From contig NZ_BJVK01000001.1 in assembly GCF_007989105.1 (NCBI RefSeq), forward strand, positions 62,001 through 126,000: a DNA stretch of 64,000 nucleotides, in the 5' to 3' direction. Shown here piece after piece: positions 1 to 64,000 of the stretch; position 1 is the stretch's first letter, and every line of letters starts with the position of its first letter. Both the position numbers and the translations under genes were made by a program. Below the pieces are notes generated by a model. That model did no database searches and was not told the DNA's origin. It saw only the letters and a list, made by a program, of their open reading frames with translations. This stretch comes from Lentilactobacillus kefiri. GTDB taxonomy: Bacteria > Bacillota > Bacilli > Lactobacillales > Lactobacillaceae.

Positions 1-144
1 GACTTAAAAGAGTATGGCCACGGTGTGATTGCTGTCATTGGACCGACCAGGATGCCTTACTCAAAAGTTATTGGAATAGTCGGGGCTTTAAGAGAAGAAT
101 TAACCAAGAAGCTGCTGGGCTATTACGATGATGATAACGATTAA
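1..144 (+). CDS. hrcA: Heat-inducible transcription repressor HrcA, C-terminal end (partial)
   Basis: The window opens inside this gene; 47 residues up to a TAA stop at 142-144 are present. The tail contains GVIAVIGPTRMPYSKVIG followed by an acidic end (YYDDDND), which matches the conserved C-terminus of HrcA, the repressor that binds CIRCE operators in class I heat-shock promoters. It is followed 17 bases later by grpE, the standard order hrcA-grpE-dnaK-dnaJ. The DNA-binding N-terminus and the CIRCE site would lie to the left and cannot be seen. Confidence 0.9.
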   Translation, partial: DLKEYGHGVIAVIGPTRMPYSKVIGIVGALREELTKKLLGYYDDDND

Positions 145-161
145 TTTAAGGAGGCGATTGT

Positions 162-770
162 TTGGCAGACAGTAAAGATGATTCAACTAAGAAGAATCAA
201 AACGGGCCAACTCAGGAGAAATCGGCTCAAGCTGGCAAAGCTGAGAAACAAACAGCTAAGCATGGCAAAGACGCTGATAAGACCCAAAGCCGAGATTCTG
301 ATGATACTAAAAAGTTAAAACAAACAGTTGTTGAACTGCAAAAGAAGCTTGACGCAATGGAAAACAAATTCCTTCGGGCTGAAGCCGATATGCGAAATAT
401 CGAAACCCATGCCAAGAAAGAACAAGCAGACCTGATCAAGTATGACGGTCAACAATTGGCACATGATATTCTGCCGATTGCGGATAACCTGCAGCGAGCA
501 CTAAAAGTTGATGTCACTGATGAAGGCGGCAAGCAGCTTAAGCAGGGTGTTTCAATGGTTTATAAGCATTTCAACAAAGCCTTGTCTGATAACGGGGTTG
601 AAGTGATTGATGCATTAAATAAACCATTTGATCCAAAATTTCATCAAGCAGTTCAGACTTCGCCAGCCGATGATGATCATCCGGCTGACACTGTTGTTCA
701 GGTTCTTCAAGACGGCTATCGTTTGAAGGACCGGGTTCTTCGACCAGCAATGGTTGTTGTAGCAAAATAA
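162..770 (+). CDS. grpE: Nucleotide exchange factor GrpE
   Basis: GrpE releases ADP from DnaK during the chaperone cycle in the cytoplasm. The 202-residue protein has a charged, Lys/Asp/Gln-rich disordered N-terminus (about 1-55), a long helix (about 56-115) that forms the dimer stalk, and a C-terminal beta domain ending in DGYRLKDRVLRPAMVVVAK, the family signature. The start is TTG at 162, chosen because AAGGAGG at 148-154 sits 7 bases upstream. It lies between hrcA and dnaK and is almost certainly cotranscribed with them. Confidence 0.96.
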   Translation: MADSKDDSTKKNQNGPTQEKSAQAGKAEKQTAKHGKDADKTQSRDSDDTKKLKQTVVELQKKLDAMENKFLRAEADMRNIETHAKKEQADLIKYDGQQLAHDILPIADNLQRALKVDVTDEGGKQLKQGVSMVYKHFNKALSDNGVEVIDALNKPFDPKFHQAVQTSPADDDHPADTVVQVLQDGYRLKDRVLRPAMVVVAK

Positions 771-797
771 AACTTTAAAAGAAAAAGAGGATTATCT

Positions 798-2669
798 ATG
801 GCAAGTAATAAAATTATTGGTATTGATTTAGGAACTACTAATTCCGCCGTTGCCGTTCTTGAAGGCAGCGAGCCTAAAATTATTCCAAACCCAGAAGGTG
901 CCCGTACGACACCATCAGTTGTTGCATTTAAAGATGGTAAGCCACAGGTTGGTGAAGTTGCCAAGCGACAAGAAATCACCAACCCAAACACCGTTCGCTC
1001 AATTAAGAGTCACATGGGTGAAAAAGGTTACACAGTTGATATCGATGGTAAGAAGTACACTCCTCAACAAATTTCTGCGATGATTCTTCAATACATCAAG
1101 GATTTTGCCGAAGATTATTTGGGTGACAAGGTTGAAAATGCCGTTATCACTGTTCCTGCTTACTTTAACGATGCTCAACGTCAAGCAACTAAAGATGCTG
1201 GTAAAATTGCCGGCTTAACTGTTAAGCGAATTATCAACGAACCAACTGCCGCTGCTCTGGCATATGGTTTGGATAAACAAGATAAAGATGAAAAGATCCT
1301 GGTTTACGATTTAGGTGGTGGTACTTTCGATGTTTCCGTCCTTGAATTAGGTGACGGTGTCTTCCAAGTATTATCAACTAATGGTGATACTCATCTTGGT
1401 GGTGATGACTTTGACCAACGAATCATTGACTGGTTGGTTGAAGGATTCAAGAAGGACAATGGCGTTGATTTGTCAAAAGACAAGATGGCATTACAACGTT
1501 TGAAGGATGCTGCTGAAAAAGCTAAGAAGGATCTTTCAGGTGTGACTGAATCAGAAATCAGTTTGCCATTTATTTCCGCTGGTGAAAATGGTCCTTTGCA
1601 TTTGCAAACAACTTTGACTCGTGCCAAATTCAACGAATTGACTTCTGACTTGGTTGCCAAGACCAAGGTTCCATTTGACAATGCTTTGAAGGATGCCAAG
1701 TTGAGCACTTCAGACATTGACCAAGTTATCTTAAACGGTGGTTCAACTCGTATTCCTGCTGTTCAAAAAGCTGTAAAGTCATGGACTGGTAAGGATTCAA
1801 ACCACTCAATTAACCCTGATGAAGCCGTTGCTTTAGGTGCCGCTGTTCAAGGTGGTGTTATTACCGGTGATGTTAAGGATGTTGTTTTGCTTGATGTTAC
1901 TCCATTGTCACTTGGTATTGAAACCATGGGTGGTGTCTTCACTAAGTTAATCGACCGTAACACAACGATTCCAACCAGCAAGTCACAAGTATTCTCAACT
2001 GCTGCCGATAATCAACCAGCCGTTGATATCCACGTTCTCCAAGGTGAACGTCCAATGGCTGCCGATGATAAGACATTAGGTCAATTCCAGCTGACTGACA
2101 TTCCAGCTGCTCCTCGTGGGGTTCCTCAGATCGAAGTTAAATTTGATATTGACAAGAACGGAATTGTTAACGTTTCTGCCAAGGATAAGGGAACTGGCAA
2201 AGAGCAAAAGATTACCATCAAAGATTCATCAGGTCTTTCAGATGATGAAATCAAGAAGATGATGAACGAAGCCAAGGAAAACGAAGAAGCTGATAAGAAG
2301 CGTAAGGAATCAGCTGATTTGAACAACGAAGTTGACCAATTGATCTTCCAGACTGATAAGACTCTTAAAGATGTTAAGGGCAAAGTATCAGACGACGAAA
2401 TCAAGAAGGCTGAAGATGCTCGTGACGCTCTTAAGAAAGCCAAGGAAGATAACAACGTTGACGACATGAAGTCAAAGAAGGATGCTTTGAACAAGATTGT
2501 TCAAGACTTGGCTGTCAAATTGTATCAACAAAAAGCACCTAAAGACGGTGGCGCTGCTGGCCAAGCTGGCCCACAAGCCGGTTCAGCTGACAACAAAGGC
2601 ACTGGCAAGGGTGACGATGGTACTGTTGACGGTGACTTCCACGAAGTTCACGATGATGATAAAAAGTAA
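798..2669 (+). CDS. dnaK: Chaperone protein DnaK (Hsp70)
   Basis: ATP-dependent Hsp70 chaperone of 623 residues, normal for the family. The N-terminal ATPase domain opens with [15 protein letters not shown] and contains the phosphate-binding loop [13 protein letters not shown] and the [11 protein letters not shown] segment; the linker [13 protein letters not shown] leads into the substrate-binding domain and a helical lid. The tail is rich in Gly, Gln and Asp. A ribosome site (AAAAGAGGA) precedes the ATG. It acts with GrpE and DnaJ encoded on either side. Codon use is strongly biased, as expected for a highly expressed gene. Confidence 0.98.
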
Positions 2670-2699
2670 TTTGTAAGCTAATATTTTTGATGAGAAGTC

Positions 2700-2725
2700 A
2701 AGGCCGGCTGGCTTTGGCTTTTTGT
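2700..2725 (+). terminator. Weak hairpin between dnaK and dnaJ
   Basis: AAGGCC can pair with GGCTTT (one G-U pair) and a run of five T follows. The stem is short, so it probably attenuates rather than ends transcription. TTGGCT at 2714-2719 and TATATT at 2736-2741 (16-base spacer, TG upstream of the -10) could be a separate dnaJ promoter overlapping it. Confidence 0.4.
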
Positions 2726-2779
2726 TAAAATATGGTATATTATCATGGTTAAAGACTTGAATGAGGATGGGAGTTTCTA

Positions 2780-3928
2780 ATGGCAGAAAAAGATTATTAT
2801 GATATTCTTGGAGTTTCCAAAGACGCCAGCGATGACGAAATCAAACACGCCTATCGTAAGCTTTCAAAAAAGTGGCATCCAGACATTAATAAGGCTCCTA
2901 ATGCTGAAGCAAAATTTAAAGAGATTAACGAAGCATACGAAACACTGAGTGATCCACAAAAGCGGGCCAACTATGATCAATATGGCTCAGCTGATGGTGC
3001 TGGTGCCGGATTTGGCGGTGGCGGCCAAGGCGGATTCAGTAACTTTGGTGGCGGTGCCGGCGGTGGATTTGGCTTTGATGATATATTCAGCCAATTCTTC
3101 GGCGGCGGTCAGCAAAGATCTGATCCTTCCGCACCACAACAAGGCCGTGACCTGCAATACCAGATGACGCTGGAATTTAAAGAAGCCATCTTTGGTAAAA
3201 AGACGGTTATTAAATATAACCGTGAAGCTCAATGTAAGACCTGTGGCGGTACTGGTGCCAAGCCCGGTACTTCACCCGTTACCTGTTCCCGATGTGGAGG
3301 TCGTGGCTATGTAACCACCGAGACCAATACACCGCTTGGCAGAATGCAGTCACGTCAGGTATGTCCTGTATGTCACGGAACCGGTAAAGAAATTAAAGAG
3401 AAGTGCCCAACTTGTGGCGGTAGTGGTAAAACTGACGAGCGTCATGAACTTGAAGTCAATGTCCCAGCCGGTATTGACGATGGTCAACAGATGAGACTTC
3501 AAGGCCAAGGTGAAGCCGGTGAAAATGGCGGCCCTTATGGTGACTTGTATATTGTCTTCCGGGTAAAGCCAAGCAAAGACTTTACGCGTGATGGTGCGAC
3601 AATTTACGTCAACCAGCCGATCACATTTGCCCGAGCAGCACTTGGCGGCAAAATTAAAGTCAAGACTGTTCATGGTGATGTCGAACTTAAAGTTCCTGCC
3701 GGTACTCAAACCGGCACCACTTTCCGTTTGAAAGGTAAGGGTGCTCCAAGACTGCGTGGCAACGGCAATGGTGACGAACGGGTTACCGTTACGGTTGTGA
3801 CACCAAAGTCGCTCAATAAGAATCAGAAGATTGCTTTGGAAGCATTTGCCAAGGCAAGTGGCGACAATATCGCCGGTAAGGGCGGCAGTAATTTTTTTGA
3901 CAAGATGAAAGATGCATTTGATAAATAA
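2780..3928 (+). CDS. dnaJ: Chaperone protein DnaJ (Hsp40)
   Basis: Cochaperone that delivers substrates to DnaK and stimulates its ATPase. The 382-residue protein has a J domain (about 1-70, with the HPD motif in KWHPDIN), a Gly/Phe-rich region (about 72-115), four CxxCxGxG zinc motifs ([32 protein letters not shown]; about 150-220) and a C-terminal beta-sandwich substrate domain. All class I DnaJ elements are intact. The ATG follows GGATGGGAG at a usual distance. It is the last gene of the chaperone operon. Confidence 0.98.
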
Positions 3929-3950
3929 AATGATGGTCAATCATTTTTAA

Positions 3951-3991
3951 AGGGTCAGTTGGCGTGTTCAGCGCCGCTGGACTCTTTTTTT
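3951..3991 (+). terminator. Intrinsic terminator after dnaJ
   Basis: GGGTC-AGTTGGCG pairs imperfectly with GCGCCGCT-GGAC around a short loop and is followed by seven T (3985-3991). It closes the chaperone operon before the lepA promoter. Confidence 0.7.
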
Positions 3992-4023
3992 AGCTTATCG
4001 ATCGGTCACGATTCTTGTTTAAC

Positions 4024-4052
4024 TTTGGATAAACACAAATGGCTGTTATAAT
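4024..4052 (+). promoter_or_regulatory. lepA promoter
   Basis: TATAAT at 4047-4052 with TTTGGA at 4024-4029, 17-base spacer. It lies between the dnaJ terminator and the lepA ATG at 4089. Confidence 0.6.
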
Positions 4053-4088
4053 TGTAAACAGTTAAACAAATGAAAGTGAGAACACAAC

Positions 4089-5927
4089 ATGGATTTAGAC
4101 AAAATGAAGGATCATCAAAAATATATTCGAAACTTTTCCATCGTTGCTCACATCGACCATGGGAAGTCGACCTTAGCTGATCGAATTCTTGAAATGACGG
4201 ATACGGTTGCCAAACGTGACATGAAAGATCAATTGTTGGATAACATGGATCTTGAGCGTGAACGAGGCATTACCATTAAACTGAATGCCGTTGAACTCAC
4301 ATACCATGCTAAAGATGGTCATGACTATGAGTTCCATTTAATCGATACCCCGGGGCACGTGGACTTCTCTTATGAAGTTTCGCGAAGCCTTGCTGCCTGT
4401 GAGGGTGCGGTACTGGTTGTCGATGCTGCACAGGGAGTCGAAGCCCAAACTTTGGCCAACGTTTATCTCGCGATTGACGATAATTTGGAAATTGTGCCGG
4501 TAATCAATAAAATTGATTTGCCATCTGCAGAACCCGAGAAGGTTCGGAGTGAAATTGAAAATGTGATTGGACTGGATGCGTCTGATGCCGTTTTGGCAAG
4601 TGCCAAGAAGGGAATCGGGGTTCCAGAACTCCTTGAACAAATCGTTCATAAGATTCCAGCTCCCGATGGGGATGTCAAAGCACCTTTAAAGGCACTGGTA
4701 TTTGACTCCGTCTACGATGATTATCGCGGGGTTGTCCTCAGTGTTCGGTTGTTTGAAGGAACCGTTCAGCCTGGTGACAAGATTCGAATGATGAACAGTG
4801 GTAGTGAGTATGAAGTGACCGAAGTGGGTGTCAATTCACCTAAACCGGTTAAAAGAGACTACCTCATGTCCGGAGATGTTGGTTATATTACTGCCAGCAT
4901 TAAAGATATCACCCAGACCCGTGTTGGTGATACGGTTACCAACGCTCTTGACCCAGCAGATGAAGCATTGCCCGGATATCGTGAAATGAACCCGATGGTG
5001 TATGCCGGATTATACCCGACTGATAACGCCAAGTTTGATGATTTACGTGAAGCTTTGGAAAAACTGAAGTTAAATGATGCCGCATTGGAATTTGAACCCG
5101 AAATTTCCAAGGCCTTGGGCTTCGGTTTCCGTTGTGGTTTTCTTGGACTACTCCACATGGATGTTGTTCAGGAACGACTCGAGCGGGAATTTAACCTTGA
5201 GTTGATCACGACCGCACCATCAGTTACTTACGAAGTTAAATTGACCGATGGGGAAGACAAGACCGTTGAAAACCCATCAGAAATGCCGGATGTTTCATCC
5301 ATTAAGCAGATTTCCGAACCATACGTTAAAGCCACTATCATGGTTCCAAACGATTATGTTGGACCGGTGATGGAGCTTTGCCAGCGTAGACGTGGTGAAT
5401 TTGACACGATGGAGTATCTCGATGAGTACCGAGTTAACGTGATTTATCATATGCCGTTGTCAGAAATCATTTTTGACTTCTTTGATAAATTAAAGTCAAG
5501 TACCAAAGGATACGCTTCACTTGATTACGATTTGGAAGATTATAAGCCAAGTGACCTGGTTAAAATTGATATTTTATTAAATGGTGAAAAAGTCGATGCG
5601 TTGAGTTTCATTTCTCACCGTCAATTTGCTGCATCCCGAGCACGAGACATTGTCGGAAAATTAAAGAACATTATTCCCCGGCAAAACTTTGAAATTCCGG
5701 TTCAAGCGGCAATTGGTGCCAAAATTATTGCCCGAACCAATATCAAGGCATACCGAAAGGATGTTACCGCCAAGTTGTATGGTGGTGATCGAACCCGTCG
5801 GATGAAGTTGCTTGAAAAGCAAAAAGCCGGTAAGAAGCGGATGAAGGCAGTGGGGAAGGTTGATATCCCTCAGGAAGCTTTCATGGCCGTTCTTCAAACT
5901 GACGAGGAAGAAAAAGGCGACAAATAA
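4089..5927 (+). CDS. lepA: Elongation factor 4 (LepA) GTPase
   Basis: Translational GTPase thought to remodel or back-translocate stalled ribosomes; membrane-associated or cytoplasmic. The protein has 612 residues, normal length. GTPase motifs are intact: [10 protein letters not shown] (G1), RERGITIK (G2 region), DTPGHVDF (G3), NKIDLPSA (G4). EF-G-like domains II, III and V follow, then the LepA-specific C-terminal domain, with the typical basic segment [17 protein letters not shown] near the end. It has its own promoter and is followed by a strong terminator, so it is probably monocistronic. Confidence 0.97.
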
Positions 5928-5936
5928 ATTTGCAAA

Positions 5937-5985
5937 TAAAAATCCCATTACTGGATGTTATTCATCCAAGTAATGGGATTTTTGA
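5937..5985. terminator. Bidirectional terminator between lepA and the convergent gene
   Basis: AAAAATCCCATTACTGGATG pairs with CATCCAAGTAATGGGATTTTT almost perfectly around a short loop. A-tract and T-tract flank it, so it can end both lepA and the minus-strand gene that stops at 5992. Confidence 0.88.
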
Positions 5986-5991
5986 AATCGT

Positions 5992-6435
5992 TTATTTTAC
6001 TTCGGCTTCCAACTGATTGGGGTTTGGAGCCAATTGATTGTAAATTGTTTCAAGATGTTCCAGTTCAAGCTTATTGCCGATAACGTCATTGAACATTTGC
6101 TCAACCGCAGCGGTCATTGCTTTTTCATCTGGTTGGGCATCGGGAGATTCAACTTTTGCTTGTTGAATTTCATATAATTCTTGAAGAAGATTGATTAGGC
6201 GATGACGAAAATGCGATAATTGAATTGATGTTGGAAAGTCGTCATTTTCGTGTTTGACGTGGTAGTCAAAGTATCGTTCCAGTTTCTCAACCGTATTTAG
6301 TGACAGACGGTCAATGGATCTGGTATGATTCCTTAATCTGATGATGATTGACGAGTTAACCCCCGTTAACTTCTGTATTTGATAGGCACTATCATGACTG
6401 TCGATAACTGCCTGAATTTTTTCTCTAGTATTCAT
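5992..6435 (-). CDS. Small Cro/XRE-like helix-turn-helix protein, function unknown
   Basis: The 147-residue product is not recognised as a named family. Residues about 17-55 (AYQIQKLTGVNSSIIIRL...SIDRLSLNTVEKLERYF) read as a Cro-like helix-turn-helix, in which a helix pair is followed by the usual LSLNTVEKLERYF segment. The rest (about 70-147) is helical and acidic with no motif I know. I chose ATG at 6435 because GGGGGA lies 7 bases upstream; TTG at 6450 and ATG at 6441 are too close to it. The upstream region carries several TGTCA/TGACA half-sites, so self-regulation is possible but unproven. Confidence 0.7.
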   Translation of the reverse strand: MNTREKIQAVIDSHDSAYQIQKLTGVNSSIIIRLRNHTRSIDRLSLNTVEKLERYFDYHVKHENDDFPTSIQLSHFRHRLINLLQELYEIQQAKVESPDAQPDEKAMTAAVEQMFNDVIGNKLELEHLETIYNQLAPNPNQLEAEVK

Positions 6436-6496
6436 ATGCATTTCCCCCAAATGATAAAAAAATGATGATAAAATTCAGTATTTAATTTTAATTTTC

Positions 6497-6536
6497 CTGT
6501 CACAGTTACCATATGACAATTGACACACACTTGTCA
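6497..6536. promoter_or_regulatory. Cluster of TGTCA/TGACA half-sites upstream of the small HTH gene
   Basis: Within about 40 bases lie CTGTCACAG (a palindrome about a central C), ATGACAATTGACA and TTGTCAAA. One or two could be -35 elements for the minus-strand gene starting at 6435, so an operator role is only a suggestion. Confidence 0.35.
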
Positions 6537-6563
6537 AACTAATACACTTTGGGAGAAATGAAA

Positions 6564-6959
6564 TTATCCAATCCGCAGTTCAGTGACCAATTTGGTATCA
6601 ATAATTGGATTGCCGTCTTTTCCCTGATGGCTAACAACCCGGTTAATCATGCCATTGTCGATCACATATTCATCAAAGAATTTTTTGGTTGGCACTTCGA
6701 GAAGACTTCGATCGTGAGATTGCTCAAAAGCAACCTGATCCAACAACAGATTCTTGGGGGTTGCTGAAAAAATATTATAAATTGCCTTGAGGGCAACTTC
6801 CCCAGATTTTAAGATTGTGGGGTCCAGATAACTTCTCAGGAATAATTGGTGACCTTCAAAAATCGTATCGCTGGAGTTTGACTCCAGCACTGCCCGGTAG
6901 CGAATTTCAAGTGTATCGGGACGGATTTTGTTGATGAATCGAATTCGGAATAATTCCAT
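6564..6959 (-). CDS. Hypothetical protein, about 131 residues
   Basis: I do not recognise this family. The product begins MELFRIRFINKIRPDTLEIRYRAVL, is mixed alpha/beta by eye, and has no transmembrane segment or signal peptide. The longer frame begins at 7010, but the ATG at 6959 has AAAGGAG about 9 bases upstream and is the better start. A promoter (AAGCAA and ATCATA read in reverse as TTGCTT-18-TATGAT, 6981-7010) sits just upstream. It is oriented like the HTH gene at 5992-6435 with 128 bases between, so the two may be separate units. Confidence 0.65.
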   Translation of the reverse strand: MELFRIRFINKIRPDTLEIRYRAVLESNSSDTIFEGHQLFLRSYLDPTILKSGEVALKAIYNIFSATPKNLLLDQVAFEQSHDRSLLEVPTKKFFDEYVIDNGMINRVVSHQGKDGNPIIDTKLVTELRIG

Positions 6960-6980
6960 AATTGTCAACTCCTTTCCTAC

Positions 6981-7010
6981 ATCATATGCTAAACTTGTTA
7001 AGTAAAGCAA
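6981..7010 (-). promoter_or_regulatory. Promoter of the hypothetical gene at 6564-6959
   Basis: Reading the minus strand, TTGCTT (7010-7005) and TATGAT (6986-6981) are separated by 18 bases, about 20 bases before the chosen ATG. It runs back to back with the plus-strand promoter at 7032-7060. Confidence 0.6.
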
Positions 7011-7031
7011 CCTCGAAGTATGAGAAACAGT

Positions 7032-7060
7032 TTGCGTTTTCTATCACATTCAATTATTAT
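7032..7060 (+). promoter_or_regulatory. Promoter of the small gene ending at 7475
   Basis: TTGCGT at 7032-7037 and TATTAT at 7055-7060 with a 17-base spacer. The predicted start of transcription near 7067 lies downstream of the in-frame ATG at 7020, which argues against that ATG as the translation start. Confidence 0.6.
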
Positions 7061-7124
7061 ATATATTAATTCGTCATTTATTCGATTCGAAAAATTAAAA
7101 TTTAATAAGCTGGGAGGTGTTATT

Positions 7125-7475
7125 ATTCTAAGTCGAACGAAACAGTATTTAAGAAAAAATGGGTATTTTTATAAAAAGGAATATATTCGCCCCTTGCTTA
7201 CCCCGGACAACATCTACATTTTTAGATTTGGCCGCGACCGCTTGGATAACCGGCTTATTATTCGGTACAGTCATAAGTGGACTGGAAGACAACGCATTAA
7301 CGAAATAGATTTACGTCTTCATAAGCAAAAGCATCCCCGGATTTTTGAAAATGAATCTGAATTATTGAATTACTTGGAAGACCATCTGCTGAAACACGAA
7401 GCTAAAGTACGTGCCAGAGAGGCAGAAAAAAAGCGTGAAGGAAAAAAGCATGCCGCAAACGGCGTGTCAAAATGA
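7125..7475 (+). CDS. Small basic hypothetical protein with a possible ATT start
   Basis: The family is not recognised. The frame is open from ATG 7020, but that codon has no ribosome site and lies inside a good promoter (7032-7060). GGGAGG at 7112-7117 is a strong ribosome site, and the codons at proper distance are ATT at 7122 and 7125; no ATG, GTG or TTG is in frame there. The first canonical alternative after it is a TTG about 70 bases on, which would remove conserved-looking sequence (QYLRKNGYFYKKEYIRP). The resulting ~116-residue protein is rich in Lys/Arg/Tyr, with a highly charged helical tail (HEAKVRAREAEKKREGKK). The coordinate start is therefore tentative. Confidence 0.55.
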   Translation: MLSRTKQYLRKNGYFYKKEYIRPLLTPDNIYIFRFGRDRLDNRLIIRYSHKWTGRQRINEIDLRLHKQKHPRIFENESELLNYLEDHLLKHEAKVRAREAEKKREGKKHAANGVSK

Positions 7476-7490
7476 TACGGACTCTCACAG

Positions 7491-7530
7491 AAAGCTGGTT
7501 TTTGCCTATTTGGGCTGAAACCAGCTTTCC
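7491..7530 (+). other. Hairpin without a T-run before prmA
   Basis: GAAAGCTGGTTT pairs with GAAACCAGCTTTC around a 15-base loop. The stem is perfect, but no T-tract follows, so it is not a standard intrinsic terminator. It may stabilise the 3' end of the upstream message. Confidence 0.5.
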
Positions 7531-7584
7531 GTCTAAAATGACCAATTAAGCCGGATTTTTGACTGTAAATTAAAGGAGAAAGCA

Positions 7585-8544
7585 ATGGATTGGACAGAAT
7601 TATCAATCATGACAACCAGTGAGGCAGTGGAAGCTGTTTCCAATATTTTAATGGAACATGGCGCATCTGGCGTCTCAATTGAAGATGCAAAGGATTTTGA
7701 AAAATTAAAGCCCGGTAGATATGGTGATCACGGTGAAATTGTTGATCCAGCCGACCTGACTCATATTACGCAGGGAGCGGTTGTGTCAGCGTACTATCCA
7801 AATAATCAGCATATTGACCAAGAGGCCGAAGAAATTGCCCATAAGGTTCGAAATCTGTCCCAATTCGGGCTAAATCCTGGTCCGGCCGAAGTCAACATTA
7901 CGTCGGTCGTCAACCAGGATTGGCAGACGGCTTGGGAAAAATACTATCATCCCGTTTCAATTTCCAGATTTATGACGATTGTGCCAAGCTGGGAAGACTA
8001 TCAACCTAAATCAGATCAGGAAAAGATTCTTCGCTTGGATCCCGGAATGGCATTTGGAACCGGAACTCATCCAACAACTCGATTATCCCTTCAAGCATTG
8101 GAAATCGTGATGCAGGGCGGGGAGTCGATCCTAGATGTCGGTACCGGCTCGGGTGTTTTGAGTATTGCGGCCAAATTGATGGGCGCCGGAAAAATTCACG
8201 CGTTTGACGTCGACGATATTGCGGTCAGGTCAGCCGAAAAGAATATTCAGCTCAATCCGGCAGCCAAAGATATTCAAGTTTCCGCAAACGATCTTCTTAA
8301 AGGGATTCATGAACAAGTCGATATTGTTGTTGCCAATATTTTGGCAGAAATTATCGTGCCACTGGTGCCCCAGGCATGGCAGAATTTAAAGCCCCAAGGT
8401 TATTTTCTGACCTCCGGGATCATCAAAGATAAATTTGAAACGGTTCGAGATTCAATGACCCAGCAGGGATTCCTGATCATCGAAACGTTAAGAATGAAAG
8501 ACTGGTATGGCATTATCGCGCAAAAGCCAAAGGATGAGGATTAA
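7585..8544 (+). CDS. prmA: Ribosomal protein L11 methyltransferase PrmA
   Basis: Trimethylates ribosomal protein L11 using S-adenosylmethionine. The 319-residue protein has the PrmA-specific N-terminal substrate domain (with [13 protein letters not shown] around 112-125) and a Rossmann methyltransferase domain with [30 protein letters not shown] (SAM-binding motif I) and VVANILAEI. Start ATG 7585 follows AAAGGAG. It is followed 2 bases later by rsmE, a common pair in Firmicutes. Confidence 0.95.
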
Positions 8545-8546
8545 CG

Positions 8547-9287
8547 ATGCAGCACTATTTCTTAAACAAAAGTTTGACCACCGGCCAATCCGTTCAGCTG
8601 CCAAAAGAGATTGCCCATCATTTGGGGAAAGTCTTGCGGGCTGAGGTGGGTGACCAATTTGAACTGGTTTCAAGCGAGCATCAAGTCTTTGAAGCCAAAA
8701 TAAGTGAGCTTGACGGCAATCAAATCACCGCAGTGGTGACTGAACAAACGAATAAAGATGTTGAGCTGCCTGTCAACGTGACGATCGTCAGTGGGCTGTC
8801 AAAGGGTAACAAGCCTGAGTGGATTGTCCAAAAGGCGACGGAACTGGGTGTCTCAAAAGTCATTTTTATGCCAATGAACTGGTCAATTGTTAAGTGGGAT
8901 CAAAAAGCATCGAAAAAAATTAACCGACTGAACGAGGTCGCGTTAAGTGCTGCCGAACAATCCCATCGAAATGTGGTTCCTGAAGTTGCCTATTTGAATG
9001 GGCTTAAAGCATTGACCCAAATGAATTTCGATACCAAGCTGGTTGCCTATGAAGAGTCTGCCAAAGTCGGTGAAGAAGCGAATTTGGTTAAAGCTGTCAG
9101 GCAGACTTCACCAGGCCAATCGATTGTGGCAGTCTTTGGCCCTGAGGGTGGCATTAGTGAATCTGAAATTTCACTTTTAAAAGAAAATGGATTTGTTTTG
9201 GCCGGCCTTGGTCCCCGAATCATGCGTACCGAAACCGCTCCGTTATATTTTTTGAGCGCGGTTTCTGTCTTGACCGAACTGATCTAG
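8547..9287 (+). CDS. rsmE: 16S rRNA (uracil-1498-N3)-methyltransferase RsmE
   Basis: SPOUT-family enzyme that methylates U1498 of 16S rRNA late in 30S assembly. The 246-residue protein has a PUA-like N-terminal domain (about 1-70) and a knotted SPOUT C-terminal domain with KATELGVSKVIFMP, AAEQSHRNVVPEV, VFGPEGGISESEI and LGPRIMRTETAPLYFLSAV, all diagnostic. ATG at 8547 lies 2 bases after the prmA stop, so the two are translated from one message. Confidence 0.95.
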   Translation: MQHYFLNKSLTTGQSVQLPKEIAHHLGKVLRAEVGDQFELVSSEHQVFEAKISELDGNQITAVVTEQTNKDVELPVNVTIVSGLSKGNKPEWIVQKATELGVSKVIFMPMNWSIVKWDQKASKKINRLNEVALSAAEQSHRNVVPEVAYLNGLKALTQMNFDTKLVAYEESAKVGEEANLVKAVRQTSPGQSIVAVFGPEGGISESEISLLKENGFVLAGLGPRIMRTETAPLYFLSAVSVLTELI

Positions 9288-9301
9288 TTAGCTGAATGAC
9301 G

Positions 9302-9329
9302 TTGACAACAATGATATTATTATGATAAA
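9302..9329 (+). promoter_or_regulatory. Probable relA promoter
   Basis: TTGACA at 9302-9307 and GATAAA at 9324-9329, 16-base spacer, lie between rsmE and relA. Confidence 0.5.
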
Positions 9330-9376
9330 GATTAATTGATGAACGCCTCCGGGCAGATGAGAGAAGAGTTGGTAGA

Positions 9377-11605
9377 ATGGCAACGAAAATTTGGACTCCA
9401 GACGATGTAATCGAAAAAGTTTCCGAGTACATGAATAAAGAACATGTCGATGAGGTTAAAAAAGCATATAAATTTGCAAAAATTGCCCATCAATACCAGA
9501 AACGTCAATCGGGCGAACCCTACATTACGCATCCAACCCAAGTGGCTGGTATTTTAGCTGACCTGCATATGGACCCTGAGACGGTTTCAGCCGGTTTTCT
9601 GCATGATGTAGTAGAAGATACCGGGGCCACTTTAAGCGACATCCAAGAGCTTTTTGGCCACGATATCGCGCTGATTGTCGACGGGGTTACCAAGCTGTCT
9701 AAAATTAAATACAAATCAAGCGAAGAACGGCTGGCTGAAAACCACCGAAAGTTATTGCTTGCAATGTGTAAAGATATCCGGGTCATGATCGTTAAGCTGG
9801 CTGACCGGCTGCATAACATGCGGACGCTTAAGTCACTGCGTCCCGATAAGCAGCGCCGCATTGCCAGTGAAACCTTGGAAATCTATGCACCCATTGCCGA
9901 CCGTTTAGGTATTGGAACTATCAAGTGGGAACTTGAGGACATTTCATTACGTTACCTCAACCCACAGCAATATTATCGAATTGTTCATTTGATGAACTCA
10001 CGACGAGATCAACGGGTGGATTATATCGATAAGGCGATTAAGGAAGTTAAGCAGGCAATTTCTGCACTGGGAATTAAGGCTGAAATTTATGGCCGTCCCA
10101 AGCACATTTATTCTGTTTACCGGAAAATGGTTGAAAAGCATAAGCAGTTCAGCCAAATCTATGATCTATTGGCCATTCGGGTAATTGTGGATTCAATTAA
10201 GGACTGTTACGCGGTTTTAGGTGCCATTCATTCCGAATGGAAGCCAATGCCCGGACGGTTCAAAGATTATATTGCAATGCCTAAGGCCAACATGTATCAA
10301 TCGTTGCATACAACCGTTATCGGCCCTGAAGGCAAGCCGCTGGAAGTGCAGATTCGAACGGAAGAAATGCACCGAGTTGCTGAATTTGGTATTGCTGCTC
10401 ACTGGGCATACAAGGAAGGCATTACCAGCGCGGTTAAAAGTTCTCAGGATAACAATAAGCTGAACTGGTTTAAACAAATTATCGAGCTTCAAGAAGATAC
10501 CGATGACGCCGCCGACTTTATGGACAGTGTCAAAGGGGAACTATTTGGCGATCACGTCTATGTCTTTACTCCCAAGGGGGATGTTTACGAACTTCCCAAG
10601 GGTGCCGGCCCACTTGATATGGCTTATATGATTCATACCGAAGTTGGAAACCACACCACCGGTGCGCGGGTAAACGGCAAAATTGTGCCCCTGGATCATC
10701 AGTTAAAGACCGGTGATATTGTCGATATTATTACTGCCACCGGTTCTGCCGGTCCCAGTCGTGATTGGCTTAAGTTGGTTCATACCCGGCGAGCAAGAAA
10801 TAAAATTAAGCAGTACTTCCGACAAGAAGATCGGACTAAGAACATTGAAGAGGGAAAGAATCTGATTTCACGAAAACTTCGTGAAGCTGGATTTGAGCCC
10901 AACCGGATCATGATTCCGGATAAACTTGAAAAAGCAGCCAATAACATGCATTATCAACACGCTGACGATCTATTGGCAGCGGTTGGTTTTGGTGACGTGC
11001 AGCCAACCGGGGTTATTAACCGATTGACCGAAGACGCCCGTGCCCAGCTTAAAAAGGAACGTCAGGATAAGGCCGAAAAGGAAGTCCTTGAAGGCCATCA
11101 GACAATTTCCGAAGATACGGAGACTGCCAAGAAGCAAAAGAAGCGCAAGTCTTCCAACGGAATTGTCATTGAAGGTGTCGACAATTTGTTGGTTCGCTTG
11201 AGTCACTGCTGCACACCTGTGCCGGGTGACAAGATTGTTGGTTACATTACCAAAGGCCGTGGGGTTTCTATTCATCGGGTTGACTGTCCAAACATTCGAA
11301 CTGCCGAAGAAAACGGTGAACGTTTGATTGAAGTCGCTTGGGCTGACAATCCGGAAGAACGAGCTATGTACGATGCCAGTCTTTCCGTTCAGGGATACAA
11401 TCGATCGGGATTATTGACCAACGTTTTGACCGCTGTTAATTCAGCTACCAAGACGGTGTCATCTGTTAACGGTCAGGTTGATAACAATAAGATGGCCACA
11501 ATTTCACTGGTCGTTGGCGTCCGCAACCTTGAACAGTTGGAACGGGTAATTGGTGCTATTAAAAACGTTCACGATGTTTATTTGGTTGAACGAAAATTCA
11601 GATAG
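9377..11605 (+). CDS. relA: Bifunctional (p)ppGpp synthetase/hydrolase, RelA/SpoT family
   Basis: Long RSH enzyme (742 residues) that makes and degrades (p)ppGpp in the stringent response, bound to ribosomes. Domains in order: HD hydrolase (about 45-155, with FLHDVVEDTG and KLADRLHNMRT), synthetase (about 235-350, with PGRFKDYIAMPKANMYQSLHT), TGS (about 395-455), helical and Cys-containing region (RLSHCCTPVPGD, near 615), and C-terminal ACT (about 665-742). The RFKD motif in the synthetase and the intact HD residues are those of bifunctional Rel enzymes. It is followed after 12 bases by dtd. Confidence 0.97.
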   Translation: MATKIWTPDDVIEKVSEYMNKEHVDEVKKAYKFAKIAHQYQKRQSGEPYITHPTQVAGILADLHMDPETVSAGFLHDVVEDTGATLSDIQELFGHDIALIVDGVTKLSKIKYKSSEERLAENHRKLLLAMCKDIRVMIVKLADRLHNMRTLKSLRPDKQRRIASETLEIYAPIADRLGIGTIKWELEDISLRYLNPQQYYRIVHLMNSRRDQRVDYIDKAIKEVKQAISALGIKAEIYGRPKHIYSVYRKMVEKHKQFSQIYDLLAIRVIVDSIKDCYAVLGAIHSEWKPMPGRFKDYIAMPKANMYQSLHTTVIGPEGKPLEVQIRTEEMHRVAEFGIAAHWAYKEGITSAVKSSQDNNKLNWFKQIIELQEDTDDAADFMDSVKGELFGDHVYVFTPKGDVYELPKGAGPLDMAYMIHTEVGNHTTGARVNGKIVPLDHQLKTGDIVDIITATGSAGPSRDWLKLVHTRRARNKIKQYFRQEDRTKNIEEGKNLISRKLREAGFEPNRIMIPDKLEKAANNMHYQHADDLLAAVGFGDVQPTGVINRLTEDARAQLKKERQDKAEKEVLEGHQTISEDTETAKKQKKRKSSNGIVIEGVDNLLVRLSHCCTPVPGDKIVGYITKGRGVSIHRVDCPNIRTAEENGERLIEVAWADNPEERAMYDASLSVQGYNRSGLLTNVLTAVNSATKTVSSVNGQVDNNKMATISLVVGVRNLEQLERVIGAIKNVHDVYLVERKFR

Positions 11606-11617
11606 GAGTTTAGCTGG

Positions 11618-12064
11618 ATGAGAGTCGTATTACAAAGAGTGAAAGAAGCATCCGTCAGTATCGATGGTCAGGTTCATGGCAAAATTGGCAAAGGATTCGT
11701 TTTGCTGGTTGGGGTAAGTGATAGCGATGGTGACGAAGAAGTTGCCTATTTAACCCATAAAATCAGTAAGTTAAGGGTCTTTGAAGACGATAATGGCAAA
11801 TTGAATTTGGATATTAATGCCGTTAACGGCGCAATCTTATCCATCTCCCAGTTCACTTTGTATGCAGATACCAAGAAGGGCAATCGGCCAAGTTTTACCA
11901 AAGCCGGTGAGCCGGAACACGCAGACAAAGTTTATGAGCAGTTGAATGAAAGTTTGCGACAGACTGGACTGGATGTTCAAACCGGTGTATTTGGTGCCGA
12001 CATGCTGGTCAATATTCAAAATGATGGTCCGGTTACCATTCTTTTTGACACAGATAACAAATGA
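11618..12064 (+). CDS. dtd: D-aminoacyl-tRNA deacylase
   Basis: Removes D-amino acids (and mischarged glycine) from tRNA. The 148-residue protein is full length and contains [17 protein letters not shown] at the start, the SQFTLYAD motif with the catalytic-site residues, and [12 protein letters not shown] (the cross-subunit Gly-cisPro-type loop). A GATAGGAG ribosome site precedes the ATG, 12 bases after relA, so it is in the relA operon as in many Firmicutes. Confidence 0.95.
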
Positions 12065-12079
12065 TTTAGATAAAAATAA

Positions 12080-12108
12080 AAGTCGAATCGTGAAGATTCG
12101 GCTTTTTT
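12080..12108 (+). terminator. Intrinsic terminator after dtd
   Basis: AGTCGAATC pairs with GATTCGGCT (one G-U pair) around a 5-base loop, followed by six T. It ends the relA-dtd operon; the ribosome site of the next gene (AAGGAG) begins immediately after the T-run. Confidence 0.8.
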
Positions 12109-12120
12109 AAGGAGTGCACA

Positions 12121-12762
12121 ATGATTAATCAATTATTTTGGGATTTTGATGGAACGCTTTTTGATACGTATCCAAAGATGGTGGAAGCATTTATGCAGGC
12201 ATTGCGTGATTTAGGGGTTGATGATGTGGAAATTGACCAGAATCAAATCTATGTCACAATGCGTCAACATGACGTTGGAACAGCGATCAGAAAGTTTTCG
12301 GCCTTTTATGGGATTGACGAAAAAAAGCTCCGTAAGCTTAACAAAACGTATCAGACAAAAATGATTGAAACGGCCTTACCATTTCCGGGGGCTAAAGAAG
12401 TCCTTGATTTAGCAACCTCGATGGACGGTCGGAACTTTTTACTCACCCATCGTGACGATCAGGCTAAAACCATGCTCAAGAAGTTTGATTTACTGGATTA
12501 CTTTAGTGATTTTGTCACTTCTGATCAAAACTTTCCGCGAAAGCCCCAGCCTGATTCAATTAATTGGTTGATTAAAACCAACAATGTTGATAGAAAAAAA
12601 GCGATTATGATTGGTGACCGCAAGCTTGATGTCGCTGCGGGACACAATGCAAATATCGCTTCGTGTTTGTTTGATCCGGATGGAACCATTGTTGATTCCG
12701 GGAACCCTGAAATTCGGGTAACCGAGATTAACGAACTGGTTCCTTGGCTGACCAATAAATAA
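12121..12762 (+). CDS. HAD-superfamily hydrolase, phosphoglycolate-phosphatase-like
   Basis: Predicted phosphatase of 213 residues; substrate unknown. HAD motifs are visible: FWDFDGTLFDTYP (motif I, nucleophile and acid/base Asp), LLTHRDDQAK (motif II Thr), and PRKPQPDSINWL plus MIGDRKLDVAAGHNA (motifs III and IV). The helical cap lies between motif I and motif II (about 20-85). ATG 12121 has AAGGAGTG upstream. It converges on the amidase gene, with only 1 base between the two stop codons, and no dedicated terminator is visible between them. Confidence 0.85.
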   Translation: MINQLFWDFDGTLFDTYPKMVEAFMQALRDLGVDDVEIDQNQIYVTMRQHDVGTAIRKFSAFYGIDEKKLRKLNKTYQTKMIETALPFPGAKEVLDLATSMDGRNFLLTHRDDQAKTMLKKFDLLDYFSDFVTSDQNFPRKPQPDSINWLIKTNNVDRKKAIMIGDRKLDVAAGHNANIASCLFDPDGTIVDSGNPEIRVTEINELVPWLTNK

Positions 12763-12763
12763 T

Positions 12764-13606
12764 TTAATTGTGATTTTTAAAATAGTTTGCAATTCCGTTG
12801 ACAACATCGGTTGCAAGCTTTTTTTGATAGGCTGGACTTTTAATTTGCTTGAAGTCTTTACTGGTGTTGATGTAACCGCCTTCAATCAGAATGGCCGGAA
12901 CTGAATTGTCTCTGATTACCAGGAAATTGCCAAATTCAGTTCCCCGAGACGGTACTGGTAAGTTGGTCATCTTTTTGTTAACCGATTCAGCCAACTGTTT
13001 TGAATCACCATCGTGATAGAAGTAGCAGGTGTATCCGGAGGCAACGTTATTTTCATCCGACGAATCAAAATGAAAACTGACAAAGATGTTGGCTGACGCC
13101 GAGTTGGCGACTTCCGGTCGGGCAGCTAACGGCACTGTTTTATCGGAACTCCGCGTCATCACAACCCGGGCGCCCCTTGCCTGAAGTTTTCGTTCAACAC
13201 GTTTGGCAACCTGTAAAGTAAACTTTTTTTCGGGCTGGCCGGACATCGAAAGGGCACCGGTATCTGAACCGCCGTGGCCGGGATCCAGTACGATTGTCGC
13301 CTCCGACAGGCGGGTGACGTTTTGCACGTTGCTGTTTTGAACCAACCAAGCTGCGACCCAGCCGGTTGTCTTGTGTTTGTAGATCACTTTAATCCAGTTG
13401 CTCTTTTTACTGATGACCTGAAGGCGTTGGCCCTGCTTAACTTTTGCCCTAACGGAGTAGGTCACGGAAGGGCCGCTTCGAATATTTAATTGATTAACCT
13501 TTACGGTCACTGAATTGGCTTCCAACGAAAGAATCAATATCACAAAAGTGATGATGATTGCCAGGGTTGCCACGATCCAGCTTTTATTTTCCCAAATTCT
13601 TTTCAA
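12764..13606 (-). CDS. N-acetylmuramoyl-L-alanine amidase with SH3 domain
   Basis: Cell-wall hydrolase that cleaves the amide between MurNAc and the stem peptide. The 280-residue protein has an uncleaved signal or membrane anchor (about 10-30), a bacterial SH3 domain (about 32-82, with LNIRSGPSVTYSVRAKV), and an Amidase_3 zinc domain (about 104-278) with LDPGHGGSDTGA, VSFHFDSSDEN and ILIEGGYINT carrying zinc ligands and the catalytic Glu. Start is TTG at 13606, with GAGGGA about 8 bases before it. It is divergent from the hisS leader and probably monocistronic. Confidence 0.92.
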   Translation of the reverse strand: MKRIWENKSWIVATLAIIITFVILILSLEANSVTVKVNQLNIRSGPSVTYSVRAKVKQGQRLQVISKKSNWIKVIYKHKTTGWVAAWLVQNSNVQNVTRLSEATIVLDPGHGGSDTGALSMSGQPEKKFTLQVAKRVERKLQARGARVVMTRSSDKTVPLAARPEVANSASANIFVSFHFDSSDENNVASGYTCYFYHDGDSKQLAESVNKKMTNLPVPSRGTEFGNFLVIRDNSVPAILIEGGYINTSKDFKQIKSPAYQKKLATDVVNGIANYFKNHN

Positions 13607-13691
13607 AGTCTATTCCCTCACTCAAATAATAATATTATAGTTGAAAACGCTAAAAGAGGCTAGTGGGATTAGAAATCATGTCGATGTTCTC

Positions 13692-13720
13692 TTGACATTT
13701 CAGTGAGGTTACGCTAATCT
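13692..13720 (+). promoter_or_regulatory. Promoter of the hisS-aspS T-box transcript
   Basis: Perfect TTGACA at 13692-13697 and TAATCT at 13715-13720, 17-base spacer; transcription should begin near 13727 and enter the T-box leader. Confidence 0.8.
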
Positions 13721-13726
13721 TAAAGA

Positions 13727-13943
13727 CAGTTAAACATTCAACCGATAAAAAGAACTATCGTTATGGTTGGCTTCCAGAGAGCATTCATTTGGTGAAAGAG
13801 TGCGTCAATTATTTCGAAGTGACACTTTTTGCTAATAATGGTTAATAGCGAAATGCTATTCGTGCGAGCGTTATCCTTGAGAAATAATTAAGGTGGTACC
13901 GTGCGCATTGCACCCTTGTCTTCGGACAGGGGTCTTTTTTTTC
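13727..13943 (+). promoter_or_regulatory. T-box leader of hisS-aspS with GACAC specifier
   Basis: tRNA-sensing riboswitch. Stem I is closed by AAAAAG pairing with CTTTTT (13825-13830). The 3' side of the specifier loop reads GTGACAC; aligned with the Gly T-box in this window (ATGGCGC), the specifier is GAC (13821-13823), an Asp codon, overlapping CAC (13823-13825), a His codon. The T-box core AAGGTGGTACCGTGCG is at 13890-13905, and the terminator stem ACCCTTGTC/GACAGGGGT at 13912-13933 is followed by eight T. Uncharged tRNA would stabilise the antiterminator and switch on both synthetase genes. The remaining bases between 13607 and 13691 are A/T-rich with no other feature seen. Confidence 0.9.
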
Positions 13944-13969
13944 GGAAATAAAAGTGGGAGGAAACAATT

Positions 13970-15277
13970 ATGAGATATCAACGACCAAAAGGAACGGCTG
14001 ATATTTTACCAGGCGAAGCTCAAAAGTGGAATTACGTCGAAGAGACTGCCCGGATGCTGTTTAACGATTATCGTTATCAAGAGATTCGGACACCAATGTT
14101 TGAAAACTTTGATGTCTTTTCCAGAACGTCTGGTGATACTTCCGACGTTGTAACAAAAGAAATGTATGATTTTAAAGATAAAGGTGACCGACACATGAGC
14201 CTTCGTCCTGAAGGGACTGCAGGGGTTGTTCGAGCCTTCGTTGAAAACAAATTGTATGGTCCGGAACATCCACGTCCAGTTAAAGTCTTTTACATGGGTT
14301 CGATGTTCCGATATGAACGACCACAATCAGGCCGTCAGCGTGAATTTCATCAAATCGGTGTCGAAGCTTTTGGAAGTGACGAACCCGAATTAGATGTTGA
14401 AGTCATCGCTATGGGGATGGATTTGCTGCAGCAATTTGGTTTATCCAACCTGCGGCTTGAAATCAACACCCTTGGGGATCAAGAATCCCGGGATGCTTAT
14501 CGTCAAGCTTTAATCGATTATCTTGATCCACACTTTGATGAGTTGAGTGATGATTCAAAAGTTCGGCTTCACAAGAATCCACTCCGAGTGCTTGATAGTA
14601 AAGATAAACGCGATAAGGAAATCGTTAAAGATGCACCTTCAATTTTGGATTATCTTGACGAAAAATCCCAAAAACATTTTGATCGTGTTAAGAGCTTACT
14701 CAAAGCTTTGAATATTCCTTACGTCATCGATCCGGATATGGTTCGGGGACTGGATTACTACAACCACACAATCTTTGAAATTATGGTGGATTCAAAGGCC
14801 CTTGGCGACGGATACACAACTATCTGTGCCGGCGGCCGTTACAATGGCTTGGTTGAGCAGCTTGGCGGACCTGAAATGCCCGGAATTGGTTTTGGCCTTG
14901 GCATGGAGCGTTTGATGGTATTGATGGAGGCCCAGGGCGTTAAGTTCCCAGTCCTTGATCAACTGGATGCTTATGTTGTTGGAATTGGTGAACAAACCAG
15001 CGTCTTGACCCTTCAAATTGTTCAGGCATTGCGTGCCGACGGCTTTGCTGTTGATCGGGATTATCTTGATCGGAAACCCAAAGCGCAGTTTAAGACGGCT
15101 AATAAGTTGAACGCTCAATACACAATTACCGTTGGTGAGAGTGAGTTGGAGAATAAGACAGCCAATGTTAAACAGATGCGTACAGGTAAAGAAGTTACCG
15201 TTTCACTTGCTTCAATTTTCAAGGACTTTGATGATATCATTGCCAAATATTTTACAGATGATGAGGAGATTGATTAG
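13970..15277 (+). CDS. hisS: Histidyl-tRNA synthetase
   Basis: Class II synthetase that charges tRNA-His. The 435-residue protein opens with [18 protein letters not shown] and carries motif 2 ([25 protein letters not shown]), the histidine-binding motif [25 protein letters not shown], motif 3 ([11 protein letters not shown]), and a C-terminal anticodon-binding domain (about 330-425). ATG 13970 follows GTGGGAGG. aspS starts 2 bases after its stop, and the T-box leader governs both. Confidence 0.97.
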
Positions 15278-15279
15278 AC

Positions 15280-17067
15280 ATGAAGAGAACCACTTATGCT
15301 GGCCTTGTTGATGAAAAGCTCATCGGCAAGGAAGTCGTGTTAAAAGGTTGGGTCCAAAAGCGTCGAGATCTTGGAGGCTTGATTTTTATCGAACTGCGAG
15401 ACCGTGAAGGAATCGTTCAGTTGGTATTTAGTGAGGAATTTGGCCAGGATGCATTGGCTGTTGCCGATAAGCTTCGTAGCGAATTCGTTGTTGAAGCCAA
15501 GGGTAAGGTTGTTGCCCGTGATCCTAAAGAAATTAACCCGAAGATGAAGACCGGTAAGATCGAAGTTGATATTACCTCAGCCAAAATTTTGGCAACTGCC
15601 AAAACACCGCCATTTTATATTCAAGACGGCATTAACGTTTCAGAAGATTTGAAGCTGAAATATCGTTACCTGGATCTTCGTCGTCCCGAAATGCAAAAAA
15701 ACATTTTGCTGAGAAACCGGATTATTCAATCAATCCACAGCTTCTTTGATAAAAATGGTTTCATTGACATTGAAACCCCAACTTTGACCAAGTCAACTCC
15801 TGAAGGTGCCCGTGATTACCTGGTTCCTTCACGTGTATATCCTGGTTCATTCTACGCATTGCCACAATCACCACAACAATTTAAACAATTGCTGATGGGT
15901 GCCGGATTTGATAAATATTACCAAATCGCCCGTTGTTATCGTGATGAGGATTTACGTGGTGATCGTCAACCTGAATTTACCCAAATTGATATGGAAATGT
16001 CATTTGCCGATCAGGAAGAAATTGAAGATGTTACTGAAGGCTTCATTGCCAAAGTTATGAAAGATGCAATGGGAATCGATGTTAAGCTGCCATTCAAGCG
16101 AATGGATTGGGATGAATCAATGGCCCGCTTTGGTACCGATCAGCCCGACGTCCGATTTGGAATGGAACTCAAGGATCTTTCAGATATTATGAAAGATGTT
16201 GATTTCAAAGTCTTCTCTGGTGCCGTTAAAGATGGCGGCCAAGTTAAGGCAATTGCCGTCCCTGGTGGTGCTGAAAAGTATTCACGTAAAGATCTCGACA
16301 AGTTTGCCGAATACGTTGAACGATTTGGCGCTAAAGGTTTGGCATGGTTTAAGGTCACTGATGACGGCTTTAACGGTCCAATTGCCAAATTCTTCAAGGA
16401 TCCTGACTTGCGTGAAAAGATTTTAGCAAAGGCCGAAGCAAAGCCTGGTGACTTGTTATTGTTCGCTGCTGATAACAGCCGGGTTGTTGCCAACACATTG
16501 GCATATCTCCGTGTTGAAATTGCCAAGGAACAGGACATGATTGACGAATCCAAGTTTGCTTTCTTATGGATTGTCAACTGGCCATTGTTTGAATGGGATG
16601 TTGATTTAAAGCGTTACGTTGCTGCTCACCATCCATTCACCATGCCTAATGAAAACGATGTTCACTACTTGATGAACGAGGGTGAAGATCCACATAAGGC
16701 ATACGCTCAAAGTTATGACATTATTTTGAATGGTCTTGAACTTGGTGGTGGATCAATTCGTATCCATACCAGAGCCCTTCAAGAAAAGATGTTCGAAGCA
16801 CTTGGCTTTACCAAAGAGAGCGCCGAAGCTCAGTTTGGTTACTTCCTGAATGCCTTGGATTATGGTTTTCCACCTCATGGTGGTCTGGCAATTGGTTTGG
16901 ATCGTTTCGTCCGTTTGCTTGCCAACACTGAAAACATTCGTGACGTGATTGCCTTCCCTAAGAACTCGAAGGCTGTTGAACCATTGACCAGTGCACCACA
17001 ACCTGTTGCTACTAAACAGCTTGAAGATCTTGGTTTGTTTGTTGCCAAGCCTGATGACAAAAAGTAG
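15280..17067 (+). CDS. aspS: Aspartyl-tRNA synthetase
   Basis: Class II synthetase that charges tRNA-Asp. The 595-residue protein has an N-terminal OB-fold anticodon-binding domain (about 1-105), class II catalytic core (with [25 protein letters not shown] and [25 protein letters not shown] as motif 2), the bacterial GAD insertion domain (about 285-415), and motif 3 ([14 protein letters not shown]). Length and insertion are typical of bacterial AspRS. It is translationally linked to hisS and ends at a strong terminator. Confidence 0.97.
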
Positions 17068-17096
17068 ACAACAGTTTTTAAACTAAATTAATTTCT

Positions 17097-17135
17097 TAAA
17101 ATCCTGTAATCTATTCATTGATTACAGGATTTTTA
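17097..17135 (+). terminator. Intrinsic terminator after aspS
   Basis: AAAATCCTGTAATC pairs perfectly with GATTACAGGATTTTT around an 8-base loop and ends in a T-run. Confidence 0.9.
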
Positions 17136-17205
17136 ATGTTATTTTTGTCATTTACGTTTATCATTAAGCATGGACTTCAAATCGTATTCGAAGGGGTTTT
17201 ATTTT

Positions 17206-18081
17206 ATGGATGATGTTTCCAAATTAATGCGTAGGCATACCTACGTAACCAAAATTTCAACTTCATTTTTCTATGCAATTTTAGTTTCTATCGCGGTTAA
17301 TTTTTTCTGGACACCTGGACATATCTATTCGTCCGGTGTCACTGGATTTGCCCAGTTGCTGAATACCATTTCCACCCGGGCATTCCCGTTTACAATTTCA
17401 ACTGGACTTGCACTCTTTCTGCTTAATTTGCCATTATTTTTGTTGTCATGGCGCGCAATCGGCCATGAATTCACCATTTTCACCATTGTCACGGTTTTTC
17501 TTTCCAGTTTTATGATTCAGTTGTTAAAGCCGATTCCACTGACGCATGATCCAATTATTTGTGCGATCTTTGGTGGGGCCGTTAATGGTTTTGGAACTGG
17601 CTTGGCATTGAGAAATGGTATTTCAACCGGTGGCCTTGATATTTTAGGGATTGTTATCCGGCATCGAACCGGAAATTCCATCGGAACCATTAATATTGCC
17701 TTTAATTCGTTGATTATTCTTTCGGCGGGGATTATGTATGGCTGGCCTTATGCGTTTTATTCAGTCTTGAGTTTGATTGTCAACGCCCGGGTCATGGATA
17801 TGACATATACTCGGCAACAGCGAATGCAGGTGATGATTATTACAAATCGGCCCAACACAGTGATTGATAGTGTTCAAAATCATTTGCGACGGGGAATCAC
17901 AATTGTTCATAACGCCGAAGGGGCTTATCGCCATGATGCAAAGACCATTTTGTTTACCGTCATTTCACGTTATGAAATGGGGGAACTTGAAGAGGCACTG
18001 CTGGAATCTGATCCGAATGCATTCGCAAGCATATCGGATTCGGTCAAAATTCTTGGCCGATTTTATGAGCCGAAGCCTTAG
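17206..18081 (+). CDS. YitT-family membrane protein (DUF2179 C-terminal domain)
   Basis: Integral membrane protein of unknown function. About five or six hydrophobic segments lie between residues 20 and 190 (for example FFYAILVSIAVNFFW and ALFLLNLPLFLLS), including the family signature GTGLALRNGISTGGLDIL. A cytoplasmic DUF2179 domain (about 205-290) follows, with HLRRGITIVHNAEGAY and KTILFTVISRYEM. The frame is open from ATG 17170, but ATG 17206 has GAAGGGG at 17190-17196 and gives the usual N-terminus. A paralogue lies at 60784-61674 on the other strand. No transport substrate can be deduced. Confidence 0.85.
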   Translation: MDDVSKLMRRHTYVTKISTSFFYAILVSIAVNFFWTPGHIYSSGVTGFAQLLNTISTRAFPFTISTGLALFLLNLPLFLLSWRAIGHEFTIFTIVTVFLSSFMIQLLKPIPLTHDPIICAIFGGAVNGFGTGLALRNGISTGGLDILGIVIRHRTGNSIGTINIAFNSLIILSAGIMYGWPYAFYSVLSLIVNARVMDMTYTRQQRMQVMIITNRPNTVIDSVQNHLRRGITIVHNAEGAYRHDAKTILFTVISRYEMGELEEALLESDPNAFASISDSVKILGRFYEPKP

Positions 18082-18109
18082 CTGATGTTTCTAAAGATTT
18101 CCTAAGAAA

Positions 18110-18138
18110 TTAGTTCTCCAGAAGGATTATGTTATAAT
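18110..18138 (+). promoter_or_regulatory. Promoter of the wall-polymer cluster
   Basis: TTAGTT at 18110-18115 and a perfect TATAAT at 18133-18138, 17-base spacer, just before the first glycerophosphotransferase-like gene. Confidence 0.7.
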
Positions 18139-18173
18139 ATTTTTTGTGTGTGATCACAAATTACTGAAATACG

Positions 18174-19334
18174 GTGAAAATTTTGAAAGTTGTCTATTTA
18201 TGGCTGATCAAGCTATTTTCAATGATGAATGTTTGGCGGTCTAAAAATAAAATTGTTTATGTGATGAGTTTCAGCGATAATGTTGATTTTATTAAGCAAC
18301 TGGCGCAGAAACTGCCACATAAATATAAATTATATGTGTTATACCGCTCCAATACAGAAGCGGCTGCTACTGATTTGGCAGCTTTTGGCATTAATACACG
18401 ATCATTTAGCGATGGGTTAAAATTTGTCTTGAGCGACGTGTCATTGCTGATGTCGGCCAAGCTGATTATTTGTGACAACTATTATGCTTTTTTAGGTGGT
18501 TTGATCAAACTGCCATCGACAAAGATCGTTCAAATTTGGCACGCTGATGGTGCGATTAAGAAGTTCGGCTGGCAAGATCCAACGACTGAACAGCGGAGCT
18601 CTTCTGATAAGAAACGATTTCAAAAGGTCTATGACCACTTTGATGAGTATATTGTTGCCTCCAAAGCGATGGGCCAAGTGTTTGTTAACAGTTATCACGA
18701 AGACTTCGACAAAATTCAGTTGCTGGGTTATCCACGATCTGATCAATATTTGAGTCAGGATTGGCAACAGAAAGCTCGGGAAAGAATTTATCGTTCTGCT
18801 CCCGAATTAAAGAATCGCCGGGTTATCCTGTATGCGCCAACTTATCGTGCCCATCAGGACTTTAAGCTGCCCAAGGGGCTTGGCAGTGCCTTGGTTGCGG
18901 ATCCGAATGCTGTGGTTGTAATCAAATTGCATCCTGTGTTGAGAGACCGCGAAGTGTCAATGAGACGGATTGGCAATCCCAAAATCAAGTTTTATCATGA
19001 ACTTGAAACCAGTGATTTACTGGCAGTTGCCGACACGCTTGTAACTGATTATTCTTCCGTTGCATTTGACTTCAGCTTATTGCCGAATGCCAAATCGATG
19101 ATTTTCTTTATGTTTGATATTGACAGTTACAAGAAGGATCCGGGAATTCAAGATGATTTTCTCGACTGGCTACCGGTAGAGCCGGTTTATAAGGTCGAGC
19201 AGCTCAGAAAACAAATTGCCGAATCAAAAGCTGTTAACTTTGAAAAGTTTAATCAACACTGGAATACGTATAATGATGGCCATGCGACTGCACGAGTCAT
19301 TGATCGTTACGTCAAATTCTTAGAGTCTAATTAA
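18174..19334 (+). CDS. CDP-glycerol glycerophosphotransferase family protein (TagB/TagF-like)
   Basis: Predicted membrane-peripheral enzyme of teichoic acid or related wall-polymer synthesis that transfers glycerol-phosphate from CDP-glycerol. The 386-residue product has a short hydrophobic N-terminus (VVYLWLIKLFSMM) and the TagB/F catalytic region: IVQIWHADGAIKKFGW (His/Asp site), VILYAPTYR, VVIKLHPVLRD and LVTDYSSVAFDFSLLPNAKSMIFF. The start GTG 18174 has a weak ribosome site; TTG 18183 is a possible alternative. Whether it is a primase (TagB-like) or polymerase (TagF-like) cannot be told from sequence alone. Confidence 0.85.
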   Translation: MKILKVVYLWLIKLFSMMNVWRSKNKIVYVMSFSDNVDFIKQLAQKLPHKYKLYVLYRSNTEAAATDLAAFGINTRSFSDGLKFVLSDVSLLMSAKLIICDNYYAFLGGLIKLPSTKIVQIWHADGAIKKFGWQDPTTEQRSSSDKKRFQKVYDHFDEYIVASKAMGQVFVNSYHEDFDKIQLLGYPRSDQYLSQDWQQKARERIYRSAPELKNRRVILYAPTYRAHQDFKLPKGLGSALVADPNAVVVIKLHPVLRDREVSMRRIGNPKIKFYHELETSDLLAVADTLVTDYSSVAFDFSLLPNAKSMIFFMFDIDSYKKDPGIQDDFLDWLPVEPVYKVEQLRKQIAESKAVNFEKFNQHWNTYNDGHATARVIDRYVKFLESN

Positions 19335-19347
19335 GGAGTGCCTTACA

Positions 19348-20157
19348 TTGAAAGAAGTCAGTACTTTAATAAAAGAACAATTTCTAAATATTGGAATTAT
19401 TTTTCGAATTTCAAAATACGAAGATAAAGCTGAATACCAAAGTCATTATCTCGGATTAATTTGGGAATATTTATACCCATTGATTCAAATCGGAATTTAT
19501 TGGCTGGTGTTTGGTATTGGATTAAAGCACGGAAACTCCACCCACGGGATTGATTACCTGGTTTGGATGGTTATCGGGATCACGCCTTGGTTCTTTATGA
19601 ACCGTGCGACTCTTGATGCTTCCAAGAGTATCTACCAACGTGTCGGGATGGTTTCCAAGATGAAATTTCCCGTTAGTGTGCTGCCAACCATTAAGATTGT
19701 CAGTAACTTAAGTGCTTTTTGGACAATGCTGGTCTTCTCAATCGTCATTGGTTTTCTCTACGGAGTGACACCATCGATTTACTGGATTCAATGGATCTAC
19801 TACTTCATTTGCATGATCGCTTGGCTGATTGCGTTTGGAATCTTCAATTCGACAATCTCTGTTTTGGTTCGGGATTATCGAATCCTGCTCCAATCGTTGA
19901 TGCGGATGCTGTTTTATATGTCCGGGGTATTGTTTAACTTCCAGACTGATGCCTTTCCGGCACCATTCGTTCATATCTTGCAGTTAAACCCATTCTTCTA
20001 TGTTGTTTCAGGATTCCGTGATGGGATGCTTGGGACCGCATGGTTCTGGCAAAAGCCAACTTTGACCCTTGTCTTTTGGGGAATGATCCTGTTCTTCTTA
20101 TTGGTTGGTTCTCATTTGCACTATAAATTCAGATCAAGATTTGTTGATTTAATCTAG
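19348..20157 (+). CDS. tagG: ABC-2 type polysaccharide/teichoic acid export permease (TagG-like)
   Basis: Membrane half of an ABC exporter for wall polymers. The 269-residue protein carries the family N-terminus (YQSHYLGLIWEYLYPLIQIGIYWLVFGIG) and about six transmembrane segments; RVGMVSKMKFPVSVLPTIK is the conserved cytoplasmic coupling stretch and ILQLNPFFYVVSGFRD is the C-terminal signature. Start TTG 19348 has AAGGAG 9 bases upstream. The partner ATPase (TagH) is not next to it or anywhere in this window. It is flanked by two TagB/F-like enzymes, which points to glycerol-phosphate polymer export. Confidence 0.85.
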   Translation: MKEVSTLIKEQFLNIGIIFRISKYEDKAEYQSHYLGLIWEYLYPLIQIGIYWLVFGIGLKHGNSTHGIDYLVWMVIGITPWFFMNRATLDASKSIYQRVGMVSKMKFPVSVLPTIKIVSNLSAFWTMLVFSIVIGFLYGVTPSIYWIQWIYYFICMIAWLIAFGIFNSTISVLVRDYRILLQSLMRMLFYMSGVLFNFQTDAFPAPFVHILQLNPFFYVVSGFRDGMLGTAWFWQKPTLTLVFWGMILFFLLVGSHLHYKFRSRFVDLI

Positions 20158-20173
20158 CTTTGAGGGTGAGTTT

Positions 20174-21394
20174 TTGAAACGTTCAATGATCAATTTTATT
20201 AAACTTATAGCCCGCATAATACTCATCGTGATGAACGATGGGTTTATTTGTATGCCGGTTAAAAAAGAGACCGTTTTGTTTGAAAGTTTTAACGGCAAGG
20301 ATGTCAGTGACAACCCACTTGCTATATACAAACAACTGCTGTCGGATGATCCTGGTGCTCGCAATCGCTGCTATTTCAGCGTAAAGCCGAGTGAGTATCG
20401 AAAATTATCAGAATTATATCCTGACATTCAATTTGTTAAACGCTTTACGCCAGGGTGGGTAAAATACATTGCCCGAGCAGACTTTTGGGTGATGAATTCC
20501 CGAATGCCAAAGTGGTGGAAGAAAAACTCACAGACCACGTTTATTCAAACCTGGCATGGGACGCCCTTAAAGAAACTGGGTGTTGATATTGCCAACGTCG
20601 AAATTCCCGGTAGTACGACAGCTGAATACCATCAGGAATTTGTGGATGAAGCTGCTCGTTGGGATTATTTAATCGCACCCAACCAGTACTCTCATGACAT
20701 TTTCAAGTCGGCTTTTAAATACGCTGGCCGTTTTTTGGATATTGGTTACCCACGAAATGATGTTCTATATTCTGAAAATACACCAGAAAAGATTGCCACT
20801 ATTAAGCAAAAGCTGTTTGGTTTTCAACCTAAACAAGTTGTGATGTATGCACCAACTTGGCGCGATGACAGCTTTTCTGAAAAGGGACAGTATAAGTTTA
20901 ACCTGCCATTTGATTTGAACGAATTCTTTAAGCGGGTTTCTCCGGATACGATGTTGGTCATTCGGCCGCATTACCTGGTTAAGGACAGGATTGATATTTC
21001 TGGATATGAAGATCGGGTTCGAATTTTTGCCGATGTTGATATTAATCAGTTGTATTTGATTACCGACTTATTGATTACCGATTATTCCTCAGTGATGTTT
21101 GACTTCGCCAATCTGGAACGGCCAATGCTTTTCTATCCCTACGATTTGATTCATTATCGAGATCAACTGAGAGGATTTTACTTTGATTATAATCAGGATA
21201 ATCTCCCCGGACCGATGGCTCAAAGCACTGATGAATTTTATCAGGATTTAAAGGATTATACTGACCACGGAAGCTTTACTGACTTTAGTACCAATCTTGA
21301 GGCATTCAACAGGAAGTTCTGCTCATGGGAAAACGGTCAGGCCTCTGAGAAGGTTAGTCAACTGATTTTACAGGGAGGAAAACGAAATGAGTGA
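20174..21394 (+). CDS. CDP-glycerol glycerophosphotransferase family protein (TagF/TagB-like)
   Basis: Second enzyme of this family in the cluster, 406 residues. Catalytic-region motifs are [50 protein letters not shown] and [25 protein letters not shown]. It has no N-terminal glycosyltransferase domain, so it is a short form. Start TTG 20174 has GAGGGTGAG just upstream, 16 bases after tagG, consistent with one operon. The stop overlaps the start of nfo by 8 bases. It diverges clearly from the first copy outside the motifs, so the two probably do different steps. Confidence 0.85.
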
Positions 21395-22307
21395 TGATAC
21401 ATTTTTAATTGGTTCTCATGTCAGTATGAACGGCAAGGACATGTTTCTGGGTTCGGCCAAAGAAGCTGCCTCATATGGTGAGAATGTTTTTATGGTTTAC
21501 ACGGGAGCTCCTCAAAATACCGTTCGAAAACCGATTGAAAAATTAAATGCTGATGCGGGTAAGCGGTTTATGGCCGACAACGGCTTAAAAGAAGTCGTTG
21601 TTCACGCGCCCTATATTATTAATCTTGGCAACACTTTGAAGCCGCAAAACTTTACGTTTGGCGTTCAATTTCTTCAACAGGAAATCAAACGTGCTGAAGC
21701 AATTGGCGCTAAAGAAATCGTTTTGCATCCGGGTGCTCATGTGGGTGCCGGACCTGAAAAGGCAATTAATCAAATTGCCAAAGGGCTTAACGAAGTCATT
21801 TCTGATGACCAGCATGCCCAAATTGCCTTGGAAACGATGGCAGGCAAGGGGACGGAAGTTGGTGTCACTTTCGAACAGTTGGCTGAGATTATCGATAAGG
21901 TTCAAAATAATGACAAATTAGCCGTTACCTTTGATACTTGTCATACCAGCGATGCCGGTTATGATATCAAGAATGATTTTGACGGTGTATTAAACGAGTT
22001 CGATCACATCATTGGGCTGGATCGACTTAAGGTCATTCACTTAAACGATTCCAAAAATGAGCAGGGTAGCCACAAAGATCGTCATCAAATCATTGGTTTG
22101 GGGACAATCGGGTTTGACGCCCTCAATTATGTTGCTCATCATGACCAACTAAAAAGCGTTCCCAAAATAATGGAAACGCCAGTTTTGAAGGATCCCGACA
22201 ACAAAAAGATTAAGTGGAATCCTCACGGTTATGAAGTTGCGATGCTTAAAAAGCAGAAATTTAATCCCGACATTATTGAAGATATGAAGGCAGGCAAGCC
22301 ATATTGA
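21387..22307 (+). CDS. nfo: Endonuclease IV (deoxyribonuclease IV)
   Basis: AP endonuclease of base-excision repair with a TIM barrel and three-metal zinc site. The 306-residue protein contains [79 protein letters not shown] and [11 protein letters not shown], covering the His/Asp/Glu metal ligands. ATG 21387 follows AGGGAGG and overlaps the preceding gene by 8 bases, so it is coexpressed with the wall-polymer genes despite an unrelated role. Confidence 0.96.
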
Positions 22308-22320
22308 TACCGGCTGCTTG

Positions 22321-23142
22321 TTAATCTTCAAATTCTGTTGTATTCAAATTTAAACTTTCCAAAATGATGGTAGCTGTCTCTTCGATTGACTTGTTTGCGA
22401 CATTAATTGTCAAACAACCAATCTTACGATACAGCTTTTTTGCGTATTCCAATTCAGTCTTGATATGCTTTGGATCAGAATAAGGCGTATCAGGATTCAT
22501 GCCGTATGAAATCATTCGCTGCTTACGGATCTTGCTGAGCTTTTCGGGTGTGTTTAACAAGCCGAACATCTTATCCTTGTCGATATCGTGAATTTCGTCC
22601 GGAAGATGCAATTCAGGGCCGATTGGCAGGTTGGCAACCTTTTGGTTTTGATTTGCCAAGTATAATGATAATGGCGTTTTAGACGTTCTTGAAACACCAA
22701 GCAACACAATGTCGGCCTCTTGAAGTCCCTTTGGATTTTTACCGTCATCATTTTCGACGGCAAATTCAATTGCGGAGATTCGCTCGAAATAATTTTGATT
22801 TAAATCATGAATTAATCCGGGAACGTGGGCCGGCTGCTGACCCGTCAATTGACTCAGCATGTTCATTGGTGATTGAACACAGTCAAAGTCCGAAAGGCCG
22901 TTTTCCTTGCAGAAGCTTTGAACCATTTTGCTGAGATCGGTATTGACCAACGTATGGAAAATCATCGCATGCTGATTTAAGGCAATCTTTAAAATTCCCC
23001 TTAAAATCGAATCAGTTTGGATAAATGGGAAGCGCCGGATCTCGCCTTTAATGTCTGGAAACTGTGACAGGGCGGTTTGCGCAACTGTCTGAGCCGTTGC
23101 ACCGCTTGAATCTGATATAATAAAAACGTTTTGAGTTTGCAT
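22321..23142 (-). CDS. ppsR: Pyruvate, phosphate dikinase / PEP synthase regulatory protein (PpsR/YqfL family)
   Basis: Bifunctional kinase-pyrophosphorylase family (DUF299) that in other bacteria inactivates and reactivates PPDK or PEP synthase by ADP-dependent threonine phosphorylation. The 273-residue protein has the N-terminal VFIISDSSGATAQTVAQTAL and the unusual P-loop GVSRTSKTPLSLYLA (about 152-166), followed by LPIGPELHLP. The ATG at 23142 follows GGGGT on the minus strand, with a TATAAT (23165-23160) upstream. No PPDK or PEP synthase is encoded in this window, so its partner is unknown here. Confidence 0.9.
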   Translation of the reverse strand: MQTQNVFIISDSSGATAQTVAQTALSQFPDIKGEIRRFPFIQTDSILRGILKIALNQHAMIFHTLVNTDLSKMVQSFCKENGLSDFDCVQSPMNMLSQLTGQQPAHVPGLIHDLNQNYFERISAIEFAVENDDGKNPKGLQEADIVLLGVSRTSKTPLSLYLANQNQKVANLPIGPELHLPDEIHDIDKDKMFGLLNTPEKLSKIRKQRMISYGMNPDTPYSDPKHIKTELEYAKKLYRKIGCLTINVANKSIEETATIILESLNLNTTEFED

Positions 23143-23212
23143 GATAAATAACCCCTAAAATTATATTTACTAACTAAATATTAACATGAAGTATCATTTT
23201 TATCTTAAATCA

Positions 23213-23241
23213 TTGACGATATATCGATTAATATGTATAAT
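23213..23241 (+). promoter_or_regulatory. rpsU promoter
   Basis: TTGACG at 23213-23218 and perfect TATAAT at 23236-23241, 17-base spacer, about 80 bases before the rpsU start. Confidence 0.85.
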
Positions 23242-23319
23242 TTACTTCGAACCGTTTTAGAAAACACTTAATGTGTTGATTAAACAGTTACATTTAAGCT
23301 CGGAGGGAGGGAATTTCAT

Positions 23320-23511
23320 ATGGCAAAGACAGTCGTTCGTAAAAACGAGTCTCTTGATGATGCTCTTCGACGCTTCAAACGTACAGTTTCTAAAAGCGGT
23401 ACATTACAGGAATATCGTAAACGAGAGTTTTATGAAAAACCAAGTGTTAAGCGTAAATTAAAGTCTGAAGCAGCACGTAAGCGTAACAATAAGAAGAAAC
23501 GTCGTTATTAA
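23320..23511 (+). CDS. rpsU: Ribosomal protein bS21
   Basis: Small, very basic 30S protein (63 residues) near the mRNA exit/anti-SD region. The sequence [44 protein letters not shown] is the full family signature, and the C-terminus NNKKKRRY is typical for Firmicutes. ATG 23320 follows an extended GGAGGGAGG ribosome site. It is followed by a hairpin and then the YqeY-domain gene, the common order rpsU-yqeY-phoH. Confidence 0.97.
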
Positions 23512-23529
23512 TCAATAGCGATTATAGAG

Positions 23530-23567
23530 GTCGGAGCTAATGTTTATTAGTCTCTGATCTTTTTTAA
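23530..23567 (+). terminator. Intrinsic terminator after rpsU
   Basis: AGGTCGGAG pairs with CTCTGATCTT (with a G-U pair) around a short A/T-rich loop and is followed by six T. Confidence 0.7.
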
Positions 23568-23606
23568 TGTTAAAATTTAAGTATTAACTGAAAAGAGGTT
23601 ACTTTG

Positions 23607-24056
23607 ATGAGTGTATATGATAAATTGCTTTCTGACATGAAAGATGCCATGAAGGCTCGTGACAAAGTCCGACTTGGTGTAATTCGCGGAATCAAGGCCC
23701 AAATTATGAACGCCAAAGTAGCAGATGGAAACCATGATTTAAACGAAGACCAAATCAATGACATTATCACAAAAGAAATTAAGCAGCAAAAAGAATCATT
23801 GGAAGAATTTAAAAAAGCCGACCGCCAGGATCTCGTAAAAGACCAGGAAGCCAAGTTGAAGATTGCTGAAGAATATGCGCCAAAACAACTCTCAGAAGAT
23901 GAAGTTGAAAAGATTGTCAATGACACAATTTCACAAATTGGTGCAGAATCAATGGCTGACTTTGGTAAAGTAATGGGTGCTATTATGCCTAAAGTTAAAG
24001 GCAAGGCTGACGGCAGCGTTATTAACAAATTAGTTAAGAAACAGCTACAAAGCTAG
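23607..24056 (+). CDS. GatB/YqeY domain-containing protein
   Basis: A 149-residue helical protein of the YqeY family, which resembles the tRNA-binding tail domain of GatB. Its precise role is unknown; a link to tRNA amidation is only by homology. Recognisable parts are SDMKDAMKARDKVRLGVIRGIKAQIMN, KRAD-type segment FKKADRQDLVKDQEAKLKIAEEYAPKQLSEDEV, and the end MGAIMPKVKGKADGSVINKLVKKQL. ATG 23607 was chosen over the adjacent TTG 23604 because AAAGAGG ends 8 bases before it. Confidence 0.9.
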   Translation: MSVYDKLLSDMKDAMKARDKVRLGVIRGIKAQIMNAKVADGNHDLNEDQINDIITKEIKQQKESLEEFKKADRQDLVKDQEAKLKIAEEYAPKQLSEDEVEKIVNDTISQIGAESMADFGKVMGAIMPKVKGKADGSVINKLVKKQLQS

Positions 24057-24065
24057 AATTCTGTT

Positions 24066-24096
24066 AGGATACTGCCAACTTTGTGGTAGTATCTGA
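24066..24096 (+). other. Hairpin without T-run ahead of phoH
   Basis: GATACTGCCA pairs perfectly with TGGTAGTATC around a 6-base loop, but there is no T-tract. It may slow or process the message between the YqeY gene and phoH. Confidence 0.45.
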
Positions 24097-24128
24097 ATAA
24101 ATATGACAATGAAAAGGAGCTCACTTAC

Positions 24129-25094
24129 TTGGCTGATACTCAACAAGTTACAAGAGAGTTTATTGTATCCGACCCAAACGAATTATTGCAGATTGTCGGT
24201 GCTCAAGATGAGTACATTACAATCATCGAAGAGGGAATGGATGTCTCCATCAATGTCTTTGGCAATTCGCTGAGAGTAACTGGTCAGGATGAACCTGTCA
24301 GCATTACGCTGCATATTTTGGAGAATATTCTCTCGTTAATTCAAAAGGGAATTAATATTAACAGCAGTGACTTCATTAGTGCGATGAATATGGCTCAAAA
24401 TGGCACGCTGGAGTACTTTAAAGACCTTTACAATGAAGTCCCTATAAAAGATGCAAAAGGCAAGGCTGTGCGTGTAAAGACCTTTGGACAGCGACAGTAT
24501 ATTCAGGCAATTAAACACCATGACGTTGCTTTTGGAATTGGTCCTGCCGGAACCGGTAAGACTTATTTGGCAGTTGTCATGGCGATCGCTGCTCTCAAGA
24601 AGGGAACCGTCGACAAGATTGTTTTGACCCGACCTGCTGTTGAAGCAGGTGAGAGCCTGGGCTTTTTGCCGGGTGACCTGAAAGAAAAAGTTGATCCATA
24701 TTTGAGACCAATTTACGATGCTCTTCATTCAATTTTGGGTGCAGAACACACTGAACGGCTTATGGATCGCGGAACAATTGAAATTGCCCCATTGGCCTAT
24801 ATGCGTGGCCGAACACTTGATAATGCGTTTGTGATTTTGGATGAAGCTCAAAACACGACAAACATGCAGATGAAGATGTTCCTGACCCGACTTGGATTTG
24901 GATCTAAAATGATTGTCAATGGTGATATTTCACAAATTGATTTGCCAAAACATTCTGCCAGTGGATTGGTAACCGCTCAAAAGATTTTAAAGAACATTGA
25001 TCAAATTGAGTTTGTGACCTTTACGGCTAAAGATGTTGTTCGTCACCCAGTTGTTGCAAAAATTATTACTGCGTACGAAAAAAGTGGCCATTAA
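24129..25094 (+). CDS. phoH: PhoH-family ATPase
   Basis: Cytoplasmic P-loop ATPase thought to act in RNA metabolism; the link to phosphate starvation known in E. coli is not implied here. The 321-residue protein has a small N-terminal KH-like region (about 10-85), then the PhoH domain with GIGPAGTGKTYLAV (Walker A), VLTRPAVEAGESLGFLPGDLKEKVDPYLRPIYDAL, and FVILDEAQNTTNMQMKMFLTRLG (Walker B). Start TTG 24129 has AAGGAG 9 bases upstream. It begins the conserved run phoH-ybeY-dgkA-era-recO. Confidence 0.95.
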   Translation: MADTQQVTREFIVSDPNELLQIVGAQDEYITIIEEGMDVSINVFGNSLRVTGQDEPVSITLHILENILSLIQKGININSSDFISAMNMAQNGTLEYFKDLYNEVPIKDAKGKAVRVKTFGQRQYIQAIKHHDVAFGIGPAGTGKTYLAVVMAIAALKKGTVDKIVLTRPAVEAGESLGFLPGDLKEKVDPYLRPIYDALHSILGAEHTERLMDRGTIEIAPLAYMRGRTLDNAFVILDEAQNTTNMQMKMFLTRLGFGSKMIVNGDISQIDLPKHSASGLVTAQKILKNIDQIEFVTFTAKDVVRHPVVAKIITAYEKSGH

Positions 25095-25123
25095 CTTTAC
25101 AAAAGACTTGAGGGAATAACTTA

Positions 25124-25612
25124 ATGGATTTAGAAATATATGATAAAACTGAAAAAGGGGTCCCTGAAAAGGATCAAAAGTTGATCCGCGACGTTCTTGA
25201 TTTTGCCGGATCTTACATTCATTTGGCTGACAATACTGAGATGTCGGTCACCCTTGTGAATAACGATGAAATTCATCAAATCAATAAAAAATACCGGGGT
25301 GTTGACCGGGCTACTGATGTTATCAGCTTCGCAATCGAAGATGATAGTGACGATGCAGACGATTTTCCAATTGTCATGGATGAGTCTTTAAAAGAGGCCA
25401 TTCCTGAAAACATTGGCGATATTTTTGTTTCTGTCGACAAGGTGGCTGAACAAGCGGATTACCTCGGTCATTCGTTTGAACGCGAACTGGGATTTCTCTG
25501 TGTTCACGGATTCTTACACCTAAACGGCTACGATCATATGAAGAAAGCTGACGCGGACGTGATGTTTCCGCTTCAAAAAGAGATTTTAAATGCTTATGGA
25601 CTCAAAAGATAA
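25124..25612 (+). CDS. ybeY: Endoribonuclease YbeY
   Basis: Zinc-dependent RNase for 16S rRNA 3'-end maturation and ribosome quality control. The 162-residue protein shows NKKYRGVDRATDVISFA, GDIFVSVDKV and the HGFLHLNGYDH motif with three zinc-binding histidines. ATG 25124 follows GAGGGAATAAC. The stop overlaps the start of dgkA by 23 bases, and it follows phoH directly, as in most Firmicutes. Confidence 0.96.
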   Translation: MDLEIYDKTEKGVPEKDQKLIRDVLDFAGSYIHLADNTEMSVTLVNNDEIHQINKKYRGVDRATDVISFAIEDDSDDADDFPIVMDESLKEAIPENIGDIFVSVDKVAEQADYLGHSFERELGFLCVHGFLHLNGYDHMKKADADVMFPLQKEILNAYGLKR

Positions 25613-25997
25613 ACAAAAACCACAATTGGATAAGAACAAATCATTTCTTCAATCAGTCGGTCATGCGCTTGACGGTATTAAGCGACTTCTTTTAGAAGAG
25701 CGCAATTTCCGGATCGACTTAATTGTCGCAATTGTTGTCTTAACATTTGCAATCGTTATGAAGATCAGTATCAACGAATGGCTATGGCTGTTTGCCGCAT
25801 TTTTCTCTGTCATTGGTTCCGAAGTCCTAAATACGGTTATTGAAAATGTTGTTGACTTGATTGTTGGCCATCATTTTGACTTCTTGGCCAAGCGTGCGAA
25901 GGATGTGGCTGCCGGTGGTGTCCTACTGTCGGCACTTTTTGCTGTTATCATCGGCATGTTGATTTTTGTTCCCAGATTCATGACGTTATTGAAATAA
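25590..25997 (+). CDS. dgkA: Diacylglycerol/undecaprenol kinase family protein
   Basis: Small membrane kinase; in Gram-positive bacteria the family phosphorylates undecaprenol, recycling the lipid carrier of wall synthesis. The 135-residue protein has three transmembrane helices (about 45-60, 65-85 and 110-130) and the family motifs ALDGIKRLLLEERNFRIDL, ETVIENVVDL variant (SEVLNTVIENVVDLIVG) and AKRAKDVAAGGVLLSA. Start ATG 25590 lies 7 bases after AAAGAG inside ybeY; ATG 25596 is a less likely choice. The cdd gene that follows dgkA in Bacillus is absent. Confidence 0.92.
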   Translation: MLMDSKDKQKPQLDKNKSFLQSVGHALDGIKRLLLEERNFRIDLIVAIVVLTFAIVMKISINEWLWLFAAFFSVIGSEVLNTVIENVVDLIVGHHFDFLAKRAKDVAAGGVLLSALFAVIIGMLIFVPRFMTLLK

Positions 25998-26009
25998 GAG
26001 GGGTAAAAA

Positions 26010-26912
26010 ATGGATAATCCAGATTTTCATTCAGGCTTTGTTGCCATTGTCGGCAGACCAAACGTTGGTAAGTCAACTTTCTTAAATAGAGTGATCGGCC
26101 AAAAGATTGCGATCATGAGTGACAAACCACAAACAACCAGAAATAAGATTCAAGGTGTCTATACAACCAAGGATGCCCAAATTGTCTTCATCGATACACC
26201 CGGAATTCATAAACCACAAAATAAACTGGGTGATTTCATGATGGATTCTGCGCTGTCTGCTTTAAAAGAAGTTGACGCGGTCTTATTCATGGTTAACGCC
26301 ACAGAACATCGTGGTGCCGGTGACAACTTTATCATTGACCAGCTCAAGAATGTCGACAAGCCAATCTATCTGTTGATTAATAAGATTGATGAAATTTCAC
26401 CAGATGATATTATGCCGATCATTGAGCAATATAAGAATGCACTGCCGTTTAAAGATGTTTATCCAATTTCGGCACTTCAAGGCAACAACGTTCCCGAATT
26501 AGTTGATACTTTGATTAAAGAATTGCCAAATGGTCCCCAATATTATCCTGCTGATGAGGTAACCGATCACCCTGAGCGGTTCGTCATCTCAGAATTAATT
26601 CGTGAAAAAGTATTGGAATTAACCCGTCAGGAAATTCCCCATTCAACCGCAGTGGTTGTCGAAAGTATCAAGACTGAAAAGAGTCTTTTGAGAATTCGGG
26701 CAACAATTATTGTTGAACGTGACGGCCAAAAGGGAATTGTCATTGGCAAGGGTGGATCGATGCTCAAAAAGATCGGAACACTTGCCAGAAAAGATATTGA
26801 AAACATGATGGGCAACAAGGTCTTCTTGGAACTCTGGGTTAAGGTTGAGCCTCATTGGCGTGATAAAGCCAACTTGTTAAATTCATATGGTTACCGTAAA
26901 GATAATTATTAG
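26010..26912 (+). CDS. era: GTPase Era
   Basis: GTPase that binds the 3' end of 16S rRNA and assists 30S assembly. The 300-residue protein has [12 protein letters not shown] (G1), QTTRNKIQG (G2), DTPGIHKPQ (G3), NKIDEI (G4) and a C-terminal KH domain (about 200-285, with [27 protein letters not shown]). AAGAGGGG lies before ATG 26010. recO follows 12 bases later, as in most Firmicutes. Confidence 0.97.
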
Positions 26913-26924
26913 AGGTGAGTGATT

Positions 26925-27686
26925 TTGTCAAATGGTCAGCGAACGGATTTTAACGGTATTTTGCTATATACAAAAGCCTATCGGGAACACGACCTGCTGA
27001 TAAAATTTCTGACCAAGGAGTTCGGCAAAAAGATGTTTCTGGTAAGGGGTGCCAAACGGCCAAAGTTCAAAATGCGGGCGGCAGTTTTACCGTTTACATA
27101 CGGCCTTTATGGTGGTGACATCAAAGACTCCGGCCTTTCTTATATCATGAACGATAAGCATTTGGAACATTTCCAAAACATTAGTGAAGATATCACTAAA
27201 AATGCTTATGCAACCTACATTATGTCGCTGATTGATATGGCGTATCCGGATGGGGAGGCAATTCCCGGTTGGTATGACAAATTATTGACGGGTTTGCATC
27301 TCATTGATGAAGGATTTGATGAACAAATCATTACCAACATTTTTGAGGTTCAGCTGCTTAATGCATACGGGGTTGCGCCCGACTGGGTCGACTGTGTCAT
27401 TTGCCATCGAACCGACCTGCCGTTTGATTATTCCGAAGCCTATGGTGGGTTATTGTGCAGTAACCACTGGAATAAAGACCCGTACCGGATGCATTTAGAT
27501 GCCCGGACGATTTACTACCTGCGTTTATTTTCTGTGGTAGATCTTAAAAAGCTGACCCATATCAAAGTCAATGACCAAACCAAAAAGTCGTTGCGGGAAG
27601 TGCTTGACCAGATTTATTTGCGAAGCGTTGGGGTCGTCCCAAAGAGCAAGCATTTTATCGATCAGCTTGGTAAATTTAAGTTGTAA
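26925..27686 (+). CDS. recO: DNA repair protein RecO
   Basis: Recombination mediator that with RecR loads RecA on SSB-coated DNA. The 253-residue protein has an N-terminal OB domain (about 1-80, with GILLYTKAYREHDLLIKFLTKEFGKKMFLVRGAKRPK) and a helical C-terminal part containing the cysteines CVICHR and LLCSNH of the zinc site. I chose TTG 26925 because AGAGGTGA ends 6 bases before it and it gives the usual N-terminus; GTG 26919 lies inside the ribosome site. Confidence 0.94.
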   Translation: MSNGQRTDFNGILLYTKAYREHDLLIKFLTKEFGKKMFLVRGAKRPKFKMRAAVLPFTYGLYGGDIKDSGLSYIMNDKHLEHFQNISEDITKNAYATYIMSLIDMAYPDGEAIPGWYDKLLTGLHLIDEGFDEQIITNIFEVQLLNAYGVAPDWVDCVICHRTDLPFDYSEAYGGLLCSNHWNKDPYRMHLDARTIYYLRLFSVVDLKKLTHIKVNDQTKKSLREVLDQIYLRSVGVVPKSKHFIDQLGKFKL

Positions 27687-27698
27687 TGCATAACAGCG

Positions 27699-27727
27699 TT
27701 GACAATTATTTTAATGTCAACTATGAT
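27699..27727 (+). promoter_or_regulatory. Promoter of the glyQS T-box transcript
   Basis: TTGACA at 27699-27704 and TATGAT at 27722-27727, 17-base spacer, just after recO. Confidence 0.8.
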
Positions 27728-27733
27728 TATTTT

Positions 27734-27953
27734 TGAAATGAATAATTCAACGATGACAAAAGAAATTGTCTAATGGATTTTTAAAACGAGATCAGGATAG
27801 TGTGAGCTGATTAAAATTTATTGGACGAATGGCGCTTTTCGAGTTGAACAATTAAGTGCTGGTAGCAATACCAGAAGTAGGGTGGAACCGCGATTTCATC
27901 GTCCCTATGTTGAGTGGCTTAGTCTATAAGTCGTTGAACATAGGGACTTTTTT
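27734..27953 (+). promoter_or_regulatory. T-box leader of glyQS with Gly (GGC) specifier
   Basis: tRNA-Gly-sensing leader. The 3' side of the specifier loop reads ATGGCGC, giving GGC (27831-27833). The canonical T-box core AGGGTGGAACCGCG is at 27879-27892. The terminator is GTCCCTATGTT (27901-27911) pairing with AACATAGGGAC (27937-27947), then six T. Uncharged tRNA-Gly is expected to favour readthrough into glyQ. Confidence 0.93.
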
Positions 27954-27983
27954 CATGTTTTTAACTAATTAGGAGGAACTTTT

Positions 27984-28913
27984 ATGACTGAAAAATTATC
28001 AGTTCAAGAGATTATACTGCGCCTGCAAAAGTATTGGGCAGCCCAGGGATGTATGTTAATGCAGGCCTATGACACTGAAAAAGGTGCCGGAACCATGAGT
28101 CCTTACACTTTCTTAAGAGCTATCGGGCCAGAACCTTGGAACGCTGCGTACGTTGAACCATCACGCCGTCCTGCTGATGGTCGATACGGAGAAAACCCTA
28201 ACCGGTTGTATCAACATCACCAGTTCCAAGTGATCATGAAGCCTTCTCCCGAAAATGTTCAAGATTTATATTTAAATAGTTTAAAGGAATTAGGTATCAA
28301 TCCTTTGGAACATGATATCCGGTTCGTTGAAGATAACTGGGAAAACCCATCAATGGGCTGTGCCGGTGTTGGTTGGGAAGTTTGGCTGGATGGAATGGAA
28401 ATCACCCAGTTTACTTATTTCCAAATCGTCGGTGGTCTTGAGATGAATCCAGTTGCTTCTGAAATCACTTATGGACTTGAACGCTTGTCATCATACGTTC
28501 AAGACGTCAACTCCGTTTTTGATCTTAACTGGTCAGACGATGTTAAATACGGTGATATCTTTAAAGAACCCGAATATGAACATTCAAAATACAGTTTCGA
28601 AGTTTCCGATCAGGAAATGCTGCTGAATCTGTTCAATGATTACGAACGTGAAGCTAAACGTTTGTTGGCTCAAGATTTGGTTCACCCGGCATATGATTAC
28701 ATTCTTAAGTGCAGTCACACCTTTAACTTACTGGATGCCAGAGGAGCCGTTTCAGTTACCGAACGAGCAGGATACCTTTCAAGAATCCGTAACTTGGCCC
28801 GTTCAGTTGCCAAAGAATTTGTTGAAGCACGTAAACGCCTTGGCTTCCCATTAATCAAAGACAAAAAGAAACGCCAAGAACTATTAAAAGACGATAAGGA
28901 GGAGAAGAAATAA
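27984..28913 (+). CDS. glyQ: Glycyl-tRNA synthetase alpha subunit
   Basis: Catalytic subunit of the alpha2-beta2 bacterial glycyl-tRNA synthetase. The 309-residue protein has the class II core with [58 protein letters not shown]-type motifs, [32 protein letters not shown] and [10 protein letters not shown]. Each matches GlyQ closely. AGGAGGA precedes ATG 27984. The stop overlaps the glyS start by 1 base, so the subunits are translationally coupled. Confidence 0.97.
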
Positions 28914-30994
28914 TGGCTAATAATTTCTTATTGGAAATTGGTTTGGAAGAAATTCCTGCCCACGTTGTAACACCAAGTATTAATCAACTTAAGAAGCGGG
29001 CCAGTGATTTCTTGAAGGATCAACGAATTTCATTTGCTGATATTAAAACTTTCAGTACTCCACGTCGTTTGGCTTTGTACATCACTGGTTTGGCCGACAA
29101 GCAGCCGGACATTGACAAATCGGTTAAGGGACCAGCCAAGAAGATCGCCAAAGATTCTGACGGCAACTGGACCAAAGCTGCAATCGGATTTTCACGAGGC
29201 CAGGGAGCAACTCCTGACGACATTACCTTCAAGGATGTTAAAGGAACCGAATACGTCTTCGTTGAAAAGCATATTGCCGGAAAGTCACTTAAAGAAATTT
29301 TGCCTGGTATGAAGGACGTTATTACTTCAATGACATTTCCAACCATGATGAAGTGGGGAACCTACTCATTTGAGTATGTTCGTCCAATCAAATGGCTTGT
29401 GGCATTGCTCAACGATGAAGTCATTCCATTCAAGATTTTGGACGTCAATACCGACCGAATCACTTCCGGTCATCGTTTCTTAGGTAAAGATATTGCATTA
29501 GCCAACGCTGATGAGTATGAAGAAAAATTAACCGAACAGTTCGTTATTGCCGATGCTGCCAAGCGAAAAGAATTAATTACCAAGCAAATTAATAAGATTG
29601 CTGCCGACAATAATTGGAAGATCAATCTTGATCCAAACCTGCTTGAAGAAGTTAACAACCTGGTTGAATGGCCAACCGCATTCTTCGGTAACTTTGATGA
29701 AAAATACCTGACAATTCCCGATGAAGTTTTGATTACTTCAATGAGAGATCATCAACGATTCTTCTACGTCACTGATCAAGATCGCAAATTATTACCACAC
29801 TTTATTTCCGTTCGAAACGGAAACGACTATGACATTCAAAACGTGGTTGCCGGGAACGAAAAAGTTTTGACCGCCCGACTTGATGATGCCATGTTCTTCT
29901 ATCAAGAAGACCAAAAGAAGTCGATTGCCGATGATGTTGAACGACTTAAAAAAGTCAGCTTCCATGACAAGATTTCAACGATGTACGAAAAGATGCAGCG
30001 GGTTCAAGTAATGTCTGCTTACCTTGGCAAGCTGGCCGGACTTTCCGAACAGGAACTCAAGGATCTTAAGCGGGCTGCTTCAATCTATAAATTTGATTTG
30101 GTCACCGGAATGGTTGGCGAATTTGCTGAACTTCAAGGAGTAATGGGAAACAAATACGCCTTGTTAAAGGGTGAAGACCAAGCCGTTGCCACCGCGATTT
30201 CCGAACACTACATGCCAATTTCTGCTAATGGTGAGTTGCCTAAGACCAACGTTGGTTCAATCTTGGCAATTGCCGATAAATTGGACAGCATTTTGACATT
30301 CTTTGCTGCAGGGATGATTCCAAGCGGTTCAAATGACCCATACGCTTTGCGTCGTCAGGCCACCGGAGTTGTTCGAATTGTTGCCGATAAGAATTTGAAC
30401 TTTGATCTGGATGACACCCTTGATAAGCTGATTGATTTGGAAGAACAGTCAAAAGTTGCACCAAAACTTGATATGAAGAGCCAAGTTGCTGCCGTCAGCT
30501 CATTTACAAAAGACCGGATCAAGCAGTACTTGGATGATTTGGGTGTTCGTTACGATATTGCGGATGCCGTTACTTCAGGATCACATACCAACATCCTGTT
30601 CAACATTGCTAGTGCCAAGACTTTGCAAGATCATAAAGACGATGACAACTTCAAAGACATCATTGAATCACTTACCCGTGTTCAACGAATTTCCAAGAAG
30701 GGTTCATTTAAGCCTGATGATCTGAATGTTGACCCCGACTTGTTTGAAAACGACTCCGAGAAGGCCTTGTATGAAGCTGTTTCTACTGCTTCAAAAGACT
30801 TTACTAGTCAAACAGCAGAGGAAGACTTCGATCGGTTGTCTCAGTTGAAAGATAAGATCAACGATTACTTCGATGCAACAATGGTTATGGCAAAAGATGA
30901 CAAATTGAAGAATAATCACCTTCGTCAATTAACGATTATTGCCAACATGATTATGTACCTTGGTGATCTTGATAAGTTGGTTGTTAAAGGATAA
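28913..30994 (+). CDS. glyS: Glycyl-tRNA synthetase beta subunit
   Basis: tRNA-binding subunit partnering GlyQ. The 693-residue protein begins FLLEIGLEEIPAHVVTPS and contains FSTPRRLALYI, FPTMMKWGTYSFEYVRPIKWLVAL, HRFLG, TSMRDHQRFFYVTDQ, an HD-like region (KFDLVTGMVGEFAELQGVMG...AISEHYMP), and a C-terminal DALR-type anticodon domain (about 580-690). Length is normal. AAGGAGGAG lies before ATG 28913. Confidence 0.97.
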   Translation: MANNFLLEIGLEEIPAHVVTPSINQLKKRASDFLKDQRISFADIKTFSTPRRLALYITGLADKQPDIDKSVKGPAKKIAKDSDGNWTKAAIGFSRGQGATPDDITFKDVKGTEYVFVEKHIAGKSLKEILPGMKDVITSMTFPTMMKWGTYSFEYVRPIKWLVALLNDEVIPFKILDVNTDRITSGHRFLGKDIALANADEYEEKLTEQFVIADAAKRKELITKQINKIAADNNWKINLDPNLLEEVNNLVEWPTAFFGNFDEKYLTIPDEVLITSMRDHQRFFYVTDQDRKLLPHFISVRNGNDYDIQNVVAGNEKVLTARLDDAMFFYQEDQKKSIADDVERLKKVSFHDKISTMYEKMQRVQVMSAYLGKLAGLSEQELKDLKRAASIYKFDLVTGMVGEFAELQGVMGNKYALLKGEDQAVATAISEHYMPISANGELPKTNVGSILAIADKLDSILTFFAAGMIPSGSNDPYALRRQATGVVRIVADKNLNFDLDDTLDKLIDLEEQSKVAPKLDMKSQVAAVSSFTKDRIKQYLDDLGVRYDIADAVTSGSHTNILFNIASAKTLQDHKDDDNFKDIIESLTRVQRISKKGSFKPDDLNVDPDLFENDSEKALYEAVSTASKDFTSQTAEEDFDRLSQLKDKINDYFDATMVMAKDDKLKNNHLRQLTIIANMIMYLGDLDKLVVKG

Positions 30995-31000
30995 TTTTAA

Positions 31001-31030
31001 AGTGTCAATGTTTGTACAAACTTGACATTT
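31001..31030. repeat. Long inverted repeat upstream of dnaG
   Basis: TGTCAA (31004-31009) and TTGACA (31022-31027) flank the perfect palindrome TTTGTACAAA (31011-31020), with one unmatched base. It could be an operator, a promoter element (TTGACA is a perfect -35, but no -10 sits at 16-18 bases) or the stem of a weak transcript hairpin. Confidence 0.6.
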
Positions 31031-31062
31031 ATGATAATATTTAAATACGTATCGCCAGTAAA

Positions 31063-31092
31063 ACAAGTCGCACTTTTGGTGCGGCTTTTTAC
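31063..31092 (+). terminator. Intrinsic terminator between glyS and dnaG
   Basis: AGTCGCAC pairs with GTGCGGCT (one G-U pair) around a TTTTG loop, followed by five T. It lies 38 bases before the dnaG start. Confidence 0.8.
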
Positions 31093-31129
31093 AGGTATTG
31101 ACGCTGTTTTAAAAGATGGGAGGCGAAGT

Positions 31130-32962
31130 ATGGTGAAAATCCCAGAAGATGTGATTGAAGAAATTAGGTCACAGGTTAACATTGTTGACGTTGTTTCCCA
31201 GTTTGTTCAGTTAAAACAATCCGGAAAGAATTTATTTGGCCTTTGTCCGTTTCACGAGGAGCGGACCCCATCTTTTTCTGTATCTGAAGATAAACAGATT
31301 TTCCACTGTTTCAGTTGTGGAAGAGGCGGGAATGTCTTTAAATTCTTGATGGAGCTTCAAAACATTTCGTTTCCAGAGGCCGTTAAAAAAGTTGCCGAGA
31401 TGAAAAATATTTCGGTTGATGACAAGTATTTCCGTGGGAGCGGCAATTCTCAGTCCGCAGCCGAAAATTCTCAGCAAAAACAGTTAATTGACCTTCATGA
31501 GCAAAGTGTCAAGCTGTATAATCATATTTTGACAAATACCAAGATGGGAGAACCAGCCCTTAACTATCTCCACAAGCGGGGAGTTACCGATGATACCATT
31601 GCGGTTTATCAGTTGGGTTATGCACCTGCACAACGTTTATTGAAACCATTTTTCGATGAACGGAAGGTGGACTTTCAGTTACTTCGCAAATCCGGTTTAT
31701 TTTCAGAGGATCAGGACGGTAACTTGAGAGACCGATTTGTTGATCGGGTGATGTACCCAATTCGCAACGGATCGGGGCAAACCATTGCCTTTTCAGGCCG
31801 TTTGTTAACGACTGATTCGGATATGCCAAAGTATTTGAACAGTCCTGAAACAGAGATTTTTAACAAACGTAAGGTTCTTTTCAACCTGGATCTTGCCAGA
31901 CCGAACATTCGCAGCAAGGATCCGGCAATTTTATTTGAAGGATTTATGGATGTGATCACTGCCTATCAGGCAGGTATCAAATCAGGAATTGCTTCAATGG
32001 GAACCAGCTTAACCGAACAACAGATTTATGACATCAAACGGATCACTCATGAAGTTGTGATTTCGTATGATGGCGATACACCAGGTCAAAAAGCAATCAA
32101 GCGGGCAATTGATGCCTTCAATGAGCAAAAAAGTCAGATTGAAATGAAAATTATTTCAATTCCCGGTGGGATGGATCCTGATGAGTTCATTCGGAACAAG
32201 GGTGCTGATGATTTCAAACAGTTGATTATTCATGCTCAGGCACCAATTGAATTTGAACTGAGCTTTCTTAAGAAGCAGTACAATTTAGATTCTGAAGTTG
32301 ATCAAACCAATTACATTGCTGAAGCTTTAAAACTGATTAGTCGTGTGGATTCCAGCATTTCACGGGATCTCTACTTGAATCGCTTGGCTCAAGAGTTTGG
32401 CGTGGACAAGTCGCTGCTGCAACAGCAGTTGGCACCACTCCTTGCCCGGCCGAACACTCAGGCATCTGAACAGCAGCATGCTTATCACAAGCCGGCTCAG
32501 ACGGTTAAACAGCAAAAGCATTACTCACTGGTTGAGAAAGCCGAAATGCAGTTGATGAACCGGATGCTGCATTACCATGATATTTGGTTAAAGGTAAGTA
32601 ATGTATCAGGATTCTCATTTGTTGATGAACAGTATCAAATGTTGTACCTTTTAGCTGAGGGCTATTTCACTAAATTTGATGATTATAATGTGGCCACTTT
32701 CAGTAATCTGATTTCAGAAGATTCCCTGCAAAGTCTATTAGTTGATATCGACATGCTCGAACTTCCTGATAATCCAACCGATGCTGAAATTGACAGTTAT
32801 TTAAACATTTTAATGCATCGAGCGCCCGTAGAAGAAAAATTAAAGAAAAAGCGTGCGGAACTTAAGCAGGCAACCAAGATCGGCGATGTTGACAAACAGC
32901 GCGCGTTAACAATCGAGATTGTCAAGCTTGAACAACAGAAGAGAATGAAGCAACAAGTATAA
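31130..32962 (+). CDS. dnaG: DNA primase
   Basis: Makes RNA primers at the replication fork. The 610-residue protein begins [24 protein letters not shown] and has a zinc-finger domain ([13 protein letters not shown] and [13 protein letters not shown], ligands C/H/C/C at about 40-65), the TOPRIM catalytic core (about 255-345, with [15 protein letters not shown] and [14 protein letters not shown]) and a C-terminal helicase-binding domain. The frame extends upstream to 31022 but crosses a terminator; ATG 31130 has GGGAGG 6 bases upstream. It is in an operon with rpoD, as in most Firmicutes. Confidence 0.97.
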
Positions 32963-32979
32963 TTCCAGGAGGCTTTTTG

Positions 32980-34263
32980 ATGGCTAACAAAAAAACAGAT
33001 AAGGTAACAGAAGCAAAGACCACGACAGCTAAGAAGACAACTGCAGCTAAAAAGACGACGGCTAAAAAGACTACGGCCAAGAAGACCACAGCCAAAAAAA
33101 CAACTGCAGCCAAGGCAAAATCTACCAGAGCCAAGTCAAGCAAGGCCAAAACGACCAAAGCTGCCAAGAAAGCAGACAAGCCTTACAAAAAAGAATTTAA
33201 CGCAATTGTCAAGAAAAATAAGCCAATCGGTCATATCACCTATGATGAATTGGCAGAGAAGATTCAAAAGCCATATTCTCTGACTGACAAAGATATGGAA
33301 AACTTGTTGGAAAGCATTGAAGATTCTGGAATCAGTGTTGTTGATGAAAAAGGTGATCCGGATCCACGAGCAATTGGTGCTGCCAAGAAGGTTACCAAGA
33401 AGGAACTTTCCGATGTTTCTGCTCCAACCGGTGTTAAGATTAACGACCCAGTCCGGATGTATTTGAAGGAAATTGGTCGGGTTTCATTGCTGAGTGCCGA
33501 TCAGGAAATTTCATTGGCCAAGCGAATTGAAGCCGGTGATGAAGAAGCCAAGCAGGAACTTGCCGAAGCCAACTTACGACTGGTTGTTTCCATCGCCAAG
33601 CGTTATGTTGGTCGTGGGATGCAGTTCTTGGACTTGATTCAAGAAGGAAATATGGGCTTGATGAAGGCCGTTGAAAAGTTTGATTACCGGAAAGGCTTTA
33701 AGTTTTCAACTTATGCCACATGGTGGATCCGACAGGCCATCACCCGTGCCATTGCTGACCAGGCTCGGACCATCCGAATCCCTGTTCACATGGTTGAAAC
33801 GATCAATAAGTTGATTCGGATTCAACGTCAATTGCTTCAAGATTTAGGCCGTGAGCCGCTTCCTGAAGAAATTGGTGCTGAAATGGATATGCCAACTGAA
33901 AAGGTTCGTGAGATTCTTAAAATTGCTCAAGAACCTGTTTCGCTTGAAACACCAATTGGTGAAGAGGACGACTCACATCTTGGGGACTTTATTGAAGATC
34001 AGGATGCAACGTCACCAGCTGATCATGCTGCCTATGAATTACTGAAAGAGCAGCTTGAAAGTGTCTTGGATACGTTGACTGACCGTGAGGAAAACGTTTT
34101 GCGTTTACGATTCGGTCTTGATGATGGTCGCACCCGAACCCTTGAAGAAGTTGGTAAAGTCTTCGGTGTTACCCGTGAACGGATTCGTCAAATCGAAGCC
34201 AAGGCTTTGAGAAAATTGCGTCATCCTTCACGTAGTAAGCAGCTTAAAGATTTCTTGGATTAA
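32980..34263 (+). CDS. rpoD: RNA polymerase primary sigma factor (sigma-70/SigA)
   Basis: Housekeeping sigma factor, 427 residues. The core is canonical: region 1.2 ([21 protein letters not shown]), region 2 ([55 protein letters not shown]), region 3 and region 4 ([32 protein letters not shown]). The N-terminus before region 1.1 is unusual: about residues 9-65 are nearly all Lys, Thr and Ala in tandem AKKTT-type units. ATG 32980 was chosen over TTG 32977 because AGGAGG at 32967-32972 is 7 bases away. It is cotranscribed with dnaG. Confidence 0.97.
33013..33120 (+). repeat. Short tandem repeat encoding AKKTT units in rpoD
   Basis: Repeated 15-base units reading GCYAARAARACNACN encode at least six AKKTT copies, some with an extra Ala. 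Third-position bases differ between units, so selection appears to keep the amino acids rather than the DNA. The opposite strand reads as a hydrophobic open frame that is an artefact. Confidence 0.8.
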
Positions 34264-34278
34264 TAAAAAAGGTTCACT

Positions 34279-34318
34279 CAAAAGAGGTTGGAGCATTCAT
34301 TGTTCCAGCCTCTTTTTT
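34279..34318 (+). terminator. Intrinsic terminator after rpoD
   Basis: AAAGAGGTTGGA pairs with TTCCAGCCTCTTT (near perfect) around a 10-base loop and ends in six T. Confidence 0.88.
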
Positions 34319-34382
34319 ACGGCTTGTTTTTGGGATTCTTCAAAACTAAATGTCAAATCTGTTATTTTTCATTTGAATAATT

Positions 34383-34388
34383 TATAAT
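34383..34388 (+). promoter_or_regulatory. -10 element of the trmK promoter
   Basis: TATAAT at 34383-34388, 30 bases before trmK. No good -35 is seen at 16-18 bases upstream. Confidence 0.45.
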
Positions 34389-34417
34389 GAATTTATACAC
34401 AAACTTAGGAGCTTATT

Positions 34418-35122
34418 ATGAATAGCACTCATTTATCGAAACGTTTGCAGACCGTTAGTGATCACGTTGAACCAGGCAGTCGGTTGGCTGATATCGGTTC
34501 AGACCACGCCTATTTGCCGATTCATCTGGCTAAGAACCACACCATCGAATACGGTGTTGTTGGTGAAATTGCTAAAGGTCCGCTTTCAAACGCCATATCA
34601 GAAATCAAAAAAGATCGTCTTCTGGATGTTTTGCATCCCAGACTTGCGGATGGATTAGCGGCCATCGAACCCGGCGACAATGTCAATGCAATTACCATTG
34701 CCGGAATGGGTGGTAACTTAATTACCCACATCCTTGAAGCCGGCAAAGAGAAGCTTTCAGGCCAGGAAAAATTGATTCTTCAACCCAACGTTGGCGAACC
34801 AGTTGTTAGACATTGGCTGATGACCAACGGCTACCGAATCTTTGCTGAACAAATTCTTGAAGAAGATGGGCATATTTATGAAATTATTACGGCAAAAAAA
34901 GCACCCCAGCCGGTTCACTATACGGATTTGGAGCTAAAGTTCGGCCCTTTTTTGATGAAAGAAAAGTCACCGGTATTTGTTGAAAAGTGGCAGGAAGAAA
35001 TTGAATTGTTAAAACGGGTGATTGAAAATATGCATCAAGCCGTTCACGAAGATACTACAAAAATTCAATCCATTCAAAAAGAAATCGATACAATTAATGA
35101 GGTGATACAGGTTGAAAGTTAA
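34418..35122 (+). CDS. trmK: tRNA (adenine-22-N1)-methyltransferase TrmK
   Basis: SAM-dependent enzyme that makes m1A22 in tRNA. The 234-residue protein has a Rossmann core with GSRLADIGSDHAYLPIHLAK (SAM motif I), VNAITIAGMGGNLI (the catalytic MGG loop) and LILQPNVGEPVVRHWL, and a C-terminal coiled-coil (about 180-234). ATG 34418 follows TTAGGAG. It overlaps the Nif3-like gene by 11 bases; rpoD-trmK-nif3 is the usual Firmicute order. Confidence 0.94.
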   Translation: MNSTHLSKRLQTVSDHVEPGSRLADIGSDHAYLPIHLAKNHTIEYGVVGEIAKGPLSNAISEIKKDRLLDVLHPRLADGLAAIEPGDNVNAITIAGMGGNLITHILEAGKEKLSGQEKLILQPNVGEPVVRHWLMTNGYRIFAEQILEEDGHIYEIITAKKAPQPVHYTDLELKFGPFLMKEKSPVFVEKWQEEIELLKRVIENMHQAVHEDTTKIQSIQKEIDTINEVIQVES

Positions 35123-36227
35123 AGAATTAGTTGACCGTTTTGAACAGTTTGCACCGAAAAAGCTTGCAATGGAAAAAGATCCAGTCGGGTTACAAATTGG
35201 GTCATTGAACAGCGAAGTTCACAAGGTTATGACGACTTTGGATGTTCGACCGGAAGTCGTTGATGAAGCGATTGAAAACGGCGTTGATTTTATCTTTGCC
35301 CATCATCCGGTCATGTTCCATCCGGCAAGAAACTTGGATTTGGACAATCCGCAAAACGCCATGTATGCCAACATCATTGCGCATCATATCACGGTTTATG
35401 CGGCTCACACCAATTTAGATTCTGCCGATGGCGGGATGAACGATTGGTTGGCCGAAACGTTAAGGCTTAACAATTTATCCGGCATGGTGCCGGCTTATGA
35501 CGAATCGGTTTTTCGTTTGACCGTTCAAGTCCCAAAAGTATATGCAACTGCCGTCCGCATGTCATTAGTTGATGCGGGTGCGCAAGCCAGCGCTGATCAG
35601 TATAGTGGCTATACGTACGCAATTGACGGCACCGTTTATTATGTTCCCAAAGCGGGTGCGGATCCGACCATGGGAGCAGCCGGTGAACCAAATGAAATTG
35701 AAGATTCCAGACTGGAATTTGAAGTGCCGGAAAAGAATTTGCATCACGTATTGAAGACACTGATCGATGTTCATCCACTGGACCATCCACTGTATAACCT
35801 GATTCGGCTTGAAGATAAAAAGCATCACTTCACCATGGGCCGAATCGGCGATCTGGATCATCAGATGTCGGTGAAAGAATTTGCTTTGTATTGCAAACAG
35901 GTTTTCCACGTTTCCGGACTGAGAGTGATTGCCAATGACTTGAACAAGCCGTTGAAACGGATTGCCATTTTAGGCGGCGACGGGGGCAAGTTCTTCCACT
36001 TGGCGCAACAAAAGGGTGCCGATGCTTACGTGACCGGGGATGTGTATTATCATACCGGTCATGATATGTTGGCCGCTGATTTTCCAGTTATCGATCCCGG
36101 TCACCATATTGAAAGTATCTGTATTCCCAAGTTGGCAGCATTGTTCAAACAGTGGTCCGAGGAAAACGGTTGGAATCTGGATGTCTACCAATCCACCATC
36201 AATACAGATCCATTCACATTTATGTAA
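35112..36227 (+). CDS. Nif3-like dinuclear metal centre protein (YqfO family)
   Basis: A conserved protein of uncertain function; family members bind two metal ions, and a GTP cyclohydrolase I type 2 label is sometimes used without strong support. The 371-residue protein has metal-binding motifs FAHHPVMF, YAAHTNLDSADGGMNDWLA and, near the end, DVYYHTGHDML and DPGHHIESI, and a central PII-like insertion (about 130-235, with FRLTVQVPKVYATAVRMSLVDAGA). Start TTG 35112 has GAGGTG 7 bases upstream inside trmK. Confidence 0.92.
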   Translation: MKVKELVDRFEQFAPKKLAMEKDPVGLQIGSLNSEVHKVMTTLDVRPEVVDEAIENGVDFIFAHHPVMFHPARNLDLDNPQNAMYANIIAHHITVYAAHTNLDSADGGMNDWLAETLRLNNLSGMVPAYDESVFRLTVQVPKVYATAVRMSLVDAGAQASADQYSGYTYAIDGTVYYVPKAGADPTMGAAGEPNEIEDSRLEFEVPEKNLHHVLKTLIDVHPLDHPLYNLIRLEDKKHHFTMGRIGDLDHQMSVKEFALYCKQVFHVSGLRVIANDLNKPLKRIAILGGDGGKFFHLAQQKGADAYVTGDVYYHTGHDMLAADFPVIDPGHHIESICIPKLAALFKQWSEENGWNLDVYQSTINTDPFTFM

Positions 36228-36247
36228 AAAATAAGGAGATAATCACT

Positions 36248-37486
36248 ATGGCTAAGTATTCTGAATTAATTCCCAATTTTTTGAAATTTGTTAAGGTCAA
36301 TACCCGTTCTGATGCCAATTCTACGACAATTCCATCTTCAGACAGAGAGACTAAATTTTTGAACAGCCTCAAGGACTTGCTGAGTGATATGGGATTGGAA
36401 AATGTGCATACCAATAAGCAAAGTGCCTATGTTTTTGCCACTTTACCTGCCAATACAGATAAAAAAGTTCCAGCAGTCGGATTTATTTCCCACATTGATA
36501 CGGCTGACTTTAATTCTGAAAACATTCAACCGAAGATTGTTGAAAACTATGACGGCCATTCCGTTATCAAGCTGGATGACAACGGTGAATACACTTTGGA
36601 CCCAAAGGTATTTCCAAGCCTCAAAAAATATGCCGGTCAAACTCTGATTACGACCGATGGTTCAACCCTTTTAGGTGCTGACGACAAAGCTGGAGTATCC
36701 GAAATCATTTCAGCGGTTAAATATCTTCAGGAGCACCCAGACATCAAACACGGTGACATTAAAGTTGCCTTTGGACCCGACGAGGAAATTGGAACCGGTG
36801 CCGATCACTTTGACGTTAAAGACTTTGGGGCCGATGTGGCATATACCGTTGATGGTGGGCCACTTGGCGACTTGAACTATGAAACGTTCAATGCTGCCGA
36901 CGCCAAGGTATCCATCAAAGGAACCGATGTTCATCCTGCAGAAGCCAAAGGCATTATGGTTAATGCCATCCAAGTTGGAATGGATTTCCATGCTCAGCTG
37001 CCTGATTTCGATCGTCCTGAGAAGACGCAAGACCGGGAAGGATTCTTCCATCTCTACGACTTTCAAGGAACGGTTGATCACACCGACATGGGATATATTA
37101 TTCGTGACCACGACAGAGATCGATTTGAAGCTCGAAAACGATTATTTAAGGGAATTGCTAACCAAATGAATAGTGATTTTGGTGAAGATCGGGTTAAAGT
37201 CACCATCAAGGATCAGTATTACAACATGGGCGAAATTATCAAAAAGGATCCAACTCCCGTTAAGATTGCCGAACAAGCCATGGAAAATGTGGATGCTAAG
37301 CCACATGTCTTCCCAGTTCGAGGTGGAACTGACGGTTCGAAGATTTCTTACATGGGATTGCCAACCCCAAACATCTTTGCCGGTGGTGAGAACATGCATG
37401 GACGCTTTGAATATGTTTCAGAAGAGACGATGGAAAAAGCGGTCGATGTTGTTCTGGAAATTGCAAAATTATACGCTGAAAAGTAA
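36248..37486 (+). CDS. pepT: Peptidase T (tripeptide aminopeptidase)
   Basis: M20B zinc aminopeptidase that releases the N-terminal residue from tripeptides, part of the peptide-use system of lactic acid bacteria. The 412-residue protein carries GFISHIDTADF, LLGADDKAGVSEI, FGPDEEIGTGADHFD (catalytic Glu), AYTVDGGPLGDLNYETFNA, a dimerisation domain (about 205-320), and NIFAGGENMHGRFEYV. The frame is open further upstream, but ATG 36248 has AAGGAG at 36233-36238 and is the family start. Confidence 0.96.
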   Translation: MAKYSELIPNFLKFVKVNTRSDANSTTIPSSDRETKFLNSLKDLLSDMGLENVHTNKQSAYVFATLPANTDKKVPAVGFISHIDTADFNSENIQPKIVENYDGHSVIKLDDNGEYTLDPKVFPSLKKYAGQTLITTDGSTLLGADDKAGVSEIISAVKYLQEHPDIKHGDIKVAFGPDEEIGTGADHFDVKDFGADVAYTVDGGPLGDLNYETFNAADAKVSIKGTDVHPAEAKGIMVNAIQVGMDFHAQLPDFDRPEKTQDREGFFHLYDFQGTVDHTDMGYIIRDHDRDRFEARKRLFKGIANQMNSDFGEDRVKVTIKDQYYNMGEIIKKDPTPVKIAEQAMENVDAKPHVFPVRGGTDGSKISYMGLPTPNIFAGGENMHGRFEYVSEETMEKAVDVVLEIAKLYAEK

Positions 37487-37488
37487 TA

Positions 37489-37505
37489 GGTCAAAAAAGG
37501 TCAAA
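37489..37505. promoter_or_regulatory. CtsR operator upstream of clpB
   Basis: A direct heptad repeat GGTCAAA-AAA-GGTCAAA matches the CtsR consensus exactly. It lies just upstream of a -35-like TTGTTC at 37509-37514. CtsR repression of clp genes is established in Firmicutes; its use here is inferred from the perfect site and position. Confidence 0.9.
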
Positions 37506-37508
37506 TTA

Positions 37509-37538
37509 TTGTTCAGGGCATTCAAAATTTGATAGTAT
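37509..37538 (+). promoter_or_regulatory. Probable clpB promoter
   Basis: TTGTTC at 37509-37514 and TAGTAT at 37533-37538, 18-base spacer, directly abutting the CtsR operator. Transcription would start near 37545. Confidence 0.55.
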
Positions 37539-37548
37539 AGCTTTAGAT

Positions 37549-37588
37549 GGTTTGGAATGAAAAATTTATTTTTGTTTCGAACCTTTTT
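37549..37588 (+). terminator. Terminator-like hairpin in the clpB leader
   Basis: GGTTTGGAATGAAAA (37549-37563) pairs with TTTTTGTTTCGAACC (37569-37583) through 15 pairs, four of them G-U, around a 5-base loop, followed by five T. It sits between the CtsR operator/promoter and the clpB ATG at 37634. Confidence 0.65.
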
Positions 37589-37633
37589 ATTAAAATCAAT
37601 TTTTAAAAATACATTAATTAAGGTGATAATTTA

Positions 37634-40246
37634 ATGAATCCTGATAATTTAACTGAAGCAGTTACCCAAGCCATTTCACAGGCTCAACAAATTGCCGCCA
37701 CCCGTAAGCAGCAAAACATTACGGTTGCCCATCTATTTAAGTTTTTAGTTCAGCCTGGTGAACTGGCAAGGGAAATCTATTCCCAGTTGGGGCAGAATCT
37801 GGACGACGTCAATTCGGAGCTGGACTCTGAAATCGACGAGATTGCCACGGTTGAAGGCAGTAATATCAAATATGGTGAATCTCTGTCATCCAACCTGTAT
37901 CAACTCCTTCAAAATGCCGAACAGATTAAAAATGAATTTGGCGATACCTATATTGCGGTTGATACATTAACGATTGCGGTTATGCAGCTGCACGGCGATA
38001 AGTTTGCCGATTATCTGGCTGGCCAGGGAATCACTGAGCAGAAGGTCCGCAACGTGGTTGAAAAAATCCGTGGCGGCCAAAAAGTCACGACCAAGAATCA
38101 AGAGGACAGTTACCAATCACTTGAAAAATACGGAACCGATTTGGTTCAAGCTGCCCGTGATAATAAATTAGGGCCAATCATTGGCCGAGACGAAGAAATT
38201 CTGGATGTTATCAGAATTCTATCGCGAAAAACGAAGAACAATCCGGTCTTAATCGGGGCTCCCGGAGTTGGTAAGACTGCTGTCGTTGAGGGATTGGCGA
38301 TGCGGATTGCGTCCAACGACGTTCCCGAAAACCTGAAAAACAAAACCATTTTTCAATTAGACATGGGGTCACTCATTGCCGGCGCGAAATATCGTGGTGA
38401 ATTTGAAGAACGTCTTCAGGCCGTTTTGAAAGAAGTTAAAAAGGCCGAGGGTCAAATCATCATGTTCATCGATGAAATTCACAATATTGTTGGTGCCGGA
38501 AAAGCAGAAGGCAGCATGGATGCCGGCAACATTTTAAAGCCGATGCTTGCCCGTGGCGAACTCCATTTGATTGGTGCCACCACGATTGATGAATATCGGA
38601 AATACATGGAAAAAGATAAGGCACTGGAACGAAGATTTCAGCGGGTAATGGTGCACGAACCATCCGTTGAAGATACGGTCACGATTTTGCGTGGCTTGTC
38701 CGAAAGTTTGGAAATTCACCATGGTGTTCGAATCCATGACAACGCGTTGGTAGCGGCCGCAAAACTGTCCGACCGGTACATCACTGATCGGTATTTGCCT
38801 GACAAAGCAATTGACCTGGTTGATGAGGCTTCGGCTGAAATCCGGGTTGAAATGAACTCTAGTCCAACCGAACTTGATCAGTCCAAGCGCCAAATGATGC
38901 GGTTGGAAGTCGAAGAAGCTGCTTTAAAGCAGGAGACTGATGAAGCTTCCAAGAAACGCTTGAAAGAAGTTGTCAAAGACCTTGCCGATATCAAAGAAAA
39001 GGTTAACAAGCTAAATGCCAGATGGTCTCAAGAAAAAGAAGCCATTAAAAAGATTTCTGATAAAAAGAAGCAACTTGATCAAGCAAAGAATGATTTAAAG
39101 CAGGCTGAAAATGCCTATGACTTGAATAAGGCAGCCGTTCTTCAACATGGAACAATTCCACAACTGGAAGCCGATTTGAAGAAGCTGGAAGATAATGATC
39201 AGCATTCGGATTGGCTGGTCAGTGAATCAGTTACCGCCAACGAGATTGCGGCGGTTGTCAGCCGTGAAACCGGTATTCCGGTCACCAAGTTGGTTGAGGG
39301 AGAACGTAAGAAGTTGCTTCATTTGGCCGACAATTTGCATAAACGAGTGATTGGTCAGGATGCAGCGGTTACTGCCGTCTCAGATGCCGTTATTCGGTCG
39401 CGTGCGGGCTTACAGGACCCAAGCAAGCCATTGGGTTCATTCCTGTTCTTAGGACCTACTGGAGTCGGAAAAACCGAATTAGCCAAGGCATTGGCAGAAG
39501 ACTTGTTTGATTCTGAAAACCACATGGTTCGAATTGATATGTCTGAGTATATGGAAAAAGAATCTGTTTCTCGTTTGGTTGGAGCTGCTCCCGGTTATGT
39601 CGGCTATGAGGAAGGCGGCCAACTGACTGAAGCTGTCCGGCGTAATCCATATACAATCGTGCTTTTTGATGAAATTGAAAAGGCTCATCCGGACGTCTTC
39701 AACATTTTGCTACAAGTTCTTGACGATGGTCGTTTGACGGATAGTCAGGGTCGGACAATTGACTTTAAAAATACGATTTTAATTATGACATCTAACTTGG
39801 GATCAGACATTTTACTGGATGGTACCGATGAAAACGGCGTGATTTCCGATGATGCCAAGAAAAAGGTCAATGAGTTGTTGAAGGCGTCATTCAAGCCGGA
39901 ATTTCTGAACCGGATTGATGATGTGATTACCTTTACACCACTCACAAAAGCAGATATTGAAAAGATCGTTCAGAAGTTGATTAACGAGTTGTCACAACGG
40001 ACAAAGGCTCAAGACATCAAGCTCTCAATTTCCGATGAAGCCAAACGTTGGATTGCCAACAATGGTTATGAACCTCAATATGGGGCACGACCGCTTCAAC
40101 GATATGTCACCAATGTTGTCGAAACCCCACTTGCCAGGATGATTGTTGCCGACGAGATTAAGCCGCACAGCGAAGTTCACATCAATCTTGACGGTGATAA
40201 ATTAACGTTCACCCCCGAGCAGTTGTCGCCAGACACCCAAATTTAG
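37634..40246 (+). CDS. clpB: ATP-dependent disaggregase ClpB
   Basis: Hexameric AAA+ chaperone that, with DnaK-DnaJ-GrpE encoded elsewhere in this window, resolubilises aggregates. The 870-residue protein has the ClpN domain (about 1-145), AAA-1 with [15 protein letters not shown] (Walker A) and [14 protein letters not shown], the coiled-coil middle domain typical of ClpB (about 400-525), AAA-2 with [19 protein letters not shown] and [17 protein letters not shown], and the C-terminal D2-small domain. The presence of the middle domain and lack of an IGF/L ClpP loop distinguish it from ClpC/ClpE. It is controlled by CtsR. Confidence 0.97.
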
Positions 40247-40276
40247 CTCGGTCATTATGATTTAGGAGGAATGGGT

Positions 40277-41158
40277 GTGCCAAACAATTACATGATTCCC
40301 ACAAACAATCGAACTCACTTGGCAGTGGCCGTTTTTCCGACAACCCGTCCCAAGGGTATCGTTCAAATGATTCATGGCGCCTTGGAACACAAGGAAAGGT
40401 ACTATGAATTTGCCCAATTTTTGAGTGACCACGGCTATATCGCGGTGGTCTCAGATAATCGCGGTCATGGTGCGTCAATTTCAAAGGATGATCCATGGGG
40501 AATAATGCGCAGCATCCCCCAATTGATCGCCGATCAGGTCCGGATAACCAACTTTATTAAGGAAAAATATCCCCGTTTACAGGTCAGCTTATTTGGCCAT
40601 TCTTTCGGGTCAATTTTGGCGCGCTTATATCTTCAAAAACACGATAATGAGATTAACGCGGTGGCCCTCACCGGAACAGCAAATTACATTCCGGTCGTGC
40701 CACTTGGCTTATTGATCGGCAAAGCTTTTTTGAAGATTTACCCTGAGACTGCCAAATGGACATTTCTTTCGAAACTATCTGGATTGGCTCCCGGTGACCA
40801 TTCGTGGCTCAGTTACGATCGGGAAAACATCCGCCAAGTTAGTCAAGATCCCTTAATGATGGATGAATATCCCGTTAAAAGCTTGGTGACTTTATGGGAA
40901 GGCGACTTTGAGCTTAAGCAGACCCGCCATTTTCACTGTACCAACCCGCATTTACCGATTATGAGCTTGGTAGGTGCCGAAGATAAATTTAGTGGTGGTG
41001 AAAAAGGGTTGGCTGACACGGTTGGAACACTGAAGAAAATTGGCTATCAAAAGGTCATCAGTATCCGTGAACCTCACATGAAACACGAAGTCCTTCAGGA
41101 AACCAAACGCCAGGTCGTTTTCGATCGGCTGCTCAAGTTTTTTGAAATTCATCAGTAA
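40277..41158 (+). CDS. Alpha/beta hydrolase, monoglyceride-lipase/lysophospholipase type
   Basis: Predicted serine esterase of 293 residues with no signal peptide; its natural substrate is unknown. It has the oxyanion region QMIHGALEHKERYYEFAQFLSDHGYIAVVSDNRGHG, the nucleophile elbow FGHSFGS (about 113), a helical cap, the acid LVGAEDKFSGG and the His of PHMKHEVLQE. I chose GTG 40277 because AGGAGG (40264-40269) is 7 bases away; ATG 40271 is 1 base away. It follows clpB after 30 bases and may be partly cotranscribed. Confidence 0.87.
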   Translation: MPNNYMIPTNNRTHLAVAVFPTTRPKGIVQMIHGALEHKERYYEFAQFLSDHGYIAVVSDNRGHGASISKDDPWGIMRSIPQLIADQVRITNFIKEKYPRLQVSLFGHSFGSILARLYLQKHDNEINAVALTGTANYIPVVPLGLLIGKAFLKIYPETAKWTFLSKLSGLAPGDHSWLSYDRENIRQVSQDPLMMDEYPVKSLVTLWEGDFELKQTRHFHCTNPHLPIMSLVGAEDKFSGGEKGLADTVGTLKKIGYQKVISIREPHMKHEVLQETKRQVVFDRLLKFFEIHQ

Positions 41159-41174
41159 GTAATATTTGAAGATA

Positions 41175-41213
41175 ATAAAAAGGCTATGACAAGTATTTGC
41201 CATAGCCTTTTAA
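41175..41213. terminator. Bidirectional terminator
   Basis: AAAAAGGCTATG (41177-41188) pairs with CATAGCCTTTT (41201-41211) around a 12-base loop; A- and T-tracts on the two sides allow it to serve the hydrolase gene and the convergent small gene. Confidence 0.85.
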
Positions 41214-41228
41214 CATTTCATAAAAACA

Positions 41229-41435
41229 CTAATCTTTTGATTTACTTGATGATGCTGAATCCTTGCTGATCAGATAAATACCGTTCACGGCAATAAATGC
41301 GGTGATAGCGGCAGCAATTCCGACTTGGGAAGGATCCCATGCGCGGACTTCAAGGGCGGAACCTATGTAACCGATGATTTCTCCGAAGATATAAGCCCAT
41401 AATACAGCTACGATATTTGAAGCAATAAGTTTCAT
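41229..41435 (-). CDS. Small membrane protein, DUF2929-like
   Basis: A 68-residue protein with two hydrophobic segments (IASNIVAVLWAYIFGEIIGYIGSAL and VGIAAAITAFIAVNGIYLI) and a charged Ser/Lys tail. It matches my memory of the DUF2929 family, which often sits divergently next to dnaE in lactobacilli. Function is unknown. I chose ATG 41435, since GAGGTGG lies 7 bases upstream; GTG 41447 is part of that ribosome site. Confidence 0.7.
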   Translation of the reverse strand: MKLIASNIVAVLWAYIFGEIIGYIGSALEVRAWDPSQVGIAAAITAFIAVNGIYLISKDSASSSKSKD

Positions 41436-41533
41436 GTTTAACGCCACCTCACAATCAATAGCATTTTAGCATATATTTTGTGAAAAATCATCAATTATTT
41501 AATTTTGAATTGCTAATGCGGCGTCGATTAATT

Positions 41534-41542
41534 TGGTATAAT
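41534..41542 (+). promoter_or_regulatory. Extended -10 promoter of dnaE
   Basis: TGGTATAAT at 41534-41542 has the TGn extension and a perfect -10. No clear -35 at standard distance; TTGCTA at 41510-41515 is 21 bases off. Confidence 0.6.
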
Positions 41543-41569
41543 TTCATATAGAGAAAGAAGGGCAATACT

Positions 41570-44500
41570 GTGAGTTACGTTCCATTACAAGTCATCAGTT
41601 CCTATAGTTTACTGCAAAGCCCAATTCGAATTTCGGAACTAATTTCCGAGGCAAAGGATCGAGGATACAAGGCCCTGGCGTTGACGGACCTCAACGTTAT
41701 GTACGGCGCTGTTGAATTCTACGATGCTTGTTCGAATGCGGGTATTAAGCCGTTGATTGGATTGACCTTACAGCTGCCCGGACTGATTTTAAGCGATCAT
41801 CATTATAATTTAGTGATGCTGGCCAAAAATCAGCAGGGGTATGCCAATCTTGTGAAGTTATCAACGTTGAAAATGACGCTTCCGGAGCTGGCTGTTTCCC
41901 AGTTGAAAAAATATTTAAACAATCTGGTTGTGATTTTACCGCCGCTTGCCGAAATGAACGCCCTTTTACTGCAGGGCCGTTCCGATGATGCAGCAGCACT
42001 GATTGAGCAACTCAAATCCCTGGGCATTGACAAAGGTGCTTTAAAAATTGGGGTTGATTACCATTCCTCTGACAGTCTGATCGACATGCTTGGCAAGCTG
42101 GCGGCCGATGAGCAGGTCCCTTTAGTAGCCGATTCACCAGTCGACTACATCGATGCGACCGATTATTTTCCAATGCAGGTCTTGAAAAACATTGCCGCGG
42201 GAACAAAGATTGCCAACGTTGCGGAATTAAGCAAACAAGTGGGTCCATATTGGCTGCGACCGGCAGATCAGGTAGAAGCCGAGTACCGCCAAATTCATTT
42301 AACTGATTCGATTACCCAAGTTGATAACATTGTCGCTGCATGTAACGTTGAAATTAAAAAACAACAGCCCAAGCTGCCTCAATTTGATACGCCAAACGGG
42401 ATTGATTCGGGTACCTATCTTCGTCAACTTTGTGAAAAGGGGTTGGCTGATCGCTTAACCAAGAATAAAATTAAGGATTCAACGCCTTATAAGCATCGTC
42501 TGGATCGGGAGCTGTCGGTTATTCACTCAATGGGCTTTGACAATTATTTCCTAATTGTGTGGGACGTTATCAATTTCGCCCACCAGACCAATATCATTAC
42601 TGGTCCTGGACGGGGATCGGCTGCCGGATCGCTGGTTGCCTACGTTTTAACGATTACTGACGTTGATCCGATTAAATATAATTTATTGTTTGAACGTTTC
42701 TTGAATCCGGAACGGGTTCAAATGCCGGATATTGATTTGGATATTCCGGATGATAAACGTGATGAAGTGATCCAGTATGTCCACCAAAAATATGGTCATA
42801 AGCGGGTGGCCCAGATTATCACATTTGGAACTTTGGCCGCCAAGCAATCAATTCGGGATGTCGGCCGGGTATTTGGCTTGAACACGACTCAACAGGATCA
42901 ATGGAGTAAAGCGATTCCCAGTGCATTTCACGTGACGCTGCAGGATGCCTACGATAATTCTCAGCGATTGAAAAATTTGGTTGCCGATGGTCCTTTGAAT
43001 CAAGCGCTGTACGAAACTGCTCGAAGCTTGGAAGGTCTACCGAGACATTATTCAACTCACGCTGCTGGACTGGTGTTGAGTGATAATCCACTGGTTGACT
43101 TGGTTCCACTGCAAAATGGTAATGAAGGCCTGCTGATGACCCAGTATTCCAAGGACTATGTTGAATCAGTCGGTTTGTTGAAAATGGATTTTCTTGGATT
43201 ACGAAACCTGTCGATTCTTGCGGATGCCCTGCATCAAGTGAAACTGACGACAGGTAAAGATTTGGATATCTCAGCTGTGCCCTTGGATGATGAGAAAACC
43301 ATTCAGCTGTTTGCGGAAGGGAACACAACTGGTATTTTCCAGTTTGAATCAAACGGGATTCGAAGCGTTTTACGCCGACTGCATCCGGAAAGATTTGAAG
43401 ATGTGGCCCTTGTAAATGCCCTGTATCGTCCCGGTCCAATGCAAAATATCGATGAAGTGGTTAAACGCAAAAATCACAATGAAGCATTGACGTATCCCGA
43501 CGATAGTTTGGTGGAAATTCTTAAGCCGACTTATGGCGTCATCGTTTATCAAGAGCAGGTGATGCTGGTAGCCTCAAAGATGGCCGGCTTTTCACTTGGA
43601 CAAGCCGATATTTTACGGCGGGCGATGAGTAAGAAGAAGCTTGGCGTCATGGAGCAGATGAAAGTTCTGTTTATGGACGGTTCCAAAAAGCGCGGCCATT
43701 CCGAGCAGGTTGCCAACAAAGTTTTTGACTATATCGAACGATTCGCCAATTATGGTTTTAACAAATCCCATGCCGTTGCATATACCAAGATGGCTTACGA
43801 ACTGGCCTTTTTGAAAGTATATTATCCCGGCGAATTTCACGTTGCCCTGCTCAATTCTGTTAATAATAATTCAGTTAAGGTCAAAGAGTATTTATTGGAC
43901 GCCAAGTCCATGGGGGTCAAAGTGGTTGGCTCAAATATCAATCAAAGTGAAGCGGACTTTACCTTTCAAAATGGCGAAATTATTTTTGGCCTTGATTCGA
44001 TTAAGGGTGTTCGCCATGATATGGTCATTGACCTGCTTGCCGAAAGAAAGAAAAACGGGCCCTTCAAATCATTTCCCGACTTTTTAAGTCGGCTGGCAGA
44101 TAAATATCGAAAAGTTGAACTCATTAACGCGTTAATTTATTCCGGCGCGCTGGATGTCTTTCCGTTTAACCGTTCTGAATTAATTGCGGCCGCACCGGAA
44201 TTTATCAGTTCCGTTGAGTTGAGTGGTAATTCGATGAGTTTGTTTAAGGCACTGGAACCCAAGATGCCGCGAATGCCGGAAATGCCGTTGATGGATCGGC
44301 TGGAAAAAGAAAACGAATATCTTGGTGCCTATTTATCCGGTCATCCAACGGAACGGTTTGTGCCCCTGGCTAAACGCCTTAAGGCCCAAACAACCAATAC
44401 GATGGCAGAAGGGATGAAAAATGTTTACCTGATTCTTTACGTCACCAAGGTGAAGATTATCAGGACTAAAACCGGTAAACAGATGGCATTTTTAGACGGA

Positions 44501-44917
44501 AATGATCAAGTGGGGGAGACCTCAATCACCGTCTTCCCTAATTTGTTTGCCAAAACCCAGTCCTGGCTTCACAAGGATTTGGTTATCCTCGTGAAGGGCA
44601 ACGTTGAGAAAAATAATACGATTCAAATGGTTGCCAATGAGATGGAGCCGGCTGCCAATGCCCTACAAAATCTCAAGCGGACATCTGAAACCCGAAAATG
44701 GTACCTGAGAATTGACGGTAACCATGATAAAAACGCAATGTTTCACAAACTTGATGATTTAAGTCACGAATTTCACGGCCAGGTACCAGTGATTGTATTT
44801 GAAATGGAAACTAAAAAATCCTGGCAGCTGGATCCGGATTTATGGCTGAATCAAAGTGATACGCTTAAAGACCGTTTAATCACAATTTTTGGGCGAAATA
44901 ATGTGGTTTATAAGTAA
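41570..44917 (+). CDS. dnaE: DNA polymerase III subunit alpha (DnaE)
   Basis: Replicative polymerase of the DnaE type, used in Firmicutes alongside PolC to extend primers. The 1115-residue protein has a PHP domain (about 1-200), palm and fingers (about 280-800, with GRGSAAGSLVAYVL, MPDIDLDIPDDKRDEVIQYV as catalytic Asp motif and YGVIVYQEQVM), helix-hairpin-helix and a C-terminal OB domain (about 945-1020). In the PHP domain, the His-rich first motif is replaced by VISSYSLLQS, suggesting a degenerate nuclease. Start GTG 41570 follows GAAAGAAGGG. No intein is present. Confidence 0.97.
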   Translation: MSYVPLQVISSYSLLQSPIRISELISEAKDRGYKALALTDLNVMYGAVEFYDACSNAGIKPLIGLTLQLPGLILSDHHYNLVMLAKNQQGYANLVKLSTLKMTLPELAVSQLKKYLNNLVVILPPLAEMNALLLQGRSDDAAALIEQLKSLGIDKGALKIGVDYHSSDSLIDMLGKLAADEQVPLVADSPVDYIDATDYFPMQVLKNIAAGTKIANVAELSKQVGPYWLRPADQVEAEYRQIHLTDSITQVDNIVAACNVEIKKQQPKLPQFDTPNGIDSGTYLRQLCEKGLADRLTKNKIKDSTPYKHRLDRELSVIHSMGFDNYFLIVWDVINFAHQTNIITGPGRGSAAGSLVAYVLTITDVDPIKYNLLFERFLNPERVQMPDIDLDIPDDKRDEVIQYVHQKYGHKRVAQIITFGTLAAKQSIRDVGRVFGLNTTQQDQWSKAIPSAFHVTLQDAYDNSQRLKNLVADGPLNQALYETARSLEGLPRHYSTHAAGLVLSDNPLVDLVPLQNGNEGLLMTQYSKDYVESVGLLKMDFLGLRNLSILADALHQVKLTTGKDLDISAVPLDDEKTIQLFAEGNTTGIFQFESNGIRSVLRRLHPERFEDVALVNALYRPGPMQNIDEVVKRKNHNEALTYPDDSLVEILKPTYGVIVYQEQVMLVASKMAGFSLGQADILRRAMSKKKLGVMEQMKVLFMDGSKKRGHSEQVANKVFDYIERFANYGFNKSHAVAYTKMAYELAFLKVYYPGEFHVALLNSVNNNSVKVKEYLLDAKSMGVKVVGSNINQSEADFTFQNGEIIFGLDSIKGVRHDMVIDLLAERKKNGPFKSFPDFLSRLADKYRKVELINALIYSGALDVFPFNRSELIAAAPEFISSVELSGNSMSLFKALEPKMPRMPEMPLMDRLEKENEYLGAYLSGHPTERFVPLAKRLKAQTTNTMAEGMKNVYLILYVTKVKIIRTKTGKQMAFLDGNDQVGETSITVFPNLFAKTQSWLHKDLVILVKGNVEKNNTIQMVANEMEPAANALQNLKRTSETRKWYLRIDGNHDKNAMFHKLDDLSHEFHGQVPVIVFEMETKKSWQLDPDLWLNQSDTLKDRLITIFGRNNVVYK

Positions 44918-44941
44918 TTTTTAGTTTATCTTTTAGTGAAC

Positions 44942-44989
44942 AAAGTTAATTAGGTAAAGGCTTACATTTGCGGTGCACCTAACTTTTTG
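44942..44989 (+). terminator. Probable terminator after dnaE
   Basis: AAAGTTA-ATT-AGGT pairs with ACCT-TAACTTT (sharing one T) around a 21-base loop and is followed by five T. AAGGC in the loop can also pair with GCCTT just after the T-run, so an alternative fold exists. Confidence 0.55.
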
Positions 44990-45034
44990 CCTTGTGGGGT
45001 TTTGTTAATTTGTTCATTTACACCCAAAATGTGG

Positions 45035-45063
45035 GCGACAACCCGCGTAAAAAGTGATAAAAT
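45035..45063 (+). promoter_or_regulatory. pyk promoter
   Basis: GCGACA at 45035-45040 and TAAAAT at 45058-45063 with 17-base spacer and a TGn extension before the -10. Transcription from about 45070 gives a leader of roughly 95 bases; AAAGTGT/ATACTTT at 45100-45119 can form a small hairpin in it. No CcpA cre site was recognised. Confidence 0.55.
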
Positions 45064-45164
45064 ACGGTTGAAATCTAAAAGGATACCGATGCGTCATTTA
45101 AAGTGTTTTACGATACTTTTAATAGTGTGTTGAGTGCCCAAAAACCGAAGGAGAGATTTTACTT

Positions 45165-46922
45165 ATGAAGAAAACTAAGATCGTAAGTACATTAGGACCA
45201 GCAAGTACTGATGTCGAAACAATTACTAAGTTAATTGAGGCTGGGGCTAATGTTTTCCGATTTAACTTTTCACATGGTGACCACCCTGAACATCTTGATC
45301 GTATGAACAAGGTTCACGAAGCTGAAAAGAAGACTGGTAAGACTGTTGGAATTATGCTTGATACTAAGGGTGCTGAAATTCGTACCACTGTCCAAAAGGA
45401 CGGCAAGATCGAATTCCACACTGGCGATGTATTCCGCATTTCAATGGACGCAAGCCTTGAGGGTACTAAAGATAAGATTGCTGTTACTTACCCAGGACTC
45501 TTTGACGATGTTCATGAAGGCGGTCACGTTCTTTTTGATGATGGTTTGTTGGACACTGTTGTAACTAAGAAAGATGCTTCTAACAAAGAATTAGTTGTCA
45601 CTGTTCAAAACGATAGTGTTCTTGGATCACGTAAAGGTGTTAACGCACCTGGTGTTTCAATCAACTTACCTGGTATCACTAAAAAAGATTCAGATGATAT
45701 TCGTTTCGGTTTGGATCACGACATTGATTTCATTTCTGCATCATTCGTTCGTAAGGCTCAAGATGTTTTGGACATTCGTCAATTGCTTGAAGAAAAGCAT
45801 ATGGAACATGTTCAAATCTTCCCTAAGATCGAATCACAAGAAGGAATCAACAACTTTGATGACATCATCAAGGTTTCAGATGGTTTGATGGTTGCTCGTG
45901 GTGACATGGGTGTTGAAATTCCAGCTGAAAACGTTCCGTTGGTACAAAAGACTTTGATCAAGAAATGTAACCAACTTGGCAAGCCAGTTATCACCGCTAC
46001 TCAAATGCTTGATTCAATGCAGGAAAACCCACGTCCTACTCGTGCCGAAGCTTCTGATGTTGCCAATGCCGTCTTTGATGGTACTGATGCAACAATGCTG
46101 TCTGGTGAAAGTGCTAATGGTGACTATCCTGTTCAATCAGTACAAACTATGGCTCGAATCGATGTTAAGGCTGAAAACGCATTTAGCGAATTTGGTACTC
46201 CACGTCCAAAATTCGACTCAAGTGATGTTACTGAATCAATTGGTGATTCAGTTGCCCGTGTTGCTAAAGAATTAGGCATCCACTGCATCGTTGCAGCTAC
46301 CCGTTCAGGCTACACCGCAAAAATGATTTCCAAGTATCATCCAGATGCTGACATCCTTGCCATCACATTTGACGAACGTACTCGTCGTGGTTTGATGGTT
46401 AACTGGGGTGTTCACCCAATCTTGGTTGACGAAGTTAAGAACACTGATGACATCTTTGAATTAGCTTCAAAGAAGGCTCTCGAAACTGGTTTAGCTAAGG
46501 AAGGCGATTTAATTATCGTTACTGCCGGTGTTCCAGTTGGTGAAAGTGGTACTACTAACTTGATGAGAGTTCAATTGATCGGTTCAAAGCTTGTTCAAGG
46601 TCAAGGTGTTGGTGACAAGACTGTTATTGGTAAAGCTGTTGTTGCTAAGAACGCTGCAGATGCCAAGAGCAAAGTTACTGAAGGCAGCATCCTTGTAACT
46701 AAGTCAACTGACAAAGAATATCTTCCAGCTATCGAAAAGGCTAGCGCCGTTGTTGTTGAAAACGGTGGTTTGACTTCACACGCAGCTGTTGTGGGTATCT
46801 CAATGGGTATTCCAGTTGTTGTTGGTGCTAACGATGCTACTACTAAGATTTCTGACGGTGAATTAATCACTGTTGATTCACATCGTGGTATCATTTACCA
46901 TGGTGCTTCATCATCAATCTAA
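45165..46922 (+). CDS. pyk: Pyruvate kinase
   Basis: Final ATP-yielding step of the lower glycolytic path, PEP to pyruvate. The 585-residue protein has the TIM-barrel catalytic core with KIVSTLGPAS, FNFSHGDHPEH, MLDTKGAEIRT, MVARGDMGVEIP (substrate loop), KPVITATQMLDSM, and the C-terminal allosteric domain (about 355-470), plus the extra PEP-utiliser-like domain (about 480-585, with NGGLTSHAAVVGISMGIPVVVGA) typical of Firmicutes. Codon use is strongly biased. In homofermentative lactobacilli pfkA lies between dnaE and pyk; here it does not. GAAGGAGAG precedes ATG 45165. Confidence 0.98.
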   Translation: MKKTKIVSTLGPASTDVETITKLIEAGANVFRFNFSHGDHPEHLDRMNKVHEAEKKTGKTVGIMLDTKGAEIRTTVQKDGKIEFHTGDVFRISMDASLEGTKDKIAVTYPGLFDDVHEGGHVLFDDGLLDTVVTKKDASNKELVVTVQNDSVLGSRKGVNAPGVSINLPGITKKDSDDIRFGLDHDIDFISASFVRKAQDVLDIRQLLEEKHMEHVQIFPKIESQEGINNFDDIIKVSDGLMVARGDMGVEIPAENVPLVQKTLIKKCNQLGKPVITATQMLDSMQENPRPTRAEASDVANAVFDGTDATMLSGESANGDYPVQSVQTMARIDVKAENAFSEFGTPRPKFDSSDVTESIGDSVARVAKELGIHCIVAATRSGYTAKMISKYHPDADILAITFDERTRRGLMVNWGVHPILVDEVKNTDDIFELASKKALETGLAKEGDLIIVTAGVPVGESGTTNLMRVQLIGSKLVQGQGVGDKTVIGKAVVAKNAADAKSKVTEGSILVTKSTDKEYLPAIEKASAVVVENGGLTSHAAVVGISMGIPVVVGANDATTKISDGELITVDSHRGIIYHGASSSI

Positions 46923-46954
46923 ATTTAATTCGTGAGTGATCACGACTAATAATG

Positions 46955-46992
46955 ACAGGTCCGGGCGGTTAATCCGTCCGGACCTGTTTGTT
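46955..46992 (+). terminator. Strong intrinsic terminator after pyk
   Basis: ACAGGTCCGGGCGG (46955-46968) pairs with CCGTCCGGACCTGT (46974-46987) around a 5-base loop and is followed by a T-rich tail. Confidence 0.9.
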
Positions 46993-47068
46993 ATTATTGT
47001 CCTGCGGTCGAAATTTAGTCTGAAAACGTGTAAAATAAGAGCAAGATGGGTTTAGATCGGAGATAAGC

Positions 47069-47929
47069 ATGAATAATATACTTGCACAAGTGGTAACCGG
47101 TAAGGTTATCGATGAAAATGATAAAGATTATTATGTTCAAATTGAAGGAGAAACTTTTCTCCTCGATAAAACTGAAGTTAAGAAGCCGTTGAAAATTGGT
47201 GCTACTTTTACCGGTTTCACTTATGAAAATGAACAGCATAAAATGCAGATTACCAGAAATATTCCCGATATTAGACGGGATCATTATGGATTTGCGACAG
47301 TTGTGAAGGAAAAATTTGGCTTGGGTGTTTTTGTCGACATCGGGCTTCCCAACAAAGATGTTGTGGTTTCAATTGATGAGCTCCCAACTGTTCGTTCATT
47401 ATGGCCTCAAGATGGTGATAAATTATTGATTGATTTAACAGTTGATAAAAAGAACCGGATTTGGGGACATTTGGCCGATGAAGAAATTTTCGCTGCAATT
47501 GCAAAACCAGCTAAAGACGATTTGCAAAATAAAAATTTGAAAGCCAGAGCTTATCGGTTGAAGATTTCCGGTACCCGTTTATTGACCGAAGATTACAACT
47601 TGGCGTTTTTACACCCAGATGAGCGCCTGATGGAGCCACGATTGGGTCAGGAAGTTGATGCTCGAGTTATTGGCATGTTGCGTGACGGCAGTGTTAACAT
47701 TTCCACAAAGCCACGGGCCTATCAAGAAATCGGTGAAGATGCTCAAATGATTTTGGCAGCTATCGAACATACCGATGAAAAGCAGCTTGATTTCAGTGAT
47801 AAAAGTACGCCTGATTCCATTAAGGAGTACTTTGGAATTAGCAAGGGTGCTTTTAAACGGGCATTGGGACATCTGTTAAAAGAGCACTTGATTGTTCAAG
47901 AAGATGGCCATATTTCGTTAAAAAAGTAG
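47069..47929 (+). CDS. cvfB: S1-domain RNA-binding protein, CvfB family
   Basis: CvfB (B. subtilis YitL) is an RNA-binding regulator linked to virulence in Staphylococcus; its role in lactobacilli is not established. The 286-residue protein has tandem S1-like folds (about 1-65, 68-135 with FGLGVFVDIGLPNKDVVVSIDELP, and 145-210) and a C-terminal winged-helix domain (about 222-285, with DSIKEYFGISKGAFKRALGHLLKEHLI). GGAGATAAGC lies before ATG 47069. It follows the pyk terminator and precedes xerD by 8 bases. Confidence 0.92.
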   Translation: MNNILAQVVTGKVIDENDKDYYVQIEGETFLLDKTEVKKPLKIGATFTGFTYENEQHKMQITRNIPDIRRDHYGFATVVKEKFGLGVFVDIGLPNKDVVVSIDELPTVRSLWPQDGDKLLIDLTVDKKNRIWGHLADEEIFAAIAKPAKDDLQNKNLKARAYRLKISGTRLLTEDYNLAFLHPDERLMEPRLGQEVDARVIGMLRDGSVNISTKPRAYQEIGEDAQMILAAIEHTDEKQLDFSDKSTPDSIKEYFGISKGAFKRALGHLLKEHLIVQEDGHISLKK

Positions 47930-47937
47930 GTTTTTAG

Positions 47938-48825
47938 ATGCATGAACAAATTGAGGACTACCTTCATTATTTGAGAGTTGAACGTGGACTTTCAGAAAAT
48001 ACGATTAAAAGTTATCGGCAGGATTTGGAAGAAGCCGGTGCTTTTTTTGACAAACATGCAGGAACAATCACCAAGGTTGACCAGTTTGTTATTCTCAATT
48101 TTTTGGAGAGTCTTCAAAAGCAGAATAAAGCTCGAAACACGATTATTCGGGAAGTATCGACTTTGCGCCGATTCTTTCAGTATTTGGTGCAGTTTCACGT
48201 CATTAAAGACGATCCGATGCTCAAAGTTGATTCACCCAAAAAAGCTCAAACGCTTCCTGATGTGTTGACGGTTGCCGAGGTCAACAAATTGTTGTCCATG
48301 CCGGATGTTCACAAGAAGTTGGGAATTCGTGACCGGGCAATTTTAGAAACCTTATATGCGACCGGTTTGCGGGTCAGCGAATTGGTGAATTTAAAGCTTG
48401 GGGATCTTCACCTACCAATGAATCTGTTACAAACCATTGGGAAAGGCGATAAAGAACGGATTATTCCGATTAGTGACGTTGCCATTAATTGGTTGAATCA
48501 TTATCTGAAAACGACCCGGGTTCAATTGTTAAGCGGTAAGTCCAACACCGAGTATGTGTTTTTGAACGCCCATGGACGCCGTTTAACCCGTCAGGCAATC
48601 TGGCAAATGATTAAGAAATATGTCAAGCAGGCGGGCATTAAACGCCATGTAACCCCGCATACTTTGCGGCATTCGTTTGCAACGCATTTGCTGGAAAACG
48701 GTGCCGATTTGAGAATCGTGCAGGAATTATTGGGGCACTCGGATATTTCCACTACCCAGATTTACACCCACGTTTCCCATAAGCATTTGACGGAAGTCTA
48801 TAATAAGTTTCATCCTAGAGCATAA
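47938..48825 (+). CDS. xerD: Site-specific tyrosine recombinase XerD
   Basis: Resolves chromosome dimers at dif with its XerC-type partner. The 295-residue protein has an N-terminal SAM-like core-binding domain (about 1-88, with YLHYLRVERGLSENTIKSYRQDL) and a catalytic domain with the first Arg in ATGLRVSELVNLKLGD, the Lys in GKGDKERIIPI, HTLRHSFATHLLENGADLRIVQELLGHSDISTTQIYTHV (His-x-x-Arg, His and nucleophile Tyr). All six catalytic residues are present. It is chromosomal housekeeping, not a phage integrase, as shown by context and length. Confidence 0.94.
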   Translation: MHEQIEDYLHYLRVERGLSENTIKSYRQDLEEAGAFFDKHAGTITKVDQFVILNFLESLQKQNKARNTIIREVSTLRRFFQYLVQFHVIKDDPMLKVDSPKKAQTLPDVLTVAEVNKLLSMPDVHKKLGIRDRAILETLYATGLRVSELVNLKLGDLHLPMNLLQTIGKGDKERIIPISDVAINWLNHYLKTTRVQLLSGKSNTEYVFLNAHGRRLTRQAIWQMIKKYVKQAGIKRHVTPHTLRHSFATHLLENGADLRIVQELLGHSDISTTQIYTHVSHKHLTEVYNKFHPRA

Positions 48826-48842
48826 TTAGTGAGGCTAGATAA

Positions 48843-49205
48843 ATGTTATATCAATACCGAAAAGATTATGAAAAAGTCACAATGGGCCTGTTCTCATTGG
48901 TTTCCGAACTTCAAAATATGGATTTGGTTGCCCAGGAAATGAACTGGTACGCCAACAAGGACAACCGGCTGATTTATTTATGGCGCGATCCTTCCAATAA
49001 TTGGTCCGGCTTGGTCGGAATCGAACTTCAAGGCGACCAACTGTTGGTTCACCAACTCGTCTTAACGCCCCAGAGCATCAGTCAGGGCAACTACAACCGC
49101 ATTTTTGATGATCTACAGGATCTTTACCCCAAATATAAAATTGTGGTTGGATTTGATAATCGAGAACCTTGGGAAAAATGGGAGAACACAACCAATCATG
49201 CCTGA
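48843..49205 (+). CDS. ribT: RibT-like GNAT-related protein
   Basis: A 120-residue protein that matches the RibT family by content (LYQYRKDYEKVTMGLFSLV...GLVGIEL) and by position before scpA-scpB, as in Bacillus. RibT is a predicted acetyltransferase-like protein of unclear role; the old reductase label is not well supported. No catalytic residues can be assigned with confidence. A riboflavin transporter gene lies four genes downstream. It overlaps scpA by 8 bases. Confidence 0.82.
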   Translation: MLYQYRKDYEKVTMGLFSLVSELQNMDLVAQEMNWYANKDNRLIYLWRDPSNNWSGLVGIELQGDQLLVHQLVLTPQSISQGNYNRIFDDLQDLYPKYKIVVGFDNREPWEKWENTTNHA

Positions 49206-49947
49206 ATCAAAGCAGCTTGAACTACATTTAAATGATTTCGATGGGCCGCTGGAAGTTCTCCTGCACTTGATTCAAGAGTCGAAGATGGATATCTATGATA
49301 TTCAGATTTCGAAAATTACTGAGCAGTATATGCAGTATATTTATGATGCTCAACAGTTGAACCTTGAAATTGTCGGTGAGTATTTTGTCATGGCTGCCAA
49401 ACTAATGGTAATCAAATCAAAAATGTTGCTGCCAACGATTTCTGATGACCAGTCTGACGAGGAACAAGCCGATCCACGAGAGGAACTGGTTTCTCAACTG
49501 CTTAATTACAAGCGGTACAAGATGGTTGCAGCCGACATCAAGAAGCGTGAGATGACCCGCCGGGAAAGCTTTACCCGTTCAGAATTGACCGTCCCGCCAA
49601 CCAAAGAAGAGCTGATCCAGCCTTCACCATTTAATAGTGGCGACATCATGGCCAGTTATGTGGATGCCTTAAAGCACTTTAAATACAATCAACCCATGTC
49701 CACGGTTATTCATGAGTGGCAGTTTACGATTCAGGGTCAAAGTCAACGCATTCGACAGCTGCTCAATCAACACCATGAGCAACTTTCCTTTGACAAGTTG
49801 GTCAGCCATTCATCCCAGACTGAAGAAATTGTGACTGATTTTCTGGCAATTTTGGAAATGGCTAAATACAACGAAGTTCGATTGGATCAGCCAAATGTTC
49901 AATCAGAAATCACAATTCGAAAGGGGCCGGGATACGTTGATCAGTAA
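49198..49947 (+). CDS. scpA: Segregation and condensation protein A
   Basis: Kleisin subunit that bridges Smc heads in chromosome condensation. The 249-residue protein has LHLNDFDGPLEVLLHLIQESKMDIYDIQISKITEQYMQYI (Smc neck-binding helices), the acidic linker DDQSDEEQADPREELV, and a C-terminal winged helix. The frame opens earlier at 49105, but ATG 49198 yields the family start and overlaps the ribT stop by 8 bases, which indicates coupled translation. Confidence 0.95.
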   Translation: MPESKQLELHLNDFDGPLEVLLHLIQESKMDIYDIQISKITEQYMQYIYDAQQLNLEIVGEYFVMAAKLMVIKSKMLLPTISDDQSDEEQADPREELVSQLLNYKRYKMVAADIKKREMTRRESFTRSELTVPPTKEELIQPSPFNSGDIMASYVDALKHFKYNQPMSTVIHEWQFTIQGQSQRIRQLLNQHHEQLSFDKLVSHSSQTEEIVTDFLAILEMAKYNEVRLDQPNVQSEITIRKGPGYVDQ

Positions 49948-50518
49948 TTTAGCAAAAATTGAGGCGCTCTTGTACGCATCCGGTGATCAGGGCATCACAC
50001 TGCGACAAATTTCTCAACGGACGGCTTTGACGGTTGCCGCATGTCGACAGCTGCTGGAAAAAATCATTGAGAAGTATACAAATGACGAAGACAGTGGCCT
50101 CAAAGTATTTGTAAGTGATAATGTCTACCGATTGGGCACCAAAGAGCAATTGTCCGAACTTGTGGGCGACTACGTGAACGATGCCAAACCACGAGTTTTA
50201 TCCGAAGCCGCACTGGAAACAATTTCGATTATTATGTATAATCAGCCGATTACCCGAATTGAAATTGATCAGATCCGTGGTGTTAACAGTTCGGCTATTC
50301 TTCACCGCTTGGTTAACCAGGATTTGATCGAAGTCACGGGTGTCAAAGAAGAGGTTGGAAATCCTAAGCAGTATGGGATTACCAATTTTGGATTAGACTA
50401 TTTTGGCTTGAAATCATTAAAAGATCTGCCGCCGTTGCCGAAGGACGAAGTCTTGGATGACGACACCAGCGATTCATTATTGACACGTTTCAACAAGGAA
50501 ATTGATAAAGAAAATTAA
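49937..50518 (+). CDS. scpB: Segregation and condensation protein B
   Basis: Dimeric winged-helix partner of ScpA. The 193-residue protein shows KIEALLYASGDQGITLRQIS, LSEAALETISIIMYNQPITRIEIDQIRGVNSSAILHRLVNQDLIEVTG and the typical NPKQYGITNFGLDYFGLKSLKDLPPLP end. Start TTG 49937 overlaps scpA by 11 bases with AAAGGGG about 10 bases upstream; the longer frame from 49895 lacks a ribosome site. Confidence 0.93.
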   Translation: MISNLAKIEALLYASGDQGITLRQISQRTALTVAACRQLLEKIIEKYTNDEDSGLKVFVSDNVYRLGTKEQLSELVGDYVNDAKPRVLSEAALETISIIMYNQPITRIEIDQIRGVNSSAILHRLVNQDLIEVTGVKEEVGNPKQYGITNFGLDYFGLKSLKDLPPLPKDEVLDDDTSDSLLTRFNKEIDKEN

Positions 50519-50529
50519 GAGGTAAATTT

Positions 50530-51258
50530 ATGAACGAAGAACGTTTGCAAAAAGTCATTGCCCATGCCGGGGTTGCATCTCGACGAAAGGCTGAAGTTTT
50601 AATTTCAACCGGGCATGTAAAGGTCAACGGTGAAGTTGTTAAAGAACTTGGTACCAAGGTCACCCCAAATGACGAAGTGAAAGTCGATGAGGTGCCAATT
50701 TCTAAAGAAGCCCCCGTTTATTATCTGTTGTATAAGCCCCGCGGTGTGATCACGGCGGTTACTGATGATAAGCACCGAAAGACAGTTGTCGACATCTTGG
50801 ACGAGGTTCCGGAAAGAATTTATCCGGTTGGCCGTTTGGATTACGATACTTCTGGTTTGCTGCTATTGACCAACGATGGTGATTTGGATAATCGGTTGAC
50901 CCATCCCAAGTATGAGGTTGAGAAGACTTATGTTGCCAAGGTTAAAGGTATCGTCACAAACGATGATTTGAAACACTTAAGAACCGGTGTGGTCATCGAG
51001 CATCGAAAGACTGCCAAAGCCAAGACTAAGCTGATTCGGACCAACAAGGATTCTTCAATTGTTCAATTGACAATTCATGAAGGCCGCAATCACCAAGTCA
51101 AAAATATGTTTGAAAAAATCGGCCATCCGGTTGAAAAATTAAGTCGGGAAACTTATGGCTTCTTAACCCTTAAAGGATTACAGCCAGGCGACTATCGACC
51201 ACTTAAGCCACATGAAGTTGAAGAGTTGAAAGAAATGACCGACAAGACAAATCGTTGA
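50530..51258 (+). CDS. rluB: Ribosomal large subunit pseudouridine synthase B
   Basis: Makes pseudouridine at position 2605 (E. coli numbering) of 23S rRNA. The 242-residue protein has an N-terminal S4 domain (ERLQKVIAHAGVASRRKAEVLISTGHVKVNG) and the RsuA/RluB catalytic domain with YPVGRLDYDTSGLLLLTNDGDL, carrying the catalytic Asp, and IHEGRNHQVKNMFEKIGHPV. AAGAGGTAAAT precedes ATG 50530, 11 bases after scpB. The -35 of the ribU promoter overlaps its stop codon. Confidence 0.95.
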   Translation: MNEERLQKVIAHAGVASRRKAEVLISTGHVKVNGEVVKELGTKVTPNDEVKVDEVPISKEAPVYYLLYKPRGVITAVTDDKHRKTVVDILDEVPERIYPVGRLDYDTSGLLLLTNDGDLDNRLTHPKYEVEKTYVAKVKGIVTNDDLKHLRTGVVIEHRKTAKAKTKLIRTNKDSSIVQLTIHEGRNHQVKNMFEKIGHPVEKLSRETYGFLTLKGLQPGDYRPLKPHEVEELKEMTDKTNR

Positions 51259-51282
51259 CATCTGGTTTAATTCTGATATATT
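51255..51282 (+). promoter_or_regulatory. Promoter of the FMN-riboswitch transcript
   Basis: Perfect TTGACA at 51255-51260 and TATATT at 51277-51282, 16-base spacer; the -35 overlaps the rluB stop codon. Confidence 0.75.
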
Positions 51283-51301
51283 TGAATTAAATAAATTGGT
51301 T

Positions 51302-51475
51302 TATCTTCAGGGCAGGGTGTGATTCCCGACCGGCGGTGATAGTCCGCGACACACGAGAGATCGTGCTGAGCTGGTGAAATTCCAGTGCCGACAGTAAAGT
51401 CTGGTATGTAGAAGATTAAATTTTACACGCTTTTTGTAATGCCCTGACAAATTCTTTTTGTCAGGGCATTATTTT
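51302..51475 (+). promoter_or_regulatory. FMN riboswitch (RFN element) with terminator, upstream of ribU
   Basis: The aptamer spans about 51302-51416 and includes the conserved blocks TCAGGGCAGGGTG, GATTCCCGACCGGCGGT, AGTCCGCGAC, GGTGAAATTCCAGTGCCGAC, AGTAAAGTCTGG and ATGTAGAAGAT. The expression platform is a terminator: AATGCCCTGACAAA (51438-51451) with TTTGTCAGGGCATT (51457-51470) and a T-rich tail. FMN binding is expected to turn off riboflavin uptake. Confidence 0.95.
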
Positions 51476-51507
51476 GAAGATTGACCATTGGAGGAGAGGT
51501 TTTTTCA

Positions 51508-52092
51508 ATGGAAAATAGTGGTAAGCATACACAGTTGGCAACAACTCGTTTGGTAGAGATGTCGGTTTTAGCGGGGCTGTCTTATGTCCTCATGTTTCTT
51601 TCACTTCCAATTATTCCGATCGTGCCATATATGAGATTGGATTTGGCCGATATGCCAATTTTGTTGGGAACGGTTCTGTTCGGACCCGTTGGCGGCATGA
51701 CAATCGCTGGTCTCAAGGCCTTGCTTTACTGGGTCACAACCGGAGCGGATGTCATTAACTTCATCGGCGTGGGATCATCATTGATTTCATCCCTGGTGCT
51801 CATCTGGGCCTATTACTTGGGTGACCGGTTCTTCTCATTCACCCATGGTTGGAAGAAAGCTGCGTTGATCGTTCTTTTGATGGCAATTTTGCTGACAATT
51901 GTGATGTCATTGACCAATTGGCTGGGTGTCATTCCACCTTATATGAAGCTGATGGGCATGAAGCTTGGATTCCCACTGGCAACGGTTATCTTATCCGGGG
52001 TTGTGCCATTTAACTTCATTAAGGGCGTTGTAGTAGGTGGAATCTTTATCTTAATTAAGCAGAGTTTCCTGCCGCGGCTCAAGCTCCGATAA
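51508..52092 (+). CDS. ribU: Riboflavin ECF transporter S component RibU
   Basis: Substrate-binding membrane subunit that imports riboflavin together with a shared EcfA/A'/T module, not encoded here. The 194-residue protein has five or six transmembrane helices and the RibU motifs LPIIPIVPYMRLDLADMPILLGTVLFGPVGGMTIAGLKALLYW, ADVINFIGVGSSLISS, and a C-terminal GVVPFNFIKGVVVGG. GGAGGAGAGG precedes ATG 51508. The FMN riboswitch directly upstream supports the substrate call. Confidence 0.94.
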   Translation: MENSGKHTQLATTRLVEMSVLAGLSYVLMFLSLPIIPIVPYMRLDLADMPILLGTVLFGPVGGMTIAGLKALLYWVTTGADVINFIGVGSSLISSLVLIWAYYLGDRFFSFTHGWKKAALIVLLMAILLTIVMSLTNWLGVIPPYMKLMGMKLGFPLATVILSGVVPFNFIKGVVVGGIFILIKQSFLPRLKLR

Positions 52093-52145
52093 ATTAAGGT
52101 ATATATTCAAAGCAATTCGTATATAATTAAATAGTGAGTAATCTT

Positions 52146-52185
52146 AAAAGCTAGGACAAACTGACAGTTTGAACTGGCTTTTTAT
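52146..52185 (+). terminator. Intrinsic terminator after ribU
   Basis: AAAAGCTAG pairs with CTGGCTTTT, and CAAACT pairs with AGTTTG inside it, followed by a T-run. It ends 15 bases before the next ATG; a TATAAT at 52122-52127 just upstream raises the possibility of a short attenuated leader. Confidence 0.8.
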
Positions 52186-52199
52186 TTCGGAGGCCATCC

Positions 52200-53258
52200 A
52201 TGGAATTAAGCATTCTTTTGTTAATATTTGGCAGTCCCACGCAGTTTCGACGAGTCAAAGCCATTAAAAACACGCTTCGTGGGCGACGGACGGTCTCCAA
52301 TCTGTATTGGGCATTACAATATGGCATGTTGGACTTTGTTGATTCACTGCACGGCGTCAGCTTTGAAGAGGACAGCGCTGCTTTAAAACAATTGAAGAAC
52401 GATGGCCTAGTTGAAACCGATGATGATTTCCGCTTTCGACTCACTTCCAAAGGCGTCAAAAAACAACTGGATTTTCAAAGCCAGCTATTGCCATTAAAGA
52501 ATTTGGCGGTGGGATCCCGATACGATGTTGCGAAGTTTATGCATCGGTTTACTTTCGCCGTTCAAATTGTGTCCGAATATAGTTATTCCAACAACAAATA
52601 CTATCCGCAATCGATCAACTATTTTGAAGATCAATTGTTAAAACGCTGGTTTATCCAAAATAAGCGTCATCAGTTGCCTCAACAGTTCCATGATCTGTTA
52701 AACGACTTTTTGAGTGGACTGGGCGATAACCAATTAGCTGATGCATTTACTCAAAGTTTGGTCGGTCATGATTTTTCGGGCTTGACCGGAGAACAGGTGG
52801 CTGCCGCTGAACATACCCATGCGACGATTGTCCAGCTGCAATGGCTCCAGCTGTATGGGATGCTGCTGCAGGAGTTGTTGAAGCTGCCTAAAGATAATCC
52901 GTTGTTGCAGTTGACATTCGGACTGGATAAGCCGGTGGTTGCCAAGAGCGCCGAAGAAACCTTTGACCTATTTGTCAAACAGGGAAGCGGAGACTTTAAA
53001 ACAATTGCCCAACAAAGGGGTATCAAATTAACAACCGTGTACGAACATTTACTGGAAATGGCCATCATGTCACCAATCAACGCTTTTCCTTATCAATCTT
53101 TGATTGCCCCCGATCTCTGGAAACGGTTGGCGGACAACTCACCGGAAGACGTTGGTGAATGGTCTTTTGCAGATGCTTCCAAAGTGTTTCCTCATTTGGC
53201 GTTCTTTGAATTTCGGCTTTTTCAGATATACAGGAGTAAATTAGCTGATGAAAATTAA
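52200..53258 (+). CDS. YpbB-like helix-turn-helix protein linked to RecQ
   Basis: A 352-residue protein in the position of Bacillus ypbB, which always sits before recQ. The N-terminal part looks like a winged helix (about 30-85, QYGMLDFVDSLHG...LKQLKNDGLVETDDDFRFRLTSKG), and a second helicase-associated HTH_40-type region is near 255-300 (FDLFVKQGSGDFKTIAQQRGIKLTTVYEHLLEMA). Function is unknown; partnership with RecQ is inferred from an 11-base gene overlap. TTTCGGAGG lies before ATG 52200. Confidence 0.8.
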   Translation: MELSILLLIFGSPTQFRRVKAIKNTLRGRRTVSNLYWALQYGMLDFVDSLHGVSFEEDSAALKQLKNDGLVETDDDFRFRLTSKGVKKQLDFQSQLLPLKNLAVGSRYDVAKFMHRFTFAVQIVSEYSYSNNKYYPQSINYFEDQLLKRWFIQNKRHQLPQQFHDLLNDFLSGLGDNQLADAFTQSLVGHDFSGLTGEQVAAAEHTHATIVQLQWLQLYGMLLQELLKLPKDNPLLQLTFGLDKPVVAKSAEETFDLFVKQGSGDFKTIAQQRGIKLTTVYEHLLEMAIMSPINAFPYQSLIAPDLWKRLADNSPEDVGEWSFADASKVFPHLAFFEFRLFQIYRSKLADEN

Positions 53259-54705
53259 TTTGCATGACATTTTAAAAAGAGATTTTGGCTTTACCTCCTT
53301 TCGTCCGGGACAAGAAGAGATCTTACGACATTTATTTGCCAATCAAAATACTTTGGCAATTTTACCAACCGGTGGCGGTAAGACTCTGCTTTATCAAATG
53401 TATGGGGCGGTTACCCATCAGCGGGTGGTCATTGTTTCACCATTGATCTCACTGATGTTTGATCAAGTGAGCCGCCTGCAGTACCTGGGTTCAAAACGGG
53501 TGGTGGCATTGACGTCTGCACTGGATTTTCAAGAAAAGGCTATTATTTTAAGTCGCTTAAATCAATATCAATTCATCTATGTTTCCCCGGAGATGTTGGC
53601 GAATGAACAGGTCTTTCAAAAGATTAAGAGTTTGAAAATCGGCTTGTTTGTGGTTGATGAAGCCCATTGCATTTCAGAATGGGGCCCGGATTTTCGACCG
53701 GATTACCTTAATTTGGGCAAGGTCAGGCAAAATCTTGGACGGCCACTTACTTTGATGATGACCGCAACTGCCACTGACGTCGTTAAAGCAGATATTATCA
53801 ACCACATGAATTTTGACTCTGCTGACGTCCAGCAGGTTGTTTTGCCGGTAAACCGGCCCAACATTTTTCTGAGTGCCAAGGTTTTGGCAAATCAGCAGGA
53901 AAAAGACCGGGAGCTGATTGATTTGGTGTCCAAACTGCACGGACCGGGAATTATCTATTTTTCCAGTAAAAGCAAAGCTGAGGAAGCTGCGGTGAATTTG
54001 GCCGTCAAGACCGGTCGTCAGGTGATGGCTTATCACGGGGGGATGGACAACCAGACGCGTTTTCATATCCAGCAGCAGTTTATGGATGGCAATCTTGACA
54101 TTGTCTGTGCCACCAGTGCTTTTGGTATGGGAATCGATAAGGATGACATCCGGTTTGTCATTCACTACCATTTACCGGCCAATATCCAAAGCTACGTCCA
54201 AGAGATTGGCAGATGCGGCCGGGACCAAAAACCGAGTTTGGCGGTTCTCTTATACGAACCCAATGATCGGTATCTTCAAATGAATTTGATTGCCAACACG
54301 ATTCCGGAGAGAAACATCCTAAAATACTTATTTCAACATCCCAAAGCATTAACGAATGACGATCAGTTTAGAGTCGTCAAATATTATCATGATAACGGCT
54401 ATTCTTTGGATCAGACGATGGGGATTTTTGAACATTCACGACAGCGGCGGATAACTGAATTGGGTGCCATGGTGCAATACGTCTACCAAGACGGCTGTCG
54501 CCGGGATGACCTGCTGAAGTATTTTAACGAGCGGGTTTCCGCAACTCTAAAGAACAAGGAATTCTGCTGTGACCATGATATTGATTTTTGGAACAACTGG
54601 CAGTCGTTTAACGAAAAATATCTTAATCAGTCACTCAAATCTGCCAAAAGTAAACCAAAAAGTTGGCAGGAAGTGATTGACAAGCTGTTTTTATTAAAAA
54701 ATTAA
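53248..54705 (+). CDS. recQ: RecQ-family ATP-dependent DNA helicase (short form)
   Basis: 3'-5' DNA helicase for recombination and repair. The 485-residue protein has helicase motifs: FGFTSFRPGQEEIL (motif 0), LPTGGGKTLLYQ (motif I), VVDEAHCISEWGPDFRPDY (motif II, aromatic loop), TATAT (motif III), VCATSAFGMGIDKDDIRFVIHY (motif V) and QEIGRCGRDQKPS (motif VI). It has no HRDC domain. The zinc region after about residue 410 reads C-x22-C-C-D-H-D, not the canonical four-Cys set, so the zinc site may be altered. It overlaps the YpbB-like gene by 11 bases. Confidence 0.93.
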   Translation: MKINLHDILKRDFGFTSFRPGQEEILRHLFANQNTLAILPTGGGKTLLYQMYGAVTHQRVVIVSPLISLMFDQVSRLQYLGSKRVVALTSALDFQEKAIILSRLNQYQFIYVSPEMLANEQVFQKIKSLKIGLFVVDEAHCISEWGPDFRPDYLNLGKVRQNLGRPLTLMMTATATDVVKADIINHMNFDSADVQQVVLPVNRPNIFLSAKVLANQQEKDRELIDLVSKLHGPGIIYFSSKSKAEEAAVNLAVKTGRQVMAYHGGMDNQTRFHIQQQFMDGNLDIVCATSAFGMGIDKDDIRFVIHYHLPANIQSYVQEIGRCGRDQKPSLAVLLYEPNDRYLQMNLIANTIPERNILKYLFQHPKALTNDDQFRVVKYYHDNGYSLDQTMGIFEHSRQRRITELGAMVQYVYQDGCRRDDLLKYFNERVSATLKNKEFCCDHDIDFWNNWQSFNEKYLNQSLKSAKSKPKSWQEVIDKLFLLKN

Positions 54706-54770
54706 GGTCCCTTTATTGAATTTAATGATAAAATAAGTTTGTCTATATCCTGATTAAGAGGGGGGTTCAT

Positions 54771-55427
54771 ATGAATTCGAATGATGAACATAAAAAGACT
54801 GGGGAAGACCAGCCTTGGAACCAAACATTTTCAGAGGATCGTGATGAAAATGGCAATCTTTCTCGAGTAAAGCTGAGAAAGCAGAGCCAAAGTCACCATT
54901 TGATCACAGGAATTTTAGCAGCATTGATTATTATTGTTGCGGTTGTCGCGTTAGTTTACGGTTTGGTTCGTCAGAGTGCCATGGGAAATGATTCAAAGAG
55001 TGCCGCATCTTCATCCGTAAGAGTCGTTCGGCAAAATAACGCAAAAAAAAAATCATCTTCAGCGAATAAAGCCCAAACAAAGTCTGCAAAAACCAAGCCG
55101 GCTGTAAAGAGCAGTGCCCATAAGGCAACTGCCCAGCCAAAGAAGGCTGCCCAGACGCAACCGGCAGCAAAGTCCAGTACGACGAGCACGTCTCAACGTA
55201 CCCAGACAAGTTCAACCAGTCAATCACAGCAGTCAGGACAAACGGCCACCTCTGCAAGCAGTCAGACTCAATCGTCTTCCAGTCATAAGTATGCCACCGT
55301 TAAGGCGGGCCAGGGGATGTTTCGAGTTGCTTACAATAACGGTTTGACCACTGCCCAACTGATGCAGATGAATGGCTTAACTTCCAGTTCCAAGCTTTAC
55401 CCAGGACAGCGATTGAGAGTAAAATAG
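54771..55427 (+). CDS. LysM-domain membrane-anchored protein
   Basis: A predicted wall-associated protein of 218 residues in the place of Bacillus ypbE. It has a charged cytoplasmic N-terminus (about 1-42), one transmembrane segment (HHLITGILAALIIIVAVVALVYGLV, about 43-67), a long low-complexity linker of Ser, Thr, Lys, Ala and Gln (about 75-168), and a C-terminal LysM motif (KYATVKAGQGMFRVAYNNGLTTAQLMQMNGLTSSSKLYPGQRLRVK) that should bind peptidoglycan. No enzymatic domain is present. GAGGGGGG precedes ATG 54771. Confidence 0.88.
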   Translation: MNSNDEHKKTGEDQPWNQTFSEDRDENGNLSRVKLRKQSQSHHLITGILAALIIIVAVVALVYGLVRQSAMGNDSKSAASSSVRVVRQNNAKKKSSSANKAQTKSAKTKPAVKSSAHKATAQPKKAAQTQPAAKSSTTSTSQRTQTSSTSQSQQSGQTATSASSQTQSSSSHKYATVKAGQGMFRVAYNNGLTTAQLMQMNGLTSSSKLYPGQRLRVK

Positions 55428-55477
55428 GCACTGGAATCATGTTCCATTAAAAATAATGTCAGGTAAGGAATGTTAGA

Positions 55478-56155
55478 ATGCGAAAAAATGGATTACAAGT
55501 AGCAATTGATGGGCCGGCGTCCGCTGGCAAGAGTACAGTTGCCAAGCTGGTTGCCAAACAATTTCACTACGTGTATTGTGACACCGGTGCAATGTACCGG
55601 GCAATTACTTTAAAGGCAATTCGAACCGGGGTCTCGTTTGATGACCTTGCCGGGATTGCAAAGATTGTTAAATCTTCCAAAATGACTTTTGAACCCAGCG
55701 ATGATGGCCAAAAGGTTTTCATCGACGGCAAGGAAATTACGGAAGCCATTCGTCAAGAAGACGTGACCAATTCAGTTTCAGCGGTTGCTGCGATTGGCGA
55801 AGTTCGTAAACAATTGAGTGCTCAACAGCAGGAAATTGCCAAGGACGGTGGCATTGTGATGGATGGTCGGGATATTGGAACATCTGTCCTGCCGGATGCC
55901 GAAGTTAAAATCTTTTTGATCGCAAGTGTTGAAGAACGTGCTCAACGTCGATACAAAGAAAATATTCAAAAAGGAATCAATACGCCGCTTGATGAACTTC
56001 AAATGGAAATTGAAGCCAGAGATTATAAAGATTCTCATAGAAAAATTTCACCGCTTACAAAAGCAGCTGACGCTGTAGAGATTGATACGACGTCACTTTC
56101 GATTGATCAAGTGGTCGAAAAAATCGCAAATGTGATAAATAAAACATTGAAATAG
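55478..56155 (+). CDS. cmk: Cytidylate kinase
   Basis: Phosphorylates CMP and dCMP. The 225-residue protein has AIDGPASAGKSTVAK (P-loop), YCDTGAMYRAITLKAI (CMP site), MDGRDIGTSVLPDAEVKIFLIAS and RDYKDSHRKISPLTKAADAVEIDTT, all characteristic. ATG 55478 follows TCAGGTAAGGA. It precedes rpsA, as in nearly all Firmicutes. Confidence 0.96.
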   Translation: MRKNGLQVAIDGPASAGKSTVAKLVAKQFHYVYCDTGAMYRAITLKAIRTGVSFDDLAGIAKIVKSSKMTFEPSDDGQKVFIDGKEITEAIRQEDVTNSVSAVAAIGEVRKQLSAQQQEIAKDGGIVMDGRDIGTSVLPDAEVKIFLIASVEERAQRRYKENIQKGINTPLDELQMEIEARDYKDSHRKISPLTKAADAVEIDTTSLSIDQVVEKIANVINKTLK

Positions 56156-56170
56156 CAACTAATTAGTCAA

Positions 56171-56199
56171 TTGACTGGTAATATTGGTCAATTTAAGAT
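56171..56199 (+). promoter_or_regulatory. Probable rpsA promoter
   Basis: TTGACT at 56171-56176 and TAAGAT at 56194-56199, 17-base spacer, between cmk and rpsA. Confidence 0.5.
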
Positions 56200-56238
56200 A
56201 AAATTATGATTAGAGTTGTTTCAAGGAGGAATTGTTTG

Positions 56239-57492
56239 ATGAGTGAAAATGCAAATAATGATAAGAATGATTTATTAAACGCTTTAAACAGCGTTAATGA
56301 AGTAAAAGTTGGCGATGTCGTTACTGGTGAAGTTTTAGCCAAAGATGACAACCAACAATTGATTGTTGGTATTGAAGGTTCAGGTGTTGAAGGTGTTGTT
56401 CCACCACGTGAACTTTCATCAGACCAAAGTGTTGATGATATTAAGCAGGGCGACAAGCTCAAGCTGGTTGTTACTTCCCGTATCGGAAGCGACAAAGAAG
56501 GCGGAAGCTTCCTGCTTTCATCAAAGCGTCTCGAAACTCGTAAAGTTTGGGATGAATTGGCTGAAAAGTCAAAGAACGGTGAAACCATCACTGCTAAAGT
56601 CAGTCAAGCTGTTAAAGGCGGCTTGGTTGTCGATGCCGGTGTCCGTGGATTCGTTCCTGCATCAATGATTTCAGACCACTATGTTGATGATTTGAATCAA
56701 TTTAAGGGTCAGGATCTTGAATTAAAGATTATTGAAATTGATCCAATTGAAAACCGCCTTATCTTATCTCATAAGGCTATCGTTCAAGCTGCCAAGGCAG
56801 AAGAACGTGAAAAGTTAATGCAAACCCTTCATGAAGGCGACATTGTTGAAGGAACCGTTGCTCGTCTTACCAGCTTTGGTGCGTTCGTTGACCTTGGCGG
56901 CATGGACGGATTGGTTCATGTTTCTCAAATCGCTTATGAACGTGTTGATAAGCCTTCTGATGTCCTTAAAGTTGGCCAAACGGTTAAAGTTAAGGTATTG
57001 TCAGTTGACTTCGATCGTAACCGAATCTCACTTTCTATCAAACAAACTCTTCCAGAACCTTGGGACGGAATCGAAGAAAAAGCACCTGTTGGTAGTGTCC
57101 TTGAAGGTACAGTTAAGCGCCTTGTTGACTTTGGTGCCTTTGTTGAAGTGTTCCCAGGTGTTGAGGGATTAGTTCATATTTCTCAAATCGCTCATGAACA
57201 CATTGACACTCCTGCCGATGTGTTGAAGGTCGGCGAGAAGATCAAGGTCAAGGTTCTTGACGTTGATACTGACAGAAAGCGTTTGGCATTATCAATTAAA
57301 GCTTTGACTGATGCTCCAGAAGGAGAAGACAAGCCAAAGAAGTCAAACAAACGACCATCACGACCATCACGTCAATCTCATAATCGTCCAATCAGTAATG
57401 CTCCGGAAGAAGAAACCGGCTTTACTTTGGGTGACATCATTGGTGACGAATTGAAGAAATCCGGCAACAATGACGATGATGATAACAAATAA
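56239..57492 (+). CDS. rpsA: 30S ribosomal protein S1 homologue (YpfD type)
   Basis: RNA-binding protein with four S1 domains, 417 residues, the Firmicute form shorter than the six-domain E. coli S1. Domains: about 15-85 (VKVGDVVTGEVLAKDDNQ), 100-170 (GETITAKVSQAVKGGLVVDAGVRGFVPASM), 188-258 (EGDIVEGTVARLTSFGAFVDLGGMDGLVHVSQIA) and 272-345 (PVGSVLEGTVKRLVDFGAFVEVFPGVEGLVHISQIA). An Arg/Pro/Ser-rich and acidic tail follows. ATG 56239 has AAGGAGG upstream; the open frame from 56206 has none. Confidence 0.95.
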   Translation: MSENANNDKNDLLNALNSVNEVKVGDVVTGEVLAKDDNQQLIVGIEGSGVEGVVPPRELSSDQSVDDIKQGDKLKLVVTSRIGSDKEGGSFLLSSKRLETRKVWDELAEKSKNGETITAKVSQAVKGGLVVDAGVRGFVPASMISDHYVDDLNQFKGQDLELKIIEIDPIENRLILSHKAIVQAAKAEEREKLMQTLHEGDIVEGTVARLTSFGAFVDLGGMDGLVHVSQIAYERVDKPSDVLKVGQTVKVKVLSVDFDRNRISLSIKQTLPEPWDGIEEKAPVGSVLEGTVKRLVDFGAFVEVFPGVEGLVHISQIAHEHIDTPADVLKVGEKIKVKVLDVDTDRKRLALSIKALTDAPEGEDKPKKSNKRPSRPSRQSHNRPISNAPEEETGFTLGDIIGDELKKSGNNDDDDNK

Positions 57493-57511
57493 TCATTATT
57501 TTTAAATCATG

Positions 57512-57556
57512 AAAAGGGGCTGGAAACAAAACGTAAGTTTTGTCCCAGCTCTTTTC
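57512..57556 (+). terminator. Intrinsic terminator after rpsA
   Basis: AAAAGGGGCTGG and ACAAAAC on the left pair with GTTTTGT and CCCAGCTCTTTT on the right around GTAA. It lies 34 bases before the der ATG. Confidence 0.85.
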
Positions 57557-57589
57557 TTTCTGAATTTACTTAGCAAGGGAGGGATTTAT

Positions 57590-58897
57590 ATGGCATTGCC
57601 AACAGTTGCATTTATTGGCCGTCCTAATGTTGGAAAGTCGACAATCTTCAATCGGATTGCCGGTGATCGAATTTCAATTGTCGAAGATACACCTGGTGTT
57701 ACCCGTGACCGAATTTATTCTCACGGTGAATGGCTTGCAACAAAGTTTGCCATGATCGATACAGGTGGTATTCAAATTAGTGATGCACCATTTGCAACTC
57801 AGATTAAGAGTCAGGCTGAAATTGCCATTGATGAAGCCGACGTCATTGTCTTCATCGTGAGTGGTAAAGAAGGTGTCACAGCTGACGATGAACTAGTTGC
57901 CAAGATCTTATACAAAAGTGACAAACCGGTTGTTCTGGCAGCCAACAAAGTTGATAATCCAAAAAGTCGGGAAGATATTTACGACTTTTATTCTCTTGGT
58001 TTTGGCGATCCGATGCCAATCTCAGGGGTCCATGGTCTTGGATTAGGTGATTTACTCGACAAAGTTGTTGAGAAGTTCCCCAAGACGGATGAAAAAACTG
58101 ACAACGACGACATTCGATTCAGTATTATCGGTCGCCCAAACGTTGGGAAATCTTCACTGGTTAACGCCCTTTTGGGTGAAGACCGAGTTATTGTCTCAGA
58201 TATCGCGGGAACGACTCGGGATGCCATTGACACTCGATTTGAGGCTGATGGGATCAAGTTCACGATGGTTGATACTGCCGGAATCCGAAAACGTGGAAAA
58301 GTTTACGAAAATACCGAGCGTTATAGCGTGATGCGGGCAATGAAAGCCATTGACCAAAGTGACGTTATCTTGTTTGTTATGAATGCTGAAGAAGGCATCC
58401 GTGAGCAGGATAAGAAGGTTGCCGGATATGCTCATGAAGCCGGGAAAGCGATTATCACGGTTGTCAATAAGTGGGATACACTCAAAAAGACCAACCACAC
58501 TCAGCAGGACTTTGAAACATTGATTCGTAATGAGTTTCAATACATGGCTTATTCCCCAATCATCTTCGTGTCCGCGGTTACCAAGCAGCGAGTGGAAAAG
58601 CTGCCGGAATTAATTAAACGGGCTTATGACAATCATGAAAAGCGGGTTCAATCTTCTGCTTTGAACGATGTCATTATGGATGCCGTTGCGGTCCATCCAA
58701 CCCCAACCGTCAATGGTAAACGGCTGCGGATTTATTACGCAACTCAAGTCAAATCCGGGCCACCAACTTTTGTGGTTTTTGTCAACAATCCAGATTTGAT
58801 GCATTTCTCTTATGTCAGGTTCCTTGAAAATCAAATTCGTGATAATTTTGATTTTACCGGAACACCGATCAAAATCATCAAAAGAAGCCGAAAGTAA
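57590..58897 (+). CDS. der: Ribosome biogenesis GTPase Der (EngA)
   Basis: Tandem-GTPase needed for 50S assembly. The 435-residue protein has G-domain 1 with [30 protein letters not shown] and NKVDNP; G-domain 2 with [39 protein letters not shown] and NKWDTL; and a C-terminal KH-like domain (about 350-435). The frame runs upstream through the terminator, but ATG 57590 has AAGGGAGGG and is the family start. Confidence 0.97.
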
Positions 58898-58968
58898 GGG
58901 AAAAGTGACCAATTTTTAACGAAATCTTGATATTTAGGCGTTTATCGGCACTAAATTTGCCAAAAGCA

Positions 58969-58997
58969 TTGCAATGACGGCATTCTTATGCTATCTT
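58969..58997 (+). promoter_or_regulatory. hup promoter
   Basis: TTGCAA at 58969-58974 and TATCTT at 58992-58997, 17-base spacer. A leader of about 100 bases follows, containing CAAATTC-TTCG-GAATTTG (59040-59057), a perfect stem with a stable tetraloop. Confidence 0.6.
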
Positions 58998-59104
58998 TGA
59001 AAAAGAAATGATGCTACGAAAGGCGTTGTTTTAGCATTCCAAATTCTTCGGAATTTGACTTGCAATGTTTTACATACCTATCTTTGAGGGAGGTGAATAC
59101 ACTC

Positions 59105-59380
59105 ATGGCAAATAAAGCAGAATTAGTAACCAACGTTGCAACTGCAACTGGTTTAACTAAAAAAGATGCTACATCAGCTGTGGATGCAGTATTTGAATCA
59201 ATCCAAGCTAGTTTAGCAAAAGGTGACAAAGTTCAATTGATCGGTTTCGGTAACTTCGAAGTACGTCAACGTGCCGCTCGTAAGGGCCGTAACCCACAAA
59301 CAGGTCAAGAAATTCAAATTCCTGCAAGCAAGGTACCAGCTTTCAAACCTGGTAAGGCGCTCAAGGATGCTGTTAAATAG
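59105..59380 (+). CDS. hup: DNA-binding protein HU
   Basis: Nucleoid protein that bends DNA as a dimer. The 91-residue protein is canonical: [78 protein letters not shown], including the DNA-intercalating RNPQTG arm. ATG 59105 has GGAGGTGA upstream. Codon use is strongly biased. der-hup is the usual order. Confidence 0.97.
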
Positions 59381-59392
59381 TATTCATCTGTT

Positions 59393-59427
59393 AAGCCAGA
59401 ACGGCATTTGTCGGGCTGGCTTTTTTT
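59393..59427 (+). terminator. Intrinsic terminator after hup
   Basis: AAGCCAG (59393-59399) pairs with CTGGCTT (59416-59422) around a 16-base loop, followed by a run of T to 59427. It ends 10 bases before the ribosome site of the TPR gene. Confidence 0.8.
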
Positions 59428-59447
59428 ATACACTTTGGAGGACAAAC

Positions 59448-60704
59448 ATGAGTTATTCAAAAAAGGCACTTGATCAACTTGAAGGCGGCCAAATCGATGA
59501 TTTTAAAAAATCATTTCAGCAGGCATTGGACAATGATTCGGATGATTTGTTGTATTCGCTTGCTGAAGAGCTGTATTCACTTGGTTTTTCCAACTACTCA
59601 AATACTATTTACGAAAAACTATTTAAAAAATATCCTGACGATGATGGATTAAAAATTAATTTGGCTGAATTAGCCATTGATGACGATAAGGATGATAAAG
59701 CCCTTAATTATTTATCACAGGTTTCATCTGACTCCGACGAATACGTCCGTTCTTTGATGGTAGCGGCCGATTTATACCAGACCCAGGGAATGTTCGAGAT
59801 CAGTGAGCAAAAGCTCTTAGAGGCCCAAAAATTGGCCCCTGATGAGGATGTCATCAAGTTTGCACTCGCTGAATTCTATTTTACGACCAGAAACTATCGG
59901 AAAGCCATCAATTTATACTTGAGTTTAATTACTTCCGGAACATTGGAGATGTCTTCCGTCAACCTGGTTGAACGGCTGGGCGTATCCTATGCTGAAATCG
60001 GTAAGTTCGAACAGGCAATCGGTTATTTGGAACAAATCAAACCGATTAATATGAACAGTGATGTTAAGTTTGAACTGGCATTCACCTACTTCAACTTAAA
60101 AGAATACCAAAAGGCCATCAAGGCATTTGAGGATTTGCGTGATTCCGATCCGCAATATAGTTCACTGTATCCTTACCTGGCTGACTCTTTTGTTAATTTG
60201 AAACGGGTCGATGAAGCCTTAAAGGCTATCCAAGAAGGGATTTCGATTGACCAATTTAACGAAAAGATTTGGCAGAAAGCCGGTCAAATTGCGTTAATGG
60301 CCAATGAGGACGATCTGGCTTTGAAGTATTTGAAAAAAGGCCATGAAATCGCCCCTGACGACATGGAGATCTTAACCTTACTATCTGACTGGTATGTTTC
60401 CCACGAGCGTTACAGCGACAATTTGACGCTTCTGGAAGGGGTATTTGAGGAACACGTCGTCGATGCACACTTGGCATACAATTTGGCATTATCTTATCAA
60501 AATACCGGTGATACCAAAAAAGCTGCCAAGAATTACGAATTGGCGGCCAATGAATTGTCGGATAATCCTGAATTTCTCAAGCGGGCAACATTATTCTACC
60601 GGGAAGCCGGCAAACCCGATGAGGAACGCAAATACCTTAAGAAGTATCTGGACATTGTTCCAGGAGATATTGAAATGGAAGCAATGTGGGACGAGTTCGA
60701 ATAA
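59448..60704 (+). CDS. TPR-repeat protein (YpiA-like)
   Basis: A 418-residue, acidic, all-helical protein built of about ten tetratricopeptide-like repeats; for example FKLALAEFYF-type units at about 135-170 (VIKFALAEFYFTTRNYRKAINLYLSL) and 370-385. It is probably a cytoplasmic scaffold; the partner is unknown. No catalytic motif or signal is present. It fits the TPR gene downstream of hup in Bacillus and Lactobacillus. ATG 59448 follows GGAGG at 59437-59441; the longer frame reads through hup in another phase. Confidence 0.85.
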   Translation: MSYSKKALDQLEGGQIDDFKKSFQQALDNDSDDLLYSLAEELYSLGFSNYSNTIYEKLFKKYPDDDGLKINLAELAIDDDKDDKALNYLSQVSSDSDEYVRSLMVAADLYQTQGMFEISEQKLLEAQKLAPDEDVIKFALAEFYFTTRNYRKAINLYLSLITSGTLEMSSVNLVERLGVSYAEIGKFEQAIGYLEQIKPINMNSDVKFELAFTYFNLKEYQKAIKAFEDLRDSDPQYSSLYPYLADSFVNLKRVDEALKAIQEGISIDQFNEKIWQKAGQIALMANEDDLALKYLKKGHEIAPDDMEILTLLSDWYVSHERYSDNLTLLEGVFEEHVVDAHLAYNLALSYQNTGDTKKAAKNYELAANELSDNPEFLKRATLFYREAGKPDEERKYLKKYLDIVPGDIEMEAMWDEFE

Positions 60705-60738
60705 ATTAAAATATTGATTTTACAATCCACACAAAAGA

Positions 60739-60769
60739 AAGGGACCACCGATTCATTCGGCGGTCCCTT
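60739..60769. terminator. Bidirectional terminator between the TPR gene and yitT
   Basis: AAGGGACCACCGA pairs with TCGGCGGTCCCTT (one A-C mismatch) around a 5-base loop. Converging genes end on either side. Confidence 0.75.
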
Positions 60770-60783
60770 AACTACATATTGAG

Positions 60784-61674
60784 TTATATTAATTTGAAAC
60801 GCTTTGGTCGTTTGTAAGTAAATCCTTCACCAATCGCTTCGTTGACTTCGATAATCGAAATAAAGGCTTCTTCATCGATGGATTCAACCAGTTTCTTTAA
60901 CGTATGCAGTTCACTGGGTGAAACGACACAGTAGACAATCTGCTTGGATTTATGTGAGTAGCCACCCTCGGCATTGAGAAAGGTAACCCCGCGGTGCAGT
61001 TCTTCTTGAATGGCATTTGAAATTTTCTCAGATTCATTGCTGATGATCAGAATTCCTCGAGCCGTGTAAGCACCACGCTGGGTGAAATTGACAATCACTG
61101 AAAAAATCCAAACGTAAATTAACGTATATGCCATCTGGCGGATATTTAAATAAATCAATGATGACAGCAAAACAATCACATCAATGGTTAGAAGTGTTTG
61201 CCCCATTTGAACCCCTTTGAATCTTTCAAAGAGGCGGGCAACAATATCCACACCACCCGTTGTCCCGCCAAACCGGTAAACAATTCCACAGCCAAAACCG
61301 CCGAACAAACCGGCACCAATGGCCGAAAGCAGGAGGTCGTGGTCAATATTAATCACGATTGGCACCCGCTGCCAAATCCATAAAAAGATTGCCAAGGCAA
61401 TCGTGCCATATAAAGTGTAAAACATGTCTTTCTTACCGAGAAATTTATAGCCAATTGCAAACAATGGCACGTTGACCAGGATTGTTGAATAGGCCGGGTC
61501 AATATGAAATAATGCCCGTAAAATCAGCGTAATACCGGTAACACCACCGTCAGCTAAATGATTATAAATGTTAAAGAAGACAATTCCGAACGAATAAATT
61601 GCTGTTCCTGCCGCAATGACGAACAGGTCGACAAATGAAATATCAAGTTTAAAGCGGCTTTCTTTTTTAGCCAT
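60784..61674 (-). CDS. YitT-family membrane protein (second paralogue)
   Basis: Integral membrane protein of 296 residues, same family as 17206-18081. Hydrophobic segments include DLFVIAAGTAIYSFGIVFFNIY, STILVNVPLFAIGY and TIALAIFLWIWQ; the signature GFGCGIVYRFGGTTGGVDIVARLF and a C-terminal DUF2179 domain (ELHRGVTFLNAEGGYSHKSKQIVYCVVSPSE) are intact. I chose ATG 61674 because GGGAGGAA lies just upstream. Function is unknown. Confidence 0.87.
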   Translation of the reverse strand: MAKKESRFKLDISFVDLFVIAAGTAIYSFGIVFFNIYNHLADGGVTGITLILRALFHIDPAYSTILVNVPLFAIGYKFLGKKDMFYTLYGTIALAIFLWIWQRVPIVINIDHDLLLSAIGAGLFGGFGCGIVYRFGGTTGGVDIVARLFERFKGVQMGQTLLTIDVIVLLSSLIYLNIRQMAYTLIYVWIFSVIVNFTQRGAYTARGILIISNESEKISNAIQEELHRGVTFLNAEGGYSHKSKQIVYCVVSPSELHTLKKLVESIDEEAFISIIEVNEAIGEGFTYKRPKRFKLI

Positions 61675-61752
61675 CGTTTTTCCTCCCTGAATGATCTGAC
61701 AACTTATCATAGCAATTCTAGTTCAAGATTGGCAATCATTTCTGCGTTCTTT

Positions 61753-61780
61753 TTGTTTCACGTCGAATTTCTGTTAAAAT
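61753..61780 (+). promoter_or_regulatory. Probable cca promoter
   Basis: TTGTTT at 61753-61758 and TAAAAT at 61775-61780, 16-base spacer. Transcription would begin about 20 bases before the cca start, leaving a very short leader. Confidence 0.5.
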
Positions 61781-61804
61781 TACATAAGGATAAATATTAA
61801 ATGG

Positions 61805-63016
61805 ATGGCGATTATTGTGCGGATGGTAGAGATTCCCAAAGAGTTTCATGAGGCATTACCAATTTTACAAAAAATTGAGGCTGCGGGTTACGAGGCTTAC
61901 TTCGTTGGTGGTTCGGTCAGAGATACGATTTTAAAACGGCCAATTCACGACGTTGATATCGCAACCAGTGCGTATCCAAGCGAAGTTAAATCATTATTTA
62001 AGCGAACAGTTGATACCGGAATCGAGCATGGCACGGTGATGATCCTTGACCACGGAACCGGTTATGAGGTTACAACTTTTCGAACCGAGTCAGGTTATCA
62101 GGATTATCGACGCCCGGATAAGGTAACGTTTGTGCGTTCATTAAAAGAAGATTTAAAACGCCGTGATTTTACGATTAATGCCCTGGCATTAGCTGAGGAT
62201 GGCCAAATTACCGACTTGTTCGGCGGCTTGGCCGATATTAGGAAAAAAATCATTCGGGCAGTCGGCGATCCCAACGAGCGGTTCAACGAAGATGCATTGA
62301 GAATGATGCGGGCAGTTCGATTTGCGAGCCAGCTTGATTTTCGCATCGAGGATGCAACAATGGCCGGTATTAAAAAGCACAGCGCGCTTTTGGAAAAAAT
62401 TGCGGTTGAGCGTTCCCACACTGAATTTGTCAAAATGATGCTCGGAGTTGATGCCGAAAATGGCTTGAATATCATGCTTGAGACCAATTTATATCAGCAT
62501 GTTCCGGTTCTAAAAGATTATTTGCCTCAGCTCCAAGAAATTGTTGCCAGCAAATTTCACCTGACCAATGAGGCCCAAGTTTGGTCCTTGTTGGCATTTA
62601 AATTTGGATTTTCTGCCAAACAGATTTCTTCATTTTTGAAAAAGTGGAAGACTGCCAATAAAATAATTAATGATGTTATACTTACCACTGAATTGCTTTT
62701 TTCAATTGCTAAGCATGATGTTTCAAATGCCGACTTATATCACGCGGGCGCTGCCAATGTTGACAACGCCGTAATCGTGACCGCAGATCAGGCAAAAACT
62801 GCTGGACTGCAAGAGCGATATAATAATCTGCCAATCAAAAACAAGAAACAGCTTCGAATAACTGGTGGTGATTTGATCAAACGAGGTGTCTTAAAACCCA
62901 GTCCGCAACTTGGCAAGGTTTTGGATTATCTTGAACACAGTGTCGTTGCCGGCAAGATTCTCAATCAACCCGAGAATCTTGTTAACGCAGCGATTAACTT
63001 TCTAAATGAGGACTGA
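61805..63016 (+). CDS. cca: CCA tRNA nucleotidyltransferase
   Basis: Adds or repairs the 3'-CCA end of tRNAs (class II). The 403-residue protein has GYEAYFVGGSVRDTILKRPIHDVDIATSAYP (catalytic GGxVRD and DxD), GTVMI, RRDFTINALAL, LFGGLADIRKKIIRAVGDPNERFNEDALRMMRAVRFASQLDF (RNA and base-recognition region) and a helical body and tail. The start is uncertain: ATG 61805 has no clear ribosome site, and ATG 61823 (giving MVEIPKEF) is the better match to shorter family members. It precedes an ABC-F gene. Confidence 0.93.
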   Translation: MAIIVRMVEIPKEFHEALPILQKIEAAGYEAYFVGGSVRDTILKRPIHDVDIATSAYPSEVKSLFKRTVDTGIEHGTVMILDHGTGYEVTTFRTESGYQDYRRPDKVTFVRSLKEDLKRRDFTINALALAEDGQITDLFGGLADIRKKIIRAVGDPNERFNEDALRMMRAVRFASQLDFRIEDATMAGIKKHSALLEKIAVERSHTEFVKMMLGVDAENGLNIMLETNLYQHVPVLKDYLPQLQEIVASKFHLTNEAQVWSLLAFKFGFSAKQISSFLKKWKTANKIINDVILTTELLFSIAKHDVSNADLYHAGAANVDNAVIVTADQAKTAGLQERYNNLPIKNKKQLRITGGDLIKRGVLKPSPQLGKVLDYLEHSVVAGKILNQPENLVNAAINFLNED

Positions 63017-63023
63017 TAACTGA

Positions 63024-64000
63024 ATGCAAACAATGCGTGTTGAAAATCTAACAAAAACGTACGGTGAAAAAACGTTATTTGATAAGCTGAACTTTATCAT
63101 CAACGAACACGATCGAATCGGGTTAATTGGAACCAACGGAACCGGAAAGACCTCTTTACTAAATGCTATTTCCGGCCTTGACCAGGATTCAACCGGTGAT
63201 ATCATTACTTCAAAATCTTACACGATTGGTTATTTAAAACAGGATCCGGAATTGGATAACAATTTGTCCATTATGGATGCCGTTTTCTCAGGTTCACAGG
63301 CAGTTTACCGGACCATTCGAAATTACGAGGCAGCCTTAAAAGAATATTCTGCTCATCCTGAAGATGCGGATGCCACCAAGCGGTATACCAAGGCTGAAGC
63401 TCGAATGAATGAAGAGGATGCCTGGAATGCTCAAAATGATGTTAAAACGATCTTGAACCAACTCAAGATTACCGACTATAATCAAAAGATTTCCGAACTA
63501 TCCGGAGGTCAGCGTCGGCGGGTTGGCTTGGCTCAGGTTTTAATTCAGGCGCCAAACTTACTGTTGCTGGATGAACCGACCAACCATCTTGATTTTAACT
63601 CAATTGACTGGTTGGAAAATTATTTGGCCGGTTACAAGGGGTCTTTAATTGTTGTTACTCATGATCGATACTTCCTTGACCATGTTGCCAACAAGATTTG
63701 GGAATTATCGTTTGGTAAACTTTACCAGTATGAAGGTAATTACCAAGCATACGTTCAGCAAAAAGCAACCCGGGTTCAGGGCGAAATTCAAGCTGAACAT
63801 AAGACCCAGCAGCTTTACAAGCAAGAATTGGCATGGATGAAGACCGGTGCCAAAGCTCGTTCAACAAAGCAACAGGCCCGAATCAATCGATTTAACGATC
63901 TCAAAGATAACGTCGGTAATCTTCAATTGGATCAAAACGTGAATATTTCTTTGGGTCAAACCAGACTTGGAAAAGAAGTTCTTAAAATGAAGGACGCCAA
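63024..64000 (+). CDS. ABC-F family ATPase (partial, cut by the window end)
   Basis: Cytoplasmic ABC-F protein with two ATPase domains and no membrane part; members act on ribosomes, in some cases for antibiotic resistance, in others as housekeeping translation factors. The first 325 residues are visible: MQTMRVENLTKTYGEKTLFDKL, GLIGTNGTGKTSLLNAI (Walker A), SELSGGQRRRVGLAQVL (signature), LLLLDEPTNHLDFNSIDWLENYL (Walker B) and VVTHDRYFLDHVANKIWEL, then the P-site tRNA-interaction linker (KQELAWMKTGAKARSTKQQARI). The second ATPase lies outside. Adjacency to cca suggests a housekeeping, Uup-like member. ATG 63024 has GAGGA 11 bases upstream. Confidence 0.92.
   Translation, partial: MQTMRVENLTKTYGEKTLFDKLNFIINEHDRIGLIGTNGTGKTSLLNAISGLDQDSTGDIITSKSYTIGYLKQDPELDNNLSIMDAVFSGSQAVYRTIRNYEAALKEYSAHPEDADATKRYTKAEARMNEEDAWNAQNDVKTILNQLKITDYNQKISELSGGQRRRVGLAQVLIQAPNLLLLDEPTNHLDFNSIDWLENYLAGYKGSLIVVTHDRYFLDHVANKIWELSFGKLYQYEGNYQAYVQQKATRVQGEIQAEHKTQQLYKQELAWMKTGAKARSTKQQARINRFNDLKDNVGNLQLDQNVNISLGQTRLGKEVLKMKDA

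Follow-up and report, generated by a model that had tools for sequence, protein, structure and literature searches.

The hisS-aspS T-box leader of Lentilactobacillus kefiri: an Asp specifier with an overlapping His codon, compared across Bacilli

The leader of the hisS-aspS operon of Lentilactobacillus kefiri carries an Asp codon (GAC) in its specifier loop, and the last base of this codon, C13823, is also the first base of a His codon (CAC). Because both synthetases are encoded downstream, it was asked whether this RNA responds to one tRNA or to two. The leader is located in a 64,000-nucleotide stretch of DNA (the window), between an opposite-strand open reading frame starting at 13606 and hisS at 13970. 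A sequence-only reading of the window had proposed that one leader could sense two tRNAs by a register shift, and had added that two-codon T-boxes had been proposed in Firmicutes. Such a proposal is indeed in print. An excerpt of PMC5313534 gives GACAC as the characteristic specifier-loop sequence of hisS-aspS T-boxes, and reports that Gutierrez-Preciado 2009 suggested an interaction mainly with aspartyl-tRNA. In an excerpt of PMC4342826, which cites the same work, the leader was suggested to take two alternative structures, sensing tRNA-His and tRNA-Asp. Neither the motif GACAC nor the proposal of dual sensing is thus new for hisS-aspS leaders. In operon, GACAC, dual-sensing idea and Asp preference, the Firmicutes T-boxes described in these excerpts are all like the present one, with no difference of substance, and the window leader is another species' copy. 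The transamidation operon of Clostridium acetobutylicum likewise has a two-codon T-box, with overlapping codons in one specifier loop and two candidate tRNAs (Saad et al. 2013, as described in an excerpt of PMC4052509). That RNA concerns tRNA-Asn and tRNA-Glu, both of which are reported to be bound, whereas the window leader concerns Asp and His, is known from sequence, and is one for which comparison argues against the need of a second codon.

The hisS-aspS leader is an ordinary tRNA-sensing T-box (Table 1). It exhibited a full-length covariance match, a UGGNACC bulge with flanking helices and a competing terminator, and its specifier GAC fits the downstream pathway, with tRNA-Asp(gtc) in the genome and aspS downstream. 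In the antiterminator, AAGG (13890-13893) pairs with CCUU (13914-13917) and GUGC (13901-13904) with GCAC (13910-13913), enclosing the bulge UGGUACC (13894-13900), the variable base N of which is U13897. The 5' strand of the terminator (13912-13942) is common to the antiterminator (13890-13917). The sequence-only reading was therefore accurate on the T-box itself (RF00230 match at 13733-13920, antiterminator and terminator), on GAC in the canonical specifier position with CAC overlapping it, and on an operon coding for both HisRS and AspRS. It had also regarded the core as slightly different from the canonical form. This was the case, but not as a sign of a special T-box: of the 70 Lactobacillaceae hisS leaders having a core, 64 share AAGGTGGTACC, and the changes were matched on the partner side (AAGG-CCUU, GUGC-GCAC). 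The unusual core is the family norm, and was rejected as a mark of a special T-box.

Table 1. Coordinates of the leader and of the two genes behind it (positions in the window)
Feature	Position	Strand	Basis
T-box leader, Stem I to antiterminator	13733-13920	+	RF00230 over model positions 1-219 of 219, 53 bits, E 6.2e-11; contig positions 75733-75920
Lower Stem I helix below specifier loop, 5' strand AAAAAG	13747-13752	+	partner CUUUUU 13825-13830, minimum-energy fold of 13733-13845
Stem I apical part, AGAGAG bulge and GGUG loop letters	13776-13794	+	aligned to RF00230 consensus
Specifier codon GAC (Asp)	13821-13823	+	sequence; GAC/GAT there in 132/164 Bacilli hisS leaders
CAC (His) overlapping GAC	13823-13825	+	sequence; CAC/CAT in 51/70 Lactobacillaceae leaders
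Lower Stem I helix, 3' strand CUUUUU	13825-13830	+	minimum-energy fold; test of pairing in 133 other leaders
Antiterminator, 7-base bulge flanked by AAGG/CCUU and GUGC/GCAC helices	13890-13917	+	read from sequence
AAGGTGGTACCGTGCG, T-box core	13890-13905	+	sequence
Intrinsic terminator, UUCG-loop hairpin and U run, overlaps antiterminator	13912-13942	+	sequence; fold of 13872-13945, z -2.11
hisS, histidyl-tRNA synthetase, 435 aa	13970-15277	+	ORF
aspS, aspartyl-tRNA synthetase, 595 aa	15280-17067	+	ORF

The gene name hisS was assigned from the sequence. HisRS matches were obtained in 150 of 151 family genomes (Lactobacillaceae) and 197 of 200 class genomes (Bacilli). Of the named loci, those of Levilactobacillus, Secundilactobacillus and Apilactobacillus had the HisRS nearest to that of the window. 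The gap between hisS and aspS is two bases, and the related asnS model TIGR00457 also matches aspS weakly. For comparison, 180 hisS loci were fetched, chosen by hand from about 300 among the matches listed, in most cases with one or two from each genus or family. With the window included, a T-box core was found before hisS in 164 of 181 loci, and an AspRS match followed in the fetched stretch after 161 of these 164 leader-bearing hisS genes. The other 17 loci, without a core by a loose pattern, were dropped; at least four of them, the stand-alone hisS loci L048, L052, L098 and L102, do carry a core of the form GGTGG(A/G)ACAG. One locus of the window's own genus (L034, genome G133) had hisS without a T-box core and without an aspS match in the fetched stretch, and differed in the core and aspS from the window and three congeners (L031-L033). 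The score of the leader, 53 bits, is lower than the RF00230 gathering score of 93, so that the leader is absent from a default Rfam scan of the window. This would be the argument for a chance resemblance without T-box function, a reading to which we attach a negligible probability. Among the 37 T-box matches of this genome, 26 were likewise below 93 and 11 reached it; the E value of 6.2e-11 was obtained over the full model; and the recurrence of the core before hisS, together with the presence of both antiterminator and terminator, also speaks against chance.

The minimum-energy fold of 13733-13845 left GACA unpaired, and C13825 was paired with G13752 to give the AAAAAG/CUUUUU helix, so that the loop reads GAA-GU-GAC-A-C. 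Counted from the 3' end of the specifier bulge, the specifier occupies positions 2-4 according to the excerpted TBDB paper (PMC7778990), and in this loop those positions are GAC. The alignment with the Gly T-box of the same window, on which the sequence-only reading had relied, also holds (GAA-T-GGC-G-C-TTTT there and GAA-GT-GAC-A-C-TTTTT here). Nevertheless, single-sequence folding was ambiguous on the register. The pairing probability of G13752-C13825 was 0.49 in 13733-13845, and in the longer stretch 13727-13871 C13825 preferred G13800 (0.62), in a competing fold where UGACAC pairs with upstream bases. Ensemble energies for freeing CACU and GACA were -21.94 versus -23.42 kcal/mol in 13733-13845, and -31.11 versus -30.82 kcal/mol in 13727-13871, where the His register came free of cost. 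Within 13797-13830, UGACACUUU would base-pair in this alternative fold with AGAGUGCGUCA, which lies 5' of it.

The start of the lower helix was examined in the 133 of 164 leaders having an AGTA anchor, the window being among the 31 left out. Placing the start of the helix at the second post-codon base gave good pairing in 39 of the 133 leaders versus 13.8 by shuffling, the best of four offsets. A start one base later was likewise above shuffling (24 versus 10.9), and the first and fourth offsets were rarely good (3 versus 1.7 and 2 versus 3.2, respectively). In a fixed-loop comparison the two offsets were close, with 2.88 and 2.69 pairs of 4. When the helix was chosen on the other pairs (49 leaders), the base was a C facing G in 32 and a T facing A in 7, with no standard pair in 10. 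On these results, the lower Stem I helix probably begins at the third base of CAC.

The specifiers of the 164 leaders were then compared. Automatic reading failed for some loci, and 27 of the 164 were assigned by hand from the sequence; for 80 named loci, whose automatic readings were in some cases low-scoring, only the readings quoted here were used. Among 70 Lactobacillaceae leaders, the codon place was GAC in 69 and GAT in one. GACAC was found in 49 and GACAT in 2, and the remaining 19 were without a His codon (GACGC 4, GACAG 4, GACGA 2, GACAA 2, GACGT 2, GACCA 2, GACTG 1, GACCC 1, GATGA 1). The 94 leaders of other Bacilli were mostly AACAC (29), GACAC (21), GACAT (18), GACAA (9), GACCT (5) and GACCC (5), with AACGC (2), GACTT (2), GACAG, AACAT and GACGA (1 each) as rare types. 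Over all 164 leaders the codon place was GAC/GAT in 132 and AAC in 32; CAC/CAT was missing in 42 of the former and 2 of the latter. The His codon was lost, for example, in Aneurinibacillus (GACAA), Exiguobacterium (GACCC) and Lapidilactobacillus (GACCA), and the Asp codon in several Bacillaceae genera and Planococcaceae. An AspRS match lay downstream of 40 of the 42 GAC/GAT leaders without CAC/CAT, the exceptions being L059 and L312. Both codons were thus not consistently retained in homologues (42 of 132). GACAC was not kept as five bases either: the case named beforehand as refuting the two-tRNA idea, GAC kept with the next two bases varying, was found in many genera. Strict dual sensing was rejected as the main reading, as these 42 leaders contradict a need for CAC/CAT. 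Lineages without the His codon and lineages without the Asp codon provide a testable handle on dual sensing, which, to judge from the excerpts cited above, has so far apparently only been suggested in print.

To judge how special the overlap is, T-boxes of other specificities were read by eye as controls (pheS in 27 of 30 and tyrS in 25 of 30 Lactobacillaceae loci; pheS in 22 of 29 new loci of other Bacilli). In Lactobacillaceae, the codon was followed by A(C/T) in 17 of 27 pheS (TTC) and 12 of 25 tyrS (TAC) leaders, together 29 of 52, versus 51 of 70 hisS leaders. In other Bacilli the values were 16 of 22 for pheS versus 69 of 94 for hisS. Fisher p values for CAC/CAT in hisS versus controls were 0.056 (Lactobacillaceae) and 1.0 (other Bacilli). 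In genomes having both leaders, CAC/CAT was found in 19 of 23 hisS versus 15 of 23 pheS leaders (p 0.34), and in 16 of 23 hisS versus 10 of 23 tyrS leaders (p 0.18). A modest excess was obtained for the exact motif, with GACAC in 49 of 70 hisS leaders versus NNCAC in 23 of 52 controls in Lactobacillaceae (p 0.005, relatedness uncorrected); in matched genomes the excess of exact CAC had p values of 0.039 versus pheS and 0.146 versus tyrS. The five letters GACAC are real, but T-boxes that specify other amino acids also frequently have CAC/CAT at this place. Most of the GAC/CAC overlap would thus be largely generic to T-boxes and need no special explanation, although given the modest excess of exact GACAC some selection for CAC possibly remains. 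General two-tRNA sensing by a single leader was therefore not supported, in view of the GAC/GAT leaders without CAC/CAT and of the common overlap in pheS and tyrS T-boxes. More broadly, A-C follows specifiers of any kind with some ordinary frequency, and this background has to be taken off before two-tRNA sensing is deduced from overlapping codons.

In the bulge sequence UGGN, N is the base opposite the discriminator of the tRNA. It was found to be T in all 70 Lactobacillaceae hisS leaders; the 132 GAC/GAT leaders comprised 108 with T, 23 with C and one with A. In the window's genome tRNA-Asp has G73, and tRNA-His has C73, opposite a G-1 with which C73 can pair. Because U wobbles with G and cannot pair with C, N = U is compatible with tRNA-Asp, unlike tRNA-His. 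N = U was also usual in the Phe and Tyr T-boxes read, so that it speaks against His without proving Asp. The Lactobacillaceae leaders of the His type belong to the same RNA class as the window leader, and the stand-alone hisS leaders also precede the same type of gene; they mostly have CAC/CAT as codon and A or G as N, whereas the window leader has GAC and U. Thus, among 28 hisZ-homologue leaders (of 29 loci, L151-L179, with no His codon found in the right place by the pattern used in L154, L155 and L179), 14 had N = A, 10 had G and 4 had T, i.e. A/G in 24 of 28; L151-L171 alone gave A 14, G 3 and T 4. The four hisS genes without adjacent aspS (L048, L052, L098 and L102) had CAC, not GAC, as codon, with N = A, A, A and G, respectively. 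In six of the hisZ-type loci (L172-L174 and L176-L178) the HisZ-like matches lie inside open reading frames of 537-555 aa, behind leaders with CAC and the core GGTGGGAACAC; these frames possibly encode a fused or extended protein. According to the excerpted TBDB paper (PMC7778990), a match to the discriminator is not required in His T-boxes.

From the anatomy, the position and conservation of the codon and the compatible acceptor pairing, all of which were observed directly, we infer the bound tRNA and the switch. The leader is likely to be a transcription-antitermination T-box that senses uncharged tRNA-Asp via GAC and induces hisS and aspS jointly. Uncharged tRNA-Asp would base-pair at two sites: the anticodon GUC at GAC in the specifier loop of Stem I, and the 3' end at UGG(U) (13894-13897), where U opposite G73 would form a wobble. 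Binding would hold the antiterminator against the terminator, and HisRS would be carried along by the Asp signal. The CAC overlap would arise because T-box specifiers usually precede an unpaired purine, mostly A, and then the C of the G-C pair closing the lower helix. The best reading of the His register of this leader is that it is incidental or weak; a His response, weaker or lineage-specific, may exist.

We consider it improbable that the leader is a dual sensor, in which GAC would serve tRNA-Asp, CAC would serve tRNA-His after opening of G13752-C13825, and either shortage would induce both synthetases. This idea is in print for hisS-aspS (PMC4342826, as excerpted) and has a precedent in the overlapping Asn and Glu codons of C. 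acetobutylicum (PMC4052509, as excerpted). It would also agree with an operon making both enzymes, with the excess of exact GACAC over controls and with the modelled cost of freeing CACU, which is small in 13733-13845 and nil in 13727-13871. But GAC/GAT without CAC/CAT occurs in 42 of 132 leaders, with AspRS downstream in all but 2; the identical overlap is seen in Phe and Tyr T-boxes; the acceptor base differs from that of His-type leaders; and the 2009 authors favour Asp according to the excerpt of PMC5313534. Still far less probable is a His-specific T-box with CAC as the working specifier and GAC incidental. Although hisS is the first gene of the operon, and Staphylococcus workers name the hisS-aspS leader a histidine T-box in an excerpt of PMC7927825, GAC/GAT was present in 70 of 70 Lactobacillaceae leaders and CAC/CAT missing in 19 of them. 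Moreover, the third base of CAC probably begins a helix, and His-type leaders of Lactobacillaceae mostly have N = A or G.

Against the Asp reading stand the 32 of 164 leaders with AAC at the codon place, 30 of them with CAC/CAT; Asp therefore cannot be cognate in those lineages. All 16 leaders read in family f6 (L124, L131, L134, L270-L282) had N = A, with AACAC in 15 and AACAT in 1. Seven named leaders with a core (L429, L436, L444, L445, L448, L450 and L462) likewise all had N = A, with AACAC in 4 and AACAT in 3. Their genera (Lysinibacillus, Kurthia, Sporosarcina, Planococcus and Bhargavaea) we take to be Planococcaceae, and f6 was taken as Planococcaceae on the likeness of its leaders only. 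In AAC-type leaders outside f6, N was C in 12 and T in 4. The A of the Planococcaceae leaders is the commonest base of the Lactobacillaceae His-type leaders. In the one f6 genome whose tRNAs were read (G305), tRNA-Asp and tRNA-Asn have G73 and tRNA-His has C73, so that the A of UGGA pairs with none of them. In G305, where 25 T-boxes were found, N = A occurs in four more, which stand before genes read as cysteine, glycine and threonine (two) synthetases. The tRNAs of cysteine, glycine and threonine have U73.

These leaders could be imagined as the product of an evolutionary stepping stone, in which an ancestral Asp leader GACAC became AACA(C/T), cognate to His by a two-base register shift with the loop architecture unchanged, and Planococcaceae would be the switched lineage. 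On the sequences compared we regard this as rather unlikely. If it were true, intermediate GACAC leaders such as that of the window would keep a weak His response. Alternatively, the Planococcaceae leaders would be of the Asn type, their acceptor-pairing base being left unmatched. Among the papers listed in a literature search, none was evidently about the Planococcaceae AACA(C/T)-UGGA variant. The retention of CAC/CAT in 30 of the 32 AAC-type leaders was discarded as support for His, as the pheS T-boxes of such genomes had TTCAC in 7 of 8 cases (L331, L333, L335, L337, L346, L349, L351 and L353; a ninth, L342, was unreadable). The absence of AsnRS was also dismissed as a cause of AAC, since 24 of the 27 genomes searched had AsnRS above the cut-off, including 15 of 17 from AAC-type families.

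Elsewhere in the window, the Gly T-box (GAA-T-GGC-G-C) was matched at 27744-27909 with 72.8 bits, below the Rfam gathering score, and the gene after it reads as glycyl-tRNA synthetase alpha. An FMN riboswitch was found at 51299-51420 (102.5 bits).
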